Positions 1 through 64,000 of a stretch of DNA of 64,000 nucleotides are shown in pieces. A program made the translations under genes and the position numbers. Under the pieces are notes generated by a model. That model did not search any database and was not told where the DNA came from. It saw only the letters and a list, made by a program, of their open reading frames with translations. The stretch is taken from assembly GCA_905233345.1 (NCBI GenBank), contig CAJODQ010000014.1, positions 1 to 64,000 on the forward strand, given 5' to 3'. The DNA comes from an uncultured Bacteroidales bacterium (GTDB lineage: Bacteria > Bacteroidota > Bacteroidia > Bacteroidales > UBA932). Position 1 is the first letter of the stretch. Every line of letters starts with the position of its first letter.

Positions 1-87
1 CTTCATCATTTCCAGCACTTCGCGCTGGGTTTCCACATCGTAACTGTTGCTGAGCCAAGACTTGGCCACGTCGAGATAGTTTGCCAT
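1..87 (-). CDS. N-terminus of a probable phospho-sugar mutase (partial)
   Basis: Only the first 29 codons are inside the window, starting at the ATG whose complement is at 85-87. The peptide has the pattern xxxxAKSWLxNSYDxETQ, which resembles the short helical start of Bacteroidota phosphoglucomutase/phosphomannomutase-type enzymes. It has its own promoter-like sequence at 108-139 and is separated from the upstream reverse transcriptase operon by a terminator hairpin, so it is probably an independent housekeeping gene. With so little sequence the family call is an inference. Confidence 0.45.
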   Translation of the reverse strand, partial: MANYLDVAKSWLSNSYDVETQREVLEMMK

Positions 88-107
88 AGTGTTCGAATTT
101 TATCTAT

Positions 108-139
108 CAAATATACAGATAAAATCGCAAGAATCCAAA
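108..139 (-). promoter_or_regulatory. Bacteroidota-type promoter for the partial mutase gene
   Basis: On the minus strand TATATTTG (108-115) fits the -7 consensus TAnnTTTG. A TTTG at 136-139 lies 20 bases upstream, the expected place for the -33 element. The start codon is about 20 bases downstream. Confidence 0.6.
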
Positions 140-150
140 GATTCTTGGAT

Positions 151-188
151 GAAAAAAGAGCACCTTCGCCTTAGGTTCCAGTGCTCTT
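151..188 (-). terminator. Intrinsic terminator downstream of the reverse transcriptase operon
   Basis: Perfect 8-bp stem, 156-163 with 181-188, with a 17-base loop. On the minus strand the stem is followed directly by TTTTTT. It sits between the DGR cassette and the next gene's promoter. The whole 88-391 gap otherwise holds two more inverted repeats (201-220 and 301-330) and no gene that I can support. Confidence 0.65.
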
Positions 189-200
189 TACCTTCTTCTA

Positions 201-220
201 GGATTAATGGACATTAATCC
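201..220. repeat. Perfect 8-bp inverted repeat with 4-base loop
   Basis: Arms GGATTAAT (201-208) and ATTAATCC (213-220) enclose GGAC. It lies between the two other hairpins downstream of the reverse transcriptase gene. Its role is unknown; AT-rich composition and lack of a T-run argue against a second terminator. Confidence 0.5.
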
Positions 221-300
221 GTAATAGCTACGCAAAAGTAATCATTAATTTCAAAAAAGCAAGCGTGTAAAAGCAATTTATTACGGGGAAGGATAAAGAA

Positions 301-330
301 TCCCCGGACGATGAATAGCTCGTCCGGGGA
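301..330 (-). terminator. Strong hairpin just after the reverse transcriptase stop
   Basis: Perfect 11-bp stem (301-311 with 320-330) and an 8-base loop, 62 bases beyond the stop codon of the reverse transcriptase. On the minus strand it is followed by a weak TTCTTT stretch, so it may terminate transcription or protect the RNA 3' end. Confidence 0.5.
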
Positions 331-391
331 GAAATCCGTGTCTGGAAGAAATGAAGTGCGTTGTGAAGGGTGATACTAGCCCAGGCACGGA

Positions 392-1510
392 TTATGTTGT
401 ACGCTGGAAATGGGCTGTATAGCCCTCGTAGGATTGAATAACGGCTTGCAGAAGGAAGGGGTCCTCTTCGCAGCGGAAACGCCAGGCAATGGTCTCGGCC
501 ATCAATTTCCGGGAACGGGGCGCCAAGTATCGCTTGCGGGATTTGAGGATGCCACCCACGAAAGGGACGCCGCATTCCTGTCGCTGAAGTATGCGCTTGC
601 GCGGATGAAGGCGCAGAAAAAGTGTTTTTCTCAAAAAAGCATCGATGACATTGATGGAGGAAAGCAGCCGTGCCTTGTCGACACCGACGATGTAGAAGTC
701 GTCGACATAGCGGCCATAGTGCCGGTACTTGAGCTCCCGCTTCACGAAATGATCGAGGCCGTTGAGATAGATGTTGCTGAAAAGCTGGGAGGTGAGGTTC
801 CCGATGGGAAGGCCGCAATCGACGCGGGTCGTAAAGAGGCTCTTGGAGGCGGGCAGCCCTTCCCAGTCGGAGCGTGAACCCTTGACACGGCAGTGCTGTG
901 TAGGGTCGTTGAAGATGACCTGCTGCAGCAGATAGACCATCGTGCGATATCGAGGCTCACGGTCCATGCCCTTCTGCTGAAGCGTTCCGATTACGATATC
1001 GTAGAGCCTCAGCCGGTCAATGCTCATGAAGTAGCCCTGCAGGTCGAGCTTGAGGATCCAGCAGTCCTGCGTATAGTTGTTCGAAACGGAGCGGATATGG
1101 TGTTCCATACGCTCGATGGCGAAAAGGGTCCCCTTCCCCACCCGGCAGGAATAACTGTCGTAGATGAAAGTCGGCTCAAAGACCGGCGCCAGGTACATGA
1201 AGAGAAGGTGGTGGACAATCCGGTCCCGGAAGGTGGCAGCAAATACCTCCCGCTTGACCGGGCGGTTGACGATGAAGCACATGCTCCGGTCGACCTTGTA
1301 AGTCAGGGTGATGATTTCGTTGTACAACGCCACCATGTTGAAAGAGAGATTGCGCTCGAAACGCATCTGGGTATATGTATTCCGCTTATTGGCCCGGGCT
1401 TTATAATACGCAGTGAACAAATCCGTCAGCAGTTGCTCTTGGAATGGATGCTTAGACGAGACGGACAGACCGGAACGACTCCTTATTGTTGTTGTTGGCT
1501 GGATTAACAT
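392..1510 (-). CDS. DGR-type reverse transcriptase
   Basis: Group II intron-like reverse transcriptase that makes mutagenised cDNA from the template repeat in a diversity-generating retroelement. Visible motifs (372-residue frame): motif A LKLDLQGYF with Asp156, the DGR-diagnostic GLPIGNLTSQ at 233-242 (other reverse transcriptases have QGxxxSP), and RYVDD at 267-271 holding the catalytic aspartates. There is no maturase, RNase H or integrase domain, as expected for DGR enzymes. The ATG at 1510 lies inside the template repeat. The conserved N-terminus (LLTDLFTAYYKARANKR) begins only after residue about 25, so translation may start later, for example at a TTG near codon 31 or the ATG at 1366. 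It is the last gene of the fimbrillin-DGR operon and is followed by two hairpins. Confidence 0.93.
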   Translation of the reverse strand: MLIQPTTTIRSRSGLSVSSKHPFQEQLLTDLFTAYYKARANKRNTYTQMRFERNLSFNMVALYNEIITLTYKVDRSMCFIVNRPVKREVFAATFRDRIVHHLLFMYLAPVFEPTFIYDSYSCRVGKGTLFAIERMEHHIRSVSNNYTQDCWILKLDLQGYFMSIDRLRLYDIVIGTLQQKGMDREPRYRTMVYLLQQVIFNDPTQHCRVKGSRSDWEGLPASKSLFTTRVDCGLPIGNLTSQLFSNIYLNGLDHFVKRELKYRHYGRYVDDFYIVGVDKARLLSSINVIDAFLRKTLFLRLHPRKRILQRQECGVPFVGGILKSRKRYLAPRSRKLMAETIAWRFRCEEDPFLLQAVIQSYEGYTAHFQRTT

Positions 1511-1611
1511 TGTTATTGTTGATGTTCAGGTTGTAGCCGTTAGCAGCATCAGTTCCCTCAGTAGATGACCAGTAGTTGCCGTTGCTGCCGCGGTTGTTCC
1601 AGGCCGGGGAA
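1455..1611 (-). repeat. DGR template repeat (TR)
   Basis: This 157-base stretch aligns without gaps to 2562-2718 at a constant offset of 1107. Twenty positions differ, and every one is T on the plus strand of the template, i.e. adenine on the coding strand: 1487, 1490, 1493, 1495, 1510, 1511, 1520, 1525, 1526, 1531, 1532, 1541, 1553, 1554, 1576, 1577, 1582, 1583, 1594 and 1595. By my count 46 template adenines exist, and the 111 other positions are all identical. The template is rich in AAC/AAT codons, the classic DGR design. A short open frame across it ends at a TAA (1452-1454) and is not a gene. The TR overlaps the 5' end of the reverse transcriptase frame. Confidence 0.96.
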
Positions 1612-1789
1612 CCAGGTGCTTGAAGCAGCCGCTGCAGGGATGCCACGAGGGAAAGCCGGTTTTTCGGCAGGAAAACCTCATGACAGGCATGAAATAACTT
1701 ACTGTTCCCATATATATTGTCAGACGATCACGGAGTCACCGGTTTTCGGGGTTACAGTGGGCTGCTGAATCAATAACGCCCCGCATATC
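1612..1789. other. Gap between accessory gene and template repeat
   Basis: No supported gene. On the minus strand the 70 bases just 5' of the TR can be read as a peptide with EVFLP then SPAW, in frame with the TR pseudo-reading frame. This resembles the FLP strand preceding the variable region in the target protein and suggests a fossil of a lectin-like domain. No TAnnTTTG promoter for the template RNA was seen. Confidence 0.4.
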
Positions 1790-2485
1790 TTAGGCCTTGG
1801 CCGTTCTGCGGAGTCCTTCAAGTTGTATGCTGACGGAAACTATTCGTTCACTGTCAAGGGCAAAGGAATTGACCGATATCTGCCGCTGGTCACAAAGAAT
1901 CTGGAGCACAAAGGCCAGTTCCCTGCACTTTTCCTGTACCTCATCCACGCGAGCGTCCCGGTCGGGGGCTTCGTAAAAAGTCCGCAATCCGTAAGCGATG
2001 TCATACGACAGCCGCTTGGCCCGCAAGGCATGAGGGTCCCACATGTTCTTTGCGATATTCTTGCTCAAGCTGATGACGTGAAGATGCAGGTCGTAAGCCG
2101 TCTTGTAGACAGGCTGGTGCTCGATGACCGAAGTGTGGACCGTATACCGGTCTCCCGGATTGGCTTGTACGCGTGCCAACTCGGTCCATTCCTGGTACTC
2201 TACTTCATCCACGCTCTTTTCGATGTCGCACACCAGGCGCTTTTCGTCGAGTTCCTGCACAGGGTAGGCATAGAGCCACTTCTTGAGATTCGCCTCCGGA
2301 AAGCCCAGAGAGATCACATACCGGTTGACCGTCTTGATGAAACGGCGGCTCAGTTTGAAGTCGGCAATGTACCGGTGAAAGAGAAAAGCGGAATGCTCGT
2401 AGACTTTCAGGAACTTACCGGCCCGGTATAAGTAGATCCTGTTGGTGTTCGCGTCTTCGATGTCAAGAATTTCAGCAAAGGTCAT
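1790..2485 (-). CDS. DGR accessory protein: MutS-like N-terminus fused to Avd-like helical domain
   Basis: 231 residues, about twice the length of a classical Avd. Residues about 10-45 (IYLYRAGKFLKVYEHSAFLF) resemble the first strand-helix of MutS domain I (LFFRxGDFYExF). Residues about 130-228 form a helix-rich segment starting YKTAYDLHLHVISLSKNIAK and ending QLEGLRR, like the four-helix-bundle Avd family that binds the reverse transcriptase and template RNA. It lies between target gene and TR in the same orientation. From family knowledge, MutS-like (MSL) accessory genes occur in some DGRs; joining both parts in one chain is my reading of the sequence. It may alternatively be one divergent Avd-type family. 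Confidence 0.7.
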   Translation of the reverse strand: MTFAEILDIEDANTNRIYLYRAGKFLKVYEHSAFLFHRYIADFKLSRRFIKTVNRYVISLGFPEANLKKWLYAYPVQELDEKRLVCDIEKSVDEVEYQEWTELARVQANPGDRYTVHTSVIEHQPVYKTAYDLHLHVISLSKNIAKNMWDPHALRAKRLSYDIAYGLRTFYEAPDRDARVDEVQEKCRELAFVLQILCDQRQISVNSFALDSERIVSVSIQLEGLRRTAKA

Positions 2486-2508
2486 AGATCATGCATTGAT
2501 TTCAAACC

Positions 2509-2533
2509 TACCCCGGCGCCGGGCGCCGGGGTA
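2509..2533. repeat. GC-rich cruciform next to the variable repeat
   Basis: Perfect 12-bp inverted repeat: TACCCCGGCGCC (2509-2520), one centre base (2521), then its exact complement (2522-2533). It lies 28 bases beyond the 3' end of the VR and just after the target stop codon. In characterised DGRs such as the Bordetella phage element, a GC-rich hairpin at this place helps target recognition. No T-run follows on the minus strand, so a plain terminator is less likely. Confidence 0.75.
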
Positions 2534-2552
2534 AGGCAGAAAAGTAAAAAGA

Positions 2553-5387
2553 TTATTCTTTGACGAGACGGACAGACCGGAACGACTCCTTATCGTAGTA
2601 GCTGGCTGGATTAACACCGTTATTGTAGATGCCCAGGGCGTAGCCGTAAGCAGCATCAGAGCCCTCAGTAGATGACCAGTAGCCGCCGACGCTGCCGCGG
2701 GAGTTCCAGGCCGGGGAATACATCGAACCCCAACGACCGCAATAAGGCAGGAAGATACATGCTTCATCCCCCTTCGTCAATTTCTTGAAATTGTCGAGGG
2801 TAATGCTGGTATATCTGTTGCCTGTATAGTCGAAGTAGTTGGTGCTTCCGGCAGCCCGGTTCGCAAGGGCTTTGCATGCAACCTGGGCATTATCGGGGAA
2901 GATCAGCAGACCCTTGATCTCGCTCACACCGTAGACTTCTGCATCCAGGCCGGTGACCGTGATCTTCGTGTAGTGCTTGCCCGTGTAGGTCGTGGTCAGG
3001 CTGGCGATGTCGGCCGATGCCGTGCGCGTGGTTCCGTCAGTATTGACGATTTTTGCCCACTGAGCTTGCGTCGGCACTTTGAAACCGTCAAAGCTTACAG
3101 TCTGCTGCGAGTCAAAGGAACCATTTGAAGCGCTGAAGCCATCATTATTGGTGAAATACTTACCCAGGTTCACCCAACTGATGTAAGGTGTAGTTCCACT
3201 TGTAGAACCGATATTGTCCGGAGTGGGATCGGTAGAACCATATCCTTTCAATCCTGCCAGCTGGTTCAAATCTCCATCACTGGAAAGCTCGTAAGTGACC
3301 CCGCCGGATCCGTTACCCCTAGCGAGAAGGAAAGCGCGGGAGATGTTCAACCCTGCCACGCGTCCCTTGTTGCCGGAGAAACCGTCTGCGTAATAGACAC
3401 CGGTCACGACCGGATGGACTTCATAGTCAGCGGCAGATTCAACAGCGTCATCACCTGATTCAGCATAATCAGCAGCAACCGATGCCTTGACTTTCATGCA
3501 ATAGTCGTCGCTCAGGCTGGGAGATGTCATATCATCTAACGTAGCGGTAACCACCCGGGTGTCAGTATCCAGCGCCAAGCCGGCGAGGGCCTGCGATGCA
3601 CTATAGGCAATCTCAGGTTCCGGGATGGCAGTGCCGTATCCACCACCGACGTAGGTGATGACGGCCGCCGGAACAGTCGTCGTTGCATCTTCCGCCCAGA
3701 ACTTATGAGAAGCGGTGGGGAACTCGACGCTCGCGACGGCGTTGACATTGATCGAGTAAGAAGAGGAATAGGTGACATTGTCTTTCAATGCGATGACCGT
3801 GACGGTAGCAGAACCGACACCGTCGATGCTGGCAATCGCCCCGTCGTCTCCGAGTGTCAGGACACCCGTAGCAGGAGATACGGACCACGTGATCGCAGAA
3901 CCCAGAATGGCCTTTGCTCCTTCCAGGTCCTGCTCGTCGACATCCGAGAAGGAGAATTTCGGCGCCGGAAGCACGAGGCTGGCGGCATTTTCTTTCTTCC
4001 AGGCATAGATGGCTCCGGTAAAGGTCTCATCATTTTGAACGAAACGCACGCCCGAGAGGCCGGTACGGTTGACCGGAAGGTCGGCGTTGATGGTGGACTT
4101 CTCGTCCCATTCGGTCACATCGGCTTCGAACTTCACGCTCGTCATGCCCAGGTTGAGCGAGAGCGTATACTTCTTGCCGGCCTGCATGGTGAGAGTGACC
4201 TCCTGGGTAATGGCATTCTCGATGGAGCTGCCGTGGGTCTGTCCGTCGGAGAGGGTCGTGGCGAGTTTGTCGTCGACGGTCTCCACGTCGTAGACGATGG
4301 TCACCTTCATGGGCTCACCGGTCGGAATGACATAGACCGGAGCGGTCTGTGTCTCACTGTCGAAGAGGTTGACGGGCGTTTCCGTAACACCTGCCCGAGA
4401 CGTGCCGTCCTGCACGACCACCGGGTTGAGGCCGGACGGCGTCTCGTTGCGCGCCTCGGCGCCCGATACAGCCTCCTTGCCGTCGCGACGGCCGTCGTAG
4501 ATCGTCACGACATCCTGACTGAGCTTGCCGGTGCCGGCATAGTCAAACCAATTCGGATTGGTGTTCTCGCTCGTCCAGTTGGAGTTGAGGTTGAGGGAAC
4601 CCTTCGTGGTGAAGCCTTCGAAGGAAACCGAACGGACAAAGATCTTGGTAGCGGCCTCTTGTTCTGCCGTCATCCTCTCGGCGCTGAAATCGGCCTTGAT
4701 CTGCACGTTCAGCGCGGCGAGCGCGTGCTTGAAGTTGAACTTGATCTTGTCTTTGGCATTCGGCTTGACGGCATCGATATGAGGCCTGCCGGTATTCTCG
4801 TTGACAGCCCAGCAAAGGTCGACGTCGCCACCCGGATTGAGGGATGAGATGTACTTCACCATCGGGTCGCCCGTGGCGGAGTTGCGGCTCAAGGCCGTGA
4901 TGCCCTTATCGGGATCGGTCTCGACGATACCCGTCGAAGGAGTGACAAATACATGCGGCGCGTAAGCAAAGAAGGTGACGCGGTCGACCTCCTCGCTCAC
5001 GGCTTCCGTGCCGAACTCGTTGGGCCAGTACTTCAGCGGGGAGTAGGTCCATACATCTTCACCATCATCGTATGTGACTTTCGTGTTGTACATGAAGTCG
5101 GGTTTGGAGGTTTCGCTGTACATCTCGCCGTTGGCGTAGTAGCCGAAGACGCCGAAACCGGCGCTCTTCAGGTCAACCTTGCCAGCTTCAACATCGGTGA
5201 CAAGTTCACCGCCGGTACCCGCCTTCGTGTCGGTACCGCGGTTCAGATAGACGCCGAACCGGACGGCTTCGTCGTCCTTTTCCAGGTTCGACTTCTGCAT
5301 GTCGTCGACCACGTTGCAGGAGACCAGCAGCGAGGCAGCGGCAGCCAATGTCAGGAATATTTTATTCTTTTTCATTCTCTTGTTCAT
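2553..5387 (-). CDS. DGR target: fimbrillin-like lipoprotein with Ig-like and C-type-lectin-like domains
   Basis: 944 residues. The signal peptide ends in the lipobox LLVSC (Cys24), so the protein is probably a surface lipoprotein. Residues about 35-445 are a fimbrillin/Mfa-like module close to the next two genes (shared GFGVFGYYxNGE, PDFMYN, TYSPxKYWPNE, FFAYAP, FKHALA). Residues about 480-560 (ITWSVSPATGVLTL, GSATVTVIA) look like a bacterial Ig-like domain. The C-terminal roughly 250 residues resemble the Fibrobacter-paralogous/DUF1566 C-type-lectin or sulfatase-modifying-factor fold, with GYWSSTEG and ESFRSVRLV near the end. The VR encodes residues about 891-942, and 13 of its codons differ from the template. 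It is probably the adhesive or tip subunit; the ligand is unknown. Confidence 0.9.
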   Translation of the reverse strand: MNKRMKKNKIFLTLAAAASLLVSCNVVDDMQKSNLEKDDEAVRFGVYLNRGTDTKAGTGGELVTDVEAGKVDLKSAGFGVFGYYANGEMYSETSKPDFMYNTKVTYDDGEDVWTYSPLKYWPNEFGTEAVSEEVDRVTFFAYAPHVFVTPSTGIVETDPDKGITALSRNSATGDPMVKYISSLNPGGDVDLCWAVNENTGRPHIDAVKPNAKDKIKFNFKHALAALNVQIKADFSAERMTAEQEAATKIFVRSVSFEGFTTKGSLNLNSNWTSENTNPNWFDYAGTGKLSQDVVTIYDGRRDGKEAVSGAEARNETPSGLNPVVVQDGTSRAGVTETPVNLFDSETQTAPVYVIPTGEPMKVTIVYDVETVDDKLATTLSDGQTHGSSIENAITQEVTLTMQAGKKYTLSLNLGMTSVKFEADVTEWDEKSTINADLPVNRTGLSGVRFVQNDETFTGAIYAWKKENAASLVLPAPKFSFSDVDEQDLEGAKAILGSAITWSVSPATGVLTLGDDGAIASIDGVGSATVTVIALKDNVTYSSSYSINVNAVASVEFPTASHKFWAEDATTTVPAAVITYVGGGYGTAIPEPEIAYSASQALAGLALDTDTRVVTATLDDMTSPSLSDDYCMKVKASVAADYAESGDDAVESAADYEVHPVVTGVYYADGFSGNKGRVAGLNISRAFLLARGNGSGGVTYELSSDGDLNQLAGLKGYGSTDPTPDNIGSTSGTTPYISWVNLGKYFTNNDGFSASNGSFDSQQTVSFDGFKVPTQAQWAKIVNTDGTTRTASADIASLTTTYTGKHYTKITVTGLDAEVYGVSEIKGLLIFPDNAQVACKALANRAAGSTNYFDYTGNRYTSITLDNFKKLTKGDEACIFLPYCGRWGSMYSPAWNSRGSVGGYWSSTEGSDAAYGYALGIYNNGVNPASYYDKESFRSVRLVKE
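2562..2718 (-). repeat. DGR variable repeat (VR)
   Basis: It encodes the last part of the lectin-like domain. Compared with the template, Asn codons have become Ser, Val, Gly, Tyr, Ala and Asp, and one Thr has become Ser, in 13 codons. The coding-strand 3' end (2562-2586) contains no adenine and is identical to the TR, as expected for an initiation-of-mutagenic-homing site. The cruciform at 2509-2533 follows. Confidence 0.95.
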
Positions 5388-5393
5388 GTTAGG

Positions 5394-6854
5394 TTATTCA
5401 TTCGGATTGTTTGCCGGGAGATTGACGTCCGTGGATGCATTGGTCGTGTCATCCCATGCCGTAACCACAGCTTCGAACTTCACGCTCGTCAAGCCGAGAT
5501 GGAGTTTCAACTCATATCGCTTGCCGGCTTCGAGCTTCAGCACGTCACCGCTGACACCATCGAGGTAGATCGACTTCGAGATGGCATTGCTCACGCTGCT
5601 GCCGTGGGTCTTTCCGTCAGAGAGATAGGTGGAGAGGGTGCCGTCGGCGGTCTCCACGTCGTAGACGATCGTCACCTTCAGCTCCTCGTTGGTCGGGATG
5701 ACATAGATGGGTGCCGCAAGCGCAGCGGCAACTTCGTCGTCATCATCGGGGTCTTCAATCGCCACATCGAAAAGATTGACAGCCGTTTTGGTCACGCCGG
5801 CCGTCGGAGCGACGGCCGTCGCGTACATGTAGCTGTGCTCGGCATTGGCGGTCGTCGTGTAAGCGCCCGTCTGGATGATGGCAGCATTGAGGCCGGTCGG
5901 GGTCTCGGAGGAGGCCTGCGACACAGCTTCCTTGCCGTCGCGGCGGCCATCATAGACCGTCACCACATCGGAGGTCAGTTTGCCGGTTCCTGCCAGGTCA
6001 TACCAGTTCGGGCCCTCTTCCGCATTCGCGTTGGAGTTGAGGTTCAGGGCGCCCTTGGTCGCAAAGCCCTCGAAAGTCACCGAGCGGACGTAGACCTTGG
6101 TGAATGCATCAACCTCTATGGCATTTGCTTCATCGGCGTGATTGGCATCACGCAGCTTGTCGATGTCGGCGTCAATCTGCACGTTGAGCGAAGCGAGCGC
6201 GTGCTTGAAGGCGAAGCTCACTTTTTCAGTGGTATTCTGCTTGGTCATGTCGATGTTGGGCTCGCCGGTTTCGGCATCGACACCCCAACAGAGATCGACC
6301 GCCGCACCCGGGGTCATGGCTGCCACGTATTTCACCATCGGATCGCCCGTCGCGGAGTTGCGGCTCAAGCCGATGATGCCCTGGCTTGCATCGCCGGTCA
6401 CCACGCCGGTCGATGCGGTCACCGGCACATAAGGCGCATAGGCGAAGAAGCTCAGGCGGTCGACATCCTCGCTGACAGCGTTGGCGCCATGCTCGTTGGG
6501 CCAGTACTTGATGGGAGAGTAGGTCCAAACGTCATTGTCCTCGTCCCACGTAATCTTTTCGTTGTACATGAAGTCCGGGCGCGCCGTCTCACTGTAAAGT
6601 TCGCCGTTGGTGTAATAGCCAAAGACGCCGAAGCCGTCGACATTCCCGTCGCCGGAAGTCATCAAAGCAGCCGTAGTGAGCTCGCCGGCCCAGCCGGCCT
6701 TCGTGGCTACGCCGCGGTTGACATAGACGCCGAAGTTCACGGCCTGGTCGGGTGCCTTCCGCGCCTCGACCATCTCCGCGTTGTCTTCGACCACATTGCA
6801 CGCGGCCAGCAGTCCTGCCGCCGCCGCAATGATCAAAAGGGTTCTTTTCATCAT
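5394..6854 (-). CDS. Fimbrillin-like (Mfa-like) lipoprotein
   Basis: 486 residues; signal peptide with lipobox GLLAAC (Cys19). One fimbrillin/Mfa-like module fills the chain and is closely related to the N-terminal half of the following DGR target and to the previous gene: GFGVFGYYTNGELYSET, PDFMYN, WTYSPIKYWPNEHG, FFAYAPYVPV, LSRNSATGDPMVKY, FKHALASLNVQI and the C-terminal LHLGLTSVKFEAVVTAWDD. There is no lectin-like tail. Such proteins are exported as lipoproteins and assembled into surface fimbriae by donor-strand exchange in related species. Six bases separate it from the target gene, so the two are co-transcribed. Confidence 0.87.
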   Translation of the reverse strand: MMKRTLLIIAAAAGLLAACNVVEDNAEMVEARKAPDQAVNFGVYVNRGVATKAGWAGELTTAALMTSGDGNVDGFGVFGYYTNGELYSETARPDFMYNEKITWDEDNDVWTYSPIKYWPNEHGANAVSEDVDRLSFFAYAPYVPVTASTGVVTGDASQGIIGLSRNSATGDPMVKYVAAMTPGAAVDLCWGVDAETGEPNIDMTKQNTTEKVSFAFKHALASLNVQIDADIDKLRDANHADEANAIEVDAFTKVYVRSVTFEGFATKGALNLNSNANAEEGPNWYDLAGTGKLTSDVVTVYDGRRDGKEAVSQASSETPTGLNAAIIQTGAYTTTANAEHSYMYATAVAPTAGVTKTAVNLFDVAIEDPDDDDEVAAALAAPIYVIPTNEELKVTIVYDVETADGTLSTYLSDGKTHGSSVSNAISKSIYLDGVSGDVLKLEAGKRYELKLHLGLTSVKFEAVVTAWDDTTNASTDVNLPANNPNE

Positions 6855-6894
6855 ACTTTGATTGTTTTGTTTGGTTAAGTGGTTATATGTGTTT

Positions 6895-8208
6895 TTATTG
6901 AGAATTGATGGCTGATCCTTCCGACCACTCGGTGACGGCGCTCTCCACCTTCACGCTCGTCATGCCGAGATGCAGCGCAAGCGTATAGCGGCTGCCGGAG
7001 CGAAGCGTCAGGGGAAGCGCCTGCGTAAAGGTATTTGCCACCGAGCGTCCATTTGTCGCACAATCGCCCAGCGTACCAGCGAGCTTGGCGTCGATGGTTT
7101 CTACATCGTAAGCGATGGTCACCTTCAGCGGGGCGCCGGTGGGAATCACATAGACCGGGGCGGACGGATCGTTGCTGGAAAAGAGATTGACGGCCGTGGC
7201 GGTCACACCCGCAGACATGCTGCCGCTGCCGTAAGGCAGCGACTGGACGACAATCGGATTCAGAGGGGCTGGCTGCTCGTTGCCGGCTGCGCCGCCATTC
7301 ATGCCTTCCTGCCCGTCGCGGCGGCCGTCGTAGAGTGTCACGGGAGCGAAGCCCAGCAGCCCGCCGGTCAGGCTTCCCCACTCCGGCGTAGGCTCATCTT
7401 CGCTCCAGGACGAGTTGAGATTGAGCGTCCCCCGCAGGGCAAAGCCCTCGAAAGTGAGGGAACGGATCCAGATGTGCGTGGCGGCATCCTGCGCCGTCGG
7501 CGTGTCGCCGCTGCCGTGGACGATGTCGAAGTCGGCATCGACCGTAACGGCGAGGGCGGCGAGGGCGTGCTTGAAGTCGAACGAAACCTTGTCGTTCGCA
7601 TTCGGTTTAACCAGGTCGACCAGCGGGTGGCCGTCGCTGTCTCCCACACCCCAGCAGAGATCGACGCCTTCTCCAGGAACAAGGCTGGACACATATTTCA
7701 CCTGCGGGTCGCCCGTGGCTGCGCTGCGCGTGAGGGAGGTGATGCCGGAGGCGGTGCTTCCCTCTACCAGGCCCGTAGCAGGATCGACGGCCACGTAGGG
7801 CGCGTAGGCGAAGAAGGAGAGCCGGTCGGTCACGCGGCTGTCGGCGCCCTCGCCGAAAGCATTGGGCCAGTATTTCAACGGCCAATAGGTCCAAGCATCC
7901 TCGGCGCTGTAGGTCGTCCGGGTGTTGTACATGAAGTCCGGACTGCATCCGCCGTCGTACCACGCATCCTGCGTATAGTAGCCGAAGATGCCAAAGCCCG
8001 CCTCGCGCAGATTCACCACCCCGTCCGTCTCCTTGAGTTCCCCAGCCGCACCCGCCTTTGTGAGAATATCACGACTCACATAGGCGCCGAAGGTGACGGC
8101 TACGGGCCCGCTGCCGGCGAGTCCTTCTCGTCCAGCATCGACGACGCTGCAGGAGAATATCAGGGCACCTGCAAGGAGAAGGAGAGGGATGTTGAATCGT
8201 CTTTTCAT
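6895..8208 (-). CDS. Fimbrillin-like (Mfa-like) lipoprotein
   Basis: 437 residues with signal peptide and lipobox LIFSC (Cys20). It has the same module as its two downstream neighbours: AGFGIFGYYTQDAWYD, CSPDFMYN, WTYWPLKYWPN, FFAYAPYVAV, FDFKHALAALAV and a C-terminal LHLGMTSVKVESAVTEWSE. It is likely a structural subunit of the same surface polymer. The degree of similarity to the next two genes points to tandem duplication. The 40-base gap to the next gene shows no promoter consensus. Confidence 0.87.
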   Translation of the reverse strand: MKRRFNIPLLLLAGALIFSCSVVDAGREGLAGSGPVAVTFGAYVSRDILTKAGAAGELKETDGVVNLREAGFGIFGYYTQDAWYDGGCSPDFMYNTRTTYSAEDAWTYWPLKYWPNAFGEGADSRVTDRLSFFAYAPYVAVDPATGLVEGSTASGITSLTRSAATGDPQVKYVSSLVPGEGVDLCWGVGDSDGHPLVDLVKPNANDKVSFDFKHALAALAVTVDADFDIVHGSGDTPTAQDAATHIWIRSLTFEGFALRGTLNLNSSWSEDEPTPEWGSLTGGLLGFAPVTLYDGRRDGQEGMNGGAAGNEQPAPLNPIVVQSLPYGSGSMSAGVTATAVNLFSSNDPSAPVYVIPTGAPLKVTIAYDVETIDAKLAGTLGDCATNGRSVANTFTQALPLTLRSGSRYTLALHLGMTSVKVESAVTEWSEGSAINSQ

Positions 8209-8215
8209 GGTTCGT

Positions 8216-9310
8216 CTACAAGATCAGGGTTGACAGCGAGACCGTGATGTCTGCGCTCTGGCCCGCCTCCAGGCTTCCCCGGAGGAAAAGCGTGCGGCTG
8301 TTGGTTTGCGTGACGGGATCCTCCACTCCCCGGACGATCTTGAGCGTCACCGTGACAGTGGCCGTCTGGTCGACGCCATCGACATTGAGCGGAATGGCAA
8401 AGATGCCTCTGCCCGATTTCCGCCACGAATGTACCACGGATGACGCGCCGTCATAGCTATAGAGCGTTTCGTCGCCGCTCCACGAGAACGCCGTACGCAC
8501 GGTCAACGGGTTTTCGCTCAACACCGCCTGCCACGAGGGCGTCTCGGGGTCCGCAGACCAGAGCACAAGCCGTCCCTTTTCCAACAGAGAATAAGTCACC
8601 GTAACGGAAGTAAGGCTGAGCGCGATCGAAGAAGTGCTGCCGCCATCGACCAGCGCCTTGAGCTGTGACATCAGGGCGGCGCCACAGCCGATTGTCACGT
8701 TGTCGCCCACGCAGGCAAGCGCATGGCGGAAGGTAAAGGGCAGGCGGGCGGAGATTCCGGGACGGGTCTGGTCGACAAGTTCGGCATAGAGCAAGTCGAC
8801 TTGGTAGTTTGCGTCGGGATGCAGGCGGTAAAGAAGCCAGGGATCCGACGGCTCGGCAGGACGGCTCCATGAAGGTATGCAGTAGCCCGCGGGGTTCGTA
8901 TAAGGGAGCGAGGCATCTCCGCTGCTGTAGGGCGCGTATGCAAAGAAGCTCAGATAGTGCTGGCCCGCCTCCTCGTCAGAGGGCCAGTAGGCAAGCGGAG
9001 AGTAGGTCCAGCCGTCTCCCTCACCCCATGAAAGACGTTCGTTATAGAGGAAGTCCGGCGAGACCGTCACCTCTCCGTAGGTATGAATGCCGGTGTGGCA
9101 GGCAAAGACGCCGAAGCCACCCGTGCGGAGTGCCTCCTCCCCAATCTCTCCGGACGCTTTTGTTGCGGGGAAGGTGCCCTGCACGACGTTGGCCGAAAAG
9201 CCTATGGCTATCTGCGCATCACCGCGCCGGAGGGAGAAGTCCTGGCACGACTGGGTGAGGACCATCGGAAAGAGGAAGGCAAGGGCCGCAAAAAATGGGA
9301 GCTTGTGCAT
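8216..9310 (-). CDS. Divergent fimbrillin-like lipoprotein
   Basis: 364 residues from the ATG at 9310. I chose this start because it gives a clean signal peptide (MHKLPFFAALAFLFPMVL) ending in TQSC (Cys22); longer in-frame starts add a hydrophilic leader. The module is recognisable but diverged: GGFGVFACHTGIHTYGE, SPDFLYNERLSWG, WTYSPLAYWPSDEE, YLSFFAYAPYSS, RLPFTFRHALACV. Probable anchor, adaptor or minor subunit of the same structure. It lies 7 bases upstream of the next fimbrillin gene. Confidence 0.8.
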   Translation of the reverse strand: MHKLPFFAALAFLFPMVLTQSCQDFSLRRGDAQIAIGFSANVVQGTFPATKASGEIGEEALRTGGFGVFACHTGIHTYGEVTVSPDFLYNERLSWGEGDGWTYSPLAYWPSDEEAGQHYLSFFAYAPYSSGDASLPYTNPAGYCIPSWSRPAEPSDPWLLYRLHPDANYQVDLLYAELVDQTRPGISARLPFTFRHALACVGDNVTIGCGAALMSQLKALVDGGSTSSIALSLTSVTVTYSLLEKGRLVLWSADPETPSWQAVLSENPLTVRTAFSWSGDETLYSYDGASSVVHSWRKSGRGIFAIPLNVDGVDQTATVTVTLKIVRGVEDPVTQTNSRTLFLRGSLEAGQSADITVSLSTLIL

Positions 9311-9366
9311 AGGGCATCGTTTCTGAGTATGGGGATACGTGTATGGCATGGCAAGGGCTCCTGTTA

Positions 9367-10488
9367 TTACATAGTGACGTCTATATTCCCGCCGTTCTGC
9401 CACGGTGTCACTTTCGCATCAAAGCCGGCGGAGCCCTTCGCATCGACATAGGGCAGGCGCGGCGCCCACTCGATGGGTATCTCGATCCGCACCAGCAACT
9501 GGTCTTCGAAGATCGTGACCGACTCCTCCCCTACATCGAAGTGGAAATGAAGAATCGTCTCTTCGTCGCGCAGCAGGAATTCGAGGTTGAGGCGCAGGTG
9601 TGGCAGAACAGCGTAGCCTTCCGTTTTTGTCAGTTCCTGCTCCGGGAGGCCGAAAGTGTGGATGGAGGTGCTGACTACGCCCAGGGAGTCGGAGAAGTGC
9701 TGCGTGCTCCAACTCTCGAGCGGGTGGAGGCAGGGCGACGCCGTATGGCGCAGTTCATTCAGCCAGTTGCCGTCGGCCAGTCCCGCGATGGTGCCCTTCA
9801 TGCTGTGGAGGTATTTCAGTCCCTTGACGTAGACCTGGACCCGCAGATTCCACGTGATGGGATGCGGCTGGCACTCAAAGGTCTGGGTGAGCAGCGAGGC
9901 TTCATATTCCTCGCGCGTCTCCCACGGGATCAGGTCGCCCTCCACGCCCGTAATGATCTGCACATGCTTGAGCGTGTCGGCGCACATCGGGTCGGGAGCG
10001 GCGAGGAGCGTATAGAAGCCCGTCGTATCATTGAGCGGGACCACCATCCCCGCCGGAACTGCCCGGCCGCCGTAGAGTTCATCGTTCTCTACTGGCTGGT
10101 TCACGGAAGGGGCAGCCTTGACCAGCGCCGTCTCCGGACGATCCATGCCCGTGAAGACAAGACTGCCGAACTCGGCAGGCGACCAGTCGAAGATGATCCC
10201 CGTAAAAAGGCCCCGCGGCAGGTTCAGCCAACTGTGGCTGACGTCGGAGGTGGTGATACGGCGATTGCGGCCATCCCCCTCCTCACTCAGGAACCAGGCG
10301 GTCATGCCGCCCGGACGCGACGGGCACTCCGACCAGTCGGTGTAGAGTTCCACCTGGCGGTACTCGTCGGTATAGACCCACAGCTCGCGGCGCAGGCAAG
10401 CTGTGGTGACGGCCAGCATGGAGAGTAGCATGAATGAACGGACCGCCAGTTGTTTCGCAAATACAATATGTCCTCGGCTCCTACTCAT
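9367..10488 (-). CDS. DUF5119-like lipoprotein of the fimbrial operon
   Basis: 373 residues from the ATG at 10488, which overlaps the stop of the DUF3575 gene by 8 bases (translational coupling). A long N-terminal signal region ends in the lipobox VTTAC (Cys31), followed by LRRELWVYTDEYRQVEL. The LYTDWSECPSRPGGMTAWF region matches the DUF5119 family as I know it, which travels with DUF3575 and fimbrillin genes in Bacteroidales. It probably acts in anchoring or assembly of the polymer; no enzymatic motif is visible. Confidence 0.75.
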   Translation of the reverse strand: MSRSRGHIVFAKQLAVRSFMLLSMLAVTTACLRRELWVYTDEYRQVELYTDWSECPSRPGGMTAWFLSEEGDGRNRRITTSDVSHSWLNLPRGLFTGIIFDWSPAEFGSLVFTGMDRPETALVKAAPSVNQPVENDELYGGRAVPAGMVVPLNDTTGFYTLLAAPDPMCADTLKHVQIITGVEGDLIPWETREEYEASLLTQTFECQPHPITWNLRVQVYVKGLKYLHSMKGTIAGLADGNWLNELRHTASPCLHPLESWSTQHFSDSLGVVSTSIHTFGLPEQELTKTEGYAVLPHLRLNLEFLLRDEETILHFHFDVGEESVTIFEDQLLVRIEIPIEWAPRLPYVDAKGSAGFDAKVTPWQNGGNIDVTM

Positions 10489-11818
10489 CGTCGTCAAGCT
10501 TTTTGAGCGTCCGGAAATGAAACGGACGGTTGTTGAAGAGATAGACCAGCGAGATGTTCAAGTGGGTGACGCCGGGCCAGAGCAGACGCCCTGTGCTGTG
10601 CCAGATCAGGTGCTGGTCCCACGCCTCTTCCCGCCCCTCGGGATAGACCGACCCACCGTAATAGCGGCGATACTGCGAAGCCACCGCACCCGCGCCGATC
10701 CCGAAATCGAGCGCCCAGTGACGGCCGAGGCGGCACTGGTAGCCGAAGTTGAAGTATGCGTTGAGGAACTCACCCTGATACCCTTCATGGGTCATCCACT
10801 CCCAGTCGTACTTGCCGCCCGCCACCGCAAAGCCGATATGCCAGCCGTCGAGCCAGCGATGGTAGGTCCGGTTGCCAAGCCACAGCCGTATCTCTGCGCC
10901 CAGGTTCAGGAACTGCGAGGCCTGCGCGTTCGTATTCCATATAAACCACGGGTGGAAATATTCGACCTCGAGGCTCCAGCGGTTGCGCGTCCCCAGCGGC
11001 AACTCCAGCTGGACGTTGGGAGCTACCACGCTCCAGAGCGCGAAATTGGTTTTCACGGCCCAGGCGGGCGTCTGGTCGGCCGGCACGAGAGTGTCGGGTT
11101 CCGGCTCAACGGGGACTGGTGTATAATAGGTGTAATGGTGATTCTCATGGATGACCACCACTGTGTCCCGGATGACGAGCGTGTCTTTCACCACCAGCGT
11201 ATCGCGCTCCGGGTGCCAGCTTACGACGGCCGTTCCCCCGCTGCGGAGCGGAGCAAGGTAGCGTGCAAGCAGTTCCGGCCACACTTTGCCGCCGTAGAGT
11301 TCGCGGAGCCGTCGCTCGCGCGGGCCCCGCCAGTAGCTGTTTTCCGGCTCCGGCATGCTAAGGATGGAGAGCACCGTATCGCGCCACGGTTCATGGCTCG
11401 CCGCCACGCTGGTGTAAAGATCGTCCCAGCGGGGCCCCAGATTGTGGACCTCGATACGGCCGACTCGACCGCCGAAACGTGTTTGGATGAGTTCAGCGAT
11501 GGCCTGGCCGCGTCCTTCACCCAATTCGCGGTTGTGGCTGGCAGGGCCCTCCGGCGAAGCACCGGCATAGATGTCGAACTGGATGCCGGCGGCGTTCCGT
11601 CCTTCATAGTCGTGGAAGAATCGCTCCTCGAACTGCTGCCAGCGGCGGGTATTGTCGCCGAACGACATGTCTATAGAGGTGCTGTCGAGACGGAAATAAA
11701 TCTCGAGCGTATCGGTGGCCGAAACAACCGGGGCGGACAGTGGCTGAGCGACGGCGCAAAAAGGCGTCAGAAGCAGCCATAGCATCAAGCAGAAGTTCCA
11801 CGGTCGGGTTCGGAGCAT
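10481..11818 (-). CDS. DUF3575 / OmpA-like outer membrane protein, first gene of the fimbrial operon
   Basis: 445 residues. It has a signal peptide (MLRTRPWNFCLMLWLLLTPF...AVAQ). Residues about 60-170 look OmpA-C-like (IYAGASPEGPASHNRELGEG, RGQAIAELI). A Pro/Thr-rich hinge (YYTPVPVEPEPD) follows, then a C-terminal DUF3575 beta-barrel with many aromatic strands (WSLEVEYFHPWFIW, YLFNNRPFHF). Likely an outer-membrane platform for the downstream lipoproteins. No TAnnTTTG promoter reads toward it in this assembly; the only consensus promoter nearby lies in the invertible segment and points the other way. Confidence 0.82.
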   Translation of the reverse strand: MLRTRPWNFCLMLWLLLTPFCAVAQPLSAPVVSATDTLEIYFRLDSTSIDMSFGDNTRRWQQFEERFFHDYEGRNAAGIQFDIYAGASPEGPASHNRELGEGRGQAIAELIQTRFGGRVGRIEVHNLGPRWDDLYTSVAASHEPWRDTVLSILSMPEPENSYWRGPRERRLRELYGGKVWPELLARYLAPLRSGGTAVVSWHPERDTLVVKDTLVIRDTVVVIHENHHYTYYTPVPVEPEPDTLVPADQTPAWAVKTNFALWSVVAPNVQLELPLGTRNRWSLEVEYFHPWFIWNTNAQASQFLNLGAEIRLWLGNRTYHRWLDGWHIGFAVAGGKYDWEWMTHEGYQGEFLNAYFNFGYQCRLGRHWALDFGIGAGAVASQYRRYYGGSVYPEGREEAWDQHLIWHSTGRLLWPGVTHLNISLVYLFNNRPFHFRTLKKLDDDE

Positions 11819-11830
11819 TCGCGTGTGTAA

Positions 11831-11856
11831 ATTAAACGTTCGTTTTATTTACATGC
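11831..11856 (+). repeat. Left inverted repeat of the invertible segment
   Basis: 26 bases containing AAACGTTCGT at 11834-11843. It matches the complement of 11974-11999 at 23 of 26 positions. It lies 12 bases upstream of the DUF3575 start codon. Confidence 0.88.
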
Positions 11857-11943
11857 GTCTTCTGTAACCCATTGAGGGCCCTTCCCAGGGGCCCCTCTAA
11901 CACTAATTTGCAAAAAAACAACAGAATAAAAAACGACAAAAAA

Positions 11944-11974
11944 TTTGTCAGACCGAAAAAAAGAATTAACTTTG
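11944..11974 (+). promoter_or_regulatory. Promoter inside the invertible segment, pointing away from the operon
   Basis: TTTG (11944-11947), 19 bases, then TAACTTTG (11967-11974): a full match to the Bacteroidota -33/-7 consensus. It drives rightward transcription antisense to the 3' end of the recombinase gene. No comparable motif reads leftward between 11999 and 11819. Confidence 0.85.
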
Positions 11975-11999
11975 CATGAAGATAAAACGAACGGTTAAT
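11974..11999 (-). repeat. Right inverted repeat of the invertible segment
   Basis: Partner of 11831-11856. Its outer end directly abuts the recombinase stop codon at 12000-12002, so inversion leaves the recombinase reading frame intact. Its inner end shares the last G of the -7 element. Confidence 0.88.
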
Positions 12000-12650
12000 C
12001 TACTCAAACTCACCACTCTCACAAGGGTGGTGAGTCGTTTTTTCAACCTTGTTTTCGGTTTCGTAATCGTGCAGCCAGTTGTAGAGCGTTTTGGTCGCAA
12101 CGGAGCAGCGACGGGCGATTTCCACCTTCGGACAGCCATCTTCCAGCCAGCGAAGAATCTCATCCCGTTTGTCATCCAATTTCCGGGTCCGGTTGCGCAC
12201 ACCCGCGGGGCGGCCCAGATGGACACCCTCTTCCCGCTTCCTGACCAGCGCCTCCCGCGTACGCTGGCTGATGAGCGAACGCTCGATTTCAGCGCAAAGG
12301 CCGAAAGCAAAGGCCATCACCTTGCTCTGAATGTCCTCTCCCAGCCGGTAGTTTTCCTTGATGGCCCAGACCTGGCACTCCCGCGCCATGCAGTGGTTCA
12401 GGATCTCCATAATCATGAAGAGGGTCCTTCCCAGCCGCGACAATTCCGCGCAGACAATCAGGTCGTTTTTGCCTACCCGATTCAACAGTTTCCCCAATCG
12501 CCGTTTGCCATAGTCTTTTGTACCGGAAATGGTCTCCTCGATCCATCCATCGATCTGGATCTCCCGTTCGCGGCAGAAACGTGCAATCTCGTGCCGCTGG
12601 TTGAGCACGGACTGCCTGTCCGTGCTCACCCTGATGTAGCCGTAATTCAT
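12000..12650 (-). CDS. Mpi-like serine site-specific recombinase (DNA invertase)
   Basis: 216 residues. The N-terminal resolvase/invertase domain carries GYIRVSTDRQ with the catalytic serine (Ser9), then ELSRLGRTLFMIMEIL and AEIERSLISQRTREAL. A C-terminal helix-turn-helix (CPKVEIARRCSVATKTLYNWL) follows. Length and sequence match the Bacteroides fragilis multiple-promoter invertase type. The stop codon abuts the right inverted repeat of the adjacent invertible promoter, which is therefore the likely substrate; other sites in the genome may be too. It is transcribed on the same strand as the fimbrial operon, after a terminator that isolates it from the nitroreductase gene. Confidence 0.9.
   Translation of the reverse strand: MNYGYIRVSTDRQSVLNQRHEIARFCREREIQIDGWIEETISGTKDYGKRRLGKLLNRVGKNDLIVCAELSRLGRTLFMIMEILNHCMARECQVWAIKENYRLGEDIQSKVMAFAFGLCAEIERSLISQRTREALVRKREEGVHLGRPAGVRNRTRKLDDKRDEILRWLEDGCPKVEIARRCSVATKTLYNWLHDYETENKVEKTTHHPCESGEFE
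12008..12043 (+). terminator. Intrinsic terminator facing the OFF-oriented promoter
   Basis: Perfect 9-bp stem ACTCACCAC (12008-12016) with GTGGTGAGT (12027-12035), 10-base loop, then CG and TTTTTT (12038-12043) on the plus strand. It lies about 30 bases after the promoter's expected start site and inside the 3' end of the recombinase coding sequence. It would end the OFF-orientation transcript almost at once. Confidence 0.78.
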
Positions 12651-12690
12651 AAATTATAAGATTATTGTATACGGCAACAAAGTTCGAGAA

Positions 12691-12716
12691 TAAAAATCGC
12701 AGCCTGATGGCTGCGA
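12691..12716 (-). terminator. Intrinsic terminator of the nitroreductase gene
   Basis: 8-bp stem TCGCAGCC (12697-12704) with GGCTGCGA (12709-12716) and loop TGAT. On the minus strand it is followed by TTTTTATT. It lies 18 bases after the nitroreductase stop and before the recombinase start. Confidence 0.8.
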
Positions 12717-12733
12717 CTTCAACTACCGGCTGT

Positions 12734-13363
12734 CTACCACTGTTCCCAGTGGATGTTTTCGGGTTTCCATTTGTCCTTGGGAGCCGGATTCTCGGCAGGA
12801 ACACCTAACGGGATAATGCAGAGGGGAACGACGTTGGCGGGGATGCCTAGGGCGGCGGCGATAGGCGCGATGCGCTCCTGTGCCGGGTAACCGGCTGTCC
12901 AGACAGCGCCGAGGCCGAGGGCATGGGCGGCCAGCAGGATGTTCTCAGCCGCGGCCGAGCAGTCTTCATACCAGAAGATGTTGGGCTGTTCCGTCTCAGG
13001 ACCGTCGGGCTGGCCGAACGGCTTGCGCATGAAAGTAGTCTGTCCGCAGACAACGATTACTGCGCCGGCTGTCGTGAACATGCCACTCCGGGGACCGGCG
13101 CCGAAGACTTCGGCGATCTTGTCCTTGTCGGTGACAACAACGAAGCGCCACGGCTGGACGTTCATGGCGGTGGGTGCAGCCATGCCGGCTTTCAGGATGG
13201 TTTCCAGCTGTTCCTGAGGCACGGGGTCACCCGTGAAATTGCGGATGCTGGTCCGGGACATTATGACGTCCAGGGCGGAAGAAGGGCAGTCCTGTGGCTT
13301 GCTCTGGCAGCCCGACAGGAGAACGGCCACCAGCAGCGTGGCCAAAAGGCAGGTCTTTTTCAT
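12734..13363 (-). CDS. Nitroreductase-family lipoprotein
   Basis: 209 residues. The flavin-dependent nitroreductase fold is seen in SRTSIRNFTGDPVPQEQLE, AAPTAMNVQPWRFVVV, AAAENILLAAHALGLGAVW and IPLGVPAE, which form the FMN site. Unusually, a signal peptide with lipobox LLSGC (Cys19) precedes it, so the enzyme should sit in the periplasm or at a membrane rather than in the cytoplasm. The substrate is unknown. It is a single-gene unit on the minus strand, divergent from the ABC exporter gene. Confidence 0.88.
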   Translation of the reverse strand: MKKTCLLATLLVAVLLSGCQSKPQDCPSSALDVIMSRTSIRNFTGDPVPQEQLETILKAGMAAPTAMNVQPWRFVVVTDKDKIAEVFGAGPRSGMFTTAGAVIVVCGQTTFMRKPFGQPDGPETEQPNIFWYEDCSAAAENILLAAHALGLGAVWTAGYPAQERIAPIAAALGIPANVVPLCIIPLGVPAENPAPKDKWKPENIHWEQW

Positions 13364-13422
13364 TTGGAAGTGGATTTTATGGCTACGAATTTACAAAGAA
13401 TCCAGTACACTTCCATTTTTTT

Positions 13423-13430
13423 TAACTTTG
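13423..13430 (+). promoter_or_regulatory. -7 promoter element of the ABC exporter gene
   Basis: TAACTTTG fits TAnnTTTG. Only four bases separate it from the ATG at 13435, so the mRNA would be leaderless or nearly so. Confidence 0.55.
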
Positions 13431-13434
13431 TGGC

Positions 13435-15252
13435 ATGAACCTATTCCAACTCTTCAAGAACATCCGCCCTTTCGTCCGGCCTTACCGCTGGCTGGTGGTC
13501 ATCACGCTGATCCTCACGCTCGTAGGATCGCTTATGGCGCAGGTCAACGCCATCGTGCTCGACCGCACCGTGGATGCCATCAACGCACTCATCGGCACTG
13601 ATTTTACCTGGAGCCAGGCCGCCCGCATCATGACCATTATCTCCATTGTCCTGCTGGGCAAGGAGATCCTTTCGGCCCTGATTACCTTCGCCCAGAACTA
13701 CTACGGCGAACGCATGCGTATCTTCGTCTCGCGCGACCTCGCGCAAAGCGTCATCGAAAAGGTGCTGACCTTCCGGATGGCCTATTTCAACACGGATGAG
13801 AACGCCACGGGCAAAGTGCAGGCGCGTATCGACCAGGGCGTGAGTTCGCTGTCACGCACGGTGCAGAATTTCTTCATCGACCTGCTGCCCCTGTTTACCA
13901 GTGCTCTCCTGGCCCTCATCCTGATGTTCGTGGCGAACGTGTACGTGGGTCTCGTGGCACTGTGCATCGTGCCCATCTATTTCTGGATTACCTACAGGCA
14001 GGCGCGGCGTCTGAAGGGCTGGCGGCGCGAGATGCGCGGACATCTTGAAACCAAGAGCCAGGGCATCAAGAATATCATCGACTCGATCAATGTCATCAAG
14101 AGCTTCAACCGCGAGAAGATCGAGGCAGACAAGCAGCTTCAGATCCAGAACGAGGTGACCGCCAACCAGATGAAGACGCGGAAGGTAGCCTTTTACTTCA
14201 ACGGCCTGAAAGGATTCGTCAAGCAGGTGGGCACCGTACTGGTCATCATCCTGACGGCTTATCTGGTGCTTAAGGAGTATCCCGGCATGACCATCGGTAA
14301 GATCATGTACCACGTGATGCTCTTCAGTAACGTCATCGCTCCGATCACACAGCTTCAGCGTATCTTCGACGATGTGAACGACGCGCTCATCTATGCTGAG
14401 GGCTTTTTCGGCATCCTGAACTCCGAGAAGGAAGTCGAACCTTCCGGTAGCTACCGCCCCGAAAAGATCCGTGGCAAGTTCGAGCTCAAGGATGTCAACT
14501 TTACCTATCCCAATGGCAACCAGGCTCTCTTTGACGTAAACATGACCATCGAGCCCAGTAAGATCACCGCACTGGTGGGTCTTTCCGGCGCCGGCAAGAG
14601 CACCGTCGTTAACCTCCTGGACAAGTTCTATGAGCCGCAGTCCGGCCAGATTCTGCTTGACGGGGTGGACCTGCGGGAATACGACACCCAGTATCTGCGG
14701 GAACACATCGGCCTCGTGTTGCAGAAGAACCACATCTTCGACGGTACCATCGAGGAGAACATCCGCTACGGCAAGCCCGACGCCACGCACGAAGAGGTGG
14801 TGGAGGCAGCCCGCAAGTCGCATTTGCTCGACCAGATTATGGAGTTGCCTAAACAGTTCGAAAACAAGGCCTCCGATCTGTCCGGCGGTCAGCAGCAGCG
14901 CGTGGCCATCGCCCGCATGTTCCTCAAGAACCCGCCTGTCATCTTCCTCGACGAGCCGACTGCCAGCCTCGATGCCATTGCCACCGAACAGATCAAGAAC
15001 AGCATCGACGCGATCAAAAAAGACCGCACCGTCATCATCATCTCGCACAGCATTTCTCAGATCATCGACAGTGAGATGGTCTATGTCATGAAGACCGGCC
15101 GCGTGGAGCAGTCGGGCCATCCGGACGAGGTGTACAAGAAAGGCGGCGTCTACAAGGACATCATCGACGCCTCAGCCCGCAGCCTTAATATTCATAAGAT
15201 TGCCCGGACCATTGGTGGAACGGACGGTGGAAGTCCATCAGATAACGAATGA
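13435..15252 (+). CDS. ABC transporter, fused permease and ATPase (MsbA/MdlB type)
   Basis: 605 residues. The N-terminal half holds about six membrane helices of an exporter-type transmembrane domain (LVVITLILTLVGSLMA, FIDLLPLFTSALLALILMF). The C-terminal half is a nucleotide-binding domain: Walker A GLSGAGKST near residue 382, Q-loop region LVLQKNHIFDGTIEENI, signature LSGGQQQR, Walker B VIFLDEPTASLD and switch His in IIISHS. It probably works as a homodimer in the inner membrane exporting a lipid, drug or peptide; the substrate cannot be told. Its last 68 bases overlap the convergent LOG-family gene. Confidence 0.9.
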   Translation: MNLFQLFKNIRPFVRPYRWLVVITLILTLVGSLMAQVNAIVLDRTVDAINALIGTDFTWSQAARIMTIISIVLLGKEILSALITFAQNYYGERMRIFVSRDLAQSVIEKVLTFRMAYFNTDENATGKVQARIDQGVSSLSRTVQNFFIDLLPLFTSALLALILMFVANVYVGLVALCIVPIYFWITYRQARRLKGWRREMRGHLETKSQGIKNIIDSINVIKSFNREKIEADKQLQIQNEVTANQMKTRKVAFYFNGLKGFVKQVGTVLVIILTAYLVLKEYPGMTIGKIMYHVMLFSNVIAPITQLQRIFDDVNDALIYAEGFFGILNSEKEVEPSGSYRPEKIRGKFELKDVNFTYPNGNQALFDVNMTIEPSKITALVGLSGAGKSTVVNLLDKFYEPQSGQILLDGVDLREYDTQYLREHIGLVLQKNHIFDGTIEENIRYGKPDATHEEVVEAARKSHLLDQIMELPKQFENKASDLSGGQQQRVAIARMFLKNPPVIFLDEPTASLDAIATEQIKNSIDAIKKDRTVIIISHSISQIIDSEMVYVMKTGRVEQSGHPDEVYKKGGVYKDIIDASARSLNIHKIARTIGGTDGGSPSDNE

Positions 15253-16339
15253 CGTCGTCGGTTTCGTCGGTGATGGATAGCAGCAGGTTCTGATACCGGC
15301 CCCTGTCTTGCAGATCGCGCAGCAGGGAGTAGATGGGCACGTCCTCGGTGTAGTACTGTTTCCCCAAGAAGACCATGGGGCTGGCGCTGCCCAGGGTCTT
15401 GTAGTGGTTTTGCGCAGCGTCCTGAAAAATTTCCTGGATGGTGCCGGCGCTGCCCGGCGTGAAGATGATGCCGCCCTTGGGGAGCGAGATGATGCAGTCT
15501 TCGCGGAGGCTGTTGTCGAAGAATTTCGCAATCTGTGAAGCGAAGGGCGTGGCGGGCTCGTGCCCGTAGAACCAGGTGGGGATGCCGAGGCTGTGGAACT
15601 GCGGGTCGCGGGGATACTTGTCCATCACCTGCCAGGCTGTTGTGAGCCAGCCTTTTTCCCGGAACGTGGGCGTAGGCGCCAGGATGGAGAGCGCGTCTTC
15701 CACTTCGGCGTCGCTGCGGCCGGCCATCCAGGCCCCGAGGTGCACGGCTTCCATCGCACCCGGGCCGCCCCCGCTGATCATGAGCTTGCCGGCTTCGGTC
15801 AGGCGCTTGCTGATGTCGACGATCTGGTGATACTGGGTGTCGGTGCGCTTGACCGCGTGTCCGCCCATGACGGCCACGATGTCTTTCTCGTCATACTCGG
15901 AGACGAGCTGTTCGATGGCGTTGCTGATGGAATGGTCGTGCAGCAGGCGGCAGAGCGTCTCCTTGATGTCGCTGGTCGCCTTTCCCATGGCCATATACCG
16001 GTCGTAGACGATGGTGTCATAGCAGGTATAGTAGGTCTCGTGGTAGCCGGGCTTGTAGTGCAGGTAGAGAGACTGGGCGTCGTAGAGTTTGTTGGGAAAA
16101 ACCTTGTAGGGCATCTTCACGCGGGGCAGGACGATGCAGGCTTCGTCCATTGCATAGAACATGCGGGGCGGGATGGTGCAGCCCATGAAGAGGCAGTCTT
16201 CGAAACGGTATTTTTCCATCGGGAAGCCGCTCTTCTCGAAGTTGACGGACTGGAAGGCGTAGTGCCGCAGGGTCTCGTTGTGGGAAAGCACCTGCCGCAA
16301 GGCATACAGGGATTCGATTTCGGTATAATTCTCTCTCAT
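15185..16339 (-). CDS. LOG-family (lysine decarboxylase-like) nucleotide-binding protein
   Basis: 384 residues from the ATG at 16339, which overlaps the preceding stop as ATGA. The LOG-type Rossmann domain shows VAVMGGHAVKR, MISGGGPGAMEA and the variant PxGGxxTxxE region KGGIIFTPGSAGTIQEIF. An N-terminal extension of about 150 residues is not part of standard LOG proteins. The family includes nucleotide 5'-monophosphate phosphoribohydrolases, but the exact reaction is not known here. The 3' end overlaps the convergent ABC gene by 68 bases. Confidence 0.82.
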   Translation of the reverse strand: MRENYTEIESLYALRQVLSHNETLRHYAFQSVNFEKSGFPMEKYRFEDCLFMGCTIPPRMFYAMDEACIVLPRVKMPYKVFPNKLYDAQSLYLHYKPGYHETYYTCYDTIVYDRYMAMGKATSDIKETLCRLLHDHSISNAIEQLVSEYDEKDIVAVMGGHAVKRTDTQYHQIVDISKRLTEAGKLMISGGGPGAMEAVHLGAWMAGRSDAEVEDALSILAPTPTFREKGWLTTAWQVMDKYPRDPQFHSLGIPTWFYGHEPATPFASQIAKFFDNSLREDCIISLPKGGIIFTPGSAGTIQEIFQDAAQNHYKTLGSASPMVFLGKQYYTEDVPIYSLLRDLQDRGRYQNLLLSITDETDDVIRYLMDFHRPFHQWSGQSYEY

Positions 16340-17499
16340 GACTGGCAGAGGATCAGGATTTTCGTTTGGTTGAGGGTGGTAGCGAAAAGGTGGCGGTTTC
16401 CGCCGCCAGGGATGCCCAGACGCTGCCGCAGCGCGTCGGTGGCGAGGGGAAAATTCAGGGCGGTCAGCTCGAGGCGGTCGAAGCGGCGGCGGAGGTCCTG
16501 GATGGCCGCCTTGCTCCAGGGAATGACTTCTTCCACGGCGAAACATTTGCCGGGAAATCCGTCCACCGGCGCATCGGCGGTGTAGAGCTGGGTGCTGGGG
16601 GCGAGCTTGGCCACGCCATAGCGCGCAGAGAGCAGGCGGAAAGCGCCGGCCTTGCGCAAGACCTTGGCCGGCTGGAAGAGATAGCTCCCGATGCGCTGGG
16701 CATAGCGGACTTCCGCGGCCGGCTCCTCGTCGGGATGGAAGGCGAATCGGACGCCGCCCTCCGCAGCGACGATCAGCGGGGCAGCGGGCTGAGACGGTTC
16801 CAGCAGAAGCAGCAACTCCTTCACTTCTCCGCCGGCGCCCACGATGTGCAGCTCCCTGGTTTCGGGCAGTTGCCGCAGGGTGCGGGAGATATCGGCCATC
16901 GGGGAAATCTTGGCCAGGACACGCGGCGCGTGCTGAAGGAGGCGTTCTTTGACTTCGAGCAGGTTCGGTTCGCAGCCGGCGATGTCGTAGACCCGTTGCG
17001 CGGCTTTCCCGCGACGGGCCGGGTCCAGGTAGATGAGGTCGAAGCCCTCTTTATCCTGCGCCAGCCAGGCGATGCCGTCGCCTTCGTGCACGCTGATGTT
17101 GCCAGCGCCCAGCAGCGGGAAATTGTGGCGGGCGGCGGCGCAGAGCGCGCCGTCCCGTTCGCAGTAGTCAACGCTGGCCGCTGTCGCGCTCATGGCCCAA
17201 CTGTCCACGCCCAGACCGCCGGTCAGGTCGGCGATGCGACCGCCCGCCGGCACGAAAACCTGCTTGTAGCGGGCTGTTTCCTCGGAACTGCACTGCTCCA
17301 GCGGCAGACTGGCCGGGTAGTCGAGCGCCGGGCAGGCATGCCATGCCGGCACCTTGTCGCGTAGCTTGCGCCGCGCCGCGATGATCCGCGCCGCCCGCCG
17401 TACGTCGAGCGCCGGCCAGCGGTCCGCCGACAACAGCAGGCGCTCCGGATCGTCATCGGCATGTTCCAGGAGAAAACGGGTGAATATTTCGTCGGACAT
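16336..17499 (-). CDS. SAM-dependent methyltransferase with THUMP-like C-terminal domain
   Basis: 387 residues from the ATG at 17499 (MSDEIFTRFLLEH). A class I methyltransferase core is visible: IADLTGGLGVDSWAMS (SAM-binding loop), DYCERDGALCAAARHNF, and FDLIYLDPARR, which resembles the DPPY-like catalytic motif of RNA/DNA base methyltransferases. The C-terminal about 120 residues fit the THUMP-like domain described in this family. The target is probably RNA, but that is inference. The stop/start overlap with the LOG gene indicates one operon. Confidence 0.82.
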   Translation of the reverse strand: MSDEIFTRFLLEHADDDPERLLLSADRWPALDVRRAARIIAARRKLRDKVPAWHACPALDYPASLPLEQCSSEETARYKQVFVPAGGRIADLTGGLGVDSWAMSATAASVDYCERDGALCAAARHNFPLLGAGNISVHEGDGIAWLAQDKEGFDLIYLDPARRGKAAQRVYDIAGCEPNLLEVKERLLQHAPRVLAKISPMADISRTLRQLPETRELHIVGAGGEVKELLLLLEPSQPAAPLIVAAEGGVRFAFHPDEEPAAEVRYAQRIGSYLFQPAKVLRKAGAFRLLSARYGVAKLAPSTQLYTADAPVDGFPGKCFAVEEVIPWSKAAIQDLRRRFDRLELTALNFPLATDALRQRLGIPGGGNRHLFATTLNQTKILILCQS

Positions 17500-17541
17500 C
17501 TCTACAAAGCCGGCGTTCCTGGCCCGGCATGACAAATCAGC

Positions 17542-19680
17542 TTACGGCCGCGGCGGGAAAGACGTCGCGGCTTTTTTCTGGTAGAATTCAAACAGGCAGT
17601 CCGGCAGCGGCTGCTCAAGCAGATACTTGTACCAGAACTTGTAGTCCTGCATGGCTGAGTGCATGCCCTGGTCACCGCGGTAGCCGTGCATGCCGTCGGG
17701 ATAGATCATCAGTTCGAAGTCCTTGTGGTCATTCTGGAGCTGATCGATCAGCTGCAGCGTGTTCTGGAAGTGGACGTTGTCGTCGCCCGTGCCGTGGGTC
17801 AGGCGCAGCATGTTGCTGTCGTCGCCCTTGTAGTTCCCGACCCGGTCCATCACGCGCGAGCGCTGGTAACCTTTCGGATTGTCCTGCGGACGGTCCATGT
17901 AGCGCTCGGCATAGTGCGTGTCGTACAAACGCCAGTCGTAGACACCGCCGCCGGCGATGCCGTACTGGAAGTGTTCGTTGCCTTCGGTCACGCAGAGCGT
18001 GGTCATCGTGCCGCCGAAGGAGAAGCCCTCAACGCCGATCTTGTCTTCAGCCACGAAGGGCATCTGGCGGAAATAATCGATGCCGTCGCAGAAGTCATCC
18101 AGCTCCAGGATGCCGAGGTTGCGGTAGACCGCTTCGACGCCTTTCTTGCCGAAGTGGCCGCCAGCCCGGTTGTCGAGCGTCACCAGAATCACGCCGTGAT
18201 AGGGCCACCACTGGCTGTTCATGGTCACGCCGCGCCAGCTTTCCCGCACCTGGGGATTGTCGGGACCGCCGTAGATGTTGACCTTCACCGGATAGCGCTT
18301 GTTCTTGTCGAAATCGACCGGCCAGGTGACGGACGCCGGGATGCGCAGGCCGTCACGGGTCGTGATGTAGACCAGCTCGGGCAGGGCGATGGCGTAGTCA
18401 TCGAATTTCGAGCCCTTCGCATCGTAGAGGACTTTGACCTGCTTGGCCGGGTCCACGTCGCCCGAATTGGGCACGGTGATGAGCACCAGCTGCGTGGGCG
18501 TCGTGTAGTTGGAGGCCAGGGCCGCCACATACTTGCCGTCCTCGGATATCTGCACGCCCGAGAAGCTGAGGTCGCCGTAGGACAGGCGCTGCAGCGCCTT
18601 GCTCTTGAGGTTCACCCGGTAGATATCCACGCGGGTGGTCGCCGCGCGCTTGGCGGTGAAATAGAGGTGTTTCTTGTCGACCTTCAGCAGGTTGACGCCC
18701 CAGTTCTCCCCGGTGGTGAGCTGCTCGAACTGCTTGCCGTCGTAGGACAGGAAATAGATCTGCTGCCAGCCCGTGAAATCGCGCACGATGTAGATGCCTT
18801 CCTTCGAGAAGAGCATGCCGTCCATCCAGTCGATCCAGCAGTCCTGGTGCTCCTGGTAAACCAGGACCTTGCTGCCGGTGGCCGGCGTGACGGAATAGAG
18901 CTTGAAATTGTCCTGGGCGCGGTCCATCCAGCTGACCATCAGCTTCGTGCCGTCACCGCTCCAGAAGGGCGTGCCGAAATACTGATCCTCCTTCGGGTCG
19001 AAGTCGGCCCAGACGGTCTCTCCCCCATTCGCAGACACGAAGCCCAGCTTCACCTCGGGATTCGGGTCGCCGGTCTTGGGATAGCGGGTCTGGTTGAGCG
19101 AGCCGTGCTGCCCCTTCGGAGAATAGATGGGGAACATCGGCACCTGGGAATTGTCGAAGCGGTAGTAGGCAATCACCTTGCTGTCGGGCGACCACCAGAA
19201 GGCGCGGTACTGCGACGGACGTCCGAAGATCTCCTCGTAGTACACCCAGGAGGCGTAGCCATTGAGGATCAGGTCGCTGCCGTCCCAGGTATGGCGGGTG
19301 ACGTGTTTCGAATGCACGTCAATAGAATAGAGGTCGTTGTTGAGCGTGAAAGCGATCTTCGTGGAGTCGGGCGACCAGGTCGGATTGACCCAGCCGGGCA
19401 CCAGTTCCTCGGGCCGCGCCCCGCGCATCCGCGGCCGCGACACGCCATCCGAACGGAAGGTCCCTTCTTTCAGCGAATAGACATAGGAATCGAAGCCCGC
19501 CCGGTAGCGCAGCGTGCCGTCTTTGTCGAAGCCCGAGATGAAAGGAGCGGGCCGGACGATATCTTCCGGAAAAGCATTCAGTAATTCTTTATCGGTAAAG
19601 CGCTTGCCAGTGAGCGCGTTCTGGCCTTGCACAGGCAGCAGCAGCGCGAGGGCCAACAAGGTAAGCAGGAGTTTTTTCAT
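17542..19680 (-). CDS. S9 family prolyl oligopeptidase (DPP IV-like)
   Basis: 712 residues with a signal peptide (MKKLLLTLLALALLLPVQGQ), so secreted to the periplasm. An N-terminal beta-propeller of the DPP IV type (NPTWSPDSTKIAF, YRAFWWSPDSKVIAYYRF) is followed by an alpha/beta hydrolase domain with nucleophile elbow VEGFSFGGT, the acid near HGTGDDNVHFQN and catalytic His in YPDGMHGYRG. It removes N-terminal dipeptides from peptides in the family; exact specificity is unproved. It sits in a long minus-strand run behind the YugP-like protease. Confidence 0.9.
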   Translation of the reverse strand: MKKLLLTLLALALLLPVQGQNALTGKRFTDKELLNAFPEDIVRPAPFISGFDKDGTLRYRAGFDSYVYSLKEGTFRSDGVSRPRMRGARPEELVPGWVNPTWSPDSTKIAFTLNNDLYSIDVHSKHVTRHTWDGSDLILNGYASWVYYEEIFGRPSQYRAFWWSPDSKVIAYYRFDNSQVPMFPIYSPKGQHGSLNQTRYPKTGDPNPEVKLGFVSANGGETVWADFDPKEDQYFGTPFWSGDGTKLMVSWMDRAQDNFKLYSVTPATGSKVLVYQEHQDCWIDWMDGMLFSKEGIYIVRDFTGWQQIYFLSYDGKQFEQLTTGENWGVNLLKVDKKHLYFTAKRAATTRVDIYRVNLKSKALQRLSYGDLSFSGVQISEDGKYVAALASNYTTPTQLVLITVPNSGDVDPAKQVKVLYDAKGSKFDDYAIALPELVYITTRDGLRIPASVTWPVDFDKNKRYPVKVNIYGGPDNPQVRESWRGVTMNSQWWPYHGVILVTLDNRAGGHFGKKGVEAVYRNLGILELDDFCDGIDYFRQMPFVAEDKIGVEGFSFGGTMTTLCVTEGNEHFQYGIAGGGVYDWRLYDTHYAERYMDRPQDNPKGYQRSRVMDRVGNYKGDDSNMLRLTHGTGDDNVHFQNTLQLIDQLQNDHKDFELMIYPDGMHGYRGDQGMHSAMQDYKFWYKYLLEQPLPDCLFEFYQKKAATSFPPRP

Positions 19681-19688
19681 GGCTAAAA

Positions 19689-20363
19689 TCAGTTTCTGCG
19701 TCCGGAGAAGATGGACAGGTAATAGATGAGCGTGGCCAGCGAGCTGAGCGCTGAAATCACATAGGTATAGGCCGCAGCACGCAGGGCGCCACGGGCCTCA
19801 TCTTCGTTGGAAGGGTCGATGATGTCCTTTTCGCTCAGCCAGGCAAGCGCCCGGCGGCTGGCGTCGATCTCGACGGGAAGGGTCACAAAGCTGAAAAGCG
19901 TGGTCAGCGCGAAGAGGATGATGCCCACCCACATGATCTGCGGAAAGACATTGATCAGCAGCATGCCGGCCAGCAGCACGATCGGGATCAGCCGCGAGCT
20001 GAACGAAACCACCGGCACGAGCGCCGAGCGCACCTTCACCGGAATGTAGCCCCGCGCATGCTGGACCGCGTGTCCGCACTCATGCGCGGCCACCGCGGCC
20101 GCCGCCACGTTGCACTGGCCATAGACCGCCTCGCTCAAGTTGACCGTCTTGTTGGTCGGATTGAAATTGTCGGTCAGCTGGCCGTCCGTCGACACCACCT
20201 TCACATCGTGGATGCCATGGTCGGAGAGCATCTGGCGGGCCACGTCACAGCCCTTCATGCCATTGAGCAGGGGCAGCTCCGCCGCCTTCTGGAACTTCTT
20301 CTGGAACGACGCCTGCACGATGTAGCTGAGGACAGCTACGGCGATGAACATAATCCAATACAT
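19689..20363 (-). CDS. Neutral zinc metallopeptidase, YugP family
   Basis: 224 residues. N-terminal membrane anchor (MYWIMFIAVAVLSYIVQ), then the zinc-binding motif HECGHAVQH in AAAAVAAHECGHAVQ, then two or three further hydrophobic helices (VPVVSFSSRLIPIVLLAGML, IMWVGIILFALTTLF). Length and layout match the YugP/putative-neutral-zinc-peptidase family. Inner-membrane location; substrate unknown. It lies 3 bases after the RecD-like helicase gene. Confidence 0.88.
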   Translation of the reverse strand: MYWIMFIAVAVLSYIVQASFQKKFQKAAELPLLNGMKGCDVARQMLSDHGIHDVKVVSTDGQLTDNFNPTNKTVNLSEAVYGQCNVAAAAVAAHECGHAVQHARGYIPVKVRSALVPVVSFSSRLIPIVLLAGMLLINVFPQIMWVGIILFALTTLFSFVTLPVEIDASRRALAWLSEKDIIDPSNEDEARGALRAAAYTYVISALSSLATLIYYLSIFSGRRN

Positions 20364-20366
20364 ATC

Positions 20367-21791
20367 TTACTCTGTTTTTGATTCGAAAAATTCGTCCTTA
20401 AAGTTAACAAAAAATACTTTCTCGACACCGCGGGTGACCGCCGTATAGAGCCATTTCAGGTCGTCGAGCGTGAGTTCTTTCCAGAACGGGTTGTCGATGA
20501 ACACGCAGGACCACTGCCCACCCTGTGACTTGTGGCCCGTGATGGCCGTGGCATATTTGATCTGGAGGGCATTGTAGTAGGGATCCTCCCGGACTTTCTG
20601 GTAGCGCTTGCGCGCATTGCGCTCGTCGGCGTAGTCTTCGTTCACGCCCTGCCAGAGAGCGCGCTGCTGCTCGGTGCCCAGCGAGGGCTGCTCCGATTCG
20701 AGGGTATCGAGCACCACCTTGGCAGTCACTTCCACGTCGTTGTAGTCGGGGAACGAGAGCACCGCCTCGGCAAAATGCAGCCCGTAGCGCTCCTCATGGC
20801 GGGAGAGGCGCATCAGTCGTGCCACGTCGCCGTTGGCGATGAAATCGAGCTCCGGCACATTGTCGAGGAACTGGTAGCAGTTCTTGACCACCATCAGCTT
20901 GTCACCGCGGGAGAGGCGCTCCTCGCGATAAAGCACCGAAGCGCGGATGCCCGCATTGTAGCGGTTCGCCCGCTTGTTGGAACGGCAGAGCACCACGATG
21001 TCGTCGAGCCCGTAGCGGCCCACCGCATCGCCGATCTTCTCGATGAGCTGACTGCCGTCGATCCGCTCCACGTCGGGGAAGCCGGCAAGCCGGAGCCGGG
21101 GCGTTTCCACCCGCTGCGCCTCGATGAGGCGGCGGATGATGGTGGCGTTGGTCAGGATGCCTGAATCGGCCGCCTGCCGCACCACGGTGTCGAGATGAGC
21201 CGTCATCACCGGGCCGTAGCGGCGCAGGTAGTCTTCGTCGAGGGCGGGACTGCGGTCCAGGCCGATGGGCGGCAGCTGGCCGCGGTCGCCGATGATGATG
21301 AGTTTGTCGTCGACGCCGCTGCGCACGTAGCGCACCAGGTCGTCGAGCAGGTCGCCGGAGCCGAACAGTCCCCCGCCCTGGCTCGTGTCGACCGAGATGA
21401 GCGAGGCCTCATCGACGATGAAGAAGGTGTCCTTGGCCTTGTTGAAGTCGAGCTGGAACTCCCCTACACCGTCGTGCATGGATTTCTGGCGGTAGATGTG
21501 CCGGTGGATGGTCGAAGCCTTCTCCCCGGTAAAGCCCGAGAGCACCTTGGCCGCCCGGCCCGTCGGGGCCAGCAGCACGTAGCGGTATTTCAATTCCTTG
21601 AGGGTCTTGACGAAGGCCGCGATGGCCGAGGTCTTGCCGGTGCCCGCATAGCCGCTCACCAGCAGCAGGTCGCAGGTCTCATATTGCATGGCAAATTCCG
21701 CCAGCGCGTCGAAAAGCCGCTCCTGGCACGGCGTCGGCGGATAGCCCAGATGGTCCCGGAGCCGCTCAGAGAAGAACTGGGCCACTCCCAT
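20367..21791 (-). CDS. RecD-like superfamily 1 DNA helicase
   Basis: 474 residues. Walker A SGYAGTGKTSAI near residue 48, LLAPTGRAAKVL, Walker B FFIVDEASLI, motif III GDRGQLPPIG, and the C-terminal UvrD-like motif ITGHKSQGGQW with LYTAVTRG. This matches the stand-alone ATP-dependent RecD-like helicases common in Bacteroidota rather than RecBCD subunit RecD, since no recB or recC lies nearby. Its ATG overlaps the trkH stop by one base (TGATG), so it is co-translated with it. Confidence 0.88.
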   Translation of the reverse strand: MGVAQFFSERLRDHLGYPPTPCQERLFDALAEFAMQYETCDLLLVSGYAGTGKTSAIAAFVKTLKELKYRYVLLAPTGRAAKVLSGFTGEKASTIHRHIYRQKSMHDGVGEFQLDFNKAKDTFFIVDEASLISVDTSQGGGLFGSGDLLDDLVRYVRSGVDDKLIIIGDRGQLPPIGLDRSPALDEDYLRRYGPVMTAHLDTVVRQAADSGILTNATIIRRLIEAQRVETPRLRLAGFPDVERIDGSQLIEKIGDAVGRYGLDDIVVLCRSNKRANRYNAGIRASVLYREERLSRGDKLMVVKNCYQFLDNVPELDFIANGDVARLMRLSRHEERYGLHFAEAVLSFPDYNDVEVTAKVVLDTLESEQPSLGTEQQRALWQGVNEDYADERNARKRYQKVREDPYYNALQIKYATAITGHKSQGGQWSCVFIDNPFWKELTLDDLKWLYTAVTRGVEKVFFVNFKDEFFESKTE

Positions 21792-23242
21792 CAGGCACGC
21801 TTTCTATAGAGGACGAACACCAGGAGGATGGAATAGATGCCAAGACGGCCGATGATCATCTGGATGCCCATCAGGACCTTGATGGCTTCGGGCGCCGCAG
21901 CGAAACTGCTCATCGACGATCCGAAGCTGCCGAAGCACGGCCCAATGTTGCTCATCATCGACACCGAAGCGCTCACGGAGGTGACCATATCGAGGCCAAA
22001 GGCTGCATACACGACGGCCATCACCAGGGTCAGGACGAGGTAGAGCAGCACATAGAGCGACATGCTTGAGATCAGTTCCCGTTCGATGACCTGGCCGTCC
22101 GACTTGACGGGTACCACGGCGGTGGGGTGCGCCATTTTCATGACCTGGGCGCGGGCTGCCTTCAGCGTGAGGTACACGCGGTCGGAACGCAGGCCCGAGG
22201 TTGTGGAGCCCGAACAGCCGCACTGGATGCCGGCGTAGAGCAGCAGGAGGATCGAGAACACGGGCCACACATTGGTGTCGGTGGAGCCGAAGCCCGTGGT
22301 TGAGATGGTCGAGACGACGGTGAAGAAGCTGTGGCGCATCGCCTCCCAGAAGTTCGGAATCGTGCCGCTATACATGAGGTTGCACCCCACGAGCACACCG
22401 ATGATGGCGATCGTCGCCAGGTAGAACTTCGTGACGGGGTTCTTCAGCACCTTGAAGGTCCGCGTAGCGAAGGACGCGTAGATCAGGCCGAAATGCAGGC
22501 TGGCCACGATCATGAAGAAGATGAGGATCCACTCCACCAGCGGCGAATCGTAGGCGGCGATGGAGGCGTTCTTGATGCTGAAGCCACCTGTGGCCGTGAC
22601 ACTGAGCGCATGGTTGGCGGCGTCGAAGAGCGGCATGCCGGCCAGCAGCAGGCTGAGGAACGAGCAGATTGTAATGCCGATGTAGACAGATACAACCACA
22701 CGGACGAACTTGTTGGACTTGTACTGGTAGTGGTTCTTGGAGATGTCGTCCACGTCGATCTTGCTCATCTTGAAGCGCACCGTGCCGAAGGAAGGCAGGA
22801 TCATCATGATGAAGACCACTACGCCCAGGCCGCCGATGTAGTGGGTGGACGAGCGCCAGAAGAGCAGGCCCTTGGGCAGGGCCTCGATGTCCTGCAAGAC
22901 GGTCGCGCCCGTGGTCGTGATACCGGAGGCGCTCTCGAACCAGGCGTTCACCAGCGTGAACTCCCCGCCCCAGAGCACGAAGGGCAGCATGGAGAAGATA
23001 CAGCTCATGAACCAGGCGATCAGCAGGATGGCCAGACCCTCGCGCGTATTGATGTCCCGGTGGCGGCGGACAAAGATGAGCGGGAAGATGCCGACCATCA
23101 TGGTCAAGATGGCGCTGAGCAGCAGCGGCGAGAACGACGAGTCAAAGCCGTCAAGAGCCGCCACCAGTGCGGACAGGAACATGAAGCTCGCACAGCAGAT
23201 GAGTGCGATGCCCACATTTCTTGATATCACGCCCCAGTTCAT
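21791..23242 (-). CDS. trkH: TrkH-family potassium uptake permease
   Basis: 483 residues of mostly membrane helices arranged as the fourfold M1-P-M2 repeat of Trk/Ktr channels. Selectivity-loop sequences include SASGITTTGATVL, SVTATGGFSIKN, VSTISTTGFGSTD and SMMSNIGPCFGSF. It moves K+ across the inner membrane and normally needs a TrkA-type regulatory subunit, which is not in this window. It overlaps the gene before it by four bases (ATGA) and the gene after it by one. Confidence 0.92.
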   Translation of the reverse strand: MNWGVISRNVGIALICCASFMFLSALVAALDGFDSSFSPLLLSAILTMMVGIFPLIFVRRHRDINTREGLAILLIAWFMSCIFSMLPFVLWGGEFTLVNAWFESASGITTTGATVLQDIEALPKGLLFWRSSTHYIGGLGVVVFIMMILPSFGTVRFKMSKIDVDDISKNHYQYKSNKFVRVVVSVYIGITICSFLSLLLAGMPLFDAANHALSVTATGGFSIKNASIAAYDSPLVEWILIFFMIVASLHFGLIYASFATRTFKVLKNPVTKFYLATIAIIGVLVGCNLMYSGTIPNFWEAMRHSFFTVVSTISTTGFGSTDTNVWPVFSILLLLYAGIQCGCSGSTTSGLRSDRVYLTLKAARAQVMKMAHPTAVVPVKSDGQVIERELISSMSLYVLLYLVLTLVMAVVYAAFGLDMVTSVSASVSMMSNIGPCFGSFGSSMSSFAAAPEAIKVLMGIQMIIGRLGIYSILLVFVLYRKRA

Positions 23243-24057
23243 CGTTCCAGCTCCCGTTTATACGATTGATTCTGCTCCACGATGTCACCGACCGCCTCGT
23301 TGAGTTCCTCCAGTTCATCGTCGCTGTCCAGTTTCACATCATAGCGTCGGCCATGGTAGCGGTAGCCCTTGATGCCAGCCGTCACCTTGAGCAGCGGATT
23401 GATGACGAAATAGTTGAGGTAGTAGTTGAAGAGCAATACCATGATCAGGCCCACCAGCACCGACACCACGCCGGGCATCAGGCTGCGGTAGGTGCCTTCG
23501 CGGATGTCCTGTGAATTCTTGACCAGGGCGTCCTGGCAGATGGAGGTCAGCTGCGTCATGTAGCCACGAAACTTCAGGTACACGGGCTGCAGGCGGTTGA
23601 AGTACCAGTGCTGCCGCGCGGCGTAGTCCTGCTCCCACATCTGGCCGGCTTCCGCGACCACCTGCATGTAGGCCGAATAGGCGTACATCACCGAATCGGC
23701 GGCGGCCTGCTCGGCCGGTGTGACGAAGCTGTGGCTCAGGTTCTCGAACGAAGCCACCAGTTCCTCGCCCTGGAACACCGAGATGTCTTCCGGACGGGAG
23801 GCGTCGCTTTCCAGCACCAGATCGTTCATCAGGCTGACATTGTACTGTTCCGACACGGACATCAGTTTCCGGGCCGCATTGATGCTGCGGATGTTGTCGG
23901 CGATCACGCCGGACACGTAGCGGTTCATCCGCGTGAATTCGTAGACGGAGATCAGGCTGGAGAAAAACAGGATGGCGGCCAGGACGATGCATCCCAGGAG
24001 CACCTTTTTCTTGATGCCCAGCTTCTTGAATCGGATTCGGGGTTTCAGCTTCTTCAT
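23239..24057 (-). CDS. Membrane sensor-like protein with HAMP-like tail, no output domain
   Basis: 272 residues from the ATG at 24057, chosen because it leaves a 13-base gap after dapF; an upstream in-frame start would overlap dapF. Helix 1 (VLLGCIVLAAILFFSSLI) and helix 2 (VVSVLVGLIMVLLFNYYL) flank a helical periplasmic region of about 150 residues that looks like a four-helix-bundle sensor. The tail (INPLLKVTAGIKGY, DELEELNEAVGDIVEQNQSY) resembles a HAMP domain. No kinase or methyl-accepting domain follows. ATGA coupling to trkH suggests it may regulate K+ uptake. Confidence 0.65.
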   Translation of the reverse strand: MKKLKPRIRFKKLGIKKKVLLGCIVLAAILFFSSLISVYEFTRMNRYVSGVIADNIRSINAARKLMSVSEQYNVSLMNDLVLESDASRPEDISVFQGEELVASFENLSHSFVTPAEQAAADSVMYAYSAYMQVVAEAGQMWEQDYAARQHWYFNRLQPVYLKFRGYMTQLTSICQDALVKNSQDIREGTYRSLMPGVVSVLVGLIMVLLFNYYLNYFVINPLLKVTAGIKGYRYHGRRYDVKLDSDDELEELNEAVGDIVEQNQSYKRELER

Positions 24058-24070
24058 GATACGGACAGTC

Positions 24071-24898
24071 TTATAAACGGTCGGGATCGATATCGGTTTC
24101 AAATACTTTGACGGCCGGGCCGGTCAGGTAGACGTCGTGGCAGCGCCCGTCGTCTTCGGCCAGGAAATCGACGGCCAGGCGGCCGCCCAGGGTGCGGATG
24201 GCATAGCGCACGCGGCGACTGCCGTTCTCGTCACAGACCGTGCAGCCGGGGACGCCGCGCAGCCAAGAGGCGATGGCAGCGGCGGTGGAACCCGTGCCGC
24301 AAGCCCAGGTCTCCGCCTCCACCCCCCTTTCGTAGGTGCGGACGAAGAGCCCTTCCGGCTCTGCCTCCGTGAAGTTCACGTTGGCGCCCTTCGGGAAACG
24401 ATGGTCCCAGCGCAGCCGCTTGCCTTCGGTGGCCACGTCAAAATCTTTCAGGTCCTGGACCCACTGCACGAAATGCGTGGAGCCCGTCTCCAGCAGCCAG
24501 CCGTCGTCGAACTTCCGCACACCGTCCACGTCGATCATCTTCAGGCGCACCACGCAACGGTCGGGCGTGAATTCCAGCACCTCGGCGCGGTGATGGCCGT
24601 CCCAGGCCTCGAACTCATAGCGCTGGAGTCCCATCAGCGCGGCGAAGGCCACCAGGCAGCGTCCCCCGTTACCGCACATGGTCCCTTCGGGGCCGTCGGC
24701 ATTGTAATAGTGCATCTCGAAGTCGGCCACGTCGCTGTGACACAGCGTCATCAAGCCGTCAGCGCCGACGCCGAAGCGGCGGTCGCACAGGCGGTTGATC
24801 AGCTGCGGCGTGAGGAAATCCGCTTCCCCGCGCCGGTTGTCGACAATTACGAAATCGTTGCCGGCTCCCTGATATTTAAATACGTGCAAAGGTTTCAT
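24071..24898 (-). CDS. dapF: Diaminopimelate epimerase
   Basis: 275 residues. Converts LL- to meso-diaminopimelate for peptidoglycan and lysine. Both catalytic cysteines are present: MCGNGGRC and ETWACGTGSTA. The N-terminal KYQGAGNDFVIVDN is the family signature, which fixes the ATG at 24898; this overlaps the 3' end of lpxB by 23 bases. Length is usual for the family. Cytoplasmic. Confidence 0.95.
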   Translation of the reverse strand: MKPLHVFKYQGAGNDFVIVDNRRGEADFLTPQLINRLCDRRFGVGADGLMTLCHSDVADFEMHYYNADGPEGTMCGNGGRCLVAFAALMGLQRYEFEAWDGHHRAEVLEFTPDRCVVRLKMIDVDGVRKFDDGWLLETGSTHFVQWVQDLKDFDVATEGKRLRWDHRFPKGANVNFTEAEPEGLFVRTYERGVEAETWACGTGSTAAAIASWLRGVPGCTVCDENGSRRVRYAIRTLGGRLAVDFLAEDDGRCHDVYLTGPAVKVFETDIDPDRL

Positions 24899-25988
24899 AG
24901 ATATCTTGGGCCACGCCCACCGACGCACCTGCGCCGCCGAGCACTTGTTTCAGTTCCGCATAACCGTCTGCCATCTGCTGGCGGCAGGCATCATCCCACA
25001 AAAGCCGTTCCAGCTCCCGGAACATGCGCTCCGGGGTCGCGTCGTCCTGGATCAGCTCGGGGACGAGGGCCCGGTCGAGGGTGAGGTTGGCCAGGCTGAT
25101 GTATTTCACATGGACGGTCAGGCGGGCGATCGCGAAGGTCAGCGGATGGAAGCCGTAGCAAACCACCTGCGGGGTTTCGAGGAGCGCCGCCTCGAGCGAG
25201 GCCGTCCCGGAGCAAACCAGAGCCGCGCGGGCCTGGTGCAGGATGTCATAAGTACGCCCGAAGATCAGCTCGATGCGCGAATCTGCGGGCAGATAGCGCC
25301 GGTATTGGGCTTCCGTGAGCGACGGGGCGCCTGCCAGCACGAGGCGGAAGCCCGCCGTCCGCGGGTCGGCCGCCATCAGCTTCTCCAGCGCCACGAAGCG
25401 GGGCAGCAGAAACTGGAGCTCCAGCTCCCGGCTTCCGGCCAGCAACGCCACCACAGAGCCCTCGCCCAGAGGCTGGAACGGCGTCGCAGCGACGTATTCG
25501 ACCAGCGGGTTGCCGAAGTAGCGCGGTTCGAGGCCATGCGCCCGGAACCAGTCCAGTTCAAAGGGGAAGATGCTGTAGAGCACGTCGACGTCGCGGCGGA
25601 GGGCCTTCACGCGCCAGGCCTTGTGGGCCCACACTTTCGGCGCGATGTACCAAGCCACCCGAAGGCCTTTCCGATGCGCGAAGCGGGCGATTTTCAGGTT
25701 GAAGCCCGGATAATCGACCAGGATCACGACGTCGGGCTGCCAGGCCAGCAGGTCCTGCTGGCAGAACGACAGGCGCTGCAGGATGGGACGTGCCTTCTTC
25801 AACACTTCCACCAAGCCCATCACAGCCGTGTCGCGGTAGTGGCGGACCAGGGTCCCCCCCACCGCCGCCATGGCGTCGCCACCCCAGAAGCGGATCTCAC
25901 ACGCGGGATCCTGCGCGTAGAGGGCGCGCATCAGATTCGCAGCGTGCAGGTCGCCTGAGGCTTCACCGGCTATGATGTAATATTTCAT
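24876..25988 (-). CDS. lpxB: Lipid-A-disaccharide synthase
   Basis: 370 residues. Joins UDP-2,3-diacylglucosamine and lipid X to form the lipid A disaccharide at the inner membrane face. Family signs are YYIIAGEASGDLHAANLM at the N-terminus, FWGGDAMAAVGG, DYPGFNLKIARFAH, YIAPKVWAHKAWR and ALVCSGTASLEAALLETPQVVCY. Normal length. It lies 8 bases after surE, a common Bacteroidota arrangement. Confidence 0.95.
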   Translation of the reverse strand: MKYYIIAGEASGDLHAANLMRALYAQDPACEIRFWGGDAMAAVGGTLVRHYRDTAVMGLVEVLKKARPILQRLSFCQQDLLAWQPDVVILVDYPGFNLKIARFAHRKGLRVAWYIAPKVWAHKAWRVKALRRDVDVLYSIFPFELDWFRAHGLEPRYFGNPLVEYVAATPFQPLGEGSVVALLAGSRELELQFLLPRFVALEKLMAADPRTAGFRLVLAGAPSLTEAQYRRYLPADSRIELIFGRTYDILHQARAALVCSGTASLEAALLETPQVVCYGFHPLTFAIARLTVHVKYISLANLTLDRALVPELIQDDATPERMFRELERLLWDDACRQQMADGYAELKQVLGGAGASVGVAQDIYETFARI

Positions 25989-25996
25989 TTATTTCC

Positions 25997-26827
25997 TTAA
26001 GAATTCTCCATGTTGTTGTCCAGGTCCCAGAGGTCGTGGAGACGTTCCACTTCATCGTAGGCAGTGGTATCGATGCTGTGCGGCACGATGGAAATATAGC
26101 CCGAGTCCACGAGATGGTGGTCGGCGTCGGGTGCCCCGACAGCCTCCTGGTCTTCAAACTCACCCACCATCCAGAAATAGTGCTTGCCGCGCCGGGTCAC
26201 GCGGTGGTCAAATTCCTTGATCCAGCGCCCCATGCCCTGGCGGGCCATGCGGATGCCGCGGATCTGTTCAAGCGGTATGGCAGGGAAATTGACGTTCAGG
26301 TAGACCGTGCGCCGCAGGCCGTCTTCCAGCACCCGCCGGATGATGAGGCGGGAATAGTGCAGCACGGCGCTCAGGTCGGGATTTTCGTCGTGGGTGCAGA
26401 TCGAAAGGCCCACCGACGGGACGTCGTAAAGCGTGCCCTCAATGGCAGCGCCCAGCGTCCCGCTGTAGATCGACGCGGCGGAGGCGTTCGATCCATGGTT
26501 GATGCCCGAAACCAGGATGTCAGGCATGTGGCCCTCGTTGATGAAGCCGTTGATGCCCATCTTCGCACAGTCCACCGGCGTGCCGCTCAGCGTATAGACG
26601 CGCAGGGAGCCCAGCGCCTTCGTGGCGGGTTCGGTCCGGATCTTTTCGATCATCAGCGGCTGATCGAGCGTGATGGAGGCCGATTTGCCGGATTGCGCGG
26701 TCGTGGGAGCCACGACCGTCACATTGCCGAACTCGCGCAGCATCTGCGCCAGGGCCTGGATGCCTTTGGACTGGAAGCCGTCGTCGTTGGTCACCAGCAA
26801 TTCTTTCTGCTTGTTCGAATTGTTCAC
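25997..26827 (-). CDS. surE: 5'/3'-nucleotidase SurE
   Basis: 276 residues from the GTG at 26827. No ATG occurs in frame near the conserved start, and the metal-binding LLVTNDDG motif begins at residue 10, so GTG is the most plausible start. Other motifs: APTTAQSGKSASIT, SGTPVDCAKMGI, SGINHGSNASAASIYSGTLGAA. It dephosphorylates nucleoside monophosphates. A TATCTTTG promoter element lies at 26856-26863, and gap is divergently transcribed. Confidence 0.92.
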   Translation of the reverse strand: MNNSNKQKELLVTNDDGFQSKGIQALAQMLREFGNVTVVAPTTAQSGKSASITLDQPLMIEKIRTEPATKALGSLRVYTLSGTPVDCAKMGINGFINEGHMPDILVSGINHGSNASAASIYSGTLGAAIEGTLYDVPSVGLSICTHDENPDLSAVLHYSRLIIRRVLEDGLRRTVYLNVNFPAIPLEQIRGIRMARQGMGRWIKEFDHRVTRRGKHYFWMVGEFEDQEAVGAPDADHHLVDSGYISIVPHSIDTTAYDEVERLHDLWDLDNNMENS

Positions 26828-26855
26828 GCGATGTTCAATTTTAACATTCAACCTA

Positions 26856-26863
26856 CAAAGATA
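26856..26863 (-). promoter_or_regulatory. -7 promoter element of the surE operon
   Basis: TATCTTTG on the minus strand fits TAnnTTTG and lies 28 bases before the GTG start of surE. It should serve the long minus-strand run down to 15185. Confidence 0.6.
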
Positions 26864-26870
26864 AGAATAA

Positions 26871-27944
<1,074 letters not shown>

Positions 27945-27949
27945 TATTT

Positions 27950-29562
27950 GTGAAACGGTTTTTGATGATTGCAATGGTCGCCTTGGCGGCCATTGCTTGT
28001 AGTAGGCGGACGACACCGGCCTCTTCCTCCGACCGGCGGACAGACGACATCGTCATCGTCTACGACAACGACGTGCACTGCTCCGTGGACGGCTATGCCA
28101 AGATCGCCGCGCTCAAGGCGGAGAAGCAGGCGCTGACGCCCTACGTGACGCTGATTTCGGCCGGCGACTTCGTGCAGGGCGGCAGCTTGGGCGCCGCGTC
28201 GAAGGGCGGCTGGATCGTCACGATCATGAATGCCGCGGGCTACGACTATGTCACCCTCGGCAACCACGAGTTCGACTACGCCATGCCGCGCCTGAAAGAG
28301 CTTACCAGTGACCTCTCGGCCACCGTGCTCTGCTGCAACCTCATCGACCTGACGGCGGGCAAGCGCATGTACAAGGCCTGGGAGATCGTGGACTACGGCG
28401 GCACGAAGGTCGCCTTCATCGGCGCCGCCACGCCCTACAGCTTCAATTCGTCCACGCCGGCCTTCTTCCAGAACGAAGCGGGCGAATACATCTATTCGCT
28501 CTGTGCTGAAACCTATTATGATATGTTTCAGAACTACGTGAACGACGCCCGCAACCAGGGCGCCGATTACGTGGTGGCGATCACGCACCTGGGCGACGAT
28601 GTGGACATCGATCCCATCAACTCGCAGGAACTGGCCCGCCAGACCTCCGGCATCGACGTGATCCTGGACGGCCATTCCCACAACCTCGTGCCGGAGCGCA
28701 AGCTCACCGCCAAAGACGGCAAGACCGTGCTCTACACGCAGACAGGGGCGCATTTCGACAACATGGGCGTGCTGACCATCTCGCCAAAGGGCAAGCTCAC
28801 CCTGCAGATGATCCCGACCGCAGAATACACGAAGGAAGACGCGCGCGTGCGCTTTGTCACCGACAGCCTGAAGCAGGTATATGCCGCTATGGGTGCGCGA
28901 AAGATCGGAAGCAGCGAAGTGACGCTGCCGGCCAAGGACGCCGATGGCGACTGGCTCGTCCGCAACGGCGAGACCGCGCTCGGCGACTTCTGCGCCGATG
29001 CGTTCCGGGAGGAACTCGGCACCGACATCGCCGAGGCGCGCTCCGCAAGGACTTGTCCGCCGGGGAAATCCACTACGACGACATCTTCAATGTCTTCCCG
29101 TTCGGCAGCAAGTGCAGCATCGCCACGCTGAGCGGCCAGGAGATCCTCGACGCACTGGAATTCGGCGTCGCTTCCTATCCCGCTGATTTCGGCGGTTTCC
29201 TGCATGTATCGGGCTTGACCCTTGCCTTCGATCCTTCGGTCGAAAGTCCGGTGGTCTACGACGAGAACAAGGCCTTCGTCAAGTTTGACGGCGGTCCGCG
29301 CCGCGTACAGGATGTGAAAGTGCTGAACCCGAAGACGGGCGCATACGAGCCGATCGACCCGAAGCGCTTGTACACCGTGGGCGGCAGCTCCTATCTCCTC
29401 AACGATGCGGGGGACGGTTACGAGATGTTGGAAGACCGCGGCAAGGAAGTCGGCACGATCGACGTCGAGATTCTCGAGAAATACATCGTCGACAAGCTCC
29501 ACGGCGTCATCCCCGCGTCCCAATACGCGAAGTCAGCCGGACGGATCACCATCAAAAAATGA
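27950..29562 (+). pseudogene. 5'-nucleotidase/UDP-sugar diphosphatase-like lipoprotein gene, frameshifted
   Basis: Starts at GTG 27950 with a lipoprotein signal (KRFLMIAMVALAAIAC). The metallophosphatase domain is intact: IVYDNDVHCSVDGYAK, LISAGDFVQGG, TLGNHEFDYAMP, ILDGHSHNLVPE. The C-terminal 5'-nucleotidase domain begins (GETALGDFCADAFREELGTD), then breaks near 29036-29044. The downstream frame continues as RKDLSAGEIHYDDIFNVFPFG to a natural end at 29562. The lost bases fall at the conserved NGGGxR substrate motif, and the frame change fits a deletion of 1, 4, 7 or 10 bases. It may be a real inactivation or an assembly error. Confidence 0.82.
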
Positions 29563-29563
29563 G

Positions 29564-29584
29564 ATGCCCGGTCAAGCCGGGCAT
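29564..29584. repeat. Intergenic hairpin, ATGCCCGG-TCAAG-CCGGGCAT
   Basis: Perfect 8-bp stem with 5-base loop TCAAG, directly after the nucleotidase stop. A related hairpin with the same loop and GC core is at 43632-43648, in the same orientation. On the minus strand ATTTTTTG follows a few bases later. Confidence 0.55.
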
Positions 29585-29600
29585 GACGGCTTGCGCCAGG

Positions 29601-29704
29601 CGCGGGTGGGATATTGCTTCGAGGACCCTAGCCACCCGCGGCTGATAGGGCCCATGCGCAGCATGGGAGGGAGACGAGCGGAGCTCGTCGGTCCGAGAAG
29701 CAAT
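29601..29704. other. Structured intergenic element with nested and crossing inverted repeats
   Basis: CGCGGGTGG (29601-29609) pairs with 29632-29640. A 15-base arm at 29613-29627 pairs with 29690-29704 with two mismatches, crossing the first stem as in a pseudoknot. Two short perfect hairpins lie inside (29651-29657 with 29661-29667, and 29673-29679 with 29683-29689). No reading frame is supported. It may be a non-coding RNA, a mobile palindromic repeat or the 3' end of trmD transcripts. Confidence 0.5.
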
Positions 29705-29735
29705 GCCCAGAGCGCCCAAGCAAGCCACTCAACTA

Positions 29736-30410
29736 TTATTTAAGGAGTTCGGGACGAAGCGCTCGCGTTCGCGCGAGCGCTTGTTCGTCCTGCCAGGCGG
29801 CGATCTTCTTCGGATCGCCGGAGAGAAGGACGTCGGGGACTTTCCAGCCGTTGAATTCGGCCGGACGCGTATAAACGGGCGGAGCCAGAAGATTGTCCTG
29901 GAAAGAGTCGGAAAGCGCCGAAGTTTCGTCGCCGAGAGCGCCCGGCAGGAGCCGGACGATAGCGTCCGTCATGATGGCGGCCGGCAGTTCCCCGCCACTC
30001 AACACATAATCCCCCACCGTGATTTCACGCGTCACCAGATGCTCGCGGATGCGGTGGTCCACCCCTTTGTAGTGCCCGCAGAGAATCATCAGGTTCTGCT
30101 TGATGGACAGCTCGTTGGCCACCGCCTGCGTAAACGGTTCCCCGTCCGGTGAAGTGAAGATGATCTCGTCGTAGTCGCGCTCAGCCTTGAGCTTCTCCAT
30201 CAGGCGGTAGACCGGCTCGATCATCATGACCATGCCGGCGTCGCCGCCGAAACTGTAGTCGTCGACCTGGCGCCAGCGCCCCTTGCCGTATTCCCGGATG
30301 TTGTGCACGTAGATTTCCACGAGCCCCTTGTCCCGGGCCCGTTTGACAATAGAGTACCCGAGCGGGCTCTCGAGCAGTTCCGGAACGACGGTCAGAATAT
30401 CGATTCTCAT
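29736..30410 (-). CDS. trmD: tRNA (guanine-N1)-methyltransferase
   Basis: 224 residues. Makes m1G37 in tRNA. The SPOUT trefoil-knot SAM site is visible: [15 protein letters not shown] and [16 protein letters not shown]. The N-terminal [22 protein letters not shown] and the [15 protein letters not shown] loop are also typical. A TATTTTTG promoter element lies at 30430-30437. Single gene, divergent from the DUF349 gene. Confidence 0.95.
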
Positions 30411-30429
30411 ACGCTTGTTTTACGTACTG

Positions 30430-30437
30430 CAAAAATA
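30430..30437 (-). promoter_or_regulatory. -7 promoter element of trmD
   Basis: TATTTTTG on the minus strand, 19 bases before the trmD start codon. Confidence 0.6.
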
Positions 30438-30459
30438 ACGAATATTTATAAAAAAAGAC

Positions 30460-30467
30460 TATATTTG
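30460..30467 (+). promoter_or_regulatory. -7 promoter element of the DUF349-yidC operon
   Basis: TATATTTG fits TAnnTTTG, 28 bases before the ATG at 30496. Confidence 0.6.
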
Positions 30468-30495
30468 CAAGCTACAACTAAAAACATGTAAAGTC

Positions 30496-32358
30496 ATGAG
30501 TGAAGATCTGAACCCGGTTGCTCCCATCGAGGAACAGCCCGTAGAAGTTAAGGAAGAAGCAGTCGAAACGCCCGCCGCTCCGGTTGCCGACACCGAAAAT
30601 GAAACCGCTAACGAAACGGAAAACGAAAAGACGGATTTCTCAAACCAGGGTCTCAAGGAGATCGTCGACACCTTCAAAGGGCTGATCGACGGTGAGAACA
30701 TGCAGCAGCTCTACAAGCATGCCGAAGCCCTCAAGGCCGCGTTCTACAAGAACCTGCGCAAAGAGAAGATCGCTTCGGGCCTCGAACAGCCTGCCGCCGA
30801 AGCCACCGCAGAGGCGCCCGCCGAGGCACCGGCCGAAGAAGCCGCCGAAGAGCCCGAAACCGTCTCCGTCAATCCTTTTGCCGAGATTGAACGCGGATTC
30901 AAGGATCTTTACTCCCAGTATAAGGCCAAACGCGCTGTCTACACCCAGGAGCTCGAAAAAGCCAAGGAAGAGAACTACCAGGCCAAGCTCGCCGTGATTG
31001 AAGACCTCAAGGCCCTCGTCGAAGCCAGCGAAGACCTCAACCAGACCTTCCCCCGCTTCCGCGAGATCCAGAACCGCTGGCGCGCCATCGGCCCCGTGCC
31101 GCAGGCCAAGGTCAAAGACCTGTACGACACCTACCAGCACTACGTGGAGAAATTCTACGACTACGTGAAGATCAACAAGGAATTCCGCGACCTCGACTTC
31201 AAGAAGAACCTCGAAGCGAAGGAAAACCTCTGCGAGAAGGCCGAGGGCCTCGCCGAAGAAGAGGATGTCGTGGGCGCCTTCCGCACCCTGCAGAAACTCC
31301 ACGAGCAGTGGAAAGAGCTGGGTCCGGTGAGCAAGGAATTCCGCGAGTCGATCTGGGAGCGCTTCCGCGCCGCCACCGCCGTGATCAACAAGAAACACCA
31401 GGCCTTCTTCGAGAGCCAGAAAGGCAACCAGAAAGAGAATCTGGAAGCCAAGACGGCCCTCTGCGAGAAAGTCGAAGCCATCGCCCAGACCGAAGTCAAG
31501 GATTCCACCGACTGGAACGCCCTGACCAAAGAGATCGAGAACATCCAGAAAGAATGGAAGAAGATCGGCTTCGCCTCCAAGAAGGACAACCAGAAAGTAT
31601 ACGACCGCTTCCGCGCCGCCTGCGACGACTTCTTCGCCAAGAAGCGTGAATTCTATTCTGAATTCAAGAACCAGATGCAGGACAACCTGACCCAGAAGCT
31701 GGATCTCTGCGAACAGGCCGAGGCCCTGAAAGACAGCGAAGACTGGAAGAAGACCTCCGAAGCCTTCATCGAGCTCCAGAAAAAGTGGAAAGAGATCGGC
31801 CCCGTGTCCCGCAAGAAATCCGAGCAGGTGTGGAAACGCTTCCGCGCCGCCTGCGACGACTTCTTCGACAACCGCGACAAGCATTTCGGCAGCATGAACT
31901 CCGAGCAGACCGTGAACCTCCAGAAGAAGCGCGACCTCATCGACGAGATCCGCGCCTTCGAGGTCGAGGGCAAGGAAGAAGCCCGCGAGGCCCTGCACGA
32001 ATTCCAGGAGCGCTGGAACGCCATCGGCTTCGTGCCCTTCAAGGAAAAGACCCGCATCCAGGAAGCTTTCCGCAAGGCCGTGAACGAGAAATTCGGTGAA
32101 TTCCGTGAGACCGGCAGCCGCTTCGCCGGCAAGGCCGAGCGCACCGTTCGCAGTGAACGCGACCGCCTCGTCCAGAAGTTCATGAAGAAGGAACAGGAGA
32201 TCGCCACCTGGGAGAACAACATGGGCTTCTTCGCCGCCTCGAAGAACGCCGATGCCCTGCTCGCGGAACTCAACAAGAAGATCGACATCGCCAAGCAGGA
32301 ACTCGCCCAGCTCGAAGAAGAAATCAAGGAATTCGACCGCCAGCACGAGCAGGAATAA
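30496..32358 (+). CDS. DUF349 repeat protein
   Basis: 620 residues, highly charged and predicted almost wholly helical. An acidic, Ala/Pro/Glu-rich N-terminus (about residues 1-125) is followed by several DUF349 repeats of about 75 residues, each with a pattern such as LQKxWKEIGPVxxKxSxxVWKRFRAACDDFF. The C-terminus is coiled coil (LNKKIDIAKQELAQLEEEI). Function is not established; DUF349 proteins in other bacteria have been linked to ribosome biology. It is co-transcribed with yidC 12 bases downstream. Confidence 0.88.
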   Translation: MSEDLNPVAPIEEQPVEVKEEAVETPAAPVADTENETANETENEKTDFSNQGLKEIVDTFKGLIDGENMQQLYKHAEALKAAFYKNLRKEKIASGLEQPAAEATAEAPAEAPAEEAAEEPETVSVNPFAEIERGFKDLYSQYKAKRAVYTQELEKAKEENYQAKLAVIEDLKALVEASEDLNQTFPRFREIQNRWRAIGPVPQAKVKDLYDTYQHYVEKFYDYVKINKEFRDLDFKKNLEAKENLCEKAEGLAEEEDVVGAFRTLQKLHEQWKELGPVSKEFRESIWERFRAATAVINKKHQAFFESQKGNQKENLEAKTALCEKVEAIAQTEVKDSTDWNALTKEIENIQKEWKKIGFASKKDNQKVYDRFRAACDDFFAKKREFYSEFKNQMQDNLTQKLDLCEQAEALKDSEDWKKTSEAFIELQKKWKEIGPVSRKKSEQVWKRFRAACDDFFDNRDKHFGSMNSEQTVNLQKKRDLIDEIRAFEVEGKEEAREALHEFQERWNAIGFVPFKEKTRIQEAFRKAVNEKFGEFRETGSRFAGKAERTVRSERDRLVQKFMKKEQEIATWENNMGFFAASKNADALLAELNKKIDIAKQELAQLEEEIKEFDRQHEQE

Positions 32359-32370
32359 TCCGAGCACGCA

Positions 32371-34224
32371 ATGAACGACAAAAGAAGCAGCATCATCGGC
32401 TTTGCCCTGATCGGCATCATCCTGCTGTTGTTCAGCTGGTACAACACCAAGCAGGCCAGTAAATACCAGCAGGAGACGCTCGTACGCGACACCCTGACCG
32501 CCGTCGCCGCCATCGAACAGGGCGAAGAGGCTTCAGCCGCCGACAGCACCGATTGGAGGGACGGGAACCTGGCTGACGCCAATGACTACGGAGACCAGTA
32601 CCTCAACCTGGCCAGCCAGGCTGAAACCGCGTACTATACCCTTGAAAACGACAAAGTCGCCATCCGGATCAGCTCCAAGGGCGCCCAGCCCTACGAGGTG
32701 CTCATCAAGGACTACTACACCTACGACAGTTGCGACCTCTTCCTGGTGCGTCCCAACAAGAGCCTTTTCGACCTGGAGCTCAACACCAACCAATGGGTGA
32801 ACACCAGCGAGCTGCACTTCCGCTCCGTGGAGAGCACCGACAGCACCCTGACTCTCCGCCTCCAGTTCGGAGAGAACGCCTGGATTGACGCCGTGTACTC
32901 CCTGGCCTCCGACAGCTACATGCTGGGTTACATGCTCCACTTCGTGGGCATGGACCAGATCCTCGACCGCCGCACCAACCAGATGAACCTCAAGTGGGTG
33001 CTCGACGTGCCCCGGCTCGAGAAAGGCTACCAGAACGAACGCAACTACTCGGGCGTCGCCTATAAATACCTGGCCAGCAATGAGGTCAAGACGCTGGGCA
33101 AGCGCCGCGACATGGCAGAGGAGCATTTCAACTCCTCCATCCGCTGGTTCGGCTTCCAGCAGCAGTTCTTCTCGGCCATCCTCGTGGCAGAGAACGGTTT
33201 CCCCGCCGGACAGCTGGTCAACCGTTTCCATCCCGACAAGGATCCGGAAGGCACCCTGATGCAGTCGGGCGCTGAAATGAGCGTTTCGCTCGAAAACCGC
33301 AGCAGCGACTTCATCCTCCCCTTCAGCTTCTACTTCGGTCCGAACCACTTCTACACCCTGAAGAGCTACGGCGAGGGCTTTGAGAAGATCATCCCGCTGG
33401 GCGGCAAGGTCATCGGCACCATCAGCCGCTTCGTGATCATCCCGACCTTCAACTGGCTGAGCCGCTTCATCTCGAGCTACGGCCTGATCATCCTGATCCT
33501 GACCATCATGATCAAGCTCGTGATCTCGCCGCTCACCTGGAAGTCCTACATGTCGTCCGCGAAGATGCGGGTGCTCAAGCCCGAGATCGACAAGATCAAC
33601 GAGAAATATCCCCGCCAGGAAGACGCCATGAAGAAGCAGCAGGCCACCATGGACCTGTACAAGCGCGCCGGCGTGAACATGTGGGGCGGATGCCTCCCCA
33701 TCCTGCTCCAGTTCCCGATACTGTGGGCCATGTTCCGCTTCTTCCCGGCTTCCATCGAGCTGCGCCAGCAGGGCTTCCTCTGGTGCAACGACCTGAGCGC
33801 CTACGACTCGATCCTGGACCTCGGCTTCAAGATTCCGCTCTACGGTGACCACGTCTCCCTCTTCGCCCTGCTGATGGGCGTCTCGATGTGGGGCTACTCG
33901 AAGATGACGATGTCGCAGCAGCCCAGCACGCAGACCATGCCCGGCATGGAATTCATGCAGGTGTGGCTGATGCCGATCATGATGGTGTTCATCTGCAACA
34001 ACCTCTCGGCCGGTCTGAGCTACTACTACCTGCTCTCCAACCTCATCACCATCGGCCAGAACTGGGCCATCCGCAAATGGTTCGTCGACGAGGACAAGAT
34101 CTACGAGAACCTGAAGAAGAAGGCCAACTCCAAGGAGCCGGTCAAGAAATCGAAGTTCCAGCAGCGCCTCGACGCCGCGTACAAGGCCCAGCAGGAACAG
34201 ATGCGTCAGCAGAACAAGAAGTAA
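32371..34224 (+). CDS. yidC: Membrane protein insertase YidC
   Basis: 617 residues. The layout is that of Gram-negative YidC: an N-terminal membrane helix (SSIIGFALIGIILLLFSWY), a large periplasmic beta domain (about residues 60-350), then the conserved insertase core with helices GLIILILTIMIKLVISPL, GGCLPILLQFPILWAMFRFF and further segments, ending in a basic tail (KKSKFQQRLDAAYKAQQEQ). It inserts and folds inner-membrane proteins with or without Sec. It lies between the DUF349 gene and yggS in one operon. Confidence 0.95.
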   Translation: MNDKRSSIIGFALIGIILLLFSWYNTKQASKYQQETLVRDTLTAVAAIEQGEEASAADSTDWRDGNLADANDYGDQYLNLASQAETAYYTLENDKVAIRISSKGAQPYEVLIKDYYTYDSCDLFLVRPNKSLFDLELNTNQWVNTSELHFRSVESTDSTLTLRLQFGENAWIDAVYSLASDSYMLGYMLHFVGMDQILDRRTNQMNLKWVLDVPRLEKGYQNERNYSGVAYKYLASNEVKTLGKRRDMAEEHFNSSIRWFGFQQQFFSAILVAENGFPAGQLVNRFHPDKDPEGTLMQSGAEMSVSLENRSSDFILPFSFYFGPNHFYTLKSYGEGFEKIIPLGGKVIGTISRFVIIPTFNWLSRFISSYGLIILILTIMIKLVISPLTWKSYMSSAKMRVLKPEIDKINEKYPRQEDAMKKQQATMDLYKRAGVNMWGGCLPILLQFPILWAMFRFFPASIELRQQGFLWCNDLSAYDSILDLGFKIPLYGDHVSLFALLMGVSMWGYSKMTMSQQPSTQTMPGMEFMQVWLMPIMMVFICNNLSAGLSYYYLLSNLITIGQNWAIRKWFVDEDKIYENLKKKANSKEPVKKSKFQQRLDAAYKAQQEQMRQQNKK

Positions 34225-34225
34225 T

Positions 34226-34870
34226 ATGTCTATCGTCGCTGCCATCGCGCAAATCAGACACGAACTGCCATCAACCGTTGAGTTGGTGGCAGTTTCCAAA
34301 TTCAAGCCCGTGGAGGACATCCGGCAGGCCTACGAGGCAGGCCAGCGCGCCTTTGGCGAGAACCGCCCCCAGGAGCTCGCCCTCAAGGCCCAGCAACTTC
34401 CCGCAGACATCCAGTGGCATTTCATCGGGCACCTGCAGACCAACAAGGTCAAGCTCATCCTCCCCCATGTCGCGCTGATCCAGTCGGTGGATTCGGAGCA
34501 TCTGCTCGCCGAGATCGATAAGCAGGCCCGTGCACTGGGCAGGACGGTCGACATCCTGCTGGAAGTGCACATCGCGCGGGAGACCACGAAACAGGGCCTC
34601 CTGCCCGAAGAAGCCGAAGCGCTGGCCCGGCACATCGCTGATTACCCCAACGTGCGCCTGCGCGGCGTAATGGGCATGGCCACTTTCACTGACGATACCG
34701 ACGAGGTCCGGCGCGAGTTCCGCACCCTCAAGGCCCTGTCGCAAAAGCTCTCCGACATCCCTGACTGCGACCAAGTTTCCATGGGCATGAGCGGAGACTG
34801 GCGCATCGCCGTTGAGGAAGGCACGACTATTGTACGCATCGGCTCGTTCATTTTTGGAAAAAGAAATTGA
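34226..34870 (+). CDS. yggS: YggS-family PLP homeostasis protein
   Basis: 214 residues. PLP-binding TIM-barrel protein without known catalysis, involved in B6 balance. Motifs: ELVAVSKFKPVEDIRQAYEAG with the PLP lysine, FGENRPQE, WHFIGHLQTNKVK, SMGMSGDWRIAVEEG and TIVRIGSFIFG. One base after the yidC stop. Confidence 0.93.
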   Translation: MSIVAAIAQIRHELPSTVELVAVSKFKPVEDIRQAYEAGQRAFGENRPQELALKAQQLPADIQWHFIGHLQTNKVKLILPHVALIQSVDSEHLLAEIDKQARALGRTVDILLEVHIARETTKQGLLPEEAEALARHIADYPNVRLRGVMGMATFTDDTDEVRREFRTLKALSQKLSDIPDCDQVSMGMSGDWRIAVEEGTTIVRIGSFIFGKRN

Positions 34871-34875
34871 GAGAT

Positions 34876-35613
34876 ATGAAAAGAATCCTGCTTGTGGCGC
34901 TCGTCGTCCTGTCGGCGGCTGCCTGCAAAAAAATCACGCCTGAAACCCGTATCGCCCAGATCGACCAGCACTTCAACGGAAAGGAAGCGGTCTACAGCGC
35001 CAAACTCCCGCAATACACGGACGAAAAGTTGCTCGACTACCTGACCCTCCAGCTGGCAGGCGAACTCGGCGCCAAGGATATCTGGACGCTGGAAGAGGAC
35101 GGGCAGGTGGTGCTGGTCGCCGAATTCCCGGGCAAGGACAAGAAGAATACCCAGCTCTCGATGATTTCCGCATCGCTCGACGATCCCAACGCCTGCGCCA
35201 TGCTGCTGGAAGTGCTGGAAGCCTATAAGAAGATCAAAATTCAGCATAAGAACGCCCTGCGGGCCATCTTCTACTCCCCCGCGAGCGATTCCACGGGCCG
35301 GAACGGCCTGACGCTCGTCAACCAGGACATCCGGGAATCGGGCGACATGGTGTTATTTGACATCGAAGTGGCCACGCGCGACGATCAGCCGCTGCACACT
35401 TTCGTGCTCGACGAGTCGCCCACCTTCGCCAAAACCTTGATCGACGTAGTTCCGGGCTATATGGCGCCGCTGGGCAACTACCAGCTGGTACAGGGAACCT
35501 TCCCGAATCTGGACTGGCAACTGCGCTGCCCCATCTATCGCTATCACGTAGACCCGAGCGCCTTCCAGCAGGAAGCCGCCGCCGTCACCGCCTTCACGTT
35601 TTTGTTGAACTAG
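34876..35613 (+). CDS. Lipoprotein, possibly a degenerate M28-peptidase-like fold
   Basis: 245 residues from the ATG at 34876; signal peptide KRILLVALVVLSAAAC with Cys17. The segment MISASLDDPNACAMLLEVLEAYKK followed by LRAIFYSPAS recalls the metal-site region and helix of M28 aminopeptidases (normally HxDxxGA), but the metal ligands are not conserved. Function unknown; the fold suggestion is weak. Its stop codon TAG shares CTAG with the stop of the convergent tamL gene. Confidence 0.6.
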   Translation: MKRILLVALVVLSAAACKKITPETRIAQIDQHFNGKEAVYSAKLPQYTDEKLLDYLTLQLAGELGAKDIWTLEEDGQVVLVAEFPGKDKKNTQLSMISASLDDPNACAMLLEVLEAYKKIKIQHKNALRAIFYSPASDSTGRNGLTLVNQDIRESGDMVLFDIEVATRDDQPLHTFVLDESPTFAKTLIDVVPGYMAPLGNYQLVQGTFPNLDWQLRCPIYRYHVDPSAFQQEAAAVTAFTFLLN

Positions 35614-37808
35614 AAAGGATAGCCGATGCCGAAGTGGAAGGCATAGTTGCCTTGCACCCAGTCGTTGATTCCCATGAATTCCTGCTTGCTCGGGTCATAG
35701 ACCTTCAGACCCAGGTCGAAACGGATGAGCACCATCCCGAAATCGACACGCGCACCCAAGCCCACGTCCATGGCCGTGCTGCGGAAGAGGTTCTTGAACG
35801 AGAAAAGACTCCGCGGATCGCGTGACTGACCGTCCAGGTCGTCCGCGCCGATGTTCCACACGTTGCCGATATCGGCAAACACCGCACCTTCCAATTTCCA
35901 GAACAACGGGAAGCGCATCTCTACGTTGGCTTCCAGGTGCATGTCGCCCGACTGGTTGGCGATGGCGAAGCTCGTGTCGCGCGGCGCCATGCCCGGACCG
36001 ACCGAGCGGGCCCGCCAGCCGCGCATGCTGCTGGCACCACCGGCGTAGAAGAGTTTCTCAAAAGGCAATGACACGGAATTGCCATAGGCGTAGCCAGCCC
36101 CGGCCAAGGCACGGACCGCCAGGGCATACTGGCCCACGTCACCGATGCGGAAGGTACCCACGGCCTGCATCTCGGCCCGGACATACTGGGAATACGGGAT
36201 GCCGAAGATCAGGTCCTCTCCCCGCTCCCCTTTCTTGAACAGGCCCGTCTTGCCCAGCAGGCTCATCATGTTGCCCGACACGTCATACTGGAAGCGGGTG
36301 TAGAAATAGGTCACCTTCGGGTTGACCTTGGTGTTCGTGGTAAAATAGAAGGTTCCCGTGCCGCCCAGGTCGAAGTGGCTGCGGAAGGAGTTTTTCAGGT
36401 AGGGGTCGACGAGGCGCGCCATGAAAGTGGAGTCGAGGCGCGTGGTGTTGACGACGCTCAGCTGGATCGGATGGAACTGGTAGTAAAACTTCTTGGCGAT
36501 GTTCCAGTTGAAGCCGTACAGGCCGGTCGCGATGTTGCGGGTATATTCGGGACGGTTCTGGAAGCTGTACGTCAGATTGATGTCCATCTGCGGCTGGTTG
36601 ACGAAAGGCATGCGCAAGATGAAATCGGGGTACCAGGGGATTTTCAGGCCCGAGTTGACCGATAGTTCGATGGCGCGGGTCGGGTCGCGGAACATGAACT
36701 GGAAGTTGCCGCGGAAGCCCAGTGTGAAGACCTCTCCCCCGCCGAAGATGTTCTTGTGGCTGTAGGAAAGGGCGGGCGTCACGCCGAACAGGCCGGTGGA
36801 GTTGAAGGAGCCTTCCAGGTTAAGTTTCAGCGCCTGGAGGCGGGCCTGCTGCAGAAGGATGCGGCAGTCCACGGCGGTGGAATCGTAGTCAGACTCGCGG
36901 AGCATCATATTGACGCTGCTGAAGAGCGGGATGCTGGCGTAGCGGTCGTACTCGCGGTTGATCTTCTCTTCGCTATAGAGTTCCCCGGGCTTAAGCTGGT
37001 TGAGGTTCTGCAGGAATTTTTGACGCACGCGCATGCCCGGCTGGGGCATGATGGCCACGTTGCCGATAGTATACTGCCGGTGTTCCCGGGCGGCTTCCTC
37101 ACTTTCGTTGCGGGTATAGTTCTCGAGTTTGACGATCAGGTCGGCCTCGTCGCGACGCGTGGAGGTGTCGGCATAGAAGAAAAAGTAGTTCTTCGAGAAT
37201 CCCCAGTAGCCGTTGTTGCGGAAGAGGCTGGAGAGACGTTCACTTTCTTTCTCGAGATTCTCCTCGGAGAGGTAGTCACCGGGCTGGACGGTGAAATTGC
37301 TGGAGTCGGCAGCCATCAGGCCGGCCAGGGTGGTATCTTTCACCACATATTCGATGTCCCGGATGGGAAACTGTTTTCCCAATGTCACGTCATATTCGAC
37401 CCGGACGGTGCCATTTTTCACCTGGGGATGGGCCTCGATCGTGGAATTGTAATAGCCCTGATAGGTCAGGTGGTCGACCATGCTCTTGATGGACTGGCCG
37501 ACCATGCCTTCTTCATAGACCACGGGAGCCTGGCCGATCTTCTGGCAGAAGCGGTCCCATCCTTTTCCCTTGCCGTTTTGCCAGTTGTAGATATACAGGC
37601 CGGGATGCCACTTGCCGAAGACGTAGTGATTGGATTTCTGCTTGATGTAGGGCGTGAGGTTCGAAGGGTTGTAGGTAGGCCCGTTGGTGATGACAACCTT
37701 GTTCTCCGCCAGGCGCAGTTCATCCTCCGCGAGCATCTTCGTCGTGGAGCACCCCGCCGCCATCACCAGCAGCGCCAAAAGCCCAACTATCAGCGCCTTT
37801 TTCGACAT
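35610..37808 (-). CDS. tamL: BamA/TamA-family outer membrane lipoprotein (TamL)
   Basis: 732 residues from ATG 37808; signal with lipobox VMAAGC (Cys20). POTRA-like repeats cover about residues 100-370 (LGKQFPIRDIEYVV, YTIGNVAIMPQPGM), followed by an outer-membrane beta-barrel of the Omp85 superfamily ending in aromatic FHFGIGYPF. The barrel carries GGASSMRGWRARSVGPG, the Omp85 lid-lock motif. In Bacteroidota a lipoprotein TamA counterpart works with TamB in moving lipids or proteins to the outer membrane; a TamB-like gene begins at 61364. The promoter element abuts the start codon. Confidence 0.9.
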   Translation of the reverse strand: MSKKALIVGLLALLVMAAGCSTTKMLAEDELRLAENKVVITNGPTYNPSNLTPYIKQKSNHYVFGKWHPGLYIYNWQNGKGKGWDRFCQKIGQAPVVYEEGMVGQSIKSMVDHLTYQGYYNSTIEAHPQVKNGTVRVEYDVTLGKQFPIRDIEYVVKDTTLAGLMAADSSNFTVQPGDYLSEENLEKESERLSSLFRNNGYWGFSKNYFFFYADTSTRRDEADLIVKLENYTRNESEEAAREHRQYTIGNVAIMPQPGMRVRQKFLQNLNQLKPGELYSEEKINREYDRYASIPLFSSVNMMLRESDYDSTAVDCRILLQQARLQALKLNLEGSFNSTGLFGVTPALSYSHKNIFGGGEVFTLGFRGNFQFMFRDPTRAIELSVNSGLKIPWYPDFILRMPFVNQPQMDINLTYSFQNRPEYTRNIATGLYGFNWNIAKKFYYQFHPIQLSVVNTTRLDSTFMARLVDPYLKNSFRSHFDLGGTGTFYFTTNTKVNPKVTYFYTRFQYDVSGNMMSLLGKTGLFKKGERGEDLIFGIPYSQYVRAEMQAVGTFRIGDVGQYALAVRALAGAGYAYGNSVSLPFEKLFYAGGASSMRGWRARSVGPGMAPRDTSFAIANQSGDMHLEANVEMRFPLFWKLEGAVFADIGNVWNIGADDLDGQSRDPRSLFSFKNLFRSTAMDVGLGARVDFGMVLIRFDLGLKVYDPSKQEFMGINDWVQGNYAFHFGIGYPF

Positions 37809-37814
37809 ATTATG

Positions 37815-37822
37815 CAAAGATA
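37815..37822 (-). promoter_or_regulatory. -7 promoter element of tamL
   Basis: TATCTTTG on the minus strand ends 6 bases before the tamL ATG, suggesting a leaderless or very short-leader mRNA. Confidence 0.55.
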
Positions 37823-37896
37823 CAAAAAAATATAACGCAGGCGCGCCCTTTATCATCCCTGGCGCACATGTGGTAGGAAATGATTTCTTTTTTCGC

Positions 37897-37904
37897 TATA
37901 TTTG
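37897..37904 (+). promoter_or_regulatory. -7 promoter element of the GH27 gene
   Basis: TATATTTG fits TAnnTTTG, 20 bases before the ATG at 37925. Confidence 0.6.
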
Positions 37905-37924
37905 AAAATTAAACGATCAATCCT

Positions 37925-39226
37925 ATGAAAAAGACACTACTGCTGATGGGCATTGCCCTGCTGACTTTCATCGCTGCGGGCGCACAGGAACGGAAACCCG
38001 ATGGCAACCTGCCGAAATGGGAGGGGCTGGCCGACACGCCGCAGATGGGCTGGAGCTCCTGGAACAAGTTCCAATGTGACATCAATGAAACCCTGATCAA
38101 GGACATTGCCGACCAGATGGTATCTCTGGGCCTGGTTGATGCAGGCTACGTTTATCTCAATCTGGACGATGGCTGGCACGGGGAGCGCGATGCGGCGGGC
38201 TTTGTGCACGAAGATCCCGCCAAGTTTCCGTCCGGAATGAAGGCGCTGGCGGATTATCTCCATGCGCGGGGCCTCAAGCTGGGTATCTACAGCGACGCGG
38301 GCACCAACACCTGCGCTTGCTACACCGGCAGCCTCGGGCACGAGTACCAGGATGCCTTTACCTATGCCCAGTGGGGTGTCGATTACCTGAAATATGACTG
38401 GTGCTACACCAAGAATATCAATCCGAAGGGCGCTTATGCGCTGATGCGGGATGCCCTCCGCTGGGCGGGCCGCCCGATTTTCTTCAGCATGTGCGAATGG
38501 GGCACCAGCAAGCCCTGGGAATGGGCGGCGGAAGTCGGTCATTCCTGGCGGACCACCGGCGACATCGGGGTGGGCTTCCTGGCCATCCCGCAGCGCTACG
38601 ATGCCGACGGCAAGCCTACGTGGACCCCGCTCGGCGTGATGCCCATCGTGGACATGAACGAGCCGTTGCGGCAGTATGCCGGCCCCGGCCATTGGAACGA
38701 CCCCGACATGCTGGAAGTGGGCAATGGCATGAGCGTGGCGGAAGACCGTGCGCACTTCACGCTCTGGTGCATGATGGCCGCACCGCTCATCCTCGGCAAC
38801 GACATCACAAACATGACGCCCGAAACCCTCGCCACCATCACCAACAAAGAGGTTATTGCCATCGACCAGGATCCGCTCGGCATCCAGGGGCTGCGCCTAA
38901 AGACCGACGGGGATATCCAGTACTGGTTCAAACCCCTTGCCGGCGGTGACTGGGCGTTCTGCATCCTGAATGTCGGTGAAGCGCCGGCCACGGTCGCGAT
39001 CGACTGGGCCGCACTCGAAGTCGACGACGCGCTGAGCGGCCGTCGCACGGATTTCGCCACGGTCAATTACCGCGTCAAGGACCTCTGGAACGCTTCCGCC
39101 AAGCCGTTCACCACACTGGTGAAGGGAAAAGGCAAGCTGCGCAAGCAGATGGTCCAGAACCCCGCCTCGGCCGTTGTCGGTTCCCACGACGTGGTCGTTT
39201 ACCGGCTCTCGCCCATTCAGAAATAA
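37925..39226 (+). CDS. Secreted GH27 alpha-galactosidase
   Basis: 433 residues with a signal peptide (MKKTLLLMGIALLTFIAAGAQ). GH27 motifs: MGWSSWNKFQCDINE, YLNLDDGWHG, YLKYDWCYTKN with nucleophile Asp158, SWRTTGDIGVGF with probable acid/base Asp213, and WNDPDMLEVGN. A C-terminal beta domain follows (RLKTDGDIQYWFKPLAGGDW). Cleaves terminal alpha-galactose from oligo- or polysaccharides in the periplasm or outside. No polysaccharide-utilisation genes (SusC/D) lie next to it. Confidence 0.93.
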   Translation: MKKTLLLMGIALLTFIAAGAQERKPDGNLPKWEGLADTPQMGWSSWNKFQCDINETLIKDIADQMVSLGLVDAGYVYLNLDDGWHGERDAAGFVHEDPAKFPSGMKALADYLHARGLKLGIYSDAGTNTCACYTGSLGHEYQDAFTYAQWGVDYLKYDWCYTKNINPKGAYALMRDALRWAGRPIFFSMCEWGTSKPWEWAAEVGHSWRTTGDIGVGFLAIPQRYDADGKPTWTPLGVMPIVDMNEPLRQYAGPGHWNDPDMLEVGNGMSVAEDRAHFTLWCMMAAPLILGNDITNMTPETLATITNKEVIAIDQDPLGIQGLRLKTDGDIQYWFKPLAGGDWAFCILNVGEAPATVAIDWAALEVDDALSGRRTDFATVNYRVKDLWNASAKPFTTLVKGKGKLRKQMVQNPASAVVGSHDVVVYRLSPIQK

Positions 39227-39282
39227 GCAGTATCACTCATCCCGAAGCACGACCCGCATTTTTGATAGATCCGCGTCCTGAA

Positions 39283-39984
39283 TTATCGACGGCGGAATTC
39301 GGAGACGGTGATCGCGGTGGCGACAGCGACGTTAAGAGATTCGCTGGTATGTGCGCCGGCCGGGAAGGGCGGGATATAGAGGCGGCGGGTGACGGACCGG
39401 GCCACTTCGGGCGAAATGCCGTTGGCTTCGGAACCCATGACGATAATGCCGCCCTTTGTCAGCGGAGACTGATAGATGTCATCCCCATCCAGAAAGGTTC
39501 CATAGACATCCGTCTTGACCGGGCATCTGAGATATTCAGCAAGTTTCACATACGAAACCTTCACACGAAAAATCGCGCCCATCGTAGCCTGGACAACCTT
39601 CGGGTTGTAGACTTCAACGGTATCTTCGGAGGCGAGGATCTGGTGGATGCCGAACCAGTCGGCGATGCGGAGGATGGTCCCCAGATTGCCGGGATCGCGG
39701 ATGCCGTCGAGGGCCAGGACGAGTTCGTCGGGCTGGATAGCGGGAGTAACAGGGGCGGGCTGCCGGACGATGGCGAGGGCTGGTGACGGGTGGGTCAACT
39801 GGCTGATACGGGCCATGGCGTCTTCGCCGATATCTTCGACGCGGTAGTGGGCGACGACCTCAAAACCGGAGTTCAGTGCTTCGGCCACGAGCTTTTCGCC
39901 TTCGACGACAAACAAGCCCCGCTCATCGCGGAACTTCTTCTGTCCCAGCGCCTTGATTTCCTTGATATCGTTTTTGGAAATCAC
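39283..39984 (-). CDS. TrmH-family (SpoU) RNA 2'-O-methyltransferase
   Basis: 233 residues from GTG 39984, which overlaps the rfbB stop as GTGA. The SPOUT methyltransferase C-terminal half shows LDGIRDPGNLGTILRIADWFG, GGIIVMGSEANGISPEV and AHTSESLNVAVATAI. The N-terminal substrate-binding part begins KNDIKEIKALGQKKFRDE. Probably methylates rRNA; the exact site is unknown. Confidence 0.9.
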   Translation of the reverse strand: MISKNDIKEIKALGQKKFRDERGLFVVEGEKLVAEALNSGFEVVAHYRVEDIGEDAMARISQLTHPSPALAIVRQPAPVTPAIQPDELVLALDGIRDPGNLGTILRIADWFGIHQILASEDTVEVYNPKVVQATMGAIFRVKVSYVKLAEYLRCPVKTDVYGTFLDGDDIYQSPLTKGGIIVMGSEANGISPEVARSVTRRLYIPPFPAGAHTSESLNVAVATAITVSEFRRR

Positions 39985-41204
39985 CGGTTCTTGTACATGT
40001 CGTCGTAGTACTTCTGGTAGTCGCCGCTCGTGACGTTGTCCATCCAGGCCTGGTTGTCGAGATACCATCGGACGGTCTTTTCGATGCCTTCCTCGAACTG
40101 GAGGGAAGGCTCCCAGCCGAGTTCTTTCTGGAGCTTCGTTGAGTCGATGGCGTAGCGCAGGTCGTGGCCGGCGCGGTCGGTGACGTAGGTGATCAGGTGG
40201 TCGCTCGCACCTTCAGGGTTGCCGAGCAGGCGGTCGACGGTCTTGATGAGGACCTTGATCAGGTCGATGTTCTTCCATTCGTTGAAGCCGCCGATGTTGT
40301 AGGTCTCGGCATCTTTGCCTTCATGGAAGATCAGGTCGATGGCGCGGGCGTGGTCTTCGACGTAGAGCCAGTCGCGAACGTTCTCGCCCTTGCCGTAGAC
40401 AGGCAGGGGTTTGCCATGGCGGATGTTATTGATGAACAGCGGGATCAGTTTCTCGGGGAACTGGTACGGGCCGTAGTTGTTCGAGCAGTTGGTTACCACG
40501 ACGGGCAGGCCGTAGGTGTCGTGGTAGGCGCGCACGAAGTGGTCGCTTGAGGCCTTGGCGGCGCTGTACGGGCTGTGGGGTTGGTACTTGAGGTCCTCCG
40601 TGAAGAAGGCGGTGCCGTAGGCCAGGTGGTGTTTGCCCGAGGAGGCTTTCGTCGTGAACGGCGGCTCCACACCGGCCGGATCGGTAATCTCCAGCGCACC
40701 ATATACCTCGTCCGTGGAAATATGATAGAAGCGGCACTTCGTTTCCGAAGATGCCCCTTCACATCCGCTACGGCGATCCGCACCGGCCTTCCCGCAAAAA
40801 CTCCGTGAAGGGGCTTCTTCGGAAACGGGCAGCCGGTACCCATACGGCTCCCAGCATAGTTTCGCGGCCTGCAGGAGGGTCAGGGTGCCCATTACGTTGG
40901 TCTTGGCGAAGGTGAAAGGATCCTTGATCGAGCGGTCCACATGGCTTTCGGCTGCCAGGTGGATAACACCGTCCACTTGCTCATCCTGCATCAGCTTCAG
41001 CACCCCTTCGAAGTCGCAGATGTCCATCTTCACGAAGCGGTAGTTGGGCTTGTCCTCAATGTCCTTGAGATTGGCCAGGTTGCCCGCATAGGTGAGTTTG
41101 TCGAGGTTGATGATCTTGTATTCCGGATATTTGTTCACAAACAGCCGCACGACGTGGCTGCCGATGAACCCGGCTCCGCCGGTGATGATAAGGGTGCGCT
41201 TCAT
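39981..41204 (-). CDS. rfbB: dTDP-glucose 4,6-dehydratase, with palindromic insertion
   Basis: 407 residues from ATG 41204 (an ATG at 41213 is also possible). Short-chain dehydrogenase making dTDP-4-keto-6-deoxyglucose for rhamnose and related sugars. Motifs: TGGAGFIGSHVV, HLAAESHVDRS, HISTDEVYG, SPYSAAKASSDH with catalytic Tyr/Lys, and NCSNNYGPYQ. It is about 50 residues longer than usual. Part of the excess, EEAPSRSFCGKAGADRRS and the following residues just before the STDEVYG strand, is encoded by an 88-bp palindrome at 40740-40827. No other dTDP-rhamnose genes lie nearby. Confidence 0.92.
   Translation of the reverse strand: MKRTLIITGGAGFIGSHVVRLFVNKYPEYKIINLDKLTYAGNLANLKDIEDKPNYRFVKMDICDFEGVLKLMQDEQVDGVIHLAAESHVDRSIKDPFTFAKTNVMGTLTLLQAAKLCWEPYGYRLPVSEEAPSRSFCGKAGADRRSGCEGASSETKCRFYHISTDEVYGALEITDPAGVEPPFTTKASSGKHHLAYGTAFFTEDLKYQPHSPYSAAKASSDHFVRAYHDTYGLPVVVTNCSNNYGPYQFPEKLIPLFINNIRHGKPLPVYGKGENVRDWLYVEDHARAIDLIFHEGKDAETYNIGGFNEWKNIDLIKVLIKTVDRLLGNPEGASDHLITYVTDRAGHDLRYAIDSTKLQKELGWEPSLQFEEGIEKTVRWYLDNQAWMDNVTSGDYQKYYDDMYKNR
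40740..40827. repeat. 88-bp palindromic element inside rfbB
   Basis: 23-base arms 40740-40762 and 40805-40827 are inverted copies with one mismatch (22/23), around a 42-base spacer. It is translated through as part of rfbB and accounts for an insertion of about 28 residues in a surface loop, resembling in concept the coding palindromic elements known from Rickettsia. Confidence 0.8.
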
Positions 41205-41224
41205 GGTATTCATTCTAATTCTTA

Positions 41225-41232
41225 CAAAGATA
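41225..41232 (-). promoter_or_regulatory. -7 promoter element of rfbB-trmH
   Basis: TATCTTTG on the minus strand, 20 bases before the ATG at 41204. On the plus strand, CATATTTG at 41265-41272 (one mismatch) may serve the next gene. Confidence 0.55.
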
Positions 41233-41295
41233 GAACAATCTCGTGTTTTTCTGAAAAAAATGCACATATTTGTTGAGATGATAAAATGAGAACCG

Positions 41296-42138
41296 ATGAA
41301 AAAGAGCGTATTCAGATTTTTGACTGCCCTGTCCGTCTGCTGTCTTGCCATGACAACCCTGTTTTCTTGCATCGACTTTCACGCAGGAGATAAGGGAAAA
41401 CTGAACGGGAAATGGCTTACAACCGTGGATTTCAGTCAGCCTGGTGAGCATCATTTCGTCCATCTTTTACTGGAATTCAGCGCGGATGGCATTTGCACGA
41501 ACACCAAATACGATATCTATCCGGATGAACCTGAAAATTACAGTGAACGCCTCCGTCGGCATAGCATCTATGCCGTTGATGATGCAACACACATCCTCAC
41601 CTGGGATGACGGAAACCGCTCGGAAATGGCCTCTTACGAATTCAAAGATGGCGGCCTCGTCCTGCTTGCCATCTCGGATAATGCGGATGGTTCAGTGCCC
41701 TCGGTGTATGAGTTTTATCGTCCTACAGCGAACGAATTGAAGCAGTTGAAATCCTACGACGCTTCCTTGTGGGGTGACGATTATGTCGGAAGATGGTTCG
41801 GCAGCAGTGAGGTCAATGGACTCCATACCTTTGTGATGGTGGAATTCACGGAGGAAGGACGCCTCCATACCAGGCGTTACTCCCTTTATGGGGACGATTG
41901 CACCCGTACCCAAAGCACCCGGGTTTACTACGACTATGATGCTTCCGATAACGACAAGGTGCTGGAGGTCCATGCGGCGGATGATTATTCCAAGATTTCT
42001 TTGTGGACCTGGAACGTCAAGGATAATCTCCTCACGCTGGGCAATTATGAGAACCCCCAGCAACAAAGCTCTACCTATCATCCGCTCACGGCAGACGACA
42101 TCGAATTGATGTCCGCTTTGGATAAAAAAGTGAAATAA
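41296..42138 (+). CDS. Uncharacterised lipocalin-like lipoprotein
   Basis: 280 residues; signal with lipobox TLFSC (Cys25). Two similar halves each begin with a glycine-tryptophan strand (GKLNGKWLTTVDF near residue 35, DDYVGRWFGSSEV near residue 160), then FVHLLLEFSADGICTN or FVMVEFTEEGRLHTRR, so it looks like a tandem repeat of a lipocalin-type small beta domain. The gene is more AT-rich than its neighbours, a hint of more recent acquisition. Function unknown. Confidence 0.7.
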   Translation: MKKSVFRFLTALSVCCLAMTTLFSCIDFHAGDKGKLNGKWLTTVDFSQPGEHHFVHLLLEFSADGICTNTKYDIYPDEPENYSERLRRHSIYAVDDATHILTWDDGNRSEMASYEFKDGGLVLLAISDNADGSVPSVYEFYRPTANELKQLKSYDASLWGDDYVGRWFGSSEVNGLHTFVMVEFTEEGRLHTRRYSLYGDDCTRTQSTRVYYDYDASDNDKVLEVHAADDYSKISLWTWNVKDNLLTLGNYENPQQQSSTYHPLTADDIELMSALDKKVK

Positions 42139-42144
42139 TACGGA

Positions 42145-43623
42145 CTAGCGGGAGACGTCGATGCGGGTGTAGTCGTGGGCGCCGACGTGGAAAGAGACCG
42201 TACGGCCTTCCATATGGGGCATGCCGAAATAGTCGAAGGCTTCTTTCGGGATGACGACGTCGACGTCGACCGGGTGGTCGGCGAAGTTGGCCACGATGGC
42301 CATGGCGCTGCCGGCATAACCGCGCATCCAGGCGAACTGGCGGACGGCGTCGAAATGGTCGGAGCTCGGATTGACGTACATCAGGTCGAAGGTTTTGCCC
42401 TTGGAGAAGATGGCATCGGCACTGGCGATGCGCAGCAGACGGCAGTATTCCTTGTAGACCACGCCTTCCTCGACAGTCAGGTGGCCCGACAGGGCCCGGC
42501 AGACCGACGGAACGCTGCAGTAGTCGAAGATCGAGGTGCGGCCGTCGACGCCGCTGAAACCCTCGGATTCCATGCCCCGCTCCCCGTATTCCTGCCCGAA
42601 ATACAGCATGAAGGAAGCCGTGTTGAAAAGCAGGGAGACCGCGAAGGCGGCCAGGCCGGCCTTGGCACTGCCGGCGAAGAAATCAGAAGCGAGCCGCTGC
42701 TCATCGTGATTCTCCAGGAAATTGAGCATGCGCGGCTGCAACTCATTGAGGAACTGCCACTCCCGCGTCAGGTCGGAGGCCGGACGCTCACCGCGGACAA
42801 TGCCGCGCAGCGTGTCGTAGAAACCCGACTTGTCGTAGAGCAGGTCGAAGCCCGCCGACGCATATTTCCGGTAATTGTCTTTGTTGTAGACCTCGGCGAT
42901 GAAGGTCAGGTCGGGCCGGGCACAGCGCAGCAAGTGGAAGGCCCAGGCGAAAAAGTCGGCCGGCACGAGCTCCACCATGTCGCAGCGGAAACCGTCGACC
43001 CCCTTCCCCACCCAGAACTGCAGGATAGCCAGCATCTTGGCCCAGGTGCTGCGGCTCCCGTAGTTGAGCTTGATGGTGTCGTACCAATCCGTCTCGGAGG
43101 GCCAGGCGTGGAACACGTCGTTTCCGGTGGCCAGGGCCGGATTCTCCTCGTAGTGGCTCTTGAGCGACGCGGGCAGATGAAGCGGACCGTCGAGCGGGAA
43201 AAAGTTCTCGGGCGTGAAATAGCTGCGGTATTCGCGGTACACGTGGTTGGGCACGAAGTCGATGATGACCTTCATGCCGGCGGCGTGGGTACGGCGCACC
43301 ATCGCCTCAAACTCAGCCATGCGGTTGTCGACGTTGACGGCCAGGGCCGGGTCTACGTCAAACCAGTTGCGGATGGCATAGGGCGAGCCGGCTTCACCCT
43401 TGACGAGCGAAGGGTCGTTGTCGGGGATGGAGCGGAAATGGGTGCGGGTGGCGTGGGAGATGACGCCGGTGTACCAGACGGCGTCGACCGAAAGGCGTTT
43501 GAGGCGGGAAAGCTCTTCGTCGTCAATGTCGTTGAACTTCCCGGCCCCGTTCTTCGCATAAGAGCCACCGGGAACGCAGGTACGGTTCCCGAAGGCTCTT
43601 AAGAGAAGTTGATAGATAATCAT
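42145..43623 (-). CDS. GH13 alpha-amylase-family enzyme
   Basis: 492 residues from ATG 43623 (MIIYQLLLRAFGN). GH13 motifs: VIDFVPNHV, GFRCDMVELVP with the nucleophile Asp, FIAEVYNK with the general acid Glu, and FLENHDEQR. No signal peptide, so it probably acts on internal glycogen or maltodextrin. It belongs to the Bacteroidota cytoplasmic amylase group whose N-terminus reads xxYQVxxRLFGN. A strong imperfect hairpin lies in codons about 8-22 (43560-43600). It is convergent with the lipoprotein gene. Confidence 0.9.
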   Translation of the reverse strand: MIIYQLLLRAFGNRTCVPGGSYAKNGAGKFNDIDDEELSRLKRLSVDAVWYTGVISHATRTHFRSIPDNDPSLVKGEAGSPYAIRNWFDVDPALAVNVDNRMAEFEAMVRRTHAAGMKVIIDFVPNHVYREYRSYFTPENFFPLDGPLHLPASLKSHYEENPALATGNDVFHAWPSETDWYDTIKLNYGSRSTWAKMLAILQFWVGKGVDGFRCDMVELVPADFFAWAFHLLRCARPDLTFIAEVYNKDNYRKYASAGFDLLYDKSGFYDTLRGIVRGERPASDLTREWQFLNELQPRMLNFLENHDEQRLASDFFAGSAKAGLAAFAVSLLFNTASFMLYFGQEYGERGMESEGFSGVDGRTSIFDYCSVPSVCRALSGHLTVEEGVVYKEYCRLLRIASADAIFSKGKTFDLMYVNPSSDHFDAVRQFAWMRGYAGSAMAIVANFADHPVDVDVVIPKEAFDYFGMPHMEGRTVSFHVGAHDYTRIDVSR

Positions 43624-43631
43624 GCAGAGAT

Positions 43632-43681
43632 TCCGGGTCAAGCCCGGACCCGAGCCGTAGGCGAGAGCCACGACCCTCGGG
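43632..43681. repeat. Paired GC-rich hairpins between pfp and the amylase gene
   Basis: TCCGGG (43632-43637) pairs with CCCGGA (43643-43648) around TCAAG, the same loop as the hairpin at 29564-29584. Immediately after, CCCGAG (43649-43654) pairs with CTCGGG (43676-43681). They lie in the 77-base gap after pfp and may end its transcript or be copies of a dispersed palindrome. Confidence 0.5.
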
Positions 43682-43700
43682 AGTGAATGACGGCCACAAA

Positions 43701-44933
43701 CTACCAATTGAGAATCTTGTAGAAGTCGTAGTCCTCAGGGTTGGGGACATACTGCTTCGCATTGCCGTAGTCACGCGGCGTGATGTAGTTGAGCAGGTGC
43801 TTGAACACCATCTGGGCCTGATCGCCGTCGATGTCCACGAGGCGCGGCGGAATCTTGCCCGTCTCGGGATCCTGGAGATCTTCGAGATACAGCGGACGGA
43901 TGGTGCCTTCCTGGTCGACGAACACCATGCAGCCGGTTTCGCCCTTGGCGAAGAGCTCATACACACCGGCGCCGAGCTGCGAGCAGTAGAAGAGGTCGTA
44001 GGCAATCGGCTGCTGGCAGCGGATATCGTAGCCGATCTCCACCGGACGGGTCTTGATCTTCATGCCGAGCTCCTTGAGCTTGATCTCGAGCATATCGTTG
44101 AACAGCTGAGCCTTGGAGATCTTGCCGAGCTCCGGATGGCCGTGGTCGTCATAAGTGAACTTGATGCCCGTGGCTTCCAGCTGCTCGTCGCTGAGCATGT
44201 GGAACACACCTTCCGACACGATGATGCCACCGTATTCGATGCCGCGCAGCTTGCGCTTGATGATGGCGCTCACCGAAAGACGGAGGATCTTGTCGACCGT
44301 GATCTCGGTCTTGTTGAACATCTCGGGGATGATGATCATCGGATAGTGGCAGGAAGCACCGATACCCAGGGCCAGGTGGCCAGCGCTGCGGCCCATCGCG
44401 GAGACGATGAACCAGTTGCCGGACGTGCGGGCATCCTCATACACCGTCGTGGCGATACGGGTACCCTCCGCCTTGGCGGAGTTGAAGCCGAAGGTCGGGG
44501 TGTTCATCGGCAGCGGAAGGTCGTTGTCGATGGTCTTGGGCACGTGGATATTCTGGATGGGATATTTCTTCTCACGCAGGAATTTGCCGATGCGGTTGGC
44601 CGTCGAAGCGGTGTCATCGCCGCCGATGGTCACCAGCAGACGGACATTGTTCTGCTGGAAGAACTTCAGGTTGAAGTAGCGGTCGAAGTCCTCCTGGGTC
44701 GGTTTGTAACGGCTCATCTGCAGGAAAGAGCCACCGCGGTTGAAAATCGAATCAGCCAGCGCGAAATTGAATTCGATGAAACTGGGAGAAGCCGAGAAGA
44801 GTCCGGAATAACCTCCGTGAAGACCGATAACGCGATAACCTTCCGCCATGAAAGCCTTGGCGATCGTTCCTTCGACGGTGTTGATGCCCGGGGCCGGGCC
44901 ACCGCCTGCCAAAATAACAATAGATTCCTTCAT
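43701..44933 (-). CDS. pfp: 6-phosphofructokinase, pyrophosphate-dependent type
   Basis: 410 residues from ATG 44933. Phosphorylates fructose 6-phosphate. The phosphoryl-donor site reads GGDDT (104-108); the second Asp (107), where ATP enzymes have Gly, and PKTIDND in place of PGTIDND point to pyrophosphate as donor. MGRSAGHLALG and PEMFNKTEIT are further family signs. Length is as in Bacteroidota PPi-PFKs. A TAACTTTG promoter lies at 44969-44976; ligA is divergent. Confidence 0.93.
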   Translation of the reverse strand: MKESIVILAGGGPAPGINTVEGTIAKAFMAEGYRVIGLHGGYSGLFSASPSFIEFNFALADSIFNRGGSFLQMSRYKPTQEDFDRYFNLKFFQQNNVRLLVTIGGDDTASTANRIGKFLREKKYPIQNIHVPKTIDNDLPLPMNTPTFGFNSAKAEGTRIATTVYEDARTSGNWFIVSAMGRSAGHLALGIGASCHYPMIIIPEMFNKTEITVDKILRLSVSAIIKRKLRGIEYGGIIVSEGVFHMLSDEQLEATGIKFTYDDHGHPELGKISKAQLFNDMLEIKLKELGMKIKTRPVEIGYDIRCQQPIAYDLFYCSQLGAGVYELFAKGETGCMVFVDQEGTIRPLYLEDLQDPETGKIPPRLVDIDGDQAQMVFKHLLNYITPRDYGNAKQYVPNPEDYDFYKILNW

Positions 44934-44968
44934 AATATGTTTGGTTTTTCTCATCCGAAATGACCCTG

Positions 44969-44976
44969 CAAAGTTA
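44969..44976 (-). promoter_or_regulatory. -7 promoter element of pfp
   Basis: TAACTTTG on the minus strand, 35 bases before the start codon. Confidence 0.6.
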
Positions 44977-44998
44977 TTACTTTTTACCAAATAATCGC

Positions 44999-45006
44999 TA
45001 TTTTTG
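44999..45006 (+). promoter_or_regulatory. -7 promoter element of ligA
   Basis: TATTTTTG, 16 bases before the ATG at 45023. Confidence 0.6.
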
Positions 45007-45022
45007 TAGTTTATTATTGGGT

Positions 45023-47050
45023 ATGGCCAAGATCAGTAAAACAGCGGCGAAAGAACGCATCGAATTCCTGAAGCGGGAGCTCGAACGGCACAACTACAAC
45101 TACTATGTGCTGAACGCCCCCACCATCACGGACTTCGAGTTCGACTTGCTCATGGGCGAGCTTCAGGGCCTGGAGAAACTGTATCCCGAGTTCGCCACGG
45201 AAGACAGCCCCACCCGCCACGTGGGCAGCGACCTGACGTCCGGTGCGGCAGGCTCCGACTTCGTGCAGGTGCCCCACCGCTGGCCCATGCTTTCGCTGGG
45301 TAACACGTACGCGCGCGAGGAACTCCTCGACTTCGATGAGCGCATCCGCAAGGCTGTCAGCACGCCCTACCACTTCTCCTGCGAGCTGAAATTCGACGGC
45401 ACGGCCATCTGCCTCACCTACCGCGACGGCCGGCTGCTCCGCGCCCTGACCCGCGGCGACGGCACCAAAGGCGACGACGTGACCCGCAACGTGGTCCACA
45501 TCCCCGCCATCCCGCAGCAGCTCCACGGCGAAAACATCCCGCAGGAATTCGAGATCCGCGGCGAGATCTACATGCCCTTCGCTGCCTTCGAACGCCTCAA
45601 CGCCGAACGCCTCGACGCCGAGCTCGATCCCTTCGCCAACCCCCGCAACGCTGCTTCGGGCAGCCTGAAGCTCCAGAATCCGGAGGAAATGCGCACCCGC
45701 GGCCTGGACTGCGTACTCTACCACCTGCTGGGTGAAAACCTGCCGTTCAAGACCCATACCGAAGCCCTCCACGCCGCCCAAGGCTGGGGGCTTCCCATTT
45801 CTGAATACAGCCGCCGCGTGGACGATATCGACGCGGCGCTCGCCTATATCGATGCGTGGGACACCCGCCGCAAGACCCTTCCTTTCGCCACCGACGGCAT
45901 CGTGATCAAGGTCGACGAACTCGACCTGCAGCGGCAGCTCGGCTTCACCGCCAAGTCACCCCGCTGGGCCACCGCCTGGAAATTCAAGCCGGAGCAGGCG
46001 CTCACGCCCCTGCTGAGCGTCGACTACCAGGTGGGCCGCACCGGCGCCGTCACGCCCGTAGCCAACCTGGAGCCCGTGCAACTCTCGGGCACCGTGGTCA
46101 AGCGCGCCTCGCTCCACAACAAAGACCAGATGGACCTGCTCGACATCCACATCGGCGACTACGTCTACGTGGAGAAGGGCGGCGAGATCATCCCCAAGAT
46201 TACGGGCGTGGAGCTGTCGAAACGCCCCGCCGATGCATTGCGGCCCCAGTTCCCCACACACTGCCCCGACTGCGGCACTCCGCTGGTGCGCGATGCCGAC
46301 GAGGCGCGGCACTACTGCCCGAACCGGGAATCCTGCCCGGTGCAGATCAAGGGCCGCTTCATCCACTTCGCAGGCCGCAAGGCCATGGACATCCTGGCCG
46401 GCGACGCGACGGTCGAACAGCTCTGGGACCGCGGCTACATCCATACCCTCCCCGATCTCTATGCGCTCACCCGCGAACAGCTCATCGCGCTGGAGGGCTG
46501 GCAGGAGAAATCTGCCGACAACTTCCTCGCGAGCCTGGAAGCCAGCAAGCAGGTGCCCTTCGAGCGCGTGCTCTACGCCCTGGGCATCCGCCACGTCGGC
46601 GAGCAGACCGCCAAGACTCTGGCCCGCCACTTCGGCTCGATCGACGCCCTGATGGCCGCCAGCCGCGACGACCTGGTCCAGATCGAGGACATCGGCGACA
46701 CGGTGGCCGACGCCATCCTGGCCTGGTCGGCATCCGATGCCGCCCGCGACTGCGTGGAACGGCTCCGCGAGGCCGGCCTGCAACTGGCCGTCAGCGACAC
46801 CGCCGAAAGCCGGCTCTCCGACAAGCTGGAAGGCAAGACCATCGTGATCTCGGGCAACTTCTCCATCTCCCGCGAAGCCATGAAAGCCCTGATCGAAGCC
46901 CACGGCGGCAAGAACGCCGGTTCCGTAAGCGGCAAGACCGCCTGGCTGCTGGCTGGCGAGAAGGCGGGCCCTGAAAAACTGAAAAAAGCGGAAAAGCTGG
47001 GCATTCCCGTCATTTCCGAAGAAGAATTCCGACATCTGATCGCCGAATAA
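45023..47050 (+). CDS. ligA: NAD-dependent DNA ligase
   Basis: 675 residues, normal length. Domain Ia helices (RHNYNYYVLNAPTITDFEFD), adenylation domain with the AMP-accepting lysine in ELKFDGTA (Lys123), OB fold, four-cysteine zinc finger (CPDCGTPL then HYCPNRESCP), helix-hairpin-helix region (FERVLYALGIRHVGEQTA) and C-terminal BRCT domain (LEGKTIVISGNFSISREA). Seals nicks in replication and repair. It heads an operon-like series with yihY and relA. Confidence 0.96.
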   Translation: MAKISKTAAKERIEFLKRELERHNYNYYVLNAPTITDFEFDLLMGELQGLEKLYPEFATEDSPTRHVGSDLTSGAAGSDFVQVPHRWPMLSLGNTYAREELLDFDERIRKAVSTPYHFSCELKFDGTAICLTYRDGRLLRALTRGDGTKGDDVTRNVVHIPAIPQQLHGENIPQEFEIRGEIYMPFAAFERLNAERLDAELDPFANPRNAASGSLKLQNPEEMRTRGLDCVLYHLLGENLPFKTHTEALHAAQGWGLPISEYSRRVDDIDAALAYIDAWDTRRKTLPFATDGIVIKVDELDLQRQLGFTAKSPRWATAWKFKPEQALTPLLSVDYQVGRTGAVTPVANLEPVQLSGTVVKRASLHNKDQMDLLDIHIGDYVYVEKGGEIIPKITGVELSKRPADALRPQFPTHCPDCGTPLVRDADEARHYCPNRESCPVQIKGRFIHFAGRKAMDILAGDATVEQLWDRGYIHTLPDLYALTREQLIALEGWQEKSADNFLASLEASKQVPFERVLYALGIRHVGEQTAKTLARHFGSIDALMAASRDDLVQIEDIGDTVADAILAWSASDAARDCVERLREAGLQLAVSDTAESRLSDKLEGKTIVISGNFSISREAMKALIEAHGGKNAGSVSGKTAWLLAGEKAGPEKLKKAEKLGIPVISEEEFRHLIAE

Positions 47051-47054
47051 AGCC

Positions 47055-48041
47055 ATGCGCCTATTCTTCGCCCGCATACGAGACCTCATCCACATCCTCG
47101 TCAAGTTCCTGACGAAGGATCTCTGGGCGCTCGATTTCAGCGAGCTGAGTGCGGCGCGCAAGCAAGCGGTCAAGAGCCTGCAAGCCATCATCTTCACGGC
47201 CCGGGACTTCGGGCGCCAGCGCGTGGGCCGCGAGGCCATCGCCCTGAGTTGGTTCACCACCCTGGCCTTCGTGCCCATGATCGCGGTGATCCTGTTCATC
47301 TCCAACGGCTTCGGCTTCGACCAGTATCTCTACGACACCCTGACCGCTTCGTTCCCCACCAGCACCCAGCTGGTGCAGGTGATCATCGACTACGCCAAGA
47401 ACATGATCAAGGCCACCGAGAACGGCGCCTTCGGCTGGATCTCCTTCCTGAGCTTTGTCTGGACCGTTGTATGGCTGATGATCAACATCGAGATTGCCTT
47501 CAACCGCATCTGGCGGGTCCGGGTACCGCGCAAGCTCTGGCGGCGTGTGGCGGCATACCTCGCCATCATGTTCGTCACGCCCTTCGTACTGATCCTGCTC
47601 TTCTCGGGCTGGGCCTGGTACGCGCGCTTCATCGGCCTGCTGCAAGGCCGGCTGGGCGCTTTCGACTTCATTACCACCAACATGTTCTGGCTGGCGTTCT
47701 ACGGCGTCGTGGTGCTGGCCCTGTCGGTGATGTACAAATTCATCCCGCACGCCAAGGTGCGGTACGGATCGGCCCTGAAAGCCGCCCTGATCGTGGGTGT
47801 GGTGTTCGTGGCCATCCAATTGTTCTACATGGGGACGCAGGTGATGGTGATCCGCCTGGGCGCCGTCTACGGGGCTTTGGCCTTCATCCCCTTGTTCATG
47901 GTCTGGCTGAACCTGTGCTGGCAGACCATCCTGTTCGGCGCGGAGCTTTCCCGGGGCTACACCCTCGTGGACTACCGCGAAGCCAAGGAACGCGGCCTGT
48001 CCGACCTCACGCCGGAGCAGGCGGTCATCATGAAAGAATAG
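47055..48041 (+). CDS. YihY/BrkB-family inner membrane protein
   Basis: 328 residues with about six membrane helices: ALSWFTTLAFVPMIAVILFI, FGWISFLSFVWTVVWLMINI, YLAIMFVTPFVLILLFSGW, FWLAFYGVVVLALSVMY, ALIVGVVFVAIQLFYM and ALAFIPLFMVWLNLCW. Matches the YihY/UPF0761 family, once mis-called ribonuclease BN. Function unknown. Lies 4 bases after ligA. Confidence 0.9.
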   Translation: MRLFFARIRDLIHILVKFLTKDLWALDFSELSAARKQAVKSLQAIIFTARDFGRQRVGREAIALSWFTTLAFVPMIAVILFISNGFGFDQYLYDTLTASFPTSTQLVQVIIDYAKNMIKATENGAFGWISFLSFVWTVVWLMINIEIAFNRIWRVRVPRKLWRRVAAYLAIMFVTPFVLILLFSGWAWYARFIGLLQGRLGAFDFITTNMFWLAFYGVVVLALSVMYKFIPHAKVRYGSALKAALIVGVVFVAIQLFYMGTQVMVIRLGAVYGALAFIPLFMVWLNLCWQTILFGAELSRGYTLVDYREAKERGLSDLTPEQAVIMKE

Positions 48042-48050
48042 TGGCACGAT

Positions 48051-50288
48051 ATGTTTACAGAAGAGGATAACAAACTGATTGAGAAAGAATTCGAAGGGCT
48101 CAAGAATTCCGCCAGGAAGCGCTGCGCCGACGAGGAGCAGTACAAGCTGGTGCTCAAGGCTTTCGAATTTGCCAATGAGGCGCACAAGGGCGTCCGTCGG
48201 CGCAGCGGCGAGCCGTACATTCTGCATCCGATCGCCGTGGCCAAGATCGTGGTCGACGAGATCGGACTTGGCTGCAAGTCTATCTGCGCGGCCCTGCTGC
48301 ACGACGTGGTGGAGGACACCGAGTTCACGGTCGAGGACATCGAACGGCTCTTCGGCGCCAAGATCGCCTCGCTCGTCGACGGCCTGACCAAGATCAAGAC
48401 GGCGCTCGACAACGACAACAAGAACAAGTGGCAGCCCAACCGCGTGAGCCTGCAGGCCGAAAACTTCCGCCGCATCCTGGTGACGCTCAACGACGACGTA
48501 CGCATCGTGCTCATCAAGCTCGCCGACCGGCTCCACAACGTGCGCACCATCCAGTTCATGCCGGAGTACAAGCGCGACAAGATCCTCAGCGAGACCATGT
48601 TCCTCTTCATCCCGCTCGCACACCGCCTGGGCCTCTACAGCATCAAGTCGGAGATGGAGAACATCTGGCTCAAGTACCGTGAACCCGCCGCCTACGCCTC
48701 CATCGTGCAGCAGCTCGACCGCATCATGTCGGAGCGCGGCGCCGCCATCGACGATTTCATCGCCCCCATCCGGCAGGAGCTGGACAAGGCGGGCTACCAG
48801 TATACCATCCTCAAGCGGCTCAAGACGCCCTACTCCATCTGGAAGAAGATGACCTCCAAGAACATCCCGTTCGAGCAGATCTTCGACATCTACGCCGTGC
48901 GCATCATCTTCGAGCCGAAAGGCGACTTCACCGAGCGCGAGCAGTGCTGGTACATCTTCTCGATGATCACGGGCCTGTATTCCTACAAGCCCGACCGCAC
49001 CCGCGACTGGGTGGACAATCCGAAGGCCAACGGCTACGAGGCGCTCCACCTGACCGTGATGAGCAACGCCGGCACCTGGGTGGAGGTGCAGATCCGCTCA
49101 CAGCGCATGAACTCCATCGCCGAGCGCGGCATCGCCGCCCACTGGATCTACAAGGACGCCGGCCTCGGCGGCCGCGGCGACACCGAGATCGACCGCTGGA
49201 TCGAGCAGGTGGGCGAGATCCTGGAGAACCCCAACATCGACGCCATGCAGTTCCTCGATGAATTCCATCAGGAACTGGTTACCACGACCATCTATGTCTT
49301 CACGCCGAAAGGCGAATCGAAGAGCCTGGCCAAGGGCGCCACGGCCCTCGACTTCGCCTACAGCATACACTCCGAAGTGGGCAACCACGCCATCGCCGCC
49401 AAGGTCAACCAGCGGCTCGTGCCCCTCTCCCAGGTCCTGACCAACGGCGACCAGGTGGAGATCATCAGCTCGGAGAGCGCCCGGCCCAAGCGGGAGTGGC
49501 TCGATTTCCTGACCACCAGCCGAGCAAAAAGCCAGGTCATGGACTACCTCAAGTCCGACAAGAAAAACAACATCAAGGAAGGCATGGAGATCCTCGACCG
49601 CAAGCTCGAGGAGCGCAACATCACCGAGCGCAGCCGTGTCATCAAGAAGTTGGTGGACTACTACAAGACTACGGGCGGCAAGGACGAGCTCTACAACAAG
49701 ATCGGCATCGGCGTGATCGACCTGAGCGACCTCGACAAGGCGCTCAAGACCAACGCCGAGCGGCGCAGCGTGCAGATGTGGGGCGTGAAGCTCCTCAGCC
49801 CGATCCGCAACAGCAGCATCAACAAGAAGAGCGAGTTCCTGCTGCAGGAAGACATCGACCAGGGCACCATCTCCTTCAACATCGCGCAGTGCTGCTCCCC
49901 CATCCCGGGCGACAGCGTGGTGGCCTTCATCGAAGACGACGGCACGGTCACCATCCACAAGAAGAGCTGCCCCGTGGCCACCAACCTGGCCTCGAAGGAA
50001 GGACACCGCATCGTCTCGGCGAAGTGGAGCAAACACTTCATGATGTCGTATCTGGCAAGAATTTCGCTGGAGGGAATCGACCGGGTCGGCGTGCTGAGCG
50101 ACCTCGCCCGCGTGATCTCGCTGGTGCTGGGCGTCAACATGCGCAAGCTCCACATCGAGGCGCACGACGAGATCTTCGAAGGCTTCATCGACCTGTACGT
50201 TCACAATACGGACGACCTGGACAAACTGATCCGCGAACTGTCGAAAGTCAAGGGCATCGAGCGGGTCAAACGTGTTGAAATCAAATGA
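48051..50288 (+). CDS. RelA/SpoT-family (p)ppGpp synthetase/hydrolase
   Basis: 745 residues. The HD hydrolase domain (RRRSGEPYILHPIAVAKIV, ALLHDVVEDTEFT) appears active. The synthetase domain has IFDIYAVRIIFEPKG and NGYEALHLTVMS; TGS domain IYVFTPKGESKSLAKGAT; a zinc-finger-like CCSPIPGDSVVAFI; and a C-terminal ACT domain (ISLEGIDRVGVLSDLARVIS). Controls the stringent response. It overlaps the next gene by four bases (ATGA). Confidence 0.95.
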   Translation: MFTEEDNKLIEKEFEGLKNSARKRCADEEQYKLVLKAFEFANEAHKGVRRRSGEPYILHPIAVAKIVVDEIGLGCKSICAALLHDVVEDTEFTVEDIERLFGAKIASLVDGLTKIKTALDNDNKNKWQPNRVSLQAENFRRILVTLNDDVRIVLIKLADRLHNVRTIQFMPEYKRDKILSETMFLFIPLAHRLGLYSIKSEMENIWLKYREPAAYASIVQQLDRIMSERGAAIDDFIAPIRQELDKAGYQYTILKRLKTPYSIWKKMTSKNIPFEQIFDIYAVRIIFEPKGDFTEREQCWYIFSMITGLYSYKPDRTRDWVDNPKANGYEALHLTVMSNAGTWVEVQIRSQRMNSIAERGIAAHWIYKDAGLGGRGDTEIDRWIEQVGEILENPNIDAMQFLDEFHQELVTTTIYVFTPKGESKSLAKGATALDFAYSIHSEVGNHAIAAKVNQRLVPLSQVLTNGDQVEIISSESARPKREWLDFLTTSRAKSQVMDYLKSDKKNNIKEGMEILDRKLEERNITERSRVIKKLVDYYKTTGGKDELYNKIGIGVIDLSDLDKALKTNAERRSVQMWGVKLLSPIRNSSINKKSEFLLQEDIDQGTISFNIAQCCSPIPGDSVVAFIEDDGTVTIHKKSCPVATNLASKEGHRIVSAKWSKHFMMSYLARISLEGIDRVGVLSDLARVISLVLGVNMRKLHIEAHDEIFEGFIDLYVHNTDDLDKLIRELSKVKGIERVKRVEIK

Positions 50289-52081
50289 TCATGAGAAGAA
50301 TCGCCATAACGGTCATCCTGCTGCTCCTCTTCGTGGGGGCCTGCCTGTCGAGCCACTCCTGCGCCAACACCACTACGGCGCCGAGCGGCGGGCCGAAGGA
50401 TACCATCCCGCCCGTGCTGATCAAGCTCACGCCACCTACCGGAACCACGAATTTCCCCACGGTCGGCGGGAAGATCTCGCTGCAATACAACGAATACACC
50501 ATCGTCAAGACGGCGTCTGACATCCTGCTGTCGCCGCCCACCAAGAGAAGGCCGCAGGCCAAGGTCAAGGGCAAGAACATCGTGGTCACGCTGCAGGACA
50601 CCCTGCGCGCAGACCAGACCTATACCATCGACTTCGGCAACGCCCTGGTCGACAACAATGAAGGCAACCCCGCCCCACGGCTGGTGTATGCCTTCTCCAC
50701 CGGCGAGACCCTCGACTCGCTCTATTTCACCGGCACCATCATCCACAGCCAGACCCTGCAACCGGTCAAGGGCGCCCTGGTGGCCGCCTACATTGACCAG
50801 TCCGACTCGGCCTGCTTCAAAGCCCGGCCCGATGCCGCCACCAAGACCGATGACTGGGGCTATTTCGTACTGCGCAACCTGCGCGACACGGTCTACCAGC
50901 TCTTCGTCTACTCGGACAAGGACTTTGACTACAAATACAACCCAGACGAAGACGAGATCGGCTTCCTGGATTCCCTGTACCATCCCACGCGGGTGGTGAA
51001 CGACTCCGTCCCCGAACTCCACTCCTTCGACATGAAGGACACCCTGCATTGCCAGGCCCGGGAATCGATGGTCACCCTGGTCACTTTCAAGGAGTTGCAG
51101 AACGTGCAGTATCTCCAGAACATCGGCCGGAGCACCGAGCGCCAGGGCTACCTGAAGTTCAGCGCCGCCGACGTCAAGATCAACAGCCTCTCGTTCGTCG
51201 GCATCCCCGACTCCTCGGTGATCCTGCAGTACAACGCTTCGCGCGACAGCCTGGACTTCTGGATCAACACCGATTACAAGCTCGACGACAGCCTGCTGAT
51301 CCGCCTCAACTACCTGAAGACCGACTCCACCGGACAGCTCGCCCCGGTCGACACGAGCCTGGCGCTCGCCGTCAAGAAAACCGAGGAAGATAGCAAGGCA
51401 CAGAAAGACAAGGCCAAACAGGCGCCCGACACCGTCTTCAAGCTGCAGGTCTCGGCCAGCGACGAGACGGTGGAGCAACTGGGTGTCCGCCTGACCAGCC
51501 CCCTGCCCCTCCTTCGGGTCCACCGCGACTCCATCGTCCTGACGGAAACCAATCCGAAAGGACAGCAATCCCAGAAGGGCTTCCGCTTCGAGCAGGATTC
51601 GAGCGACATCCGCCAATATATCATTACGCCCAAAGAGGCCCTCATCCGGGGCTATGAATACGAACTGTCGATTCCGCAGGGCAGCTTCATCAACCTGTAC
51701 AAGCTCCCCAACGAAAAGACTTCCGCCAAGTTCAAGGTGCCGCAGGCCGAGAACCTGAGCCAGCTGGAACTCGTGCTCACCGGCGTAGAAGACAACTACA
51801 TTGTGGAACTGACCGACGAGAAAGGCTCGCGGGTCCTGCGGACCTACCGTGTCGACAAGCCGAAGACGCTGATCTTCCCCTATCTGCAGGCCGGCAAGTA
51901 CATGATCCGCATCACCTGCGACAAGAACCGGAACGGCTACGCCGACACCGGCAACCTGCTCGCCCGCAAACAGCCCGAAGTCGTACGCTTCTACGAGACC
52001 TCGCCGGGCAACAAAGTTTTCGAGATCCCCGAGTCGGCGGAAATCGAGCAGACCGTCAACCTTAAATCCATGTTCCAATGA
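50285..52081 (+). CDS. Ig-like domain lipoprotein
   Basis: 598 residues; signal peptide IAITVILLLLFVGA with a probable lipobox at SHSC, then the family signature PSGGPKDTIPPVL. Beta-rich throughout, with an N-terminal SbsA-type Ig-like domain (GKISLQYNEYTIV, YTIDFGNALVDNNEGN) and C-terminal FPYLQAGKYMIRITCDKNRNG. A common Bacteroidota outer-membrane lipoprotein family without a defined role. The next gene's ATG overlaps its stop. Confidence 0.82.
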   Translation: MIMRRIAITVILLLLFVGACLSSHSCANTTTAPSGGPKDTIPPVLIKLTPPTGTTNFPTVGGKISLQYNEYTIVKTASDILLSPPTKRRPQAKVKGKNIVVTLQDTLRADQTYTIDFGNALVDNNEGNPAPRLVYAFSTGETLDSLYFTGTIIHSQTLQPVKGALVAAYIDQSDSACFKARPDAATKTDDWGYFVLRNLRDTVYQLFVYSDKDFDYKYNPDEDEIGFLDSLYHPTRVVNDSVPELHSFDMKDTLHCQARESMVTLVTFKELQNVQYLQNIGRSTERQGYLKFSAADVKINSLSFVGIPDSSVILQYNASRDSLDFWINTDYKLDDSLLIRLNYLKTDSTGQLAPVDTSLALAVKKTEEDSKAQKDKAKQAPDTVFKLQVSASDETVEQLGVRLTSPLPLLRVHRDSIVLTETNPKGQQSQKGFRFEQDSSDIRQYIITPKEALIRGYEYELSIPQGSFINLYKLPNEKTSAKFKVPQAENLSQLELVLTGVEDNYIVELTDEKGSRVLRTYRVDKPKTLIFPYLQAGKYMIRITCDKNRNGYADTGNLLARKQPEVVRFYETSPGNKVFEIPESAEIEQTVNLKSMFQ

Positions 52082-52761
52082 GACGACTGCTGCTGATCCT
52101 GTTCCTGCTTGCGGCGGCCTGGTCGGCCGGTGCCCAGGACAATTTCATCTTCGACATGCCCGACGACTTCGCGGCCCTCGACACGGTGGTGCATCCCAAG
52201 AAGTACAAGAGCATCCATATGATCGGCGTGTCGTACACGGTCAACTGGAGCGGCGTGACATCCTCTCCCAAAATCGGACAGGAGCGCATCTGGACCTTCC
52301 GGAACTACGGCATCAACTATACGTATTATCACGCGATGTGGGACCACCTCTTCAACTTCGGCGTGAGCGTCGGAGCCAAACACGGCTACGAGGGCTTCAC
52401 CTCGCCCTACGACGGCTACGGCGGCACCTACGAGACCCTGGAGTTCCCGCTCCTGTCGCAGTTCAAGATCGATTTTTCGCGTTTCCGCCTGCTGCTCAAC
52501 CTCGGGCCCTACTACGGCTACCGGCTGTCCACCGACAAGGAGGGCGGCTTCGACCAGTACGACCAGCGCCACGACTACGGCATCATTGCGGGCGTGGGCC
52601 TGGCCGTCGTCTTCAAGCCGCTCGAACTGCACATCGAAGGCAATTACAAATACGCCCTGGCCAGCATCTATCACGCCAACAAGTACAGTGACATTTACTG
52701 GCTCTTCACCTATCCCCAAAACATCATGTTCAGCGCATCGCTGCACGTTCACCTATGGTAG
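52078..52761 (+). CDS. Small outer-membrane beta-barrel protein
   Basis: 227 residues with signal peptide (RRLLLILFLLAAAWSAGAQ). Alternating aromatic strands such as SIHMIGVSYTVNWSG, NYGINYTYYHAMWD, LFNFGVSVGAKHGY and a final IMFSASLHVHLW ending on an aromatic residue, as in outer-membrane barrels. Probably eight to ten strands. Co-transcribed with the Ig-like lipoprotein; role unknown. Confidence 0.78.
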   Translation: MRRLLLILFLLAAAWSAGAQDNFIFDMPDDFAALDTVVHPKKYKSIHMIGVSYTVNWSGVTSSPKIGQERIWTFRNYGINYTYYHAMWDHLFNFGVSVGAKHGYEGFTSPYDGYGGTYETLEFPLLSQFKIDFSRFRLLLNLGPYYGYRLSTDKEGGFDQYDQRHDYGIIAGVGLAVVFKPLELHIEGNYKYALASIYHANKYSDIYWLFTYPQNIMFSASLHVHLW

Positions 52762-54062
52762 CCCAAGCTGTTTCCTTCCGCATTGCCGGCCGCGTCCCTA
52801 TCGGGGGCGGTAACCCCATTCTGATCCAGACCATGTGCAATACTTCCACCGATGACATCACGGCTTCGGTGGCCCAATGCCGCGCCATGGCTGCGGCGGG
52901 CGCCGACCTCATCCGGCTCACGACGCAGGGACTCAAGCAGGTGGAATCGCTGCGCCAGATCAAGGCCCAGCTGCGGTCCGAGGGCATCCTGACGCCGCTG
53001 GTGGCCGATATCCATTTCCTGGCCGACGCGGCGCTGGCAGCGGCCTCCGTGGCCGACAAGGTGCGCATCAACCCGGGAAATTTTGCAAAGGAGCACGACG
53101 TGGCCTGTGCCAAATTCCGGGAGCTGATCGGCCTGTGCAAGGAGCATGGGACGGCCATCCGCATCGGGCTCAACCACGGCTCACTGGGCGAGCGCATCAC
53201 GCAGCGCTACGGCAACACGCCGCTGGCCATGAAGGAAGCGGTGATGGAGTGGCTGCGCATGTGCGTGGAGGAAGATTTCTTCCAGGTCGTCGTCTCACTC
53301 AAGGCGAGCAATGCGCTGGTGATGGTGGAGGCCTACCGGCTGCTCTACGCCGCCATGCGCGACGAGTTGGGCTACGTTTTCCCGTTGCACCTCGGCGTGA
53401 CCGAGGCGGGCAATGGCGACGAGGGGCGCATCAAGTCGGCGGTGGGCATCGGCACGCTGCTGGGCGAAGGCATCGGCGATACGGTGCGGGTCTCGCTCAC
53501 GGAAGATCCCGTCCGGGAGATTCCGGCGGGGCGCCAGATCGTGGCGGCTATTGCCGAAGGCTACTGCCCGCGCGGTGGCCATTCTTGCGTCGAAGCGGCC
53601 GACTGGAACGATTTCATCATCAAGGCATCCTGTCTCTGGGGGCCTTCCCTGCTCGACAAGAAGATCGACGATTTCTCGCTGGAGGGGTCGACGATCGGCG
53701 GCGCGCCGGTGCCGGAAGCGGACGGCGAACGTTTCCGCGACCTGCTGCTGCAGGCCTGCCGGCGGCGTTTCACGCGGCCGGAGTACATCGCCTGTCCGGG
53801 CTGCGGCCGCACGCTCTACGACCTGGAGGCGACCTTCAACGAGGTGAAGCGCCGCACGGCGCACCTGGCCGGCGTGAAGATCGCGGTGATGGGCTGCGTG
53901 GTGAACGGGCCGGGCGAGATGGCCGACGCCGACTACGGCTACGTCGGCGAGGGCCGCGGCCATGTAACCCTCTACCGCGGCCGCACCCCCGTCCTCCGCT
54001 ACATTCCCCAGGAAGAAGCCATCGACAAACTGCTCGAACTCATCGAGAGCGACCGGAAATAG
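52755..54062 (+). CDS. ispG: 4-hydroxy-3-methylbut-2-enyl diphosphate synthase with shortened insert domain
   Basis: 435 residues. Reductive step of the MEP isoprenoid pathway, 4Fe-4S enzyme. The TIM-barrel part reads PILIQTMCNTSTDD, DIHFLADAAL, KVRINPGNF and GVTEAGNGDEG. The C-terminal cluster-binding part has YIACPGCGRTLYDL and MGCVVNGPGEMADADYGYVG. The YIACPGCGRTLYDL form and the RASC-like IKASCLWGP are of the plant/Bacteroidota type, which usually carries a large A* insert and is about 600 residues long. Here only about 70 insert residues remain. The start overlaps the previous stop by 7 bases. Confidence 0.93.
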   Translation: MVAQAVSFRIAGRVPIGGGNPILIQTMCNTSTDDITASVAQCRAMAAAGADLIRLTTQGLKQVESLRQIKAQLRSEGILTPLVADIHFLADAALAAASVADKVRINPGNFAKEHDVACAKFRELIGLCKEHGTAIRIGLNHGSLGERITQRYGNTPLAMKEAVMEWLRMCVEEDFFQVVVSLKASNALVMVEAYRLLYAAMRDELGYVFPLHLGVTEAGNGDEGRIKSAVGIGTLLGEGIGDTVRVSLTEDPVREIPAGRQIVAAIAEGYCPRGGHSCVEAADWNDFIIKASCLWGPSLLDKKIDDFSLEGSTIGGAPVPEADGERFRDLLLQACRRRFTRPEYIACPGCGRTLYDLEATFNEVKRRTAHLAGVKIAVMGCVVNGPGEMADADYGYVGEGRGHVTLYRGRTPVLRYIPQEEAIDKLLELIESDRK

Positions 54063-54091
54063 CCGCTTCGCTCCGCGGCGGACACAAAAAG

Positions 54092-54125
54092 AAAACGGCA
54101 ACCATCTGGCTGCCGTTTCTTTTTC
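54092..54125. terminator. Bidirectional terminator between ispG and rpmE2
   Basis: AACGGCAACC pairs with GGCTGCCGTT (one G-T pair) around ATCT. It is flanked by TTTCTTTTT on the plus side and by TTTTCTTTTT on the minus side, so it can end transcripts of both convergent genes. Confidence 0.85.
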
Positions 54126-54138
54126 CTTGGGAAGAAGC

Positions 54139-54390
54139 TTATTTCTTCTTCTGACCGTATCTTGAGTAGAATTTGTCCACGCGACCGGCGGTGTCGACGA
54201 GTTTCATCTTACCGGTGTAGAACGGGTGCGAGGTATTGGAAATCTCGACCTTCACCAGCGGGAACTCAACGCCATTGACTTCGATCGTCTCCTTCGTGTT
54301 GACGCAGGAGCGGGTGATGAAGACATGCTCATTGGACATATCCTTGAATGCTACAAGACGGTAGGATTCGGGATGGATTCCTTTTTTCAT
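54139..54390 (-). CDS. rpmE2: Ribosomal protein bL31, type B
   Basis: 83 residues. MKKGIHPESYRLVAFKDMS and SNTSHPFYTGKMKLVDTAGRVDKFYSRYG match bL31. The zinc-binding cysteines of the type A protein are absent, so this is the zinc-free form. Promoter element TATTTTTG at 54427-54434. Confidence 0.96.
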   Translation of the reverse strand: MKKGIHPESYRLVAFKDMSNEHVFITRSCVNTKETIEVNGVEFPLVKVEISNTSHPFYTGKMKLVDTAGRVDKFYSRYGQKKK

Positions 54391-54426
54391 GGTTTGTCGT
54401 TGTTAATCAGTTTTTCAAACGGACCG

Positions 54427-54434
54427 CAAAAATA
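54427..54434 (-). promoter_or_regulatory. -7 promoter element of rpmE2
   Basis: TATTTTTG on the minus strand, 36 bases before the start codon. Confidence 0.6.
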
Positions 54435-54458
54435 GGAATAAAAAGCGTTTTTCCAAAA

Positions 54459-55088
54459 TTATTTTACGAGTTTGAATCCTGCGTACATCTGATCGTACTG
54501 GTTGAGCAGGTCGTTGATGGTCTGGAGCGTGCCCTTGTTGTAGACCGAGCAGACCGATTTGATGAGTTTCATCATGGTCGACACGTCGAACTCCATCTCC
54601 ATGTTATCGCCCTTCACAGCCACGTAGCCCTTCATGTTGATCAGGTTCTTGACCTTCATGTTGACGATGGACTTGTCGGCGTCGAGGGTCCAGGTGCCGT
54701 TGAAGGTCTTGGATCCATATTTCACATACATGGTGCCGTCGGTGTTGAAGGTGAAGCCGAAGAGGCCCTTGGAAATACCGACCTTGGCCAAGTACTGGTC
54801 GAGTTTCTTTTCGATGGCAGCGGTAGCGGCGGTGCCGGCCAGGTTGGAGAGGGCGTTGGTGCTGGACTTGAAAGTAATGGCGCTACCCGTGTAGTTCCAG
54901 GTGCCTGCGATTTTGTCGGCGGTCAGGCCCGCCTTGCCGGAGATCAGGTCGGTGATGCTGGTGATCAGGTCGCCGCCAGCGTTGTTGCCGGAACCGGTGA
55001 GACTGCCGAGGATGGAACCCAGGGTGTTCTGGGCGGATGCCGAAACTGTCATGCACAGGACGGCGGCGATGATAAGGATTCTTTTCAT
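54459..55088 (-). CDS. DUF4923-family secreted protein
   Basis: 209 residues from ATG 55088 with a signal peptide (KRILIIAAVLCMTVSASA). Gly/Ser-rich LGSILGSLTGSGNNAGGD, then IAGTWNYTGSAITFKSS, FTFNTDGTMYVKYGSKTFNG and a C-terminal MKLIKSVCSVYNKGTLQTI, which fit the Bacteroidota DUF4923 (lipocalin-like) family. Role unknown; location periplasmic or outer membrane. Confidence 0.8.
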   Translation of the reverse strand: MKRILIIAAVLCMTVSASAQNTLGSILGSLTGSGNNAGGDLITSITDLISGKAGLTADKIAGTWNYTGSAITFKSSTNALSNLAGTAATAAIEKKLDQYLAKVGISKGLFGFTFNTDGTMYVKYGSKTFNGTWTLDADKSIVNMKVKNLINMKGYVAVKGDNMEMEFDVSTMMKLIKSVCSVYNKGTLQTINDLLNQYDQMYAGFKLVK

Positions 55089-55107
55089 TTTGTCGTATGA
55101 ATTTTTG

Positions 55108-55115
55108 TAACTTTG
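55108..55115 (+). promoter_or_regulatory. -7 promoter element of glmM
   Basis: TAACTTTG, 41 bases before the glmM ATG. TTTG at 55089-55092 could be a -33 element but the spacing (15) is short. Confidence 0.55.
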
Positions 55116-55139
55116 CCGAACGATTATCATGCGAAGTTA

Positions 55140-55147
55140 CAAAATTA
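55140..55147 (-). promoter_or_regulatory. -7 promoter element of the DUF4923 gene
   Basis: TAATTTTG on the minus strand, 51 bases before the start codon, overlapping the divergent glmM promoter region. Confidence 0.5.
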
Positions 55148-55156
55148 TTTATCAAT

Positions 55157-56539
55157 ATGACACTCATTAAATCCATTTCCGGTATTCGGGGCACCATCGG
55201 CGGCACGATCGGCGACGCTTTGACCCCCATCGACATCGTCAAATTCACGGCGGCGTACGCCCGCCAGCTCAAGATGAAGTTCCCGGGCAAGGAACGTTAT
55301 CAAGTGGTGGTCGGCCGCGATGCCCGCATCTCGGGCGAGATGGTCGACAGTATCGTCTCCGGCACGCTGCTGGCCTGTGGCATCGACGTCGTCAACGCAG
55401 GCCTGGCCTCCACTCCGACTACGGAAATGGCCGTCCTCTTCGAAAAGGCCGACGGCGGTATCATCCTCACCGCTTCGCACAATCCGAAGCAGTGGAACGC
55501 GCTGAAGCTCCTCAACGAGAAGGGCGAGTTCCTGACTGACGCTGAGGGAAAGGCACTGCAACAGGTGGCGGAAGCCGAGGATTTCGAATTCAAGGACGTG
55601 GACGCACTCGGCACGATGACGCGCAAGGATTTCACCCAGGCGCACATCAACGCGGTGAAGAACTATCCGCTGGTGGACCTCAAGGCCATCCGCGACGCAA
55701 AATTCAAGGTGGTGCTCGATTCCATCAACTCGGTGGGCGGCATCTGCATGCCGGCGCTGCTGAAGGAACTGGGCGTGGCCTGCGTCACCATCAACGGCGA
55801 GCCGAACGGTCGTTTCGCGCACAACCCGGAGCCGCTGCCGGCCAACCTCATCGGCCTCTCCGAGGCCGTGGTGCGCGAGAAAGCGGATCTGGGTGTCTCG
55901 GTCGACCCCGACGTGGACCGGCTGGCCTTCATCTGCGAGAACGGCGTGCCGTTCGGCGAGGAATACACGCTCGTGGCGGTCTCCGATTACGTGCTTTCCG
56001 TGAAGAAAGGTCCGACGGTGTCGAACATCTCCTCTTCCCGCGCGCTGCGCGACGTGACCGAGGCGCACGGCTGCAAATACTACAGCTGCAAGGTGGGTGA
56101 AGTGAATGCTTCCACGATGATGCAGGAAGTGGGGGCCGTGATCGGCGGCGAGGGCAACGGCGGTGTGATCGTGCCTGATCTGCACTACGGCCGCGACGCG
56201 CTGATCGGCGTGGCGCTCTTCCTGAGCAACATGGCGCACAAGAAGCTGAGCGCCACGGCCCTGCGGGCCACTTATCCGGACTACTTCGTGTCGAAGAACC
56301 GCATTGAAATGAGCGATCCGGCTCAGATCGAGGCTGCTCTTGCCAAGGTCGAGAAGCATTTTGCCGGCGCTGCCGTCAACAAGATGGATGGCCTGCGCAT
56401 CGACTTTGAAGCAGAGCGCAAATGGTTCGTGCTTCGCAAGTCGAACACCGAGCCCATCATCCGCATCTACGCCGAGGCTCCGACCGAGGCTGTAGCCGAT
56501 GCGCTTGCCCAGGAAGTCATTCGTGTAATCAACGGATAA
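55157..56539 (+). CDS. glmM: Phosphoglucosamine mutase
   Basis: 460 residues. Alpha-D-phosphohexomutase fold: ISGIRGTIGG, the phosphoserine loop ILTASHNPKQWNALK, metal-binding DPDVDRLAF, sugar-binding GEGNGGVIVPD and C-terminal phosphate-binding RKSNTEPIIRIYAEA. The Bacteroidota group with this start is usually called GlmM (glucosamine 6-phosphate to glucosamine 1-phosphate), although phosphomannomutase activity cannot be excluded. The DUF1343 gene overlaps its stop (TAATG), supporting an amino-sugar context. Confidence 0.9.
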   Translation: MTLIKSISGIRGTIGGTIGDALTPIDIVKFTAAYARQLKMKFPGKERYQVVVGRDARISGEMVDSIVSGTLLACGIDVVNAGLASTPTTEMAVLFEKADGGIILTASHNPKQWNALKLLNEKGEFLTDAEGKALQQVAEAEDFEFKDVDALGTMTRKDFTQAHINAVKNYPLVDLKAIRDAKFKVVLDSINSVGGICMPALLKELGVACVTINGEPNGRFAHNPEPLPANLIGLSEAVVREKADLGVSVDPDVDRLAFICENGVPFGEEYTLVAVSDYVLSVKKGPTVSNISSSRALRDVTEAHGCKYYSCKVGEVNASTMMQEVGAVIGGEGNGGVIVPDLHYGRDALIGVALFLSNMAHKKLSATALRATYPDYFVSKNRIEMSDPAQIEAALAKVEKHFAGAAVNKMDGLRIDFEAERKWFVLRKSNTEPIIRIYAEAPTEAVADALAQEVIRVING

Positions 56540-57639
56540 TGTTTTCATTCAGGACGACACCGCTGCTGGAACAGGAGGACCGGGTGCTCCGGAAGGGGCG
56601 CGTGGGCGTGCTCTGCAACCAGGTGGCCTGGCACCCCGACACCGGAGAATACCTCTTCGAAAGTCTGGCGCGCCGCGGCAACCTCGTCCGGATCTTCACG
56701 CCGGAACATGCGCTCTACGGACCCATGGTGCCCGGGATCGAGACCCGCGAAGTAAGCACTGTCATCGAGGCCGCCGACCTGGCCGGACTCGACGCCTTGG
56801 TCATCGAACTCCAGGACGTGGGCTCGCGCTACAGCAACTACACGACCCTGCTCTATAACCTGTTCAAACGACTGAAGAACGACGATGCCGAACTGTCCGT
56901 CTTCCTGATCGACCGCATCAATCCCTGTGGCCGACAGATCGAAGGGACACTGGGTATCATCGGGCTCCCGCACCGGCACGGACTGACGCTCGGTGAAGTG
57001 GCAAACCTGTTTTACAACGACTTGAGCGCCAGATTTCCGCTACACATCATCTCAACCAGTGCTGAAGCTGTCAACCGCGAGCTGATGGCCTGGACCATCC
57101 CGCCGTTTTCCGACTTCTCCGGCCTCTTTACTTCGAACTTCTACAGCGGCCAATGCCTCTGGATGGGCACCAACGTGAGCTACGGCCACGGCACCAACCG
57201 CCCCTTCGAACAGTTTGGCACGCCGTGGATGGAACGCCTTTTTGACTATCCGCAGCAGCATGGTTTCCGAAACTGGAACGACCCGGAAAGCCCGGTCGCG
57301 CACCCTGGCCTCCACATCCGCTGGACCCGCTTCGAGCCATCTTACGGCATCTACAGCGGTCAGGTCTGCTTCGGCTTCCAGCTCATGTTCATTCCCGGTG
57401 CGCCCTACCACGCCCTGAACCACGCCCTGCAGCTCCTGCGCTTCATCCACGACACCTGCCCTGAATTCTCCACCGAGAACCTCAACCGCTACCTGGAAGA
57501 CGCCACCCTGATGAACTACGTCCAGGGCCGCATTGACTGGGACGACACCCGCGAGTATATCAAGGCCGAAGAGCAGAAGTGGCTCCGCAAATCGAAAAAG
57601 TACACCTTGTACGGCGACGAGCCGTTCCGTATCAAATAG
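56539..57639 (+). CDS. DUF1343 / NamZ-like exo-beta-N-acetylmuramidase family protein
   Basis: 366 residues. RVGVLCNQVAWH, IFTPEHALYGPMVPGIE, LVIELQDVGSRYSNYTTLLY and LMFIPGAPYHALNHALQLLR are typical of DUF1343, whose characterised member NamZ removes terminal N-acetylmuramic acid from peptidoglycan fragments. Unlike most members no signal peptide is present, suggesting a cytoplasmic role. The glmM stop TAA and this ATG overlap. Confidence 0.85.
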   Translation: MFSFRTTPLLEQEDRVLRKGRVGVLCNQVAWHPDTGEYLFESLARRGNLVRIFTPEHALYGPMVPGIETREVSTVIEAADLAGLDALVIELQDVGSRYSNYTTLLYNLFKRLKNDDAELSVFLIDRINPCGRQIEGTLGIIGLPHRHGLTLGEVANLFYNDLSARFPLHIISTSAEAVNRELMAWTIPPFSDFSGLFTSNFYSGQCLWMGTNVSYGHGTNRPFEQFGTPWMERLFDYPQQHGFRNWNDPESPVAHPGLHIRWTRFEPSYGIYSGQVCFGFQLMFIPGAPYHALNHALQLLRFIHDTCPEFSTENLNRYLEDATLMNYVQGRIDWDDTREYIKAEEQKWLRKSKKYTLYGDEPFRIK

Positions 57640-57642
57640 GAC

Positions 57643-58233
57643 ATGCCCCGGTTCTACATCATCAGCGGATGCAACGGTGCGGGAAAGACAACCGCATCGT
57701 ATACCCTCCTGCCCCAGCTGCTCAACCTGCACACCTTCGTCAATGCCGACGAGATTGCGGATGAGCTGTCGCCGCAGGACCCCGAGCGCGAGTCGCTCCG
57801 GGCCTTCCGCCTGATGCTCGAGCGCATGGATCAGCTCATCGCGCGCGGCGAGGACTTCGCCGTGGAGACCACCCTGGCCACCAAGAGCCTGGCCGGGATC
57901 ATCGACAACGCGAAGGAGCTCGGCTACAAGGTGGGCCTGCTCTACTTCTGGCTCAAGAGCCCGGAACTGGCGGTCAAACGCGTGGCCATCCGCGTCGCCT
58001 CGGGCGGGCACAACATCCCCGAGCCCACCATCGTCCGGCGCTACTGGCAGGGCATGGAGAACCTCCGGGAGATCTACATCCCCCGTGCCGACAGCTGGGT
58101 GCTGATCGACAACAGCGCCGCAGAGGCCAACTGGATCGCCGAACAAAAGCTGGACGAGGCGGAGCCCGTCATCTACAACAAGAAACTATACAACCTGATA
58201 TTAATCCCCGAAAACCCTACGCAACAACCATGA
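57643..58233 (+). CDS. Zeta-toxin-like P-loop kinase
   Basis: 196 residues. Walker A YIISGCNGAGKTTASYT at the N-terminus, FVNADEIADELSP (substrate Asp region), DFAVETTLATKSL, and RVASGGHNIPEPTIVRRYWQGM with the lid arginines. Matches the zeta toxin/UDP-N-acetylglucosamine kinase superfamily. No epsilon-type antitoxin is adjacent, and the neighbours are glmM and a NamZ-like gene, so a role in amino-sugar or cell-wall metabolism is at least as likely as toxicity. It overlaps the next gene (ATGA). Confidence 0.85.
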   Translation: MPRFYIISGCNGAGKTTASYTLLPQLLNLHTFVNADEIADELSPQDPERESLRAFRLMLERMDQLIARGEDFAVETTLATKSLAGIIDNAKELGYKVGLLYFWLKSPELAVKRVAIRVASGGHNIPEPTIVRRYWQGMENLREIYIPRADSWVLIDNSAAEANWIAEQKLDEAEPVIYNKKLYNLILIPENPTQQP

Positions 58234-58757
58234 CCATCCAAGACGAAAAAGTGGTCTCGCTGACCTATACCCTGACCGTGGACGGCGAAGTAAAAGACCA
58301 GGCCAACGAAGAGAATCCCCTCGAATTCATCTACGGACTCGGCTACCTGCTGCCCAAGTTCGAAGAATACCTCAAAGACAAGCAAGTCGGCGACACATTC
58401 GAATTCACCCTCAACCCCAAGGAAGGCTACGGCGAATACGACGCCCAGGCCGTCGTCGAGCTGCCGAAGCACATCTTCGAAGTCGACGGCAAAGTCCAGG
58501 AGCAACTGCTCTTCGTGGGCAGCGTCATCCCGATGATGAACCAGGCCGGCGGCGTGATCCCCGGCAAGGTGGTGGAAGTCGGCGCTGACACCGTGAAGAT
58601 GGACTTCAACCACGAGCTTGCCGGCAAAGAGCTCTACTTCACCGGCAAAGTCGTCGCCATCCGCGACGCCACCGAAAAAGAGCTGACCGAAGGCCTCCAC
58701 GGCGAACGCGCCTGCACCCACGACTGCTCATCGTGCAGCGGCGGCTGCGGCAACTAG
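58230..58757 (+). CDS. SlyD-like FKBP-type peptidyl-prolyl isomerase
   Basis: 175 residues. The FKBP domain with inserted flap shows VSLTYTLTVDGEVKDQA, LEFIYGLGYLLPKFEEYL, KEGYGEYDAQAVVELP and MDFNHELAGKELYF. The Cys/His-rich tail ACTHDCSSCSGGCGN is a metal-binding end as in SlyD. Folding factor and possible nickel or zinc carrier. Its last 30 bases overlap the convergent oxidoreductase gene; both C-termini are encoded there. Confidence 0.92.
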   Translation: MTIQDEKVVSLTYTLTVDGEVKDQANEENPLEFIYGLGYLLPKFEEYLKDKQVGDTFEFTLNPKEGYGEYDAQAVVELPKHIFEVDGKVQEQLLFVGSVIPMMNQAGGVIPGKVVEVGADTVKMDFNHELAGKELYFTGKVVAIRDATEKELTEGLHGERACTHDCSSCSGGCGN

Positions 58758-60272
58758 GATGCCGTCGAGGGCGGAGGAGACGATGCCACCGGCATAGCCG
58801 GCGCCTTCGCCGCAGGGATAGAGACCCGGGAGACCGGGCACGGACATCGTTTCCGGATCGCGCACGATGCGCACCGGGGACGATGTTCTCGATTCGGTGC
58901 CCAGGACCAGGGCATCGTTCGTATAATAACCTTTCATCTTGCGGTCGAAGGCCGCAAAAGCTACACGCAAGCGCTCGAAAACCGGCACGGGCAACAACTC
59001 ATACAGCGGCGCGTTGATGGCGCCCGGCTGATACGAAGTGCGCGGCAGCCCCTGCGAGTCTTTTTTGCGGCAGAAATCCACCAGCCGCTGGGCCGGCGCC
59101 TGCAGCGAGCCCGAAAAATCGAACATGGCCCGCTCCACCGCGTGCTGGAACTCCAGCAGCGCGAACACCCCGTGGCGGTCGAAGTCCGGCACGTCGCCCG
59201 GCTCCACCGAGCAGACGATGCCCGCGTTGGCCCAGGGCGAGTTGCGCATCGAGTTGGACATGCCGTTGAGCACCACCTCCCCTGCCTCCGTGGCCGAGGG
59301 CACCAAGATGCCGCCCGGGCACATGCAGAACGAGAAGACCCCGCGGCCCTCCACCTGCTCCACCAGCGCGTATTCCGCCGCCGGCATGCCCGGCTGAAAC
59401 TTGCCGTGATACTGGATTTTGTTGATGAGCGACTGCGGATGCTCCGCCCGGACGCCCAGCGCGAAACCCTTGGCTTCCAGCGCCCAGCCCTTCGAGGCGA
59501 AGAGCCGGTAGATGTCGTGCGACGAGTGGCCCGTGGCAAGGATGACCTGCGGCGCCTCGTAGACCGCGCCGCCTGCGCACAGCACTTTCCAGCCATGCCG
59601 GCACCCGTCCGAAACGGGCTGCAGATCCACCACTTTTTCATCGAAATGATACTCCCCGCCGTGATCCTCAATGCAGTGGCGAATGCCCTCCACGATGCGC
59701 GGGAGCGCGTCGCTGCCGATGTGCGGATGCGCGTCGACCAGGATGCTCGCCTTCGCACCGAAGGCCACCAGCTGGTGCAGGACCTCACGAATGTCACCGC
59801 GTTTGGTGGAACGCGTGTAGAGCTTGCCGTCGGAGAAAGTGCCGGCACCACCTTCCCCGAAGCAATAGTTCGACTCGGGGTTGATGCGCTGCTGCTGGTT
59901 GGCGGCGGCGATGTCGGTTTTGCGCCGGTGCACGTCCTTGCCACGCTCCAGCACCACGGGCCGGCGGCCCTCCATCAGCAGCCGCAGCGCTGCGAACATG
60001 CCGGCGGGCCCGCTGCCCACCACGATCACAGGCTCAGCGCCAGAAACATCCTGATACGCAGGAAGTTGATATTTTTCTAAAGCTTCGCCCTGCGCAACAG
60101 CCTGCACACGGTAGCGGTAGAGGATCTCACCGCGGGCGTCGAGCGAGCGGCGCACGATGCGCACTTCTGCCACCCGTTCGGGCTTGACGCCCAGCGCACG
60201 GCCCGCCGCCTGCCGCAGTTCGGCGTCGGACGGCTCGTGCCGGATGGGAAAAGCGATGTCGAATTCTTTCAT
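58728..60272 (-). CDS. FAD-dependent oxidoreductase (COG2509-type)
   Basis: 514 residues. An N-terminal alpha/beta extension of about 80 residues precedes the FAD-binding VIVVGSGPAGMFAALRL, then YCFGEGGAGTFSDGKLYTR, VILATGHSSHDIYRLF, FCMCPGGILVPSATEAGEVV and C-terminal LYPCGEGAGYAGGIVSSALDG. This is the conserved NAD(P)/FAD-dependent family of unknown substrate. Its ATG overlaps the tsaD stop by one base (TGATG). Confidence 0.88.
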   Translation of the reverse strand: MKEFDIAFPIRHEPSDAELRQAAGRALGVKPERVAEVRIVRRSLDARGEILYRYRVQAVAQGEALEKYQLPAYQDVSGAEPVIVVGSGPAGMFAALRLLMEGRRPVVLERGKDVHRRKTDIAAANQQQRINPESNYCFGEGGAGTFSDGKLYTRSTKRGDIREVLHQLVAFGAKASILVDAHPHIGSDALPRIVEGIRHCIEDHGGEYHFDEKVVDLQPVSDGCRHGWKVLCAGGAVYEAPQVILATGHSSHDIYRLFASKGWALEAKGFALGVRAEHPQSLINKIQYHGKFQPGMPAAEYALVEQVEGRGVFSFCMCPGGILVPSATEAGEVVLNGMSNSMRNSPWANAGIVCSVEPGDVPDFDRHGVFALLEFQHAVERAMFDFSGSLQAPAQRLVDFCRKKDSQGLPRTSYQPGAINAPLYELLPVPVFERLRVAFAAFDRKMKGYYTNDALVLGTESRTSSPVRIVRDPETMSVPGLPGLYPCGEGAGYAGGIVSSALDGILVAAAAAAR

Positions 60273-61300
60273 CAGTCGCCGTATTCGGCGGCACGAGAGC
60301 GCGGCGCGATGTCGAGCGTCGCGAACTGCCCCGCCAGGTATTTGTAGTGGCCCGTGATGGCGATCATGGCCGCATTGTCGGTGGTGAAGCGGAGCTCGGG
60401 CAGGAAGGTTGTCCAGCCGCGCCGTCGGCCCTCCTCTTCAATGCGGTTGCGCAGCCCGCTGTTGGCCGATACACCGCCGGCGATGGCCACCTGCCGGATG
60501 CCGGTCTCCTTCGTGGCCAGGATGAGTTTCTTGAGCAGAATGTCGATCAGGTCTTTCTGGAACGAGGCGCAGAGGTCGGCCTTGTTTTTCTCCAGGAACT
60601 CCGGATCTTCCGCAAGGCGGTCGCGCAGGAAGTAGAGCAGCGAGGTCTTGATGCCGCTGAAACTGTAGTCCAGCCCCGGGATGTTGGGCTTGGCGAAGCG
60701 GAAGCGCTTCTCGTCGCCTTCCTTGGCCAGGCGGTCCACCACGGGGCCGCCGGGATAGCCCAGGCCCATGAGCTTGGCGCATTTGTCGAAGGCCTCACCC
60801 ACCGCGTCGTCGATGGTATGGCCCAGGATCTCGAAGTGCAGCGGGTCGTCGACCCGGACAATCTGCGTATGCCCGCCAGATACCAGCAGGCACAGGAACG
60901 GGAAGTCGGGGCAGCGGTTGTCGCGCCCTTCCACTTTGACGAAGTGCGAGAGGATATGCCCCTGCAGGTGGTTGACTTCGATGATGGGCTTGTCGGTGGC
61001 CAGGGCCAGGCCCTTGGTGAACGAGGTACCCACGAGCAGCGAGCCGAGCAGGCCCGGTCCGCGCGTGAAGGCGATGGCATCCACGTCGGCCATGCCGACG
61101 CCGGCCATTTTCAGGGCTTCGGAGACCACGGGCAGGATGTTCTGCTGGTGGGCGCGCGAGGCCAGCTCCGGGATCACGCCGCCGTAGCGGCGGTGCACTT
61201 CCTGCGAAGCCATCACATTGGACAGCAGATACGTGTCGCGGAGGACGGCCGCAGAGGTGTCGTCACAGGAAGATTCGATGCCTAAAATGGTGAGTGCCAT
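60272..61300 (-). CDS. tsaD: tRNA N6-adenosine threonylcarbamoyltransferase
   Basis: 342 residues from ATG 61300. Transfers threonylcarbamoyl to A37 of ANN-decoding tRNAs with TsaB, TsaC and TsaE. ILGIESSCDDTSAAV, metal-binding VNHLQGHILSH, FLCLLVSGGHTQIV and VAIAGGVSANSGLR are all present. Promoter TACTTTTG at 61320-61327; tamB is divergent. Confidence 0.96.
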   Translation of the reverse strand: MALTILGIESSCDDTSAAVLRDTYLLSNVMASQEVHRRYGGVIPELASRAHQQNILPVVSEALKMAGVGMADVDAIAFTRGPGLLGSLLVGTSFTKGLALATDKPIIEVNHLQGHILSHFVKVEGRDNRCPDFPFLCLLVSGGHTQIVRVDDPLHFEILGHTIDDAVGEAFDKCAKLMGLGYPGGPVVDRLAKEGDEKRFRFAKPNIPGLDYSFSGIKTSLLYFLRDRLAEDPEFLEKNKADLCASFQKDLIDILLKKLILATKETGIRQVAIAGGVSANSGLRNRIEEEGRRRGWTTFLPELRFTTDNAAMIAITGHYKYLAGQFATLDIAPRSRAAEYGD

Positions 61301-61319
61301 GCGTTCACTTAAATTTTCG

Positions 61320-61327
61320 CAAAAGTA
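61320..61327 (-). promoter_or_regulatory. -7 promoter element of tsaD
   Basis: TACTTTTG on the minus strand, 19 bases before the tsaD ATG. Confidence 0.6.
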
Positions 61328-61339
61328 GCAATTATTTCG

Positions 61340-61347
61340 TACATTTG
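61340..61347 (+). promoter_or_regulatory. -7 promoter element of tamB
   Basis: TACATTTG, 16 bases before the ATG at 61364. Confidence 0.6.
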
Positions 61348-61363
61348 TAAGTTTAACGCCCGT

Positions 61364-64000
61364 ATGAAGACTTGGAAAAAGATAGTCCGGCTCCTCGTGC
61401 TGGTGGTGATCCTCCTCCCGGTCGCCGCCATCATCGCCATTCAGATACCGGCCATCCAAACCTTCACCGTCGACAAAGTCGCGGGCGCTCTGACCAAGAA
61501 CATCGACGGCACGGCACACGTGGGGAAAGTCTATTTCTCCTACCCCAACAGCCTCATCCTAAAAGACATCGACCTGATCCAAGGCGCCGACGACACCGTC
61601 GCGCACCTGGGCAAGGTGCTGGTGAAGGTCAAGGCCTCCTCCCTGCTCGGCAGCGAGGCGCGCATCCGCCGCGTCAGCCTGGAGAACGGCTATTTCCGGA
61701 TCCGGCAATACGACGACAGCACCACCAACCTGTCGCGCCTACTCTCGCCCCTGACGCAAAAGGAGCCCAAAGCGCCGAAGGATGAAGCCTCCGGCGGGGG
61801 CATGCGCTGGGATGCCATCAGCCTCGACCGACTGACCGTCAAGCATATCGATTTCTCCGCCGATAGCACCCTGGCCCTGCAGGACATCAACCTCTCAGCC
61901 CGCAACCTCCGCTACGCAGCGGACGGTGCATCGGGGCGCATCGACAACCTCACCCTGCGCAAAGGCGACGAACTGGCCGTCCATGAACTCAGCACCGACA
62001 TCCAATACAGCCCCACCGGCTCCTCGGCACTGCGCAACTTCCGCTACGAGGATGACTATTCGCAGCTCCAGGCCGACTACCTGACCCTCGAATACAACGA
62101 CCTGTCGGACTTCTCCCTGTTCATGGACAAAGTCCAGCTGGGGGCCTCGCTACGCAACACGCGCTTCGACATGCGGAGCCTCCATCCCTTCCTCCCGCAG
62201 CTGCGCGACATGCAGCTCACCGCCACGGTGGAAGGCAAGATCAAGGGCACGGTGTCTGACCTCCAGAGCGACCGGATCCGGGTGGCGACCGGCACCGGGA
62301 AGACCAATATGGACGTCAAGTTCCGGGTCAAAGGCCTCCCCGACATCGACCACACCCAGTTCGACGCGGAAGTGCTCCGCGGCGAAACCACGACGAAAGA
62401 CCTCGACGACTTCGTCGCAGGCCTCTCCCGCCACTACAAGCCAACCACGATTTCCCGTTACGCCCCGGGCGAGAAGATCACGCTCACGGCCAAGGTCAAC
62501 GGCCCCCTCTCCCATCTCCAGTCCCACGCCAAGGTCAACGTGTCGAGCCTGGGACAGGCCGCCGTCGACGCGCTGATCCAACTGAAGAAAGGCCGGCTCG
62601 ACATCGACGGCAAAGCCGCCACCACCGACCTGGAACTGGGCCGCATCCTGGGTATCCCGTCGCTCGGTGCGCTGAACTGCCAGAGCGGCGTGGCCTTCAC
62701 CAGCCACGGGAAAGACGTATCCATCGACATCCAGCCCCTCAACATCGACCATATCCAGTTCAACGGCTATGACTATTCCGGCCTCGTGGCCTCCGGCAGC
62801 TTCCACAACGGCGCCCTCCACGCCAACATCATGAGCCAGGATACGAACGTCGTGGTGGCGGGCCGGGCCGACGCTATCCTGGGCGGAAAAGGAAAGAACA
62901 ACCGCTATGTCGTGGACCTGGACCTCGACCATGTGAACCTGAACGCCATCAACCTCGACAAGCGGGAAGGATCCGCCGTCTCGCTCCGGGTCGACGCCGA
63001 CATCACCCAGACCCCGGACGGCGCTTTCCTGGGCCAGGCGAAGATCGGCGACCTGCAGGCCTTCCTGCCGGGACAGACCTTCCATGTGGGCGACATTGTC
63101 CTCGACTCCCGGGATGAGGACGGACGCTACGCGATTAACCTCGACAGCAAACTGTTCCGGGCCGCCTACGACGGCAACATCTTCGCCACCGACTTCGTCC
63201 ACGAAGCCATCCACCTGCTGTATCAGGACAACCTCGAGCACCTGTTCGGCGGCCAGCACACCCGCAAGGACGACATTCGGAACCCCGAGCAGTACGCCTC
63301 GTTCAACCTGCAGTTCCTCAACCTCAAGCCGCTGACCGACTTCTTCATGCCGACGCTCTTCGTGTCGCCCTACTCCACCGTTCGCAGCTACCTGCTCAAC
63401 GACGAGATCACCATCGACTTGTCGTCGGAGCTCACGGCCTTCGAGAACATCCTGCTCCAGAACCTCCAGCTGCGCTGCCTCACCGAGGGCGAACGCATCC
63501 ACGCTTTTGTCGACGTCGACAAGCTCCAGGCGTCCGGGATGGTGGCCGAGCACATCGACATCGACGCCCAGGCTGATACGGTCATCAACCTGCGGCTGGC
63601 CTTCAACAACGAAGACGGCTCCGACACCCGCGCCACCCTCAATACCCGGGTTTCCTTCCCCGACCCGAAAACCGACATCTACCCGGTCCGCATCGACCTG
63701 CTGCCCTCCGAACTGACCATCGCCGGCCAGCCGTGGGAACTGGCTCCCGCGTCCGTGCGCTACCGCAAGGAAGACATCCGGATCGACGACTTCGCCATCC
63801 GCAACGGCGAGCAGAGCCTGCTGGCGGGCGGCGTCATCGGCCCGGCCCTAACCGATACGGTGCGTCTGATGATGAACGACTTCGACCTGGGCTTCGCCAA
63901 TTCCTTCCTGACCCATCCCCTCAACCTGCAGGGCCTGCTGACCGGCCAGGGAGAGGCTTTCGCCCTGACAGGCCCGGAGAAAGGCATCCTCTTCGACCTG
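61364..64000 (+). CDS. tamB: TamB-like translocation and assembly module protein (partial)
   Basis: The first 879 codons are open to the window end. One N-terminal membrane anchor (KIVRLLVLVVILLPVAAIIAI) is followed by an AsmA-like start (VDKVAGALTKNIDGTAHVGKVYFSYPNSLILKDIDL) and long repetitive beta strands with alternating hydrophobic residues, as in the bridge-like TamB/AsmA proteins that span the periplasm. In Bacteroidota it pairs with TamL (35610-37808 here). Position divergent from tsaD is a usual Bacteroidota order. The C-terminal TamB domain lies beyond the window. Confidence 0.88.
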   Translation, partial: MKTWKKIVRLLVLVVILLPVAAIIAIQIPAIQTFTVDKVAGALTKNIDGTAHVGKVYFSYPNSLILKDIDLIQGADDTVAHLGKVLVKVKASSLLGSEARIRRVSLENGYFRIRQYDDSTTNLSRLLSPLTQKEPKAPKDEASGGGMRWDAISLDRLTVKHIDFSADSTLALQDINLSARNLRYAADGASGRIDNLTLRKGDELAVHELSTDIQYSPTGSSALRNFRYEDDYSQLQADYLTLEYNDLSDFSLFMDKVQLGASLRNTRFDMRSLHPFLPQLRDMQLTATVEGKIKGTVSDLQSDRIRVATGTGKTNMDVKFRVKGLPDIDHTQFDAEVLRGETTTKDLDDFVAGLSRHYKPTTISRYAPGEKITLTAKVNGPLSHLQSHAKVNVSSLGQAAVDALIQLKKGRLDIDGKAATTDLELGRILGIPSLGALNCQSGVAFTSHGKDVSIDIQPLNIDHIQFNGYDYSGLVASGSFHNGALHANIMSQDTNVVVAGRADAILGGKGKNNRYVVDLDLDHVNLNAINLDKREGSAVSLRVDADITQTPDGAFLGQAKIGDLQAFLPGQTFHVGDIVLDSRDEDGRYAINLDSKLFRAAYDGNIFATDFVHEAIHLLYQDNLEHLFGGQHTRKDDIRNPEQYASFNLQFLNLKPLTDFFMPTLFVSPYSTVRSYLLNDEITIDLSSELTAFENILLQNLQLRCLTEGERIHAFVDVDKLQASGMVAEHIDIDAQADTVINLRLAFNNEDGSDTRATLNTRVSFPDPKTDIYPVRIDLLPSELTIAGQPWELAPASVRYRKEDIRIDDFAIRNGEQSLLAGGVIGPALTDTVRLMMNDFDLGFANSFLTHPLNLQGLLTGQGEAFALTGPEKGILFDL

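Follow-up and report, generated by a model that had tools for sequence, protein, structure and literature searches.

A diversity-generating retroelement behind a predicted type V pilus operon with a candidate promoter switch in an uncultured Bacteroidales bacterium

Here we present an analysis of a locus of an uncultured Bacteroidales bacterium, in which a complete diversity-generating retroelement (DGR), situated behind a fimbrillin-type pilus operon, appears to rewrite the predicted pilus tip, and a predicted invertible promoter would switch the operon. We put the probability of this reading at roughly 0.8. The analysed stretch of 64,000 nucleotides (assembly GCA_905233345.1, contig CAJODQ010000014.1) is further called the window. 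The initial annotation of this DNA confined the system to positions 392–2718; a DGR does lie there, but this extent proved too narrow, as the system reaches approximately position 12650. Diversification of type V pilus tips by DGRs has already been published and is the known part of this picture.

Results and discussion

Template and variable repeats

The template repeat (TR) occupies positions 1455–1611 and the variable repeat (VR) positions 2562–2718, close to the 3′ end of the tip gene, both on the minus strand. They were initially annotated as a gap-free pair and our recount agrees, giving 157 columns, no gaps and 20 mismatches. In these near-identical repeats all the differences (20/20) are found at a plus-strand T of the template, that is at an A of the coding (minus) strand, exactly as previously claimed, and mismatches at template G, C or T amounted to zero; the claim that none of the 111 non-A template positions differ was likewise borne out (0/111). 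With coding-strand A at 46 of the 157 template positions, the hypergeometric probability of such a restriction is 5.8e-13. The changed sites of the VR carry G (10), T (7) or C (3). Fourteen codons are altered between TR and VR, 13 of them non-synonymously; 16 TR codons are AAC or AAT, and a stop can be reached by substitution of A from one TR codon (AAG). The terminal 32 nt of both repeats show no differences. When we searched the first 14 kb for repeat pairs without gaps that differ at one template base only, the TR/VR pair emerged for A and no pairs for C, G or T, and in the entire assembly (2.32 Mb, 68 contigs, 89.4% complete) matches to the template comprised one TR and one VR, with no others.

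The adenine-only differences, together with an intact reverse transcriptase (RT), an Avd-like domain and an intact target ORF which carries the VR at its 3′ end, support the view that the locus is a genuine DGR, active on the VR in the past, and the earlier statement that the element is complete and was once active can be upheld. Because TR and VR differ at adenines alone, the DGR likely rewrote the end of the predicted tip protein.

The proposal that the two repeats are ordinary duplicated gene ends, diverged by drift, has practically no probability left and was already refuted by the recount: the operon does hold duplicated tip and fimbrillin genes, but the placement of 20/20 differences at template A, at the P value given above, and the lack of C-, G- and T-confined pairs in the first 14 kb speak against it. 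It is also unlikely, though far less so, that the locus holds the relic of a genuine DGR, which diversified the VR formerly and is no longer functional. The single VR in the assembly and the assembled pilus promoter, which points away from the operon (see below), would fit such a relic; against it, the RT, accessory and target ORFs are all intact, no non-A differences have accumulated between TR and VR, and just one template codon is able to become a stop by A substitution. We keep to the reading in which the DGR would rewrite the predicted tip.

Reverse transcriptase

The RT (372 aa) is encoded on the minus strand at 392–1510 and matches RVT_1 with 48.1 bits (cut-off 29.6). Its translation contains both motifs reported initially, the catalytic YVDD (YxDD) and IGNLTSQ, the latter being a mark of DGR RTs. 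PADLOC models matching the enzyme numbered 63, with a generic RT model as the best (113.3 bits), a Cas1-RT model at 72.2 bits and the DRT models at no more than 59.6 bits; the accessory protein matched no PADLOC model.

The start codon of the RT is an ATG at position 1510, within the TR, so the two overlap by 56 nt, and RT codons 1 to 18–19 belong to the template. From the end of the TR to the conserved LLTDLFTAYY block of the RT, the reading frame contains no ATG, GTG or TTG; translation of the enzyme thus begins inside the template, unless another start codon serves. In the window and loci L004–L008, which are all six clade loci with a detected template, every in-frame start before the RT block lies inside the template; in L003, the seventh member of the clade, no template was detected. 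The listed RT start comes after the template in nine other loci for which a template is listed (L015, L016, L020, L021, L022, L024, L026, L032 and L043), and in L031 the open frame of the RT passes through the template, with the listed start upstream.

The order-wide search with the RT gave 37 matches in 29 of 393 genomes, the window's included; 29 of the 37 stretches were examined as RT loci, and in many the operon start lies beyond the contig end. Within the probable genus of the window an RT match was found in 5 of 40 genomes, its own counted. L004 (Candidatus Cacconaster equifaecalis) and G003 of this genus each provide a contig of 4603 nt with the template spacing of the window, which therefore likely belongs to the same Bacteroidales genus. 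Viral contigs yielded 13 relatives, with identity of at most 45%.

In phage BPP-1, according to the available text of PMC12875486, the spacer between TR and brt folds and recruits RT-Avd, whereas in the window the TR continues directly into the coding sequence of the RT. With the RT start placed in the TR, any BPP-1-like RNA element recruiting RT and Avd would have to overlap the coding sequence of the RT. The RNA features required after the template would accordingly be expected within the RT coding sequence, which is testable.

Fused accessory protein

The gene at 1790–2485 (minus strand), initially annotated as Avd-like, encodes a protein of 231 aa. An Avd-like domain is indeed present, at residues 121–231, as a four-helix bundle resembling Bordetella Avd; the gene is, however, not plainly Avd-like but an in-frame fusion of two domains, with a MutS-domain-I-like part at residues 1–106, on which VIA was uninformative. 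The MutS-I-like and Avd proteins are encoded by separate genes in many related DGRs, unlike in the window, and their fusion appears in two separate positions of the RT tree. The Avd of BPP-1 is a single domain, in contrast to this fusion, and structures have shown where Avd sits on the RT.

Both domain labels are worded according to the Pfam results. No bAvd match of the window's protein was obtained at E 0.1, and 14 of 30 accessory homologues matched, for which reason we speak of an Avd-like domain; MutS_I scored 17.0 bits, under its cut-off of 20.6, and matched 20 of the 30 homologues at E 0.1, hence MutS-I-like. Two PDB sequence matches of the accessory alignment, at E 0.7, were taken as chance. 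In the titles and abstract beginnings covered by our literature search a MutS-I-like/Avd fusion was not named. By tying the MutS-like DGR accessory to Avd, the fused protein offers a direct handle on the role of this accessory.

Target protein and predicted pilus operon

The VR is carried by a gene at 2553–5387 (minus strand) for a predicted lipoprotein of 944 aa, a predicted pilus-tip adhesin, in which a putative lipoprotein signal (LLVSC) was recognized by eye. Its residues 24–440 share 54% identity with the neighbouring fimbrillin encoded at 5394–6854 and are followed by approximately 500 additional residues. At the C-terminus, examined for a C-type-lectin-like (FISUMP) variable domain, Fib_succ_major scored 23.5 bits, below the cut-off of 33.9, and structure prediction for the C-terminal domain, from an alignment of 21 sequences, reached a mean pLDDT of 42.5. 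PDB sequence searches with the C-terminal alignment and with the whole tip protein found nothing, and among the 7994 scored candidates sharing most words, the window's own protein was the only relative of residues 600–944.

Further genes of the operon follow on the same strand: three fimbrillins of the Mfa_like_1 family (cut-off 27) at 5394–6854 (486 aa, 50.4 bits), 6895–8208 (437 aa, 31.7 bits) and 8216–9403 (395 aa by the first start codon, 34.5 bits), a DUF5119 protein at 9367–10497 (77.7 bits, cut-off 27) and, as the operon's first gene, a DUF3575 protein at 10481–11818 (76.6 bits, cut-off 21.1). With three Mfa_like_1 proteins above the cut-off and a target in which a fimbrillin-like half is extended C-terminally, the region 2553–11818 is predicted to be a type V (Mfa/FimA) pilus operon with the DGR target as its tip adhesin.

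DGRs diversify the tip pilins of Bacteroides, according to the available part of a review (PMC12632263) citing Macadangdang et al. 2024, and here a DGR acts likewise on a predicted type V tip pilin. Compared through the accessible text of this review only, the window differs from the Bacteroides systems by the fused accessory protein, the RT start within the TR and a predicted serine-invertase inverton at the operon promoter. Likewise, the part of a 2014 paper at hand (PMC4159848) gives a DGR target with Mfa2 and Fib_succ_major from a human stool metagenome, also a fimbrillin-type lipoprotein, with a Fib_succ_major domain that the C-terminus of the window's target resembles below the cut-off; the operon, fusion and switch described for the window do not appear in that part.

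Hairpin after the variable repeat

A GC-rich hairpin with a perfect 12-bp stem is located on the minus strand at 2509–2533, 28 nt after the VR (z −4.95; 0 of 100 shuffles as good), and a lone −7-like box adjoins it at 2510. The BPP-1 DGR likewise combines RT, Avd, TR and VR with a GC-rich inverted repeat downstream of the VR; its efficient homing needs a structure of this kind, the 4-nt loop of which reads GRNA (PMC3240598, text available in part). The loop of the window's hairpin is 1 or 3 nt long, unlike the 4-nt GRNA of the phage consensus, which is absent from it. Of 24 loci, the window among them, 8 (window, L004, L008, L016, L020, L021, L022 and L086) form stems of 9 bp or longer that score at least 16 and are equalled by none of 100 shuffles; weaker stems occur in 7 of the 24, and 9 are without any stem of at least 6 bp. 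An Rfam search at the gathering threshold and a tRNA search gave zero matches.

Predicted promoter switch

Between the DUF3575 gene and the gene of a serine invertase lie two inverted-repeat arms, the left at 11824–11856 and the right at 11974–12006, each of 33 nt, complementary at 28 of 33 positions and 117 nt apart. It is the sole pair in the 64 kb with at least 27/33 complementarity and a gap of 60–300; in five first-order Markov simulations serving as a control the best pairs reached 22–24 of 33. Bacteroides-type promoters follow the consensus TTTG-N17-22-TAnnTTTG, and inside the segment such a promoter (TTTG-N19-TAACTTTG, 11944–11974, plus strand) faces away from the operon; it is the only exact match on the plus strand of the window, in a scan that is insensitive, exact consensus sites being few in the 64 kb. 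The adjoining invertase (216 aa, 12000–12650, minus strand) belongs to the Mpi family (NF009949, 294.9 bits, cut-off 272) and is the only Mpi-type match of the assembly; the NCBIfam model bears the name Mpi, that of the global invertase of B. fragilis. The repeat core was not found elsewhere in the assembly with up to 3 mismatches allowed.

With a promoter within inverted repeats and an invertase alongside, the segment is predicted to be a phase switch, assembled in the OFF orientation. By simple arithmetic, after inversion the −7 box would end at 11856, approximately 38 nt before the DUF3575 start, and point toward the operon.

A reading without any switch, in which the repeats are sites of a regulator or the invertase gene's own control and the pilus promoter is a non-consensus one, seems to us slightly less probable even than a relic DGR. 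It would agree with the single orientation seen in the one assembly, with the insensitivity of the promoter scan, and with a weak TT-NN-TTTG box on the minus strand at 11918, which could drive the operon as it is oriented now. The 33-nt arms enclosing a consensus promoter beside the assembly's only Mpi-family invertase argue against it, as does an Alistipes DGR-pilus locus (L022) with the same layout and the same core. We consider the predicted promoter switch the better account of this segment.

Recombinases at related loci

At L022 the promoter also faces away and a serine invertase is adjacent (Resolvase, 116.9 bits), 40% identical to that of the window; the same genome has two further serine invertases elsewhere, one of them 63% identical to the window's. 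The exact layout of the inverted-repeat core, searched as a strict pattern, was absent from 392 other Bacteroidales genomes. Tyrosine recombinases (Phage_integrase above the cut-off) lie 310, 560 and 845 nt upstream at L016, L116 and L120, respectively. The inverted repeats there measure 38, 18 and 13 nt, the latter two being weak. A recombinase is thereby found beside five of the seven DGR-pilus operons with the DUF3575 gene in view (window, L016, L022, L116 and L120), and four queries detected none at L021 and L129. The A-only TR/VR pair is present in six of the seven, L129 being the one in which it was not found; at L116 the matching template lies approximately 15 kb upstream, and at L120 two G-confined control repeat pairs also appeared.

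Among 30 DUF3575 loci, from 295 genomes searched, a recombinase within the fetched flank of at most 1.5 kb was found at two (L164 and L189). The difference between 5/7 and 2/30 gives a Fisher P of 0.0009, to be read for two non-random, differently gathered sets with some short flanks, four recombinase queries, kinship ignored and the DGR status of the 30 loci outside the comparison. The association is to be treated as a lead only. An empty-site test through the neighbouring nitroreductase, matched in 36 of 40 genomes of the genus (the window's included), was uninformative, as in the six genomes inspected neither the window's ABC-transporter gene nor peptide 1–87 was found near the nitroreductase.

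Proposed mechanism

Copying of the template by the RT, likely in concert with the fused MutS-I-like/Avd-like protein, would introduce errors at adenines, and the erroneous copy would then be written into the predicted pilus-tip gene at its 3′ end. As in BPP-1, RNA of the TR is presumably reverse-transcribed and homes to the VR. The target protein may stand at the tip of the pilus, its variable domain binding a ligand, while the segment would be inverted by the adjacent serine invertase, turning the promoter onto the operon. Two layers of variation would follow: whether the pilus is made or not, and what its tip recognizes.

A tentative extension, which we hold to be possible but rather doubtful, is that mutagenesis itself is gated by the switch: transcription from the invertible promoter would continue beyond the tip gene and thereby also cover the accessory gene, the TR and the RT, the tip would be rewritten only in cells displaying the pilus, and the fusion would mean that the MutS-like accessory, Avd and RT form one particle. 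An insensitive scan found no full consensus promoter before the accessory gene, so read-through from the pilus promoter would be allowed.

In B. fragilis, as stated in the available part of PMC12632263, invertible capsule promoters are under one global invertase, and a locus with a fimbrial-type ORF is switched by a tyrosine recombinase. The window shares with these phase-variable loci an invertible promoter, as predicted here, and an invertase, and one of them also encodes a pilin-like protein; unlike in the window, no DGR is tied to them in that part of the review. Our literature search, in the portions of the sources available, found no work tying a DGR to an invertible promoter.

Both ways of varying the cell surface are known singly, and they would be combined here if the switch works. 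In that case one locus would join random on/off expression of a pilus with targeted rewriting of its tip.

In the Alistipes locus L025, a stretch from a rabbit-associated genome, several template-like repeats are arrayed at positions 7281–9355 and flanked by avd and the reverse transcriptase (RT) gene; arrays of multiple template-like repeats between avd and RT were also noticed in the comparison loci L027, L012, L013 and L014. The L025 array comprises five repeats, spaced by 469–473 nt and sharing 81–89% mutual identity. Compared with the third repeat, the variable repeat carries 9 changes over 188 nt, all at template adenines, while against the remaining repeats of the array 18–29 non-adenine changes over 189 nt were counted. 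Judged from these alignments, it looks as if one template out of several had served for the variable repeat.

In L116, a template-like repeat (1781–1967) and a variable repeat (17421–17607) are separated by approximately 15 kb and differ at 8 of 187 nt, in each case at a template adenine; the RT detected in this stretch adjoins the target, not the template.

The MutS-I-like/Avd fusion has a separate second occurrence, at L039:4724–5644 and L030:512–1288, and in L039 its gene is located after RT, not before. At the contig edge, positions 1–87 of the window hold no more than 29 residues from the N-terminus of a protein (MANYLDVAKSW...), so the gene downstream of the diversity-generating retroelement is truncated by the assembly.

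Finally, the comparison locus L134, a single 7.8-kb stretch, contains three repeat pairs with differences confined to template adenines, which suggests several targets or templates.
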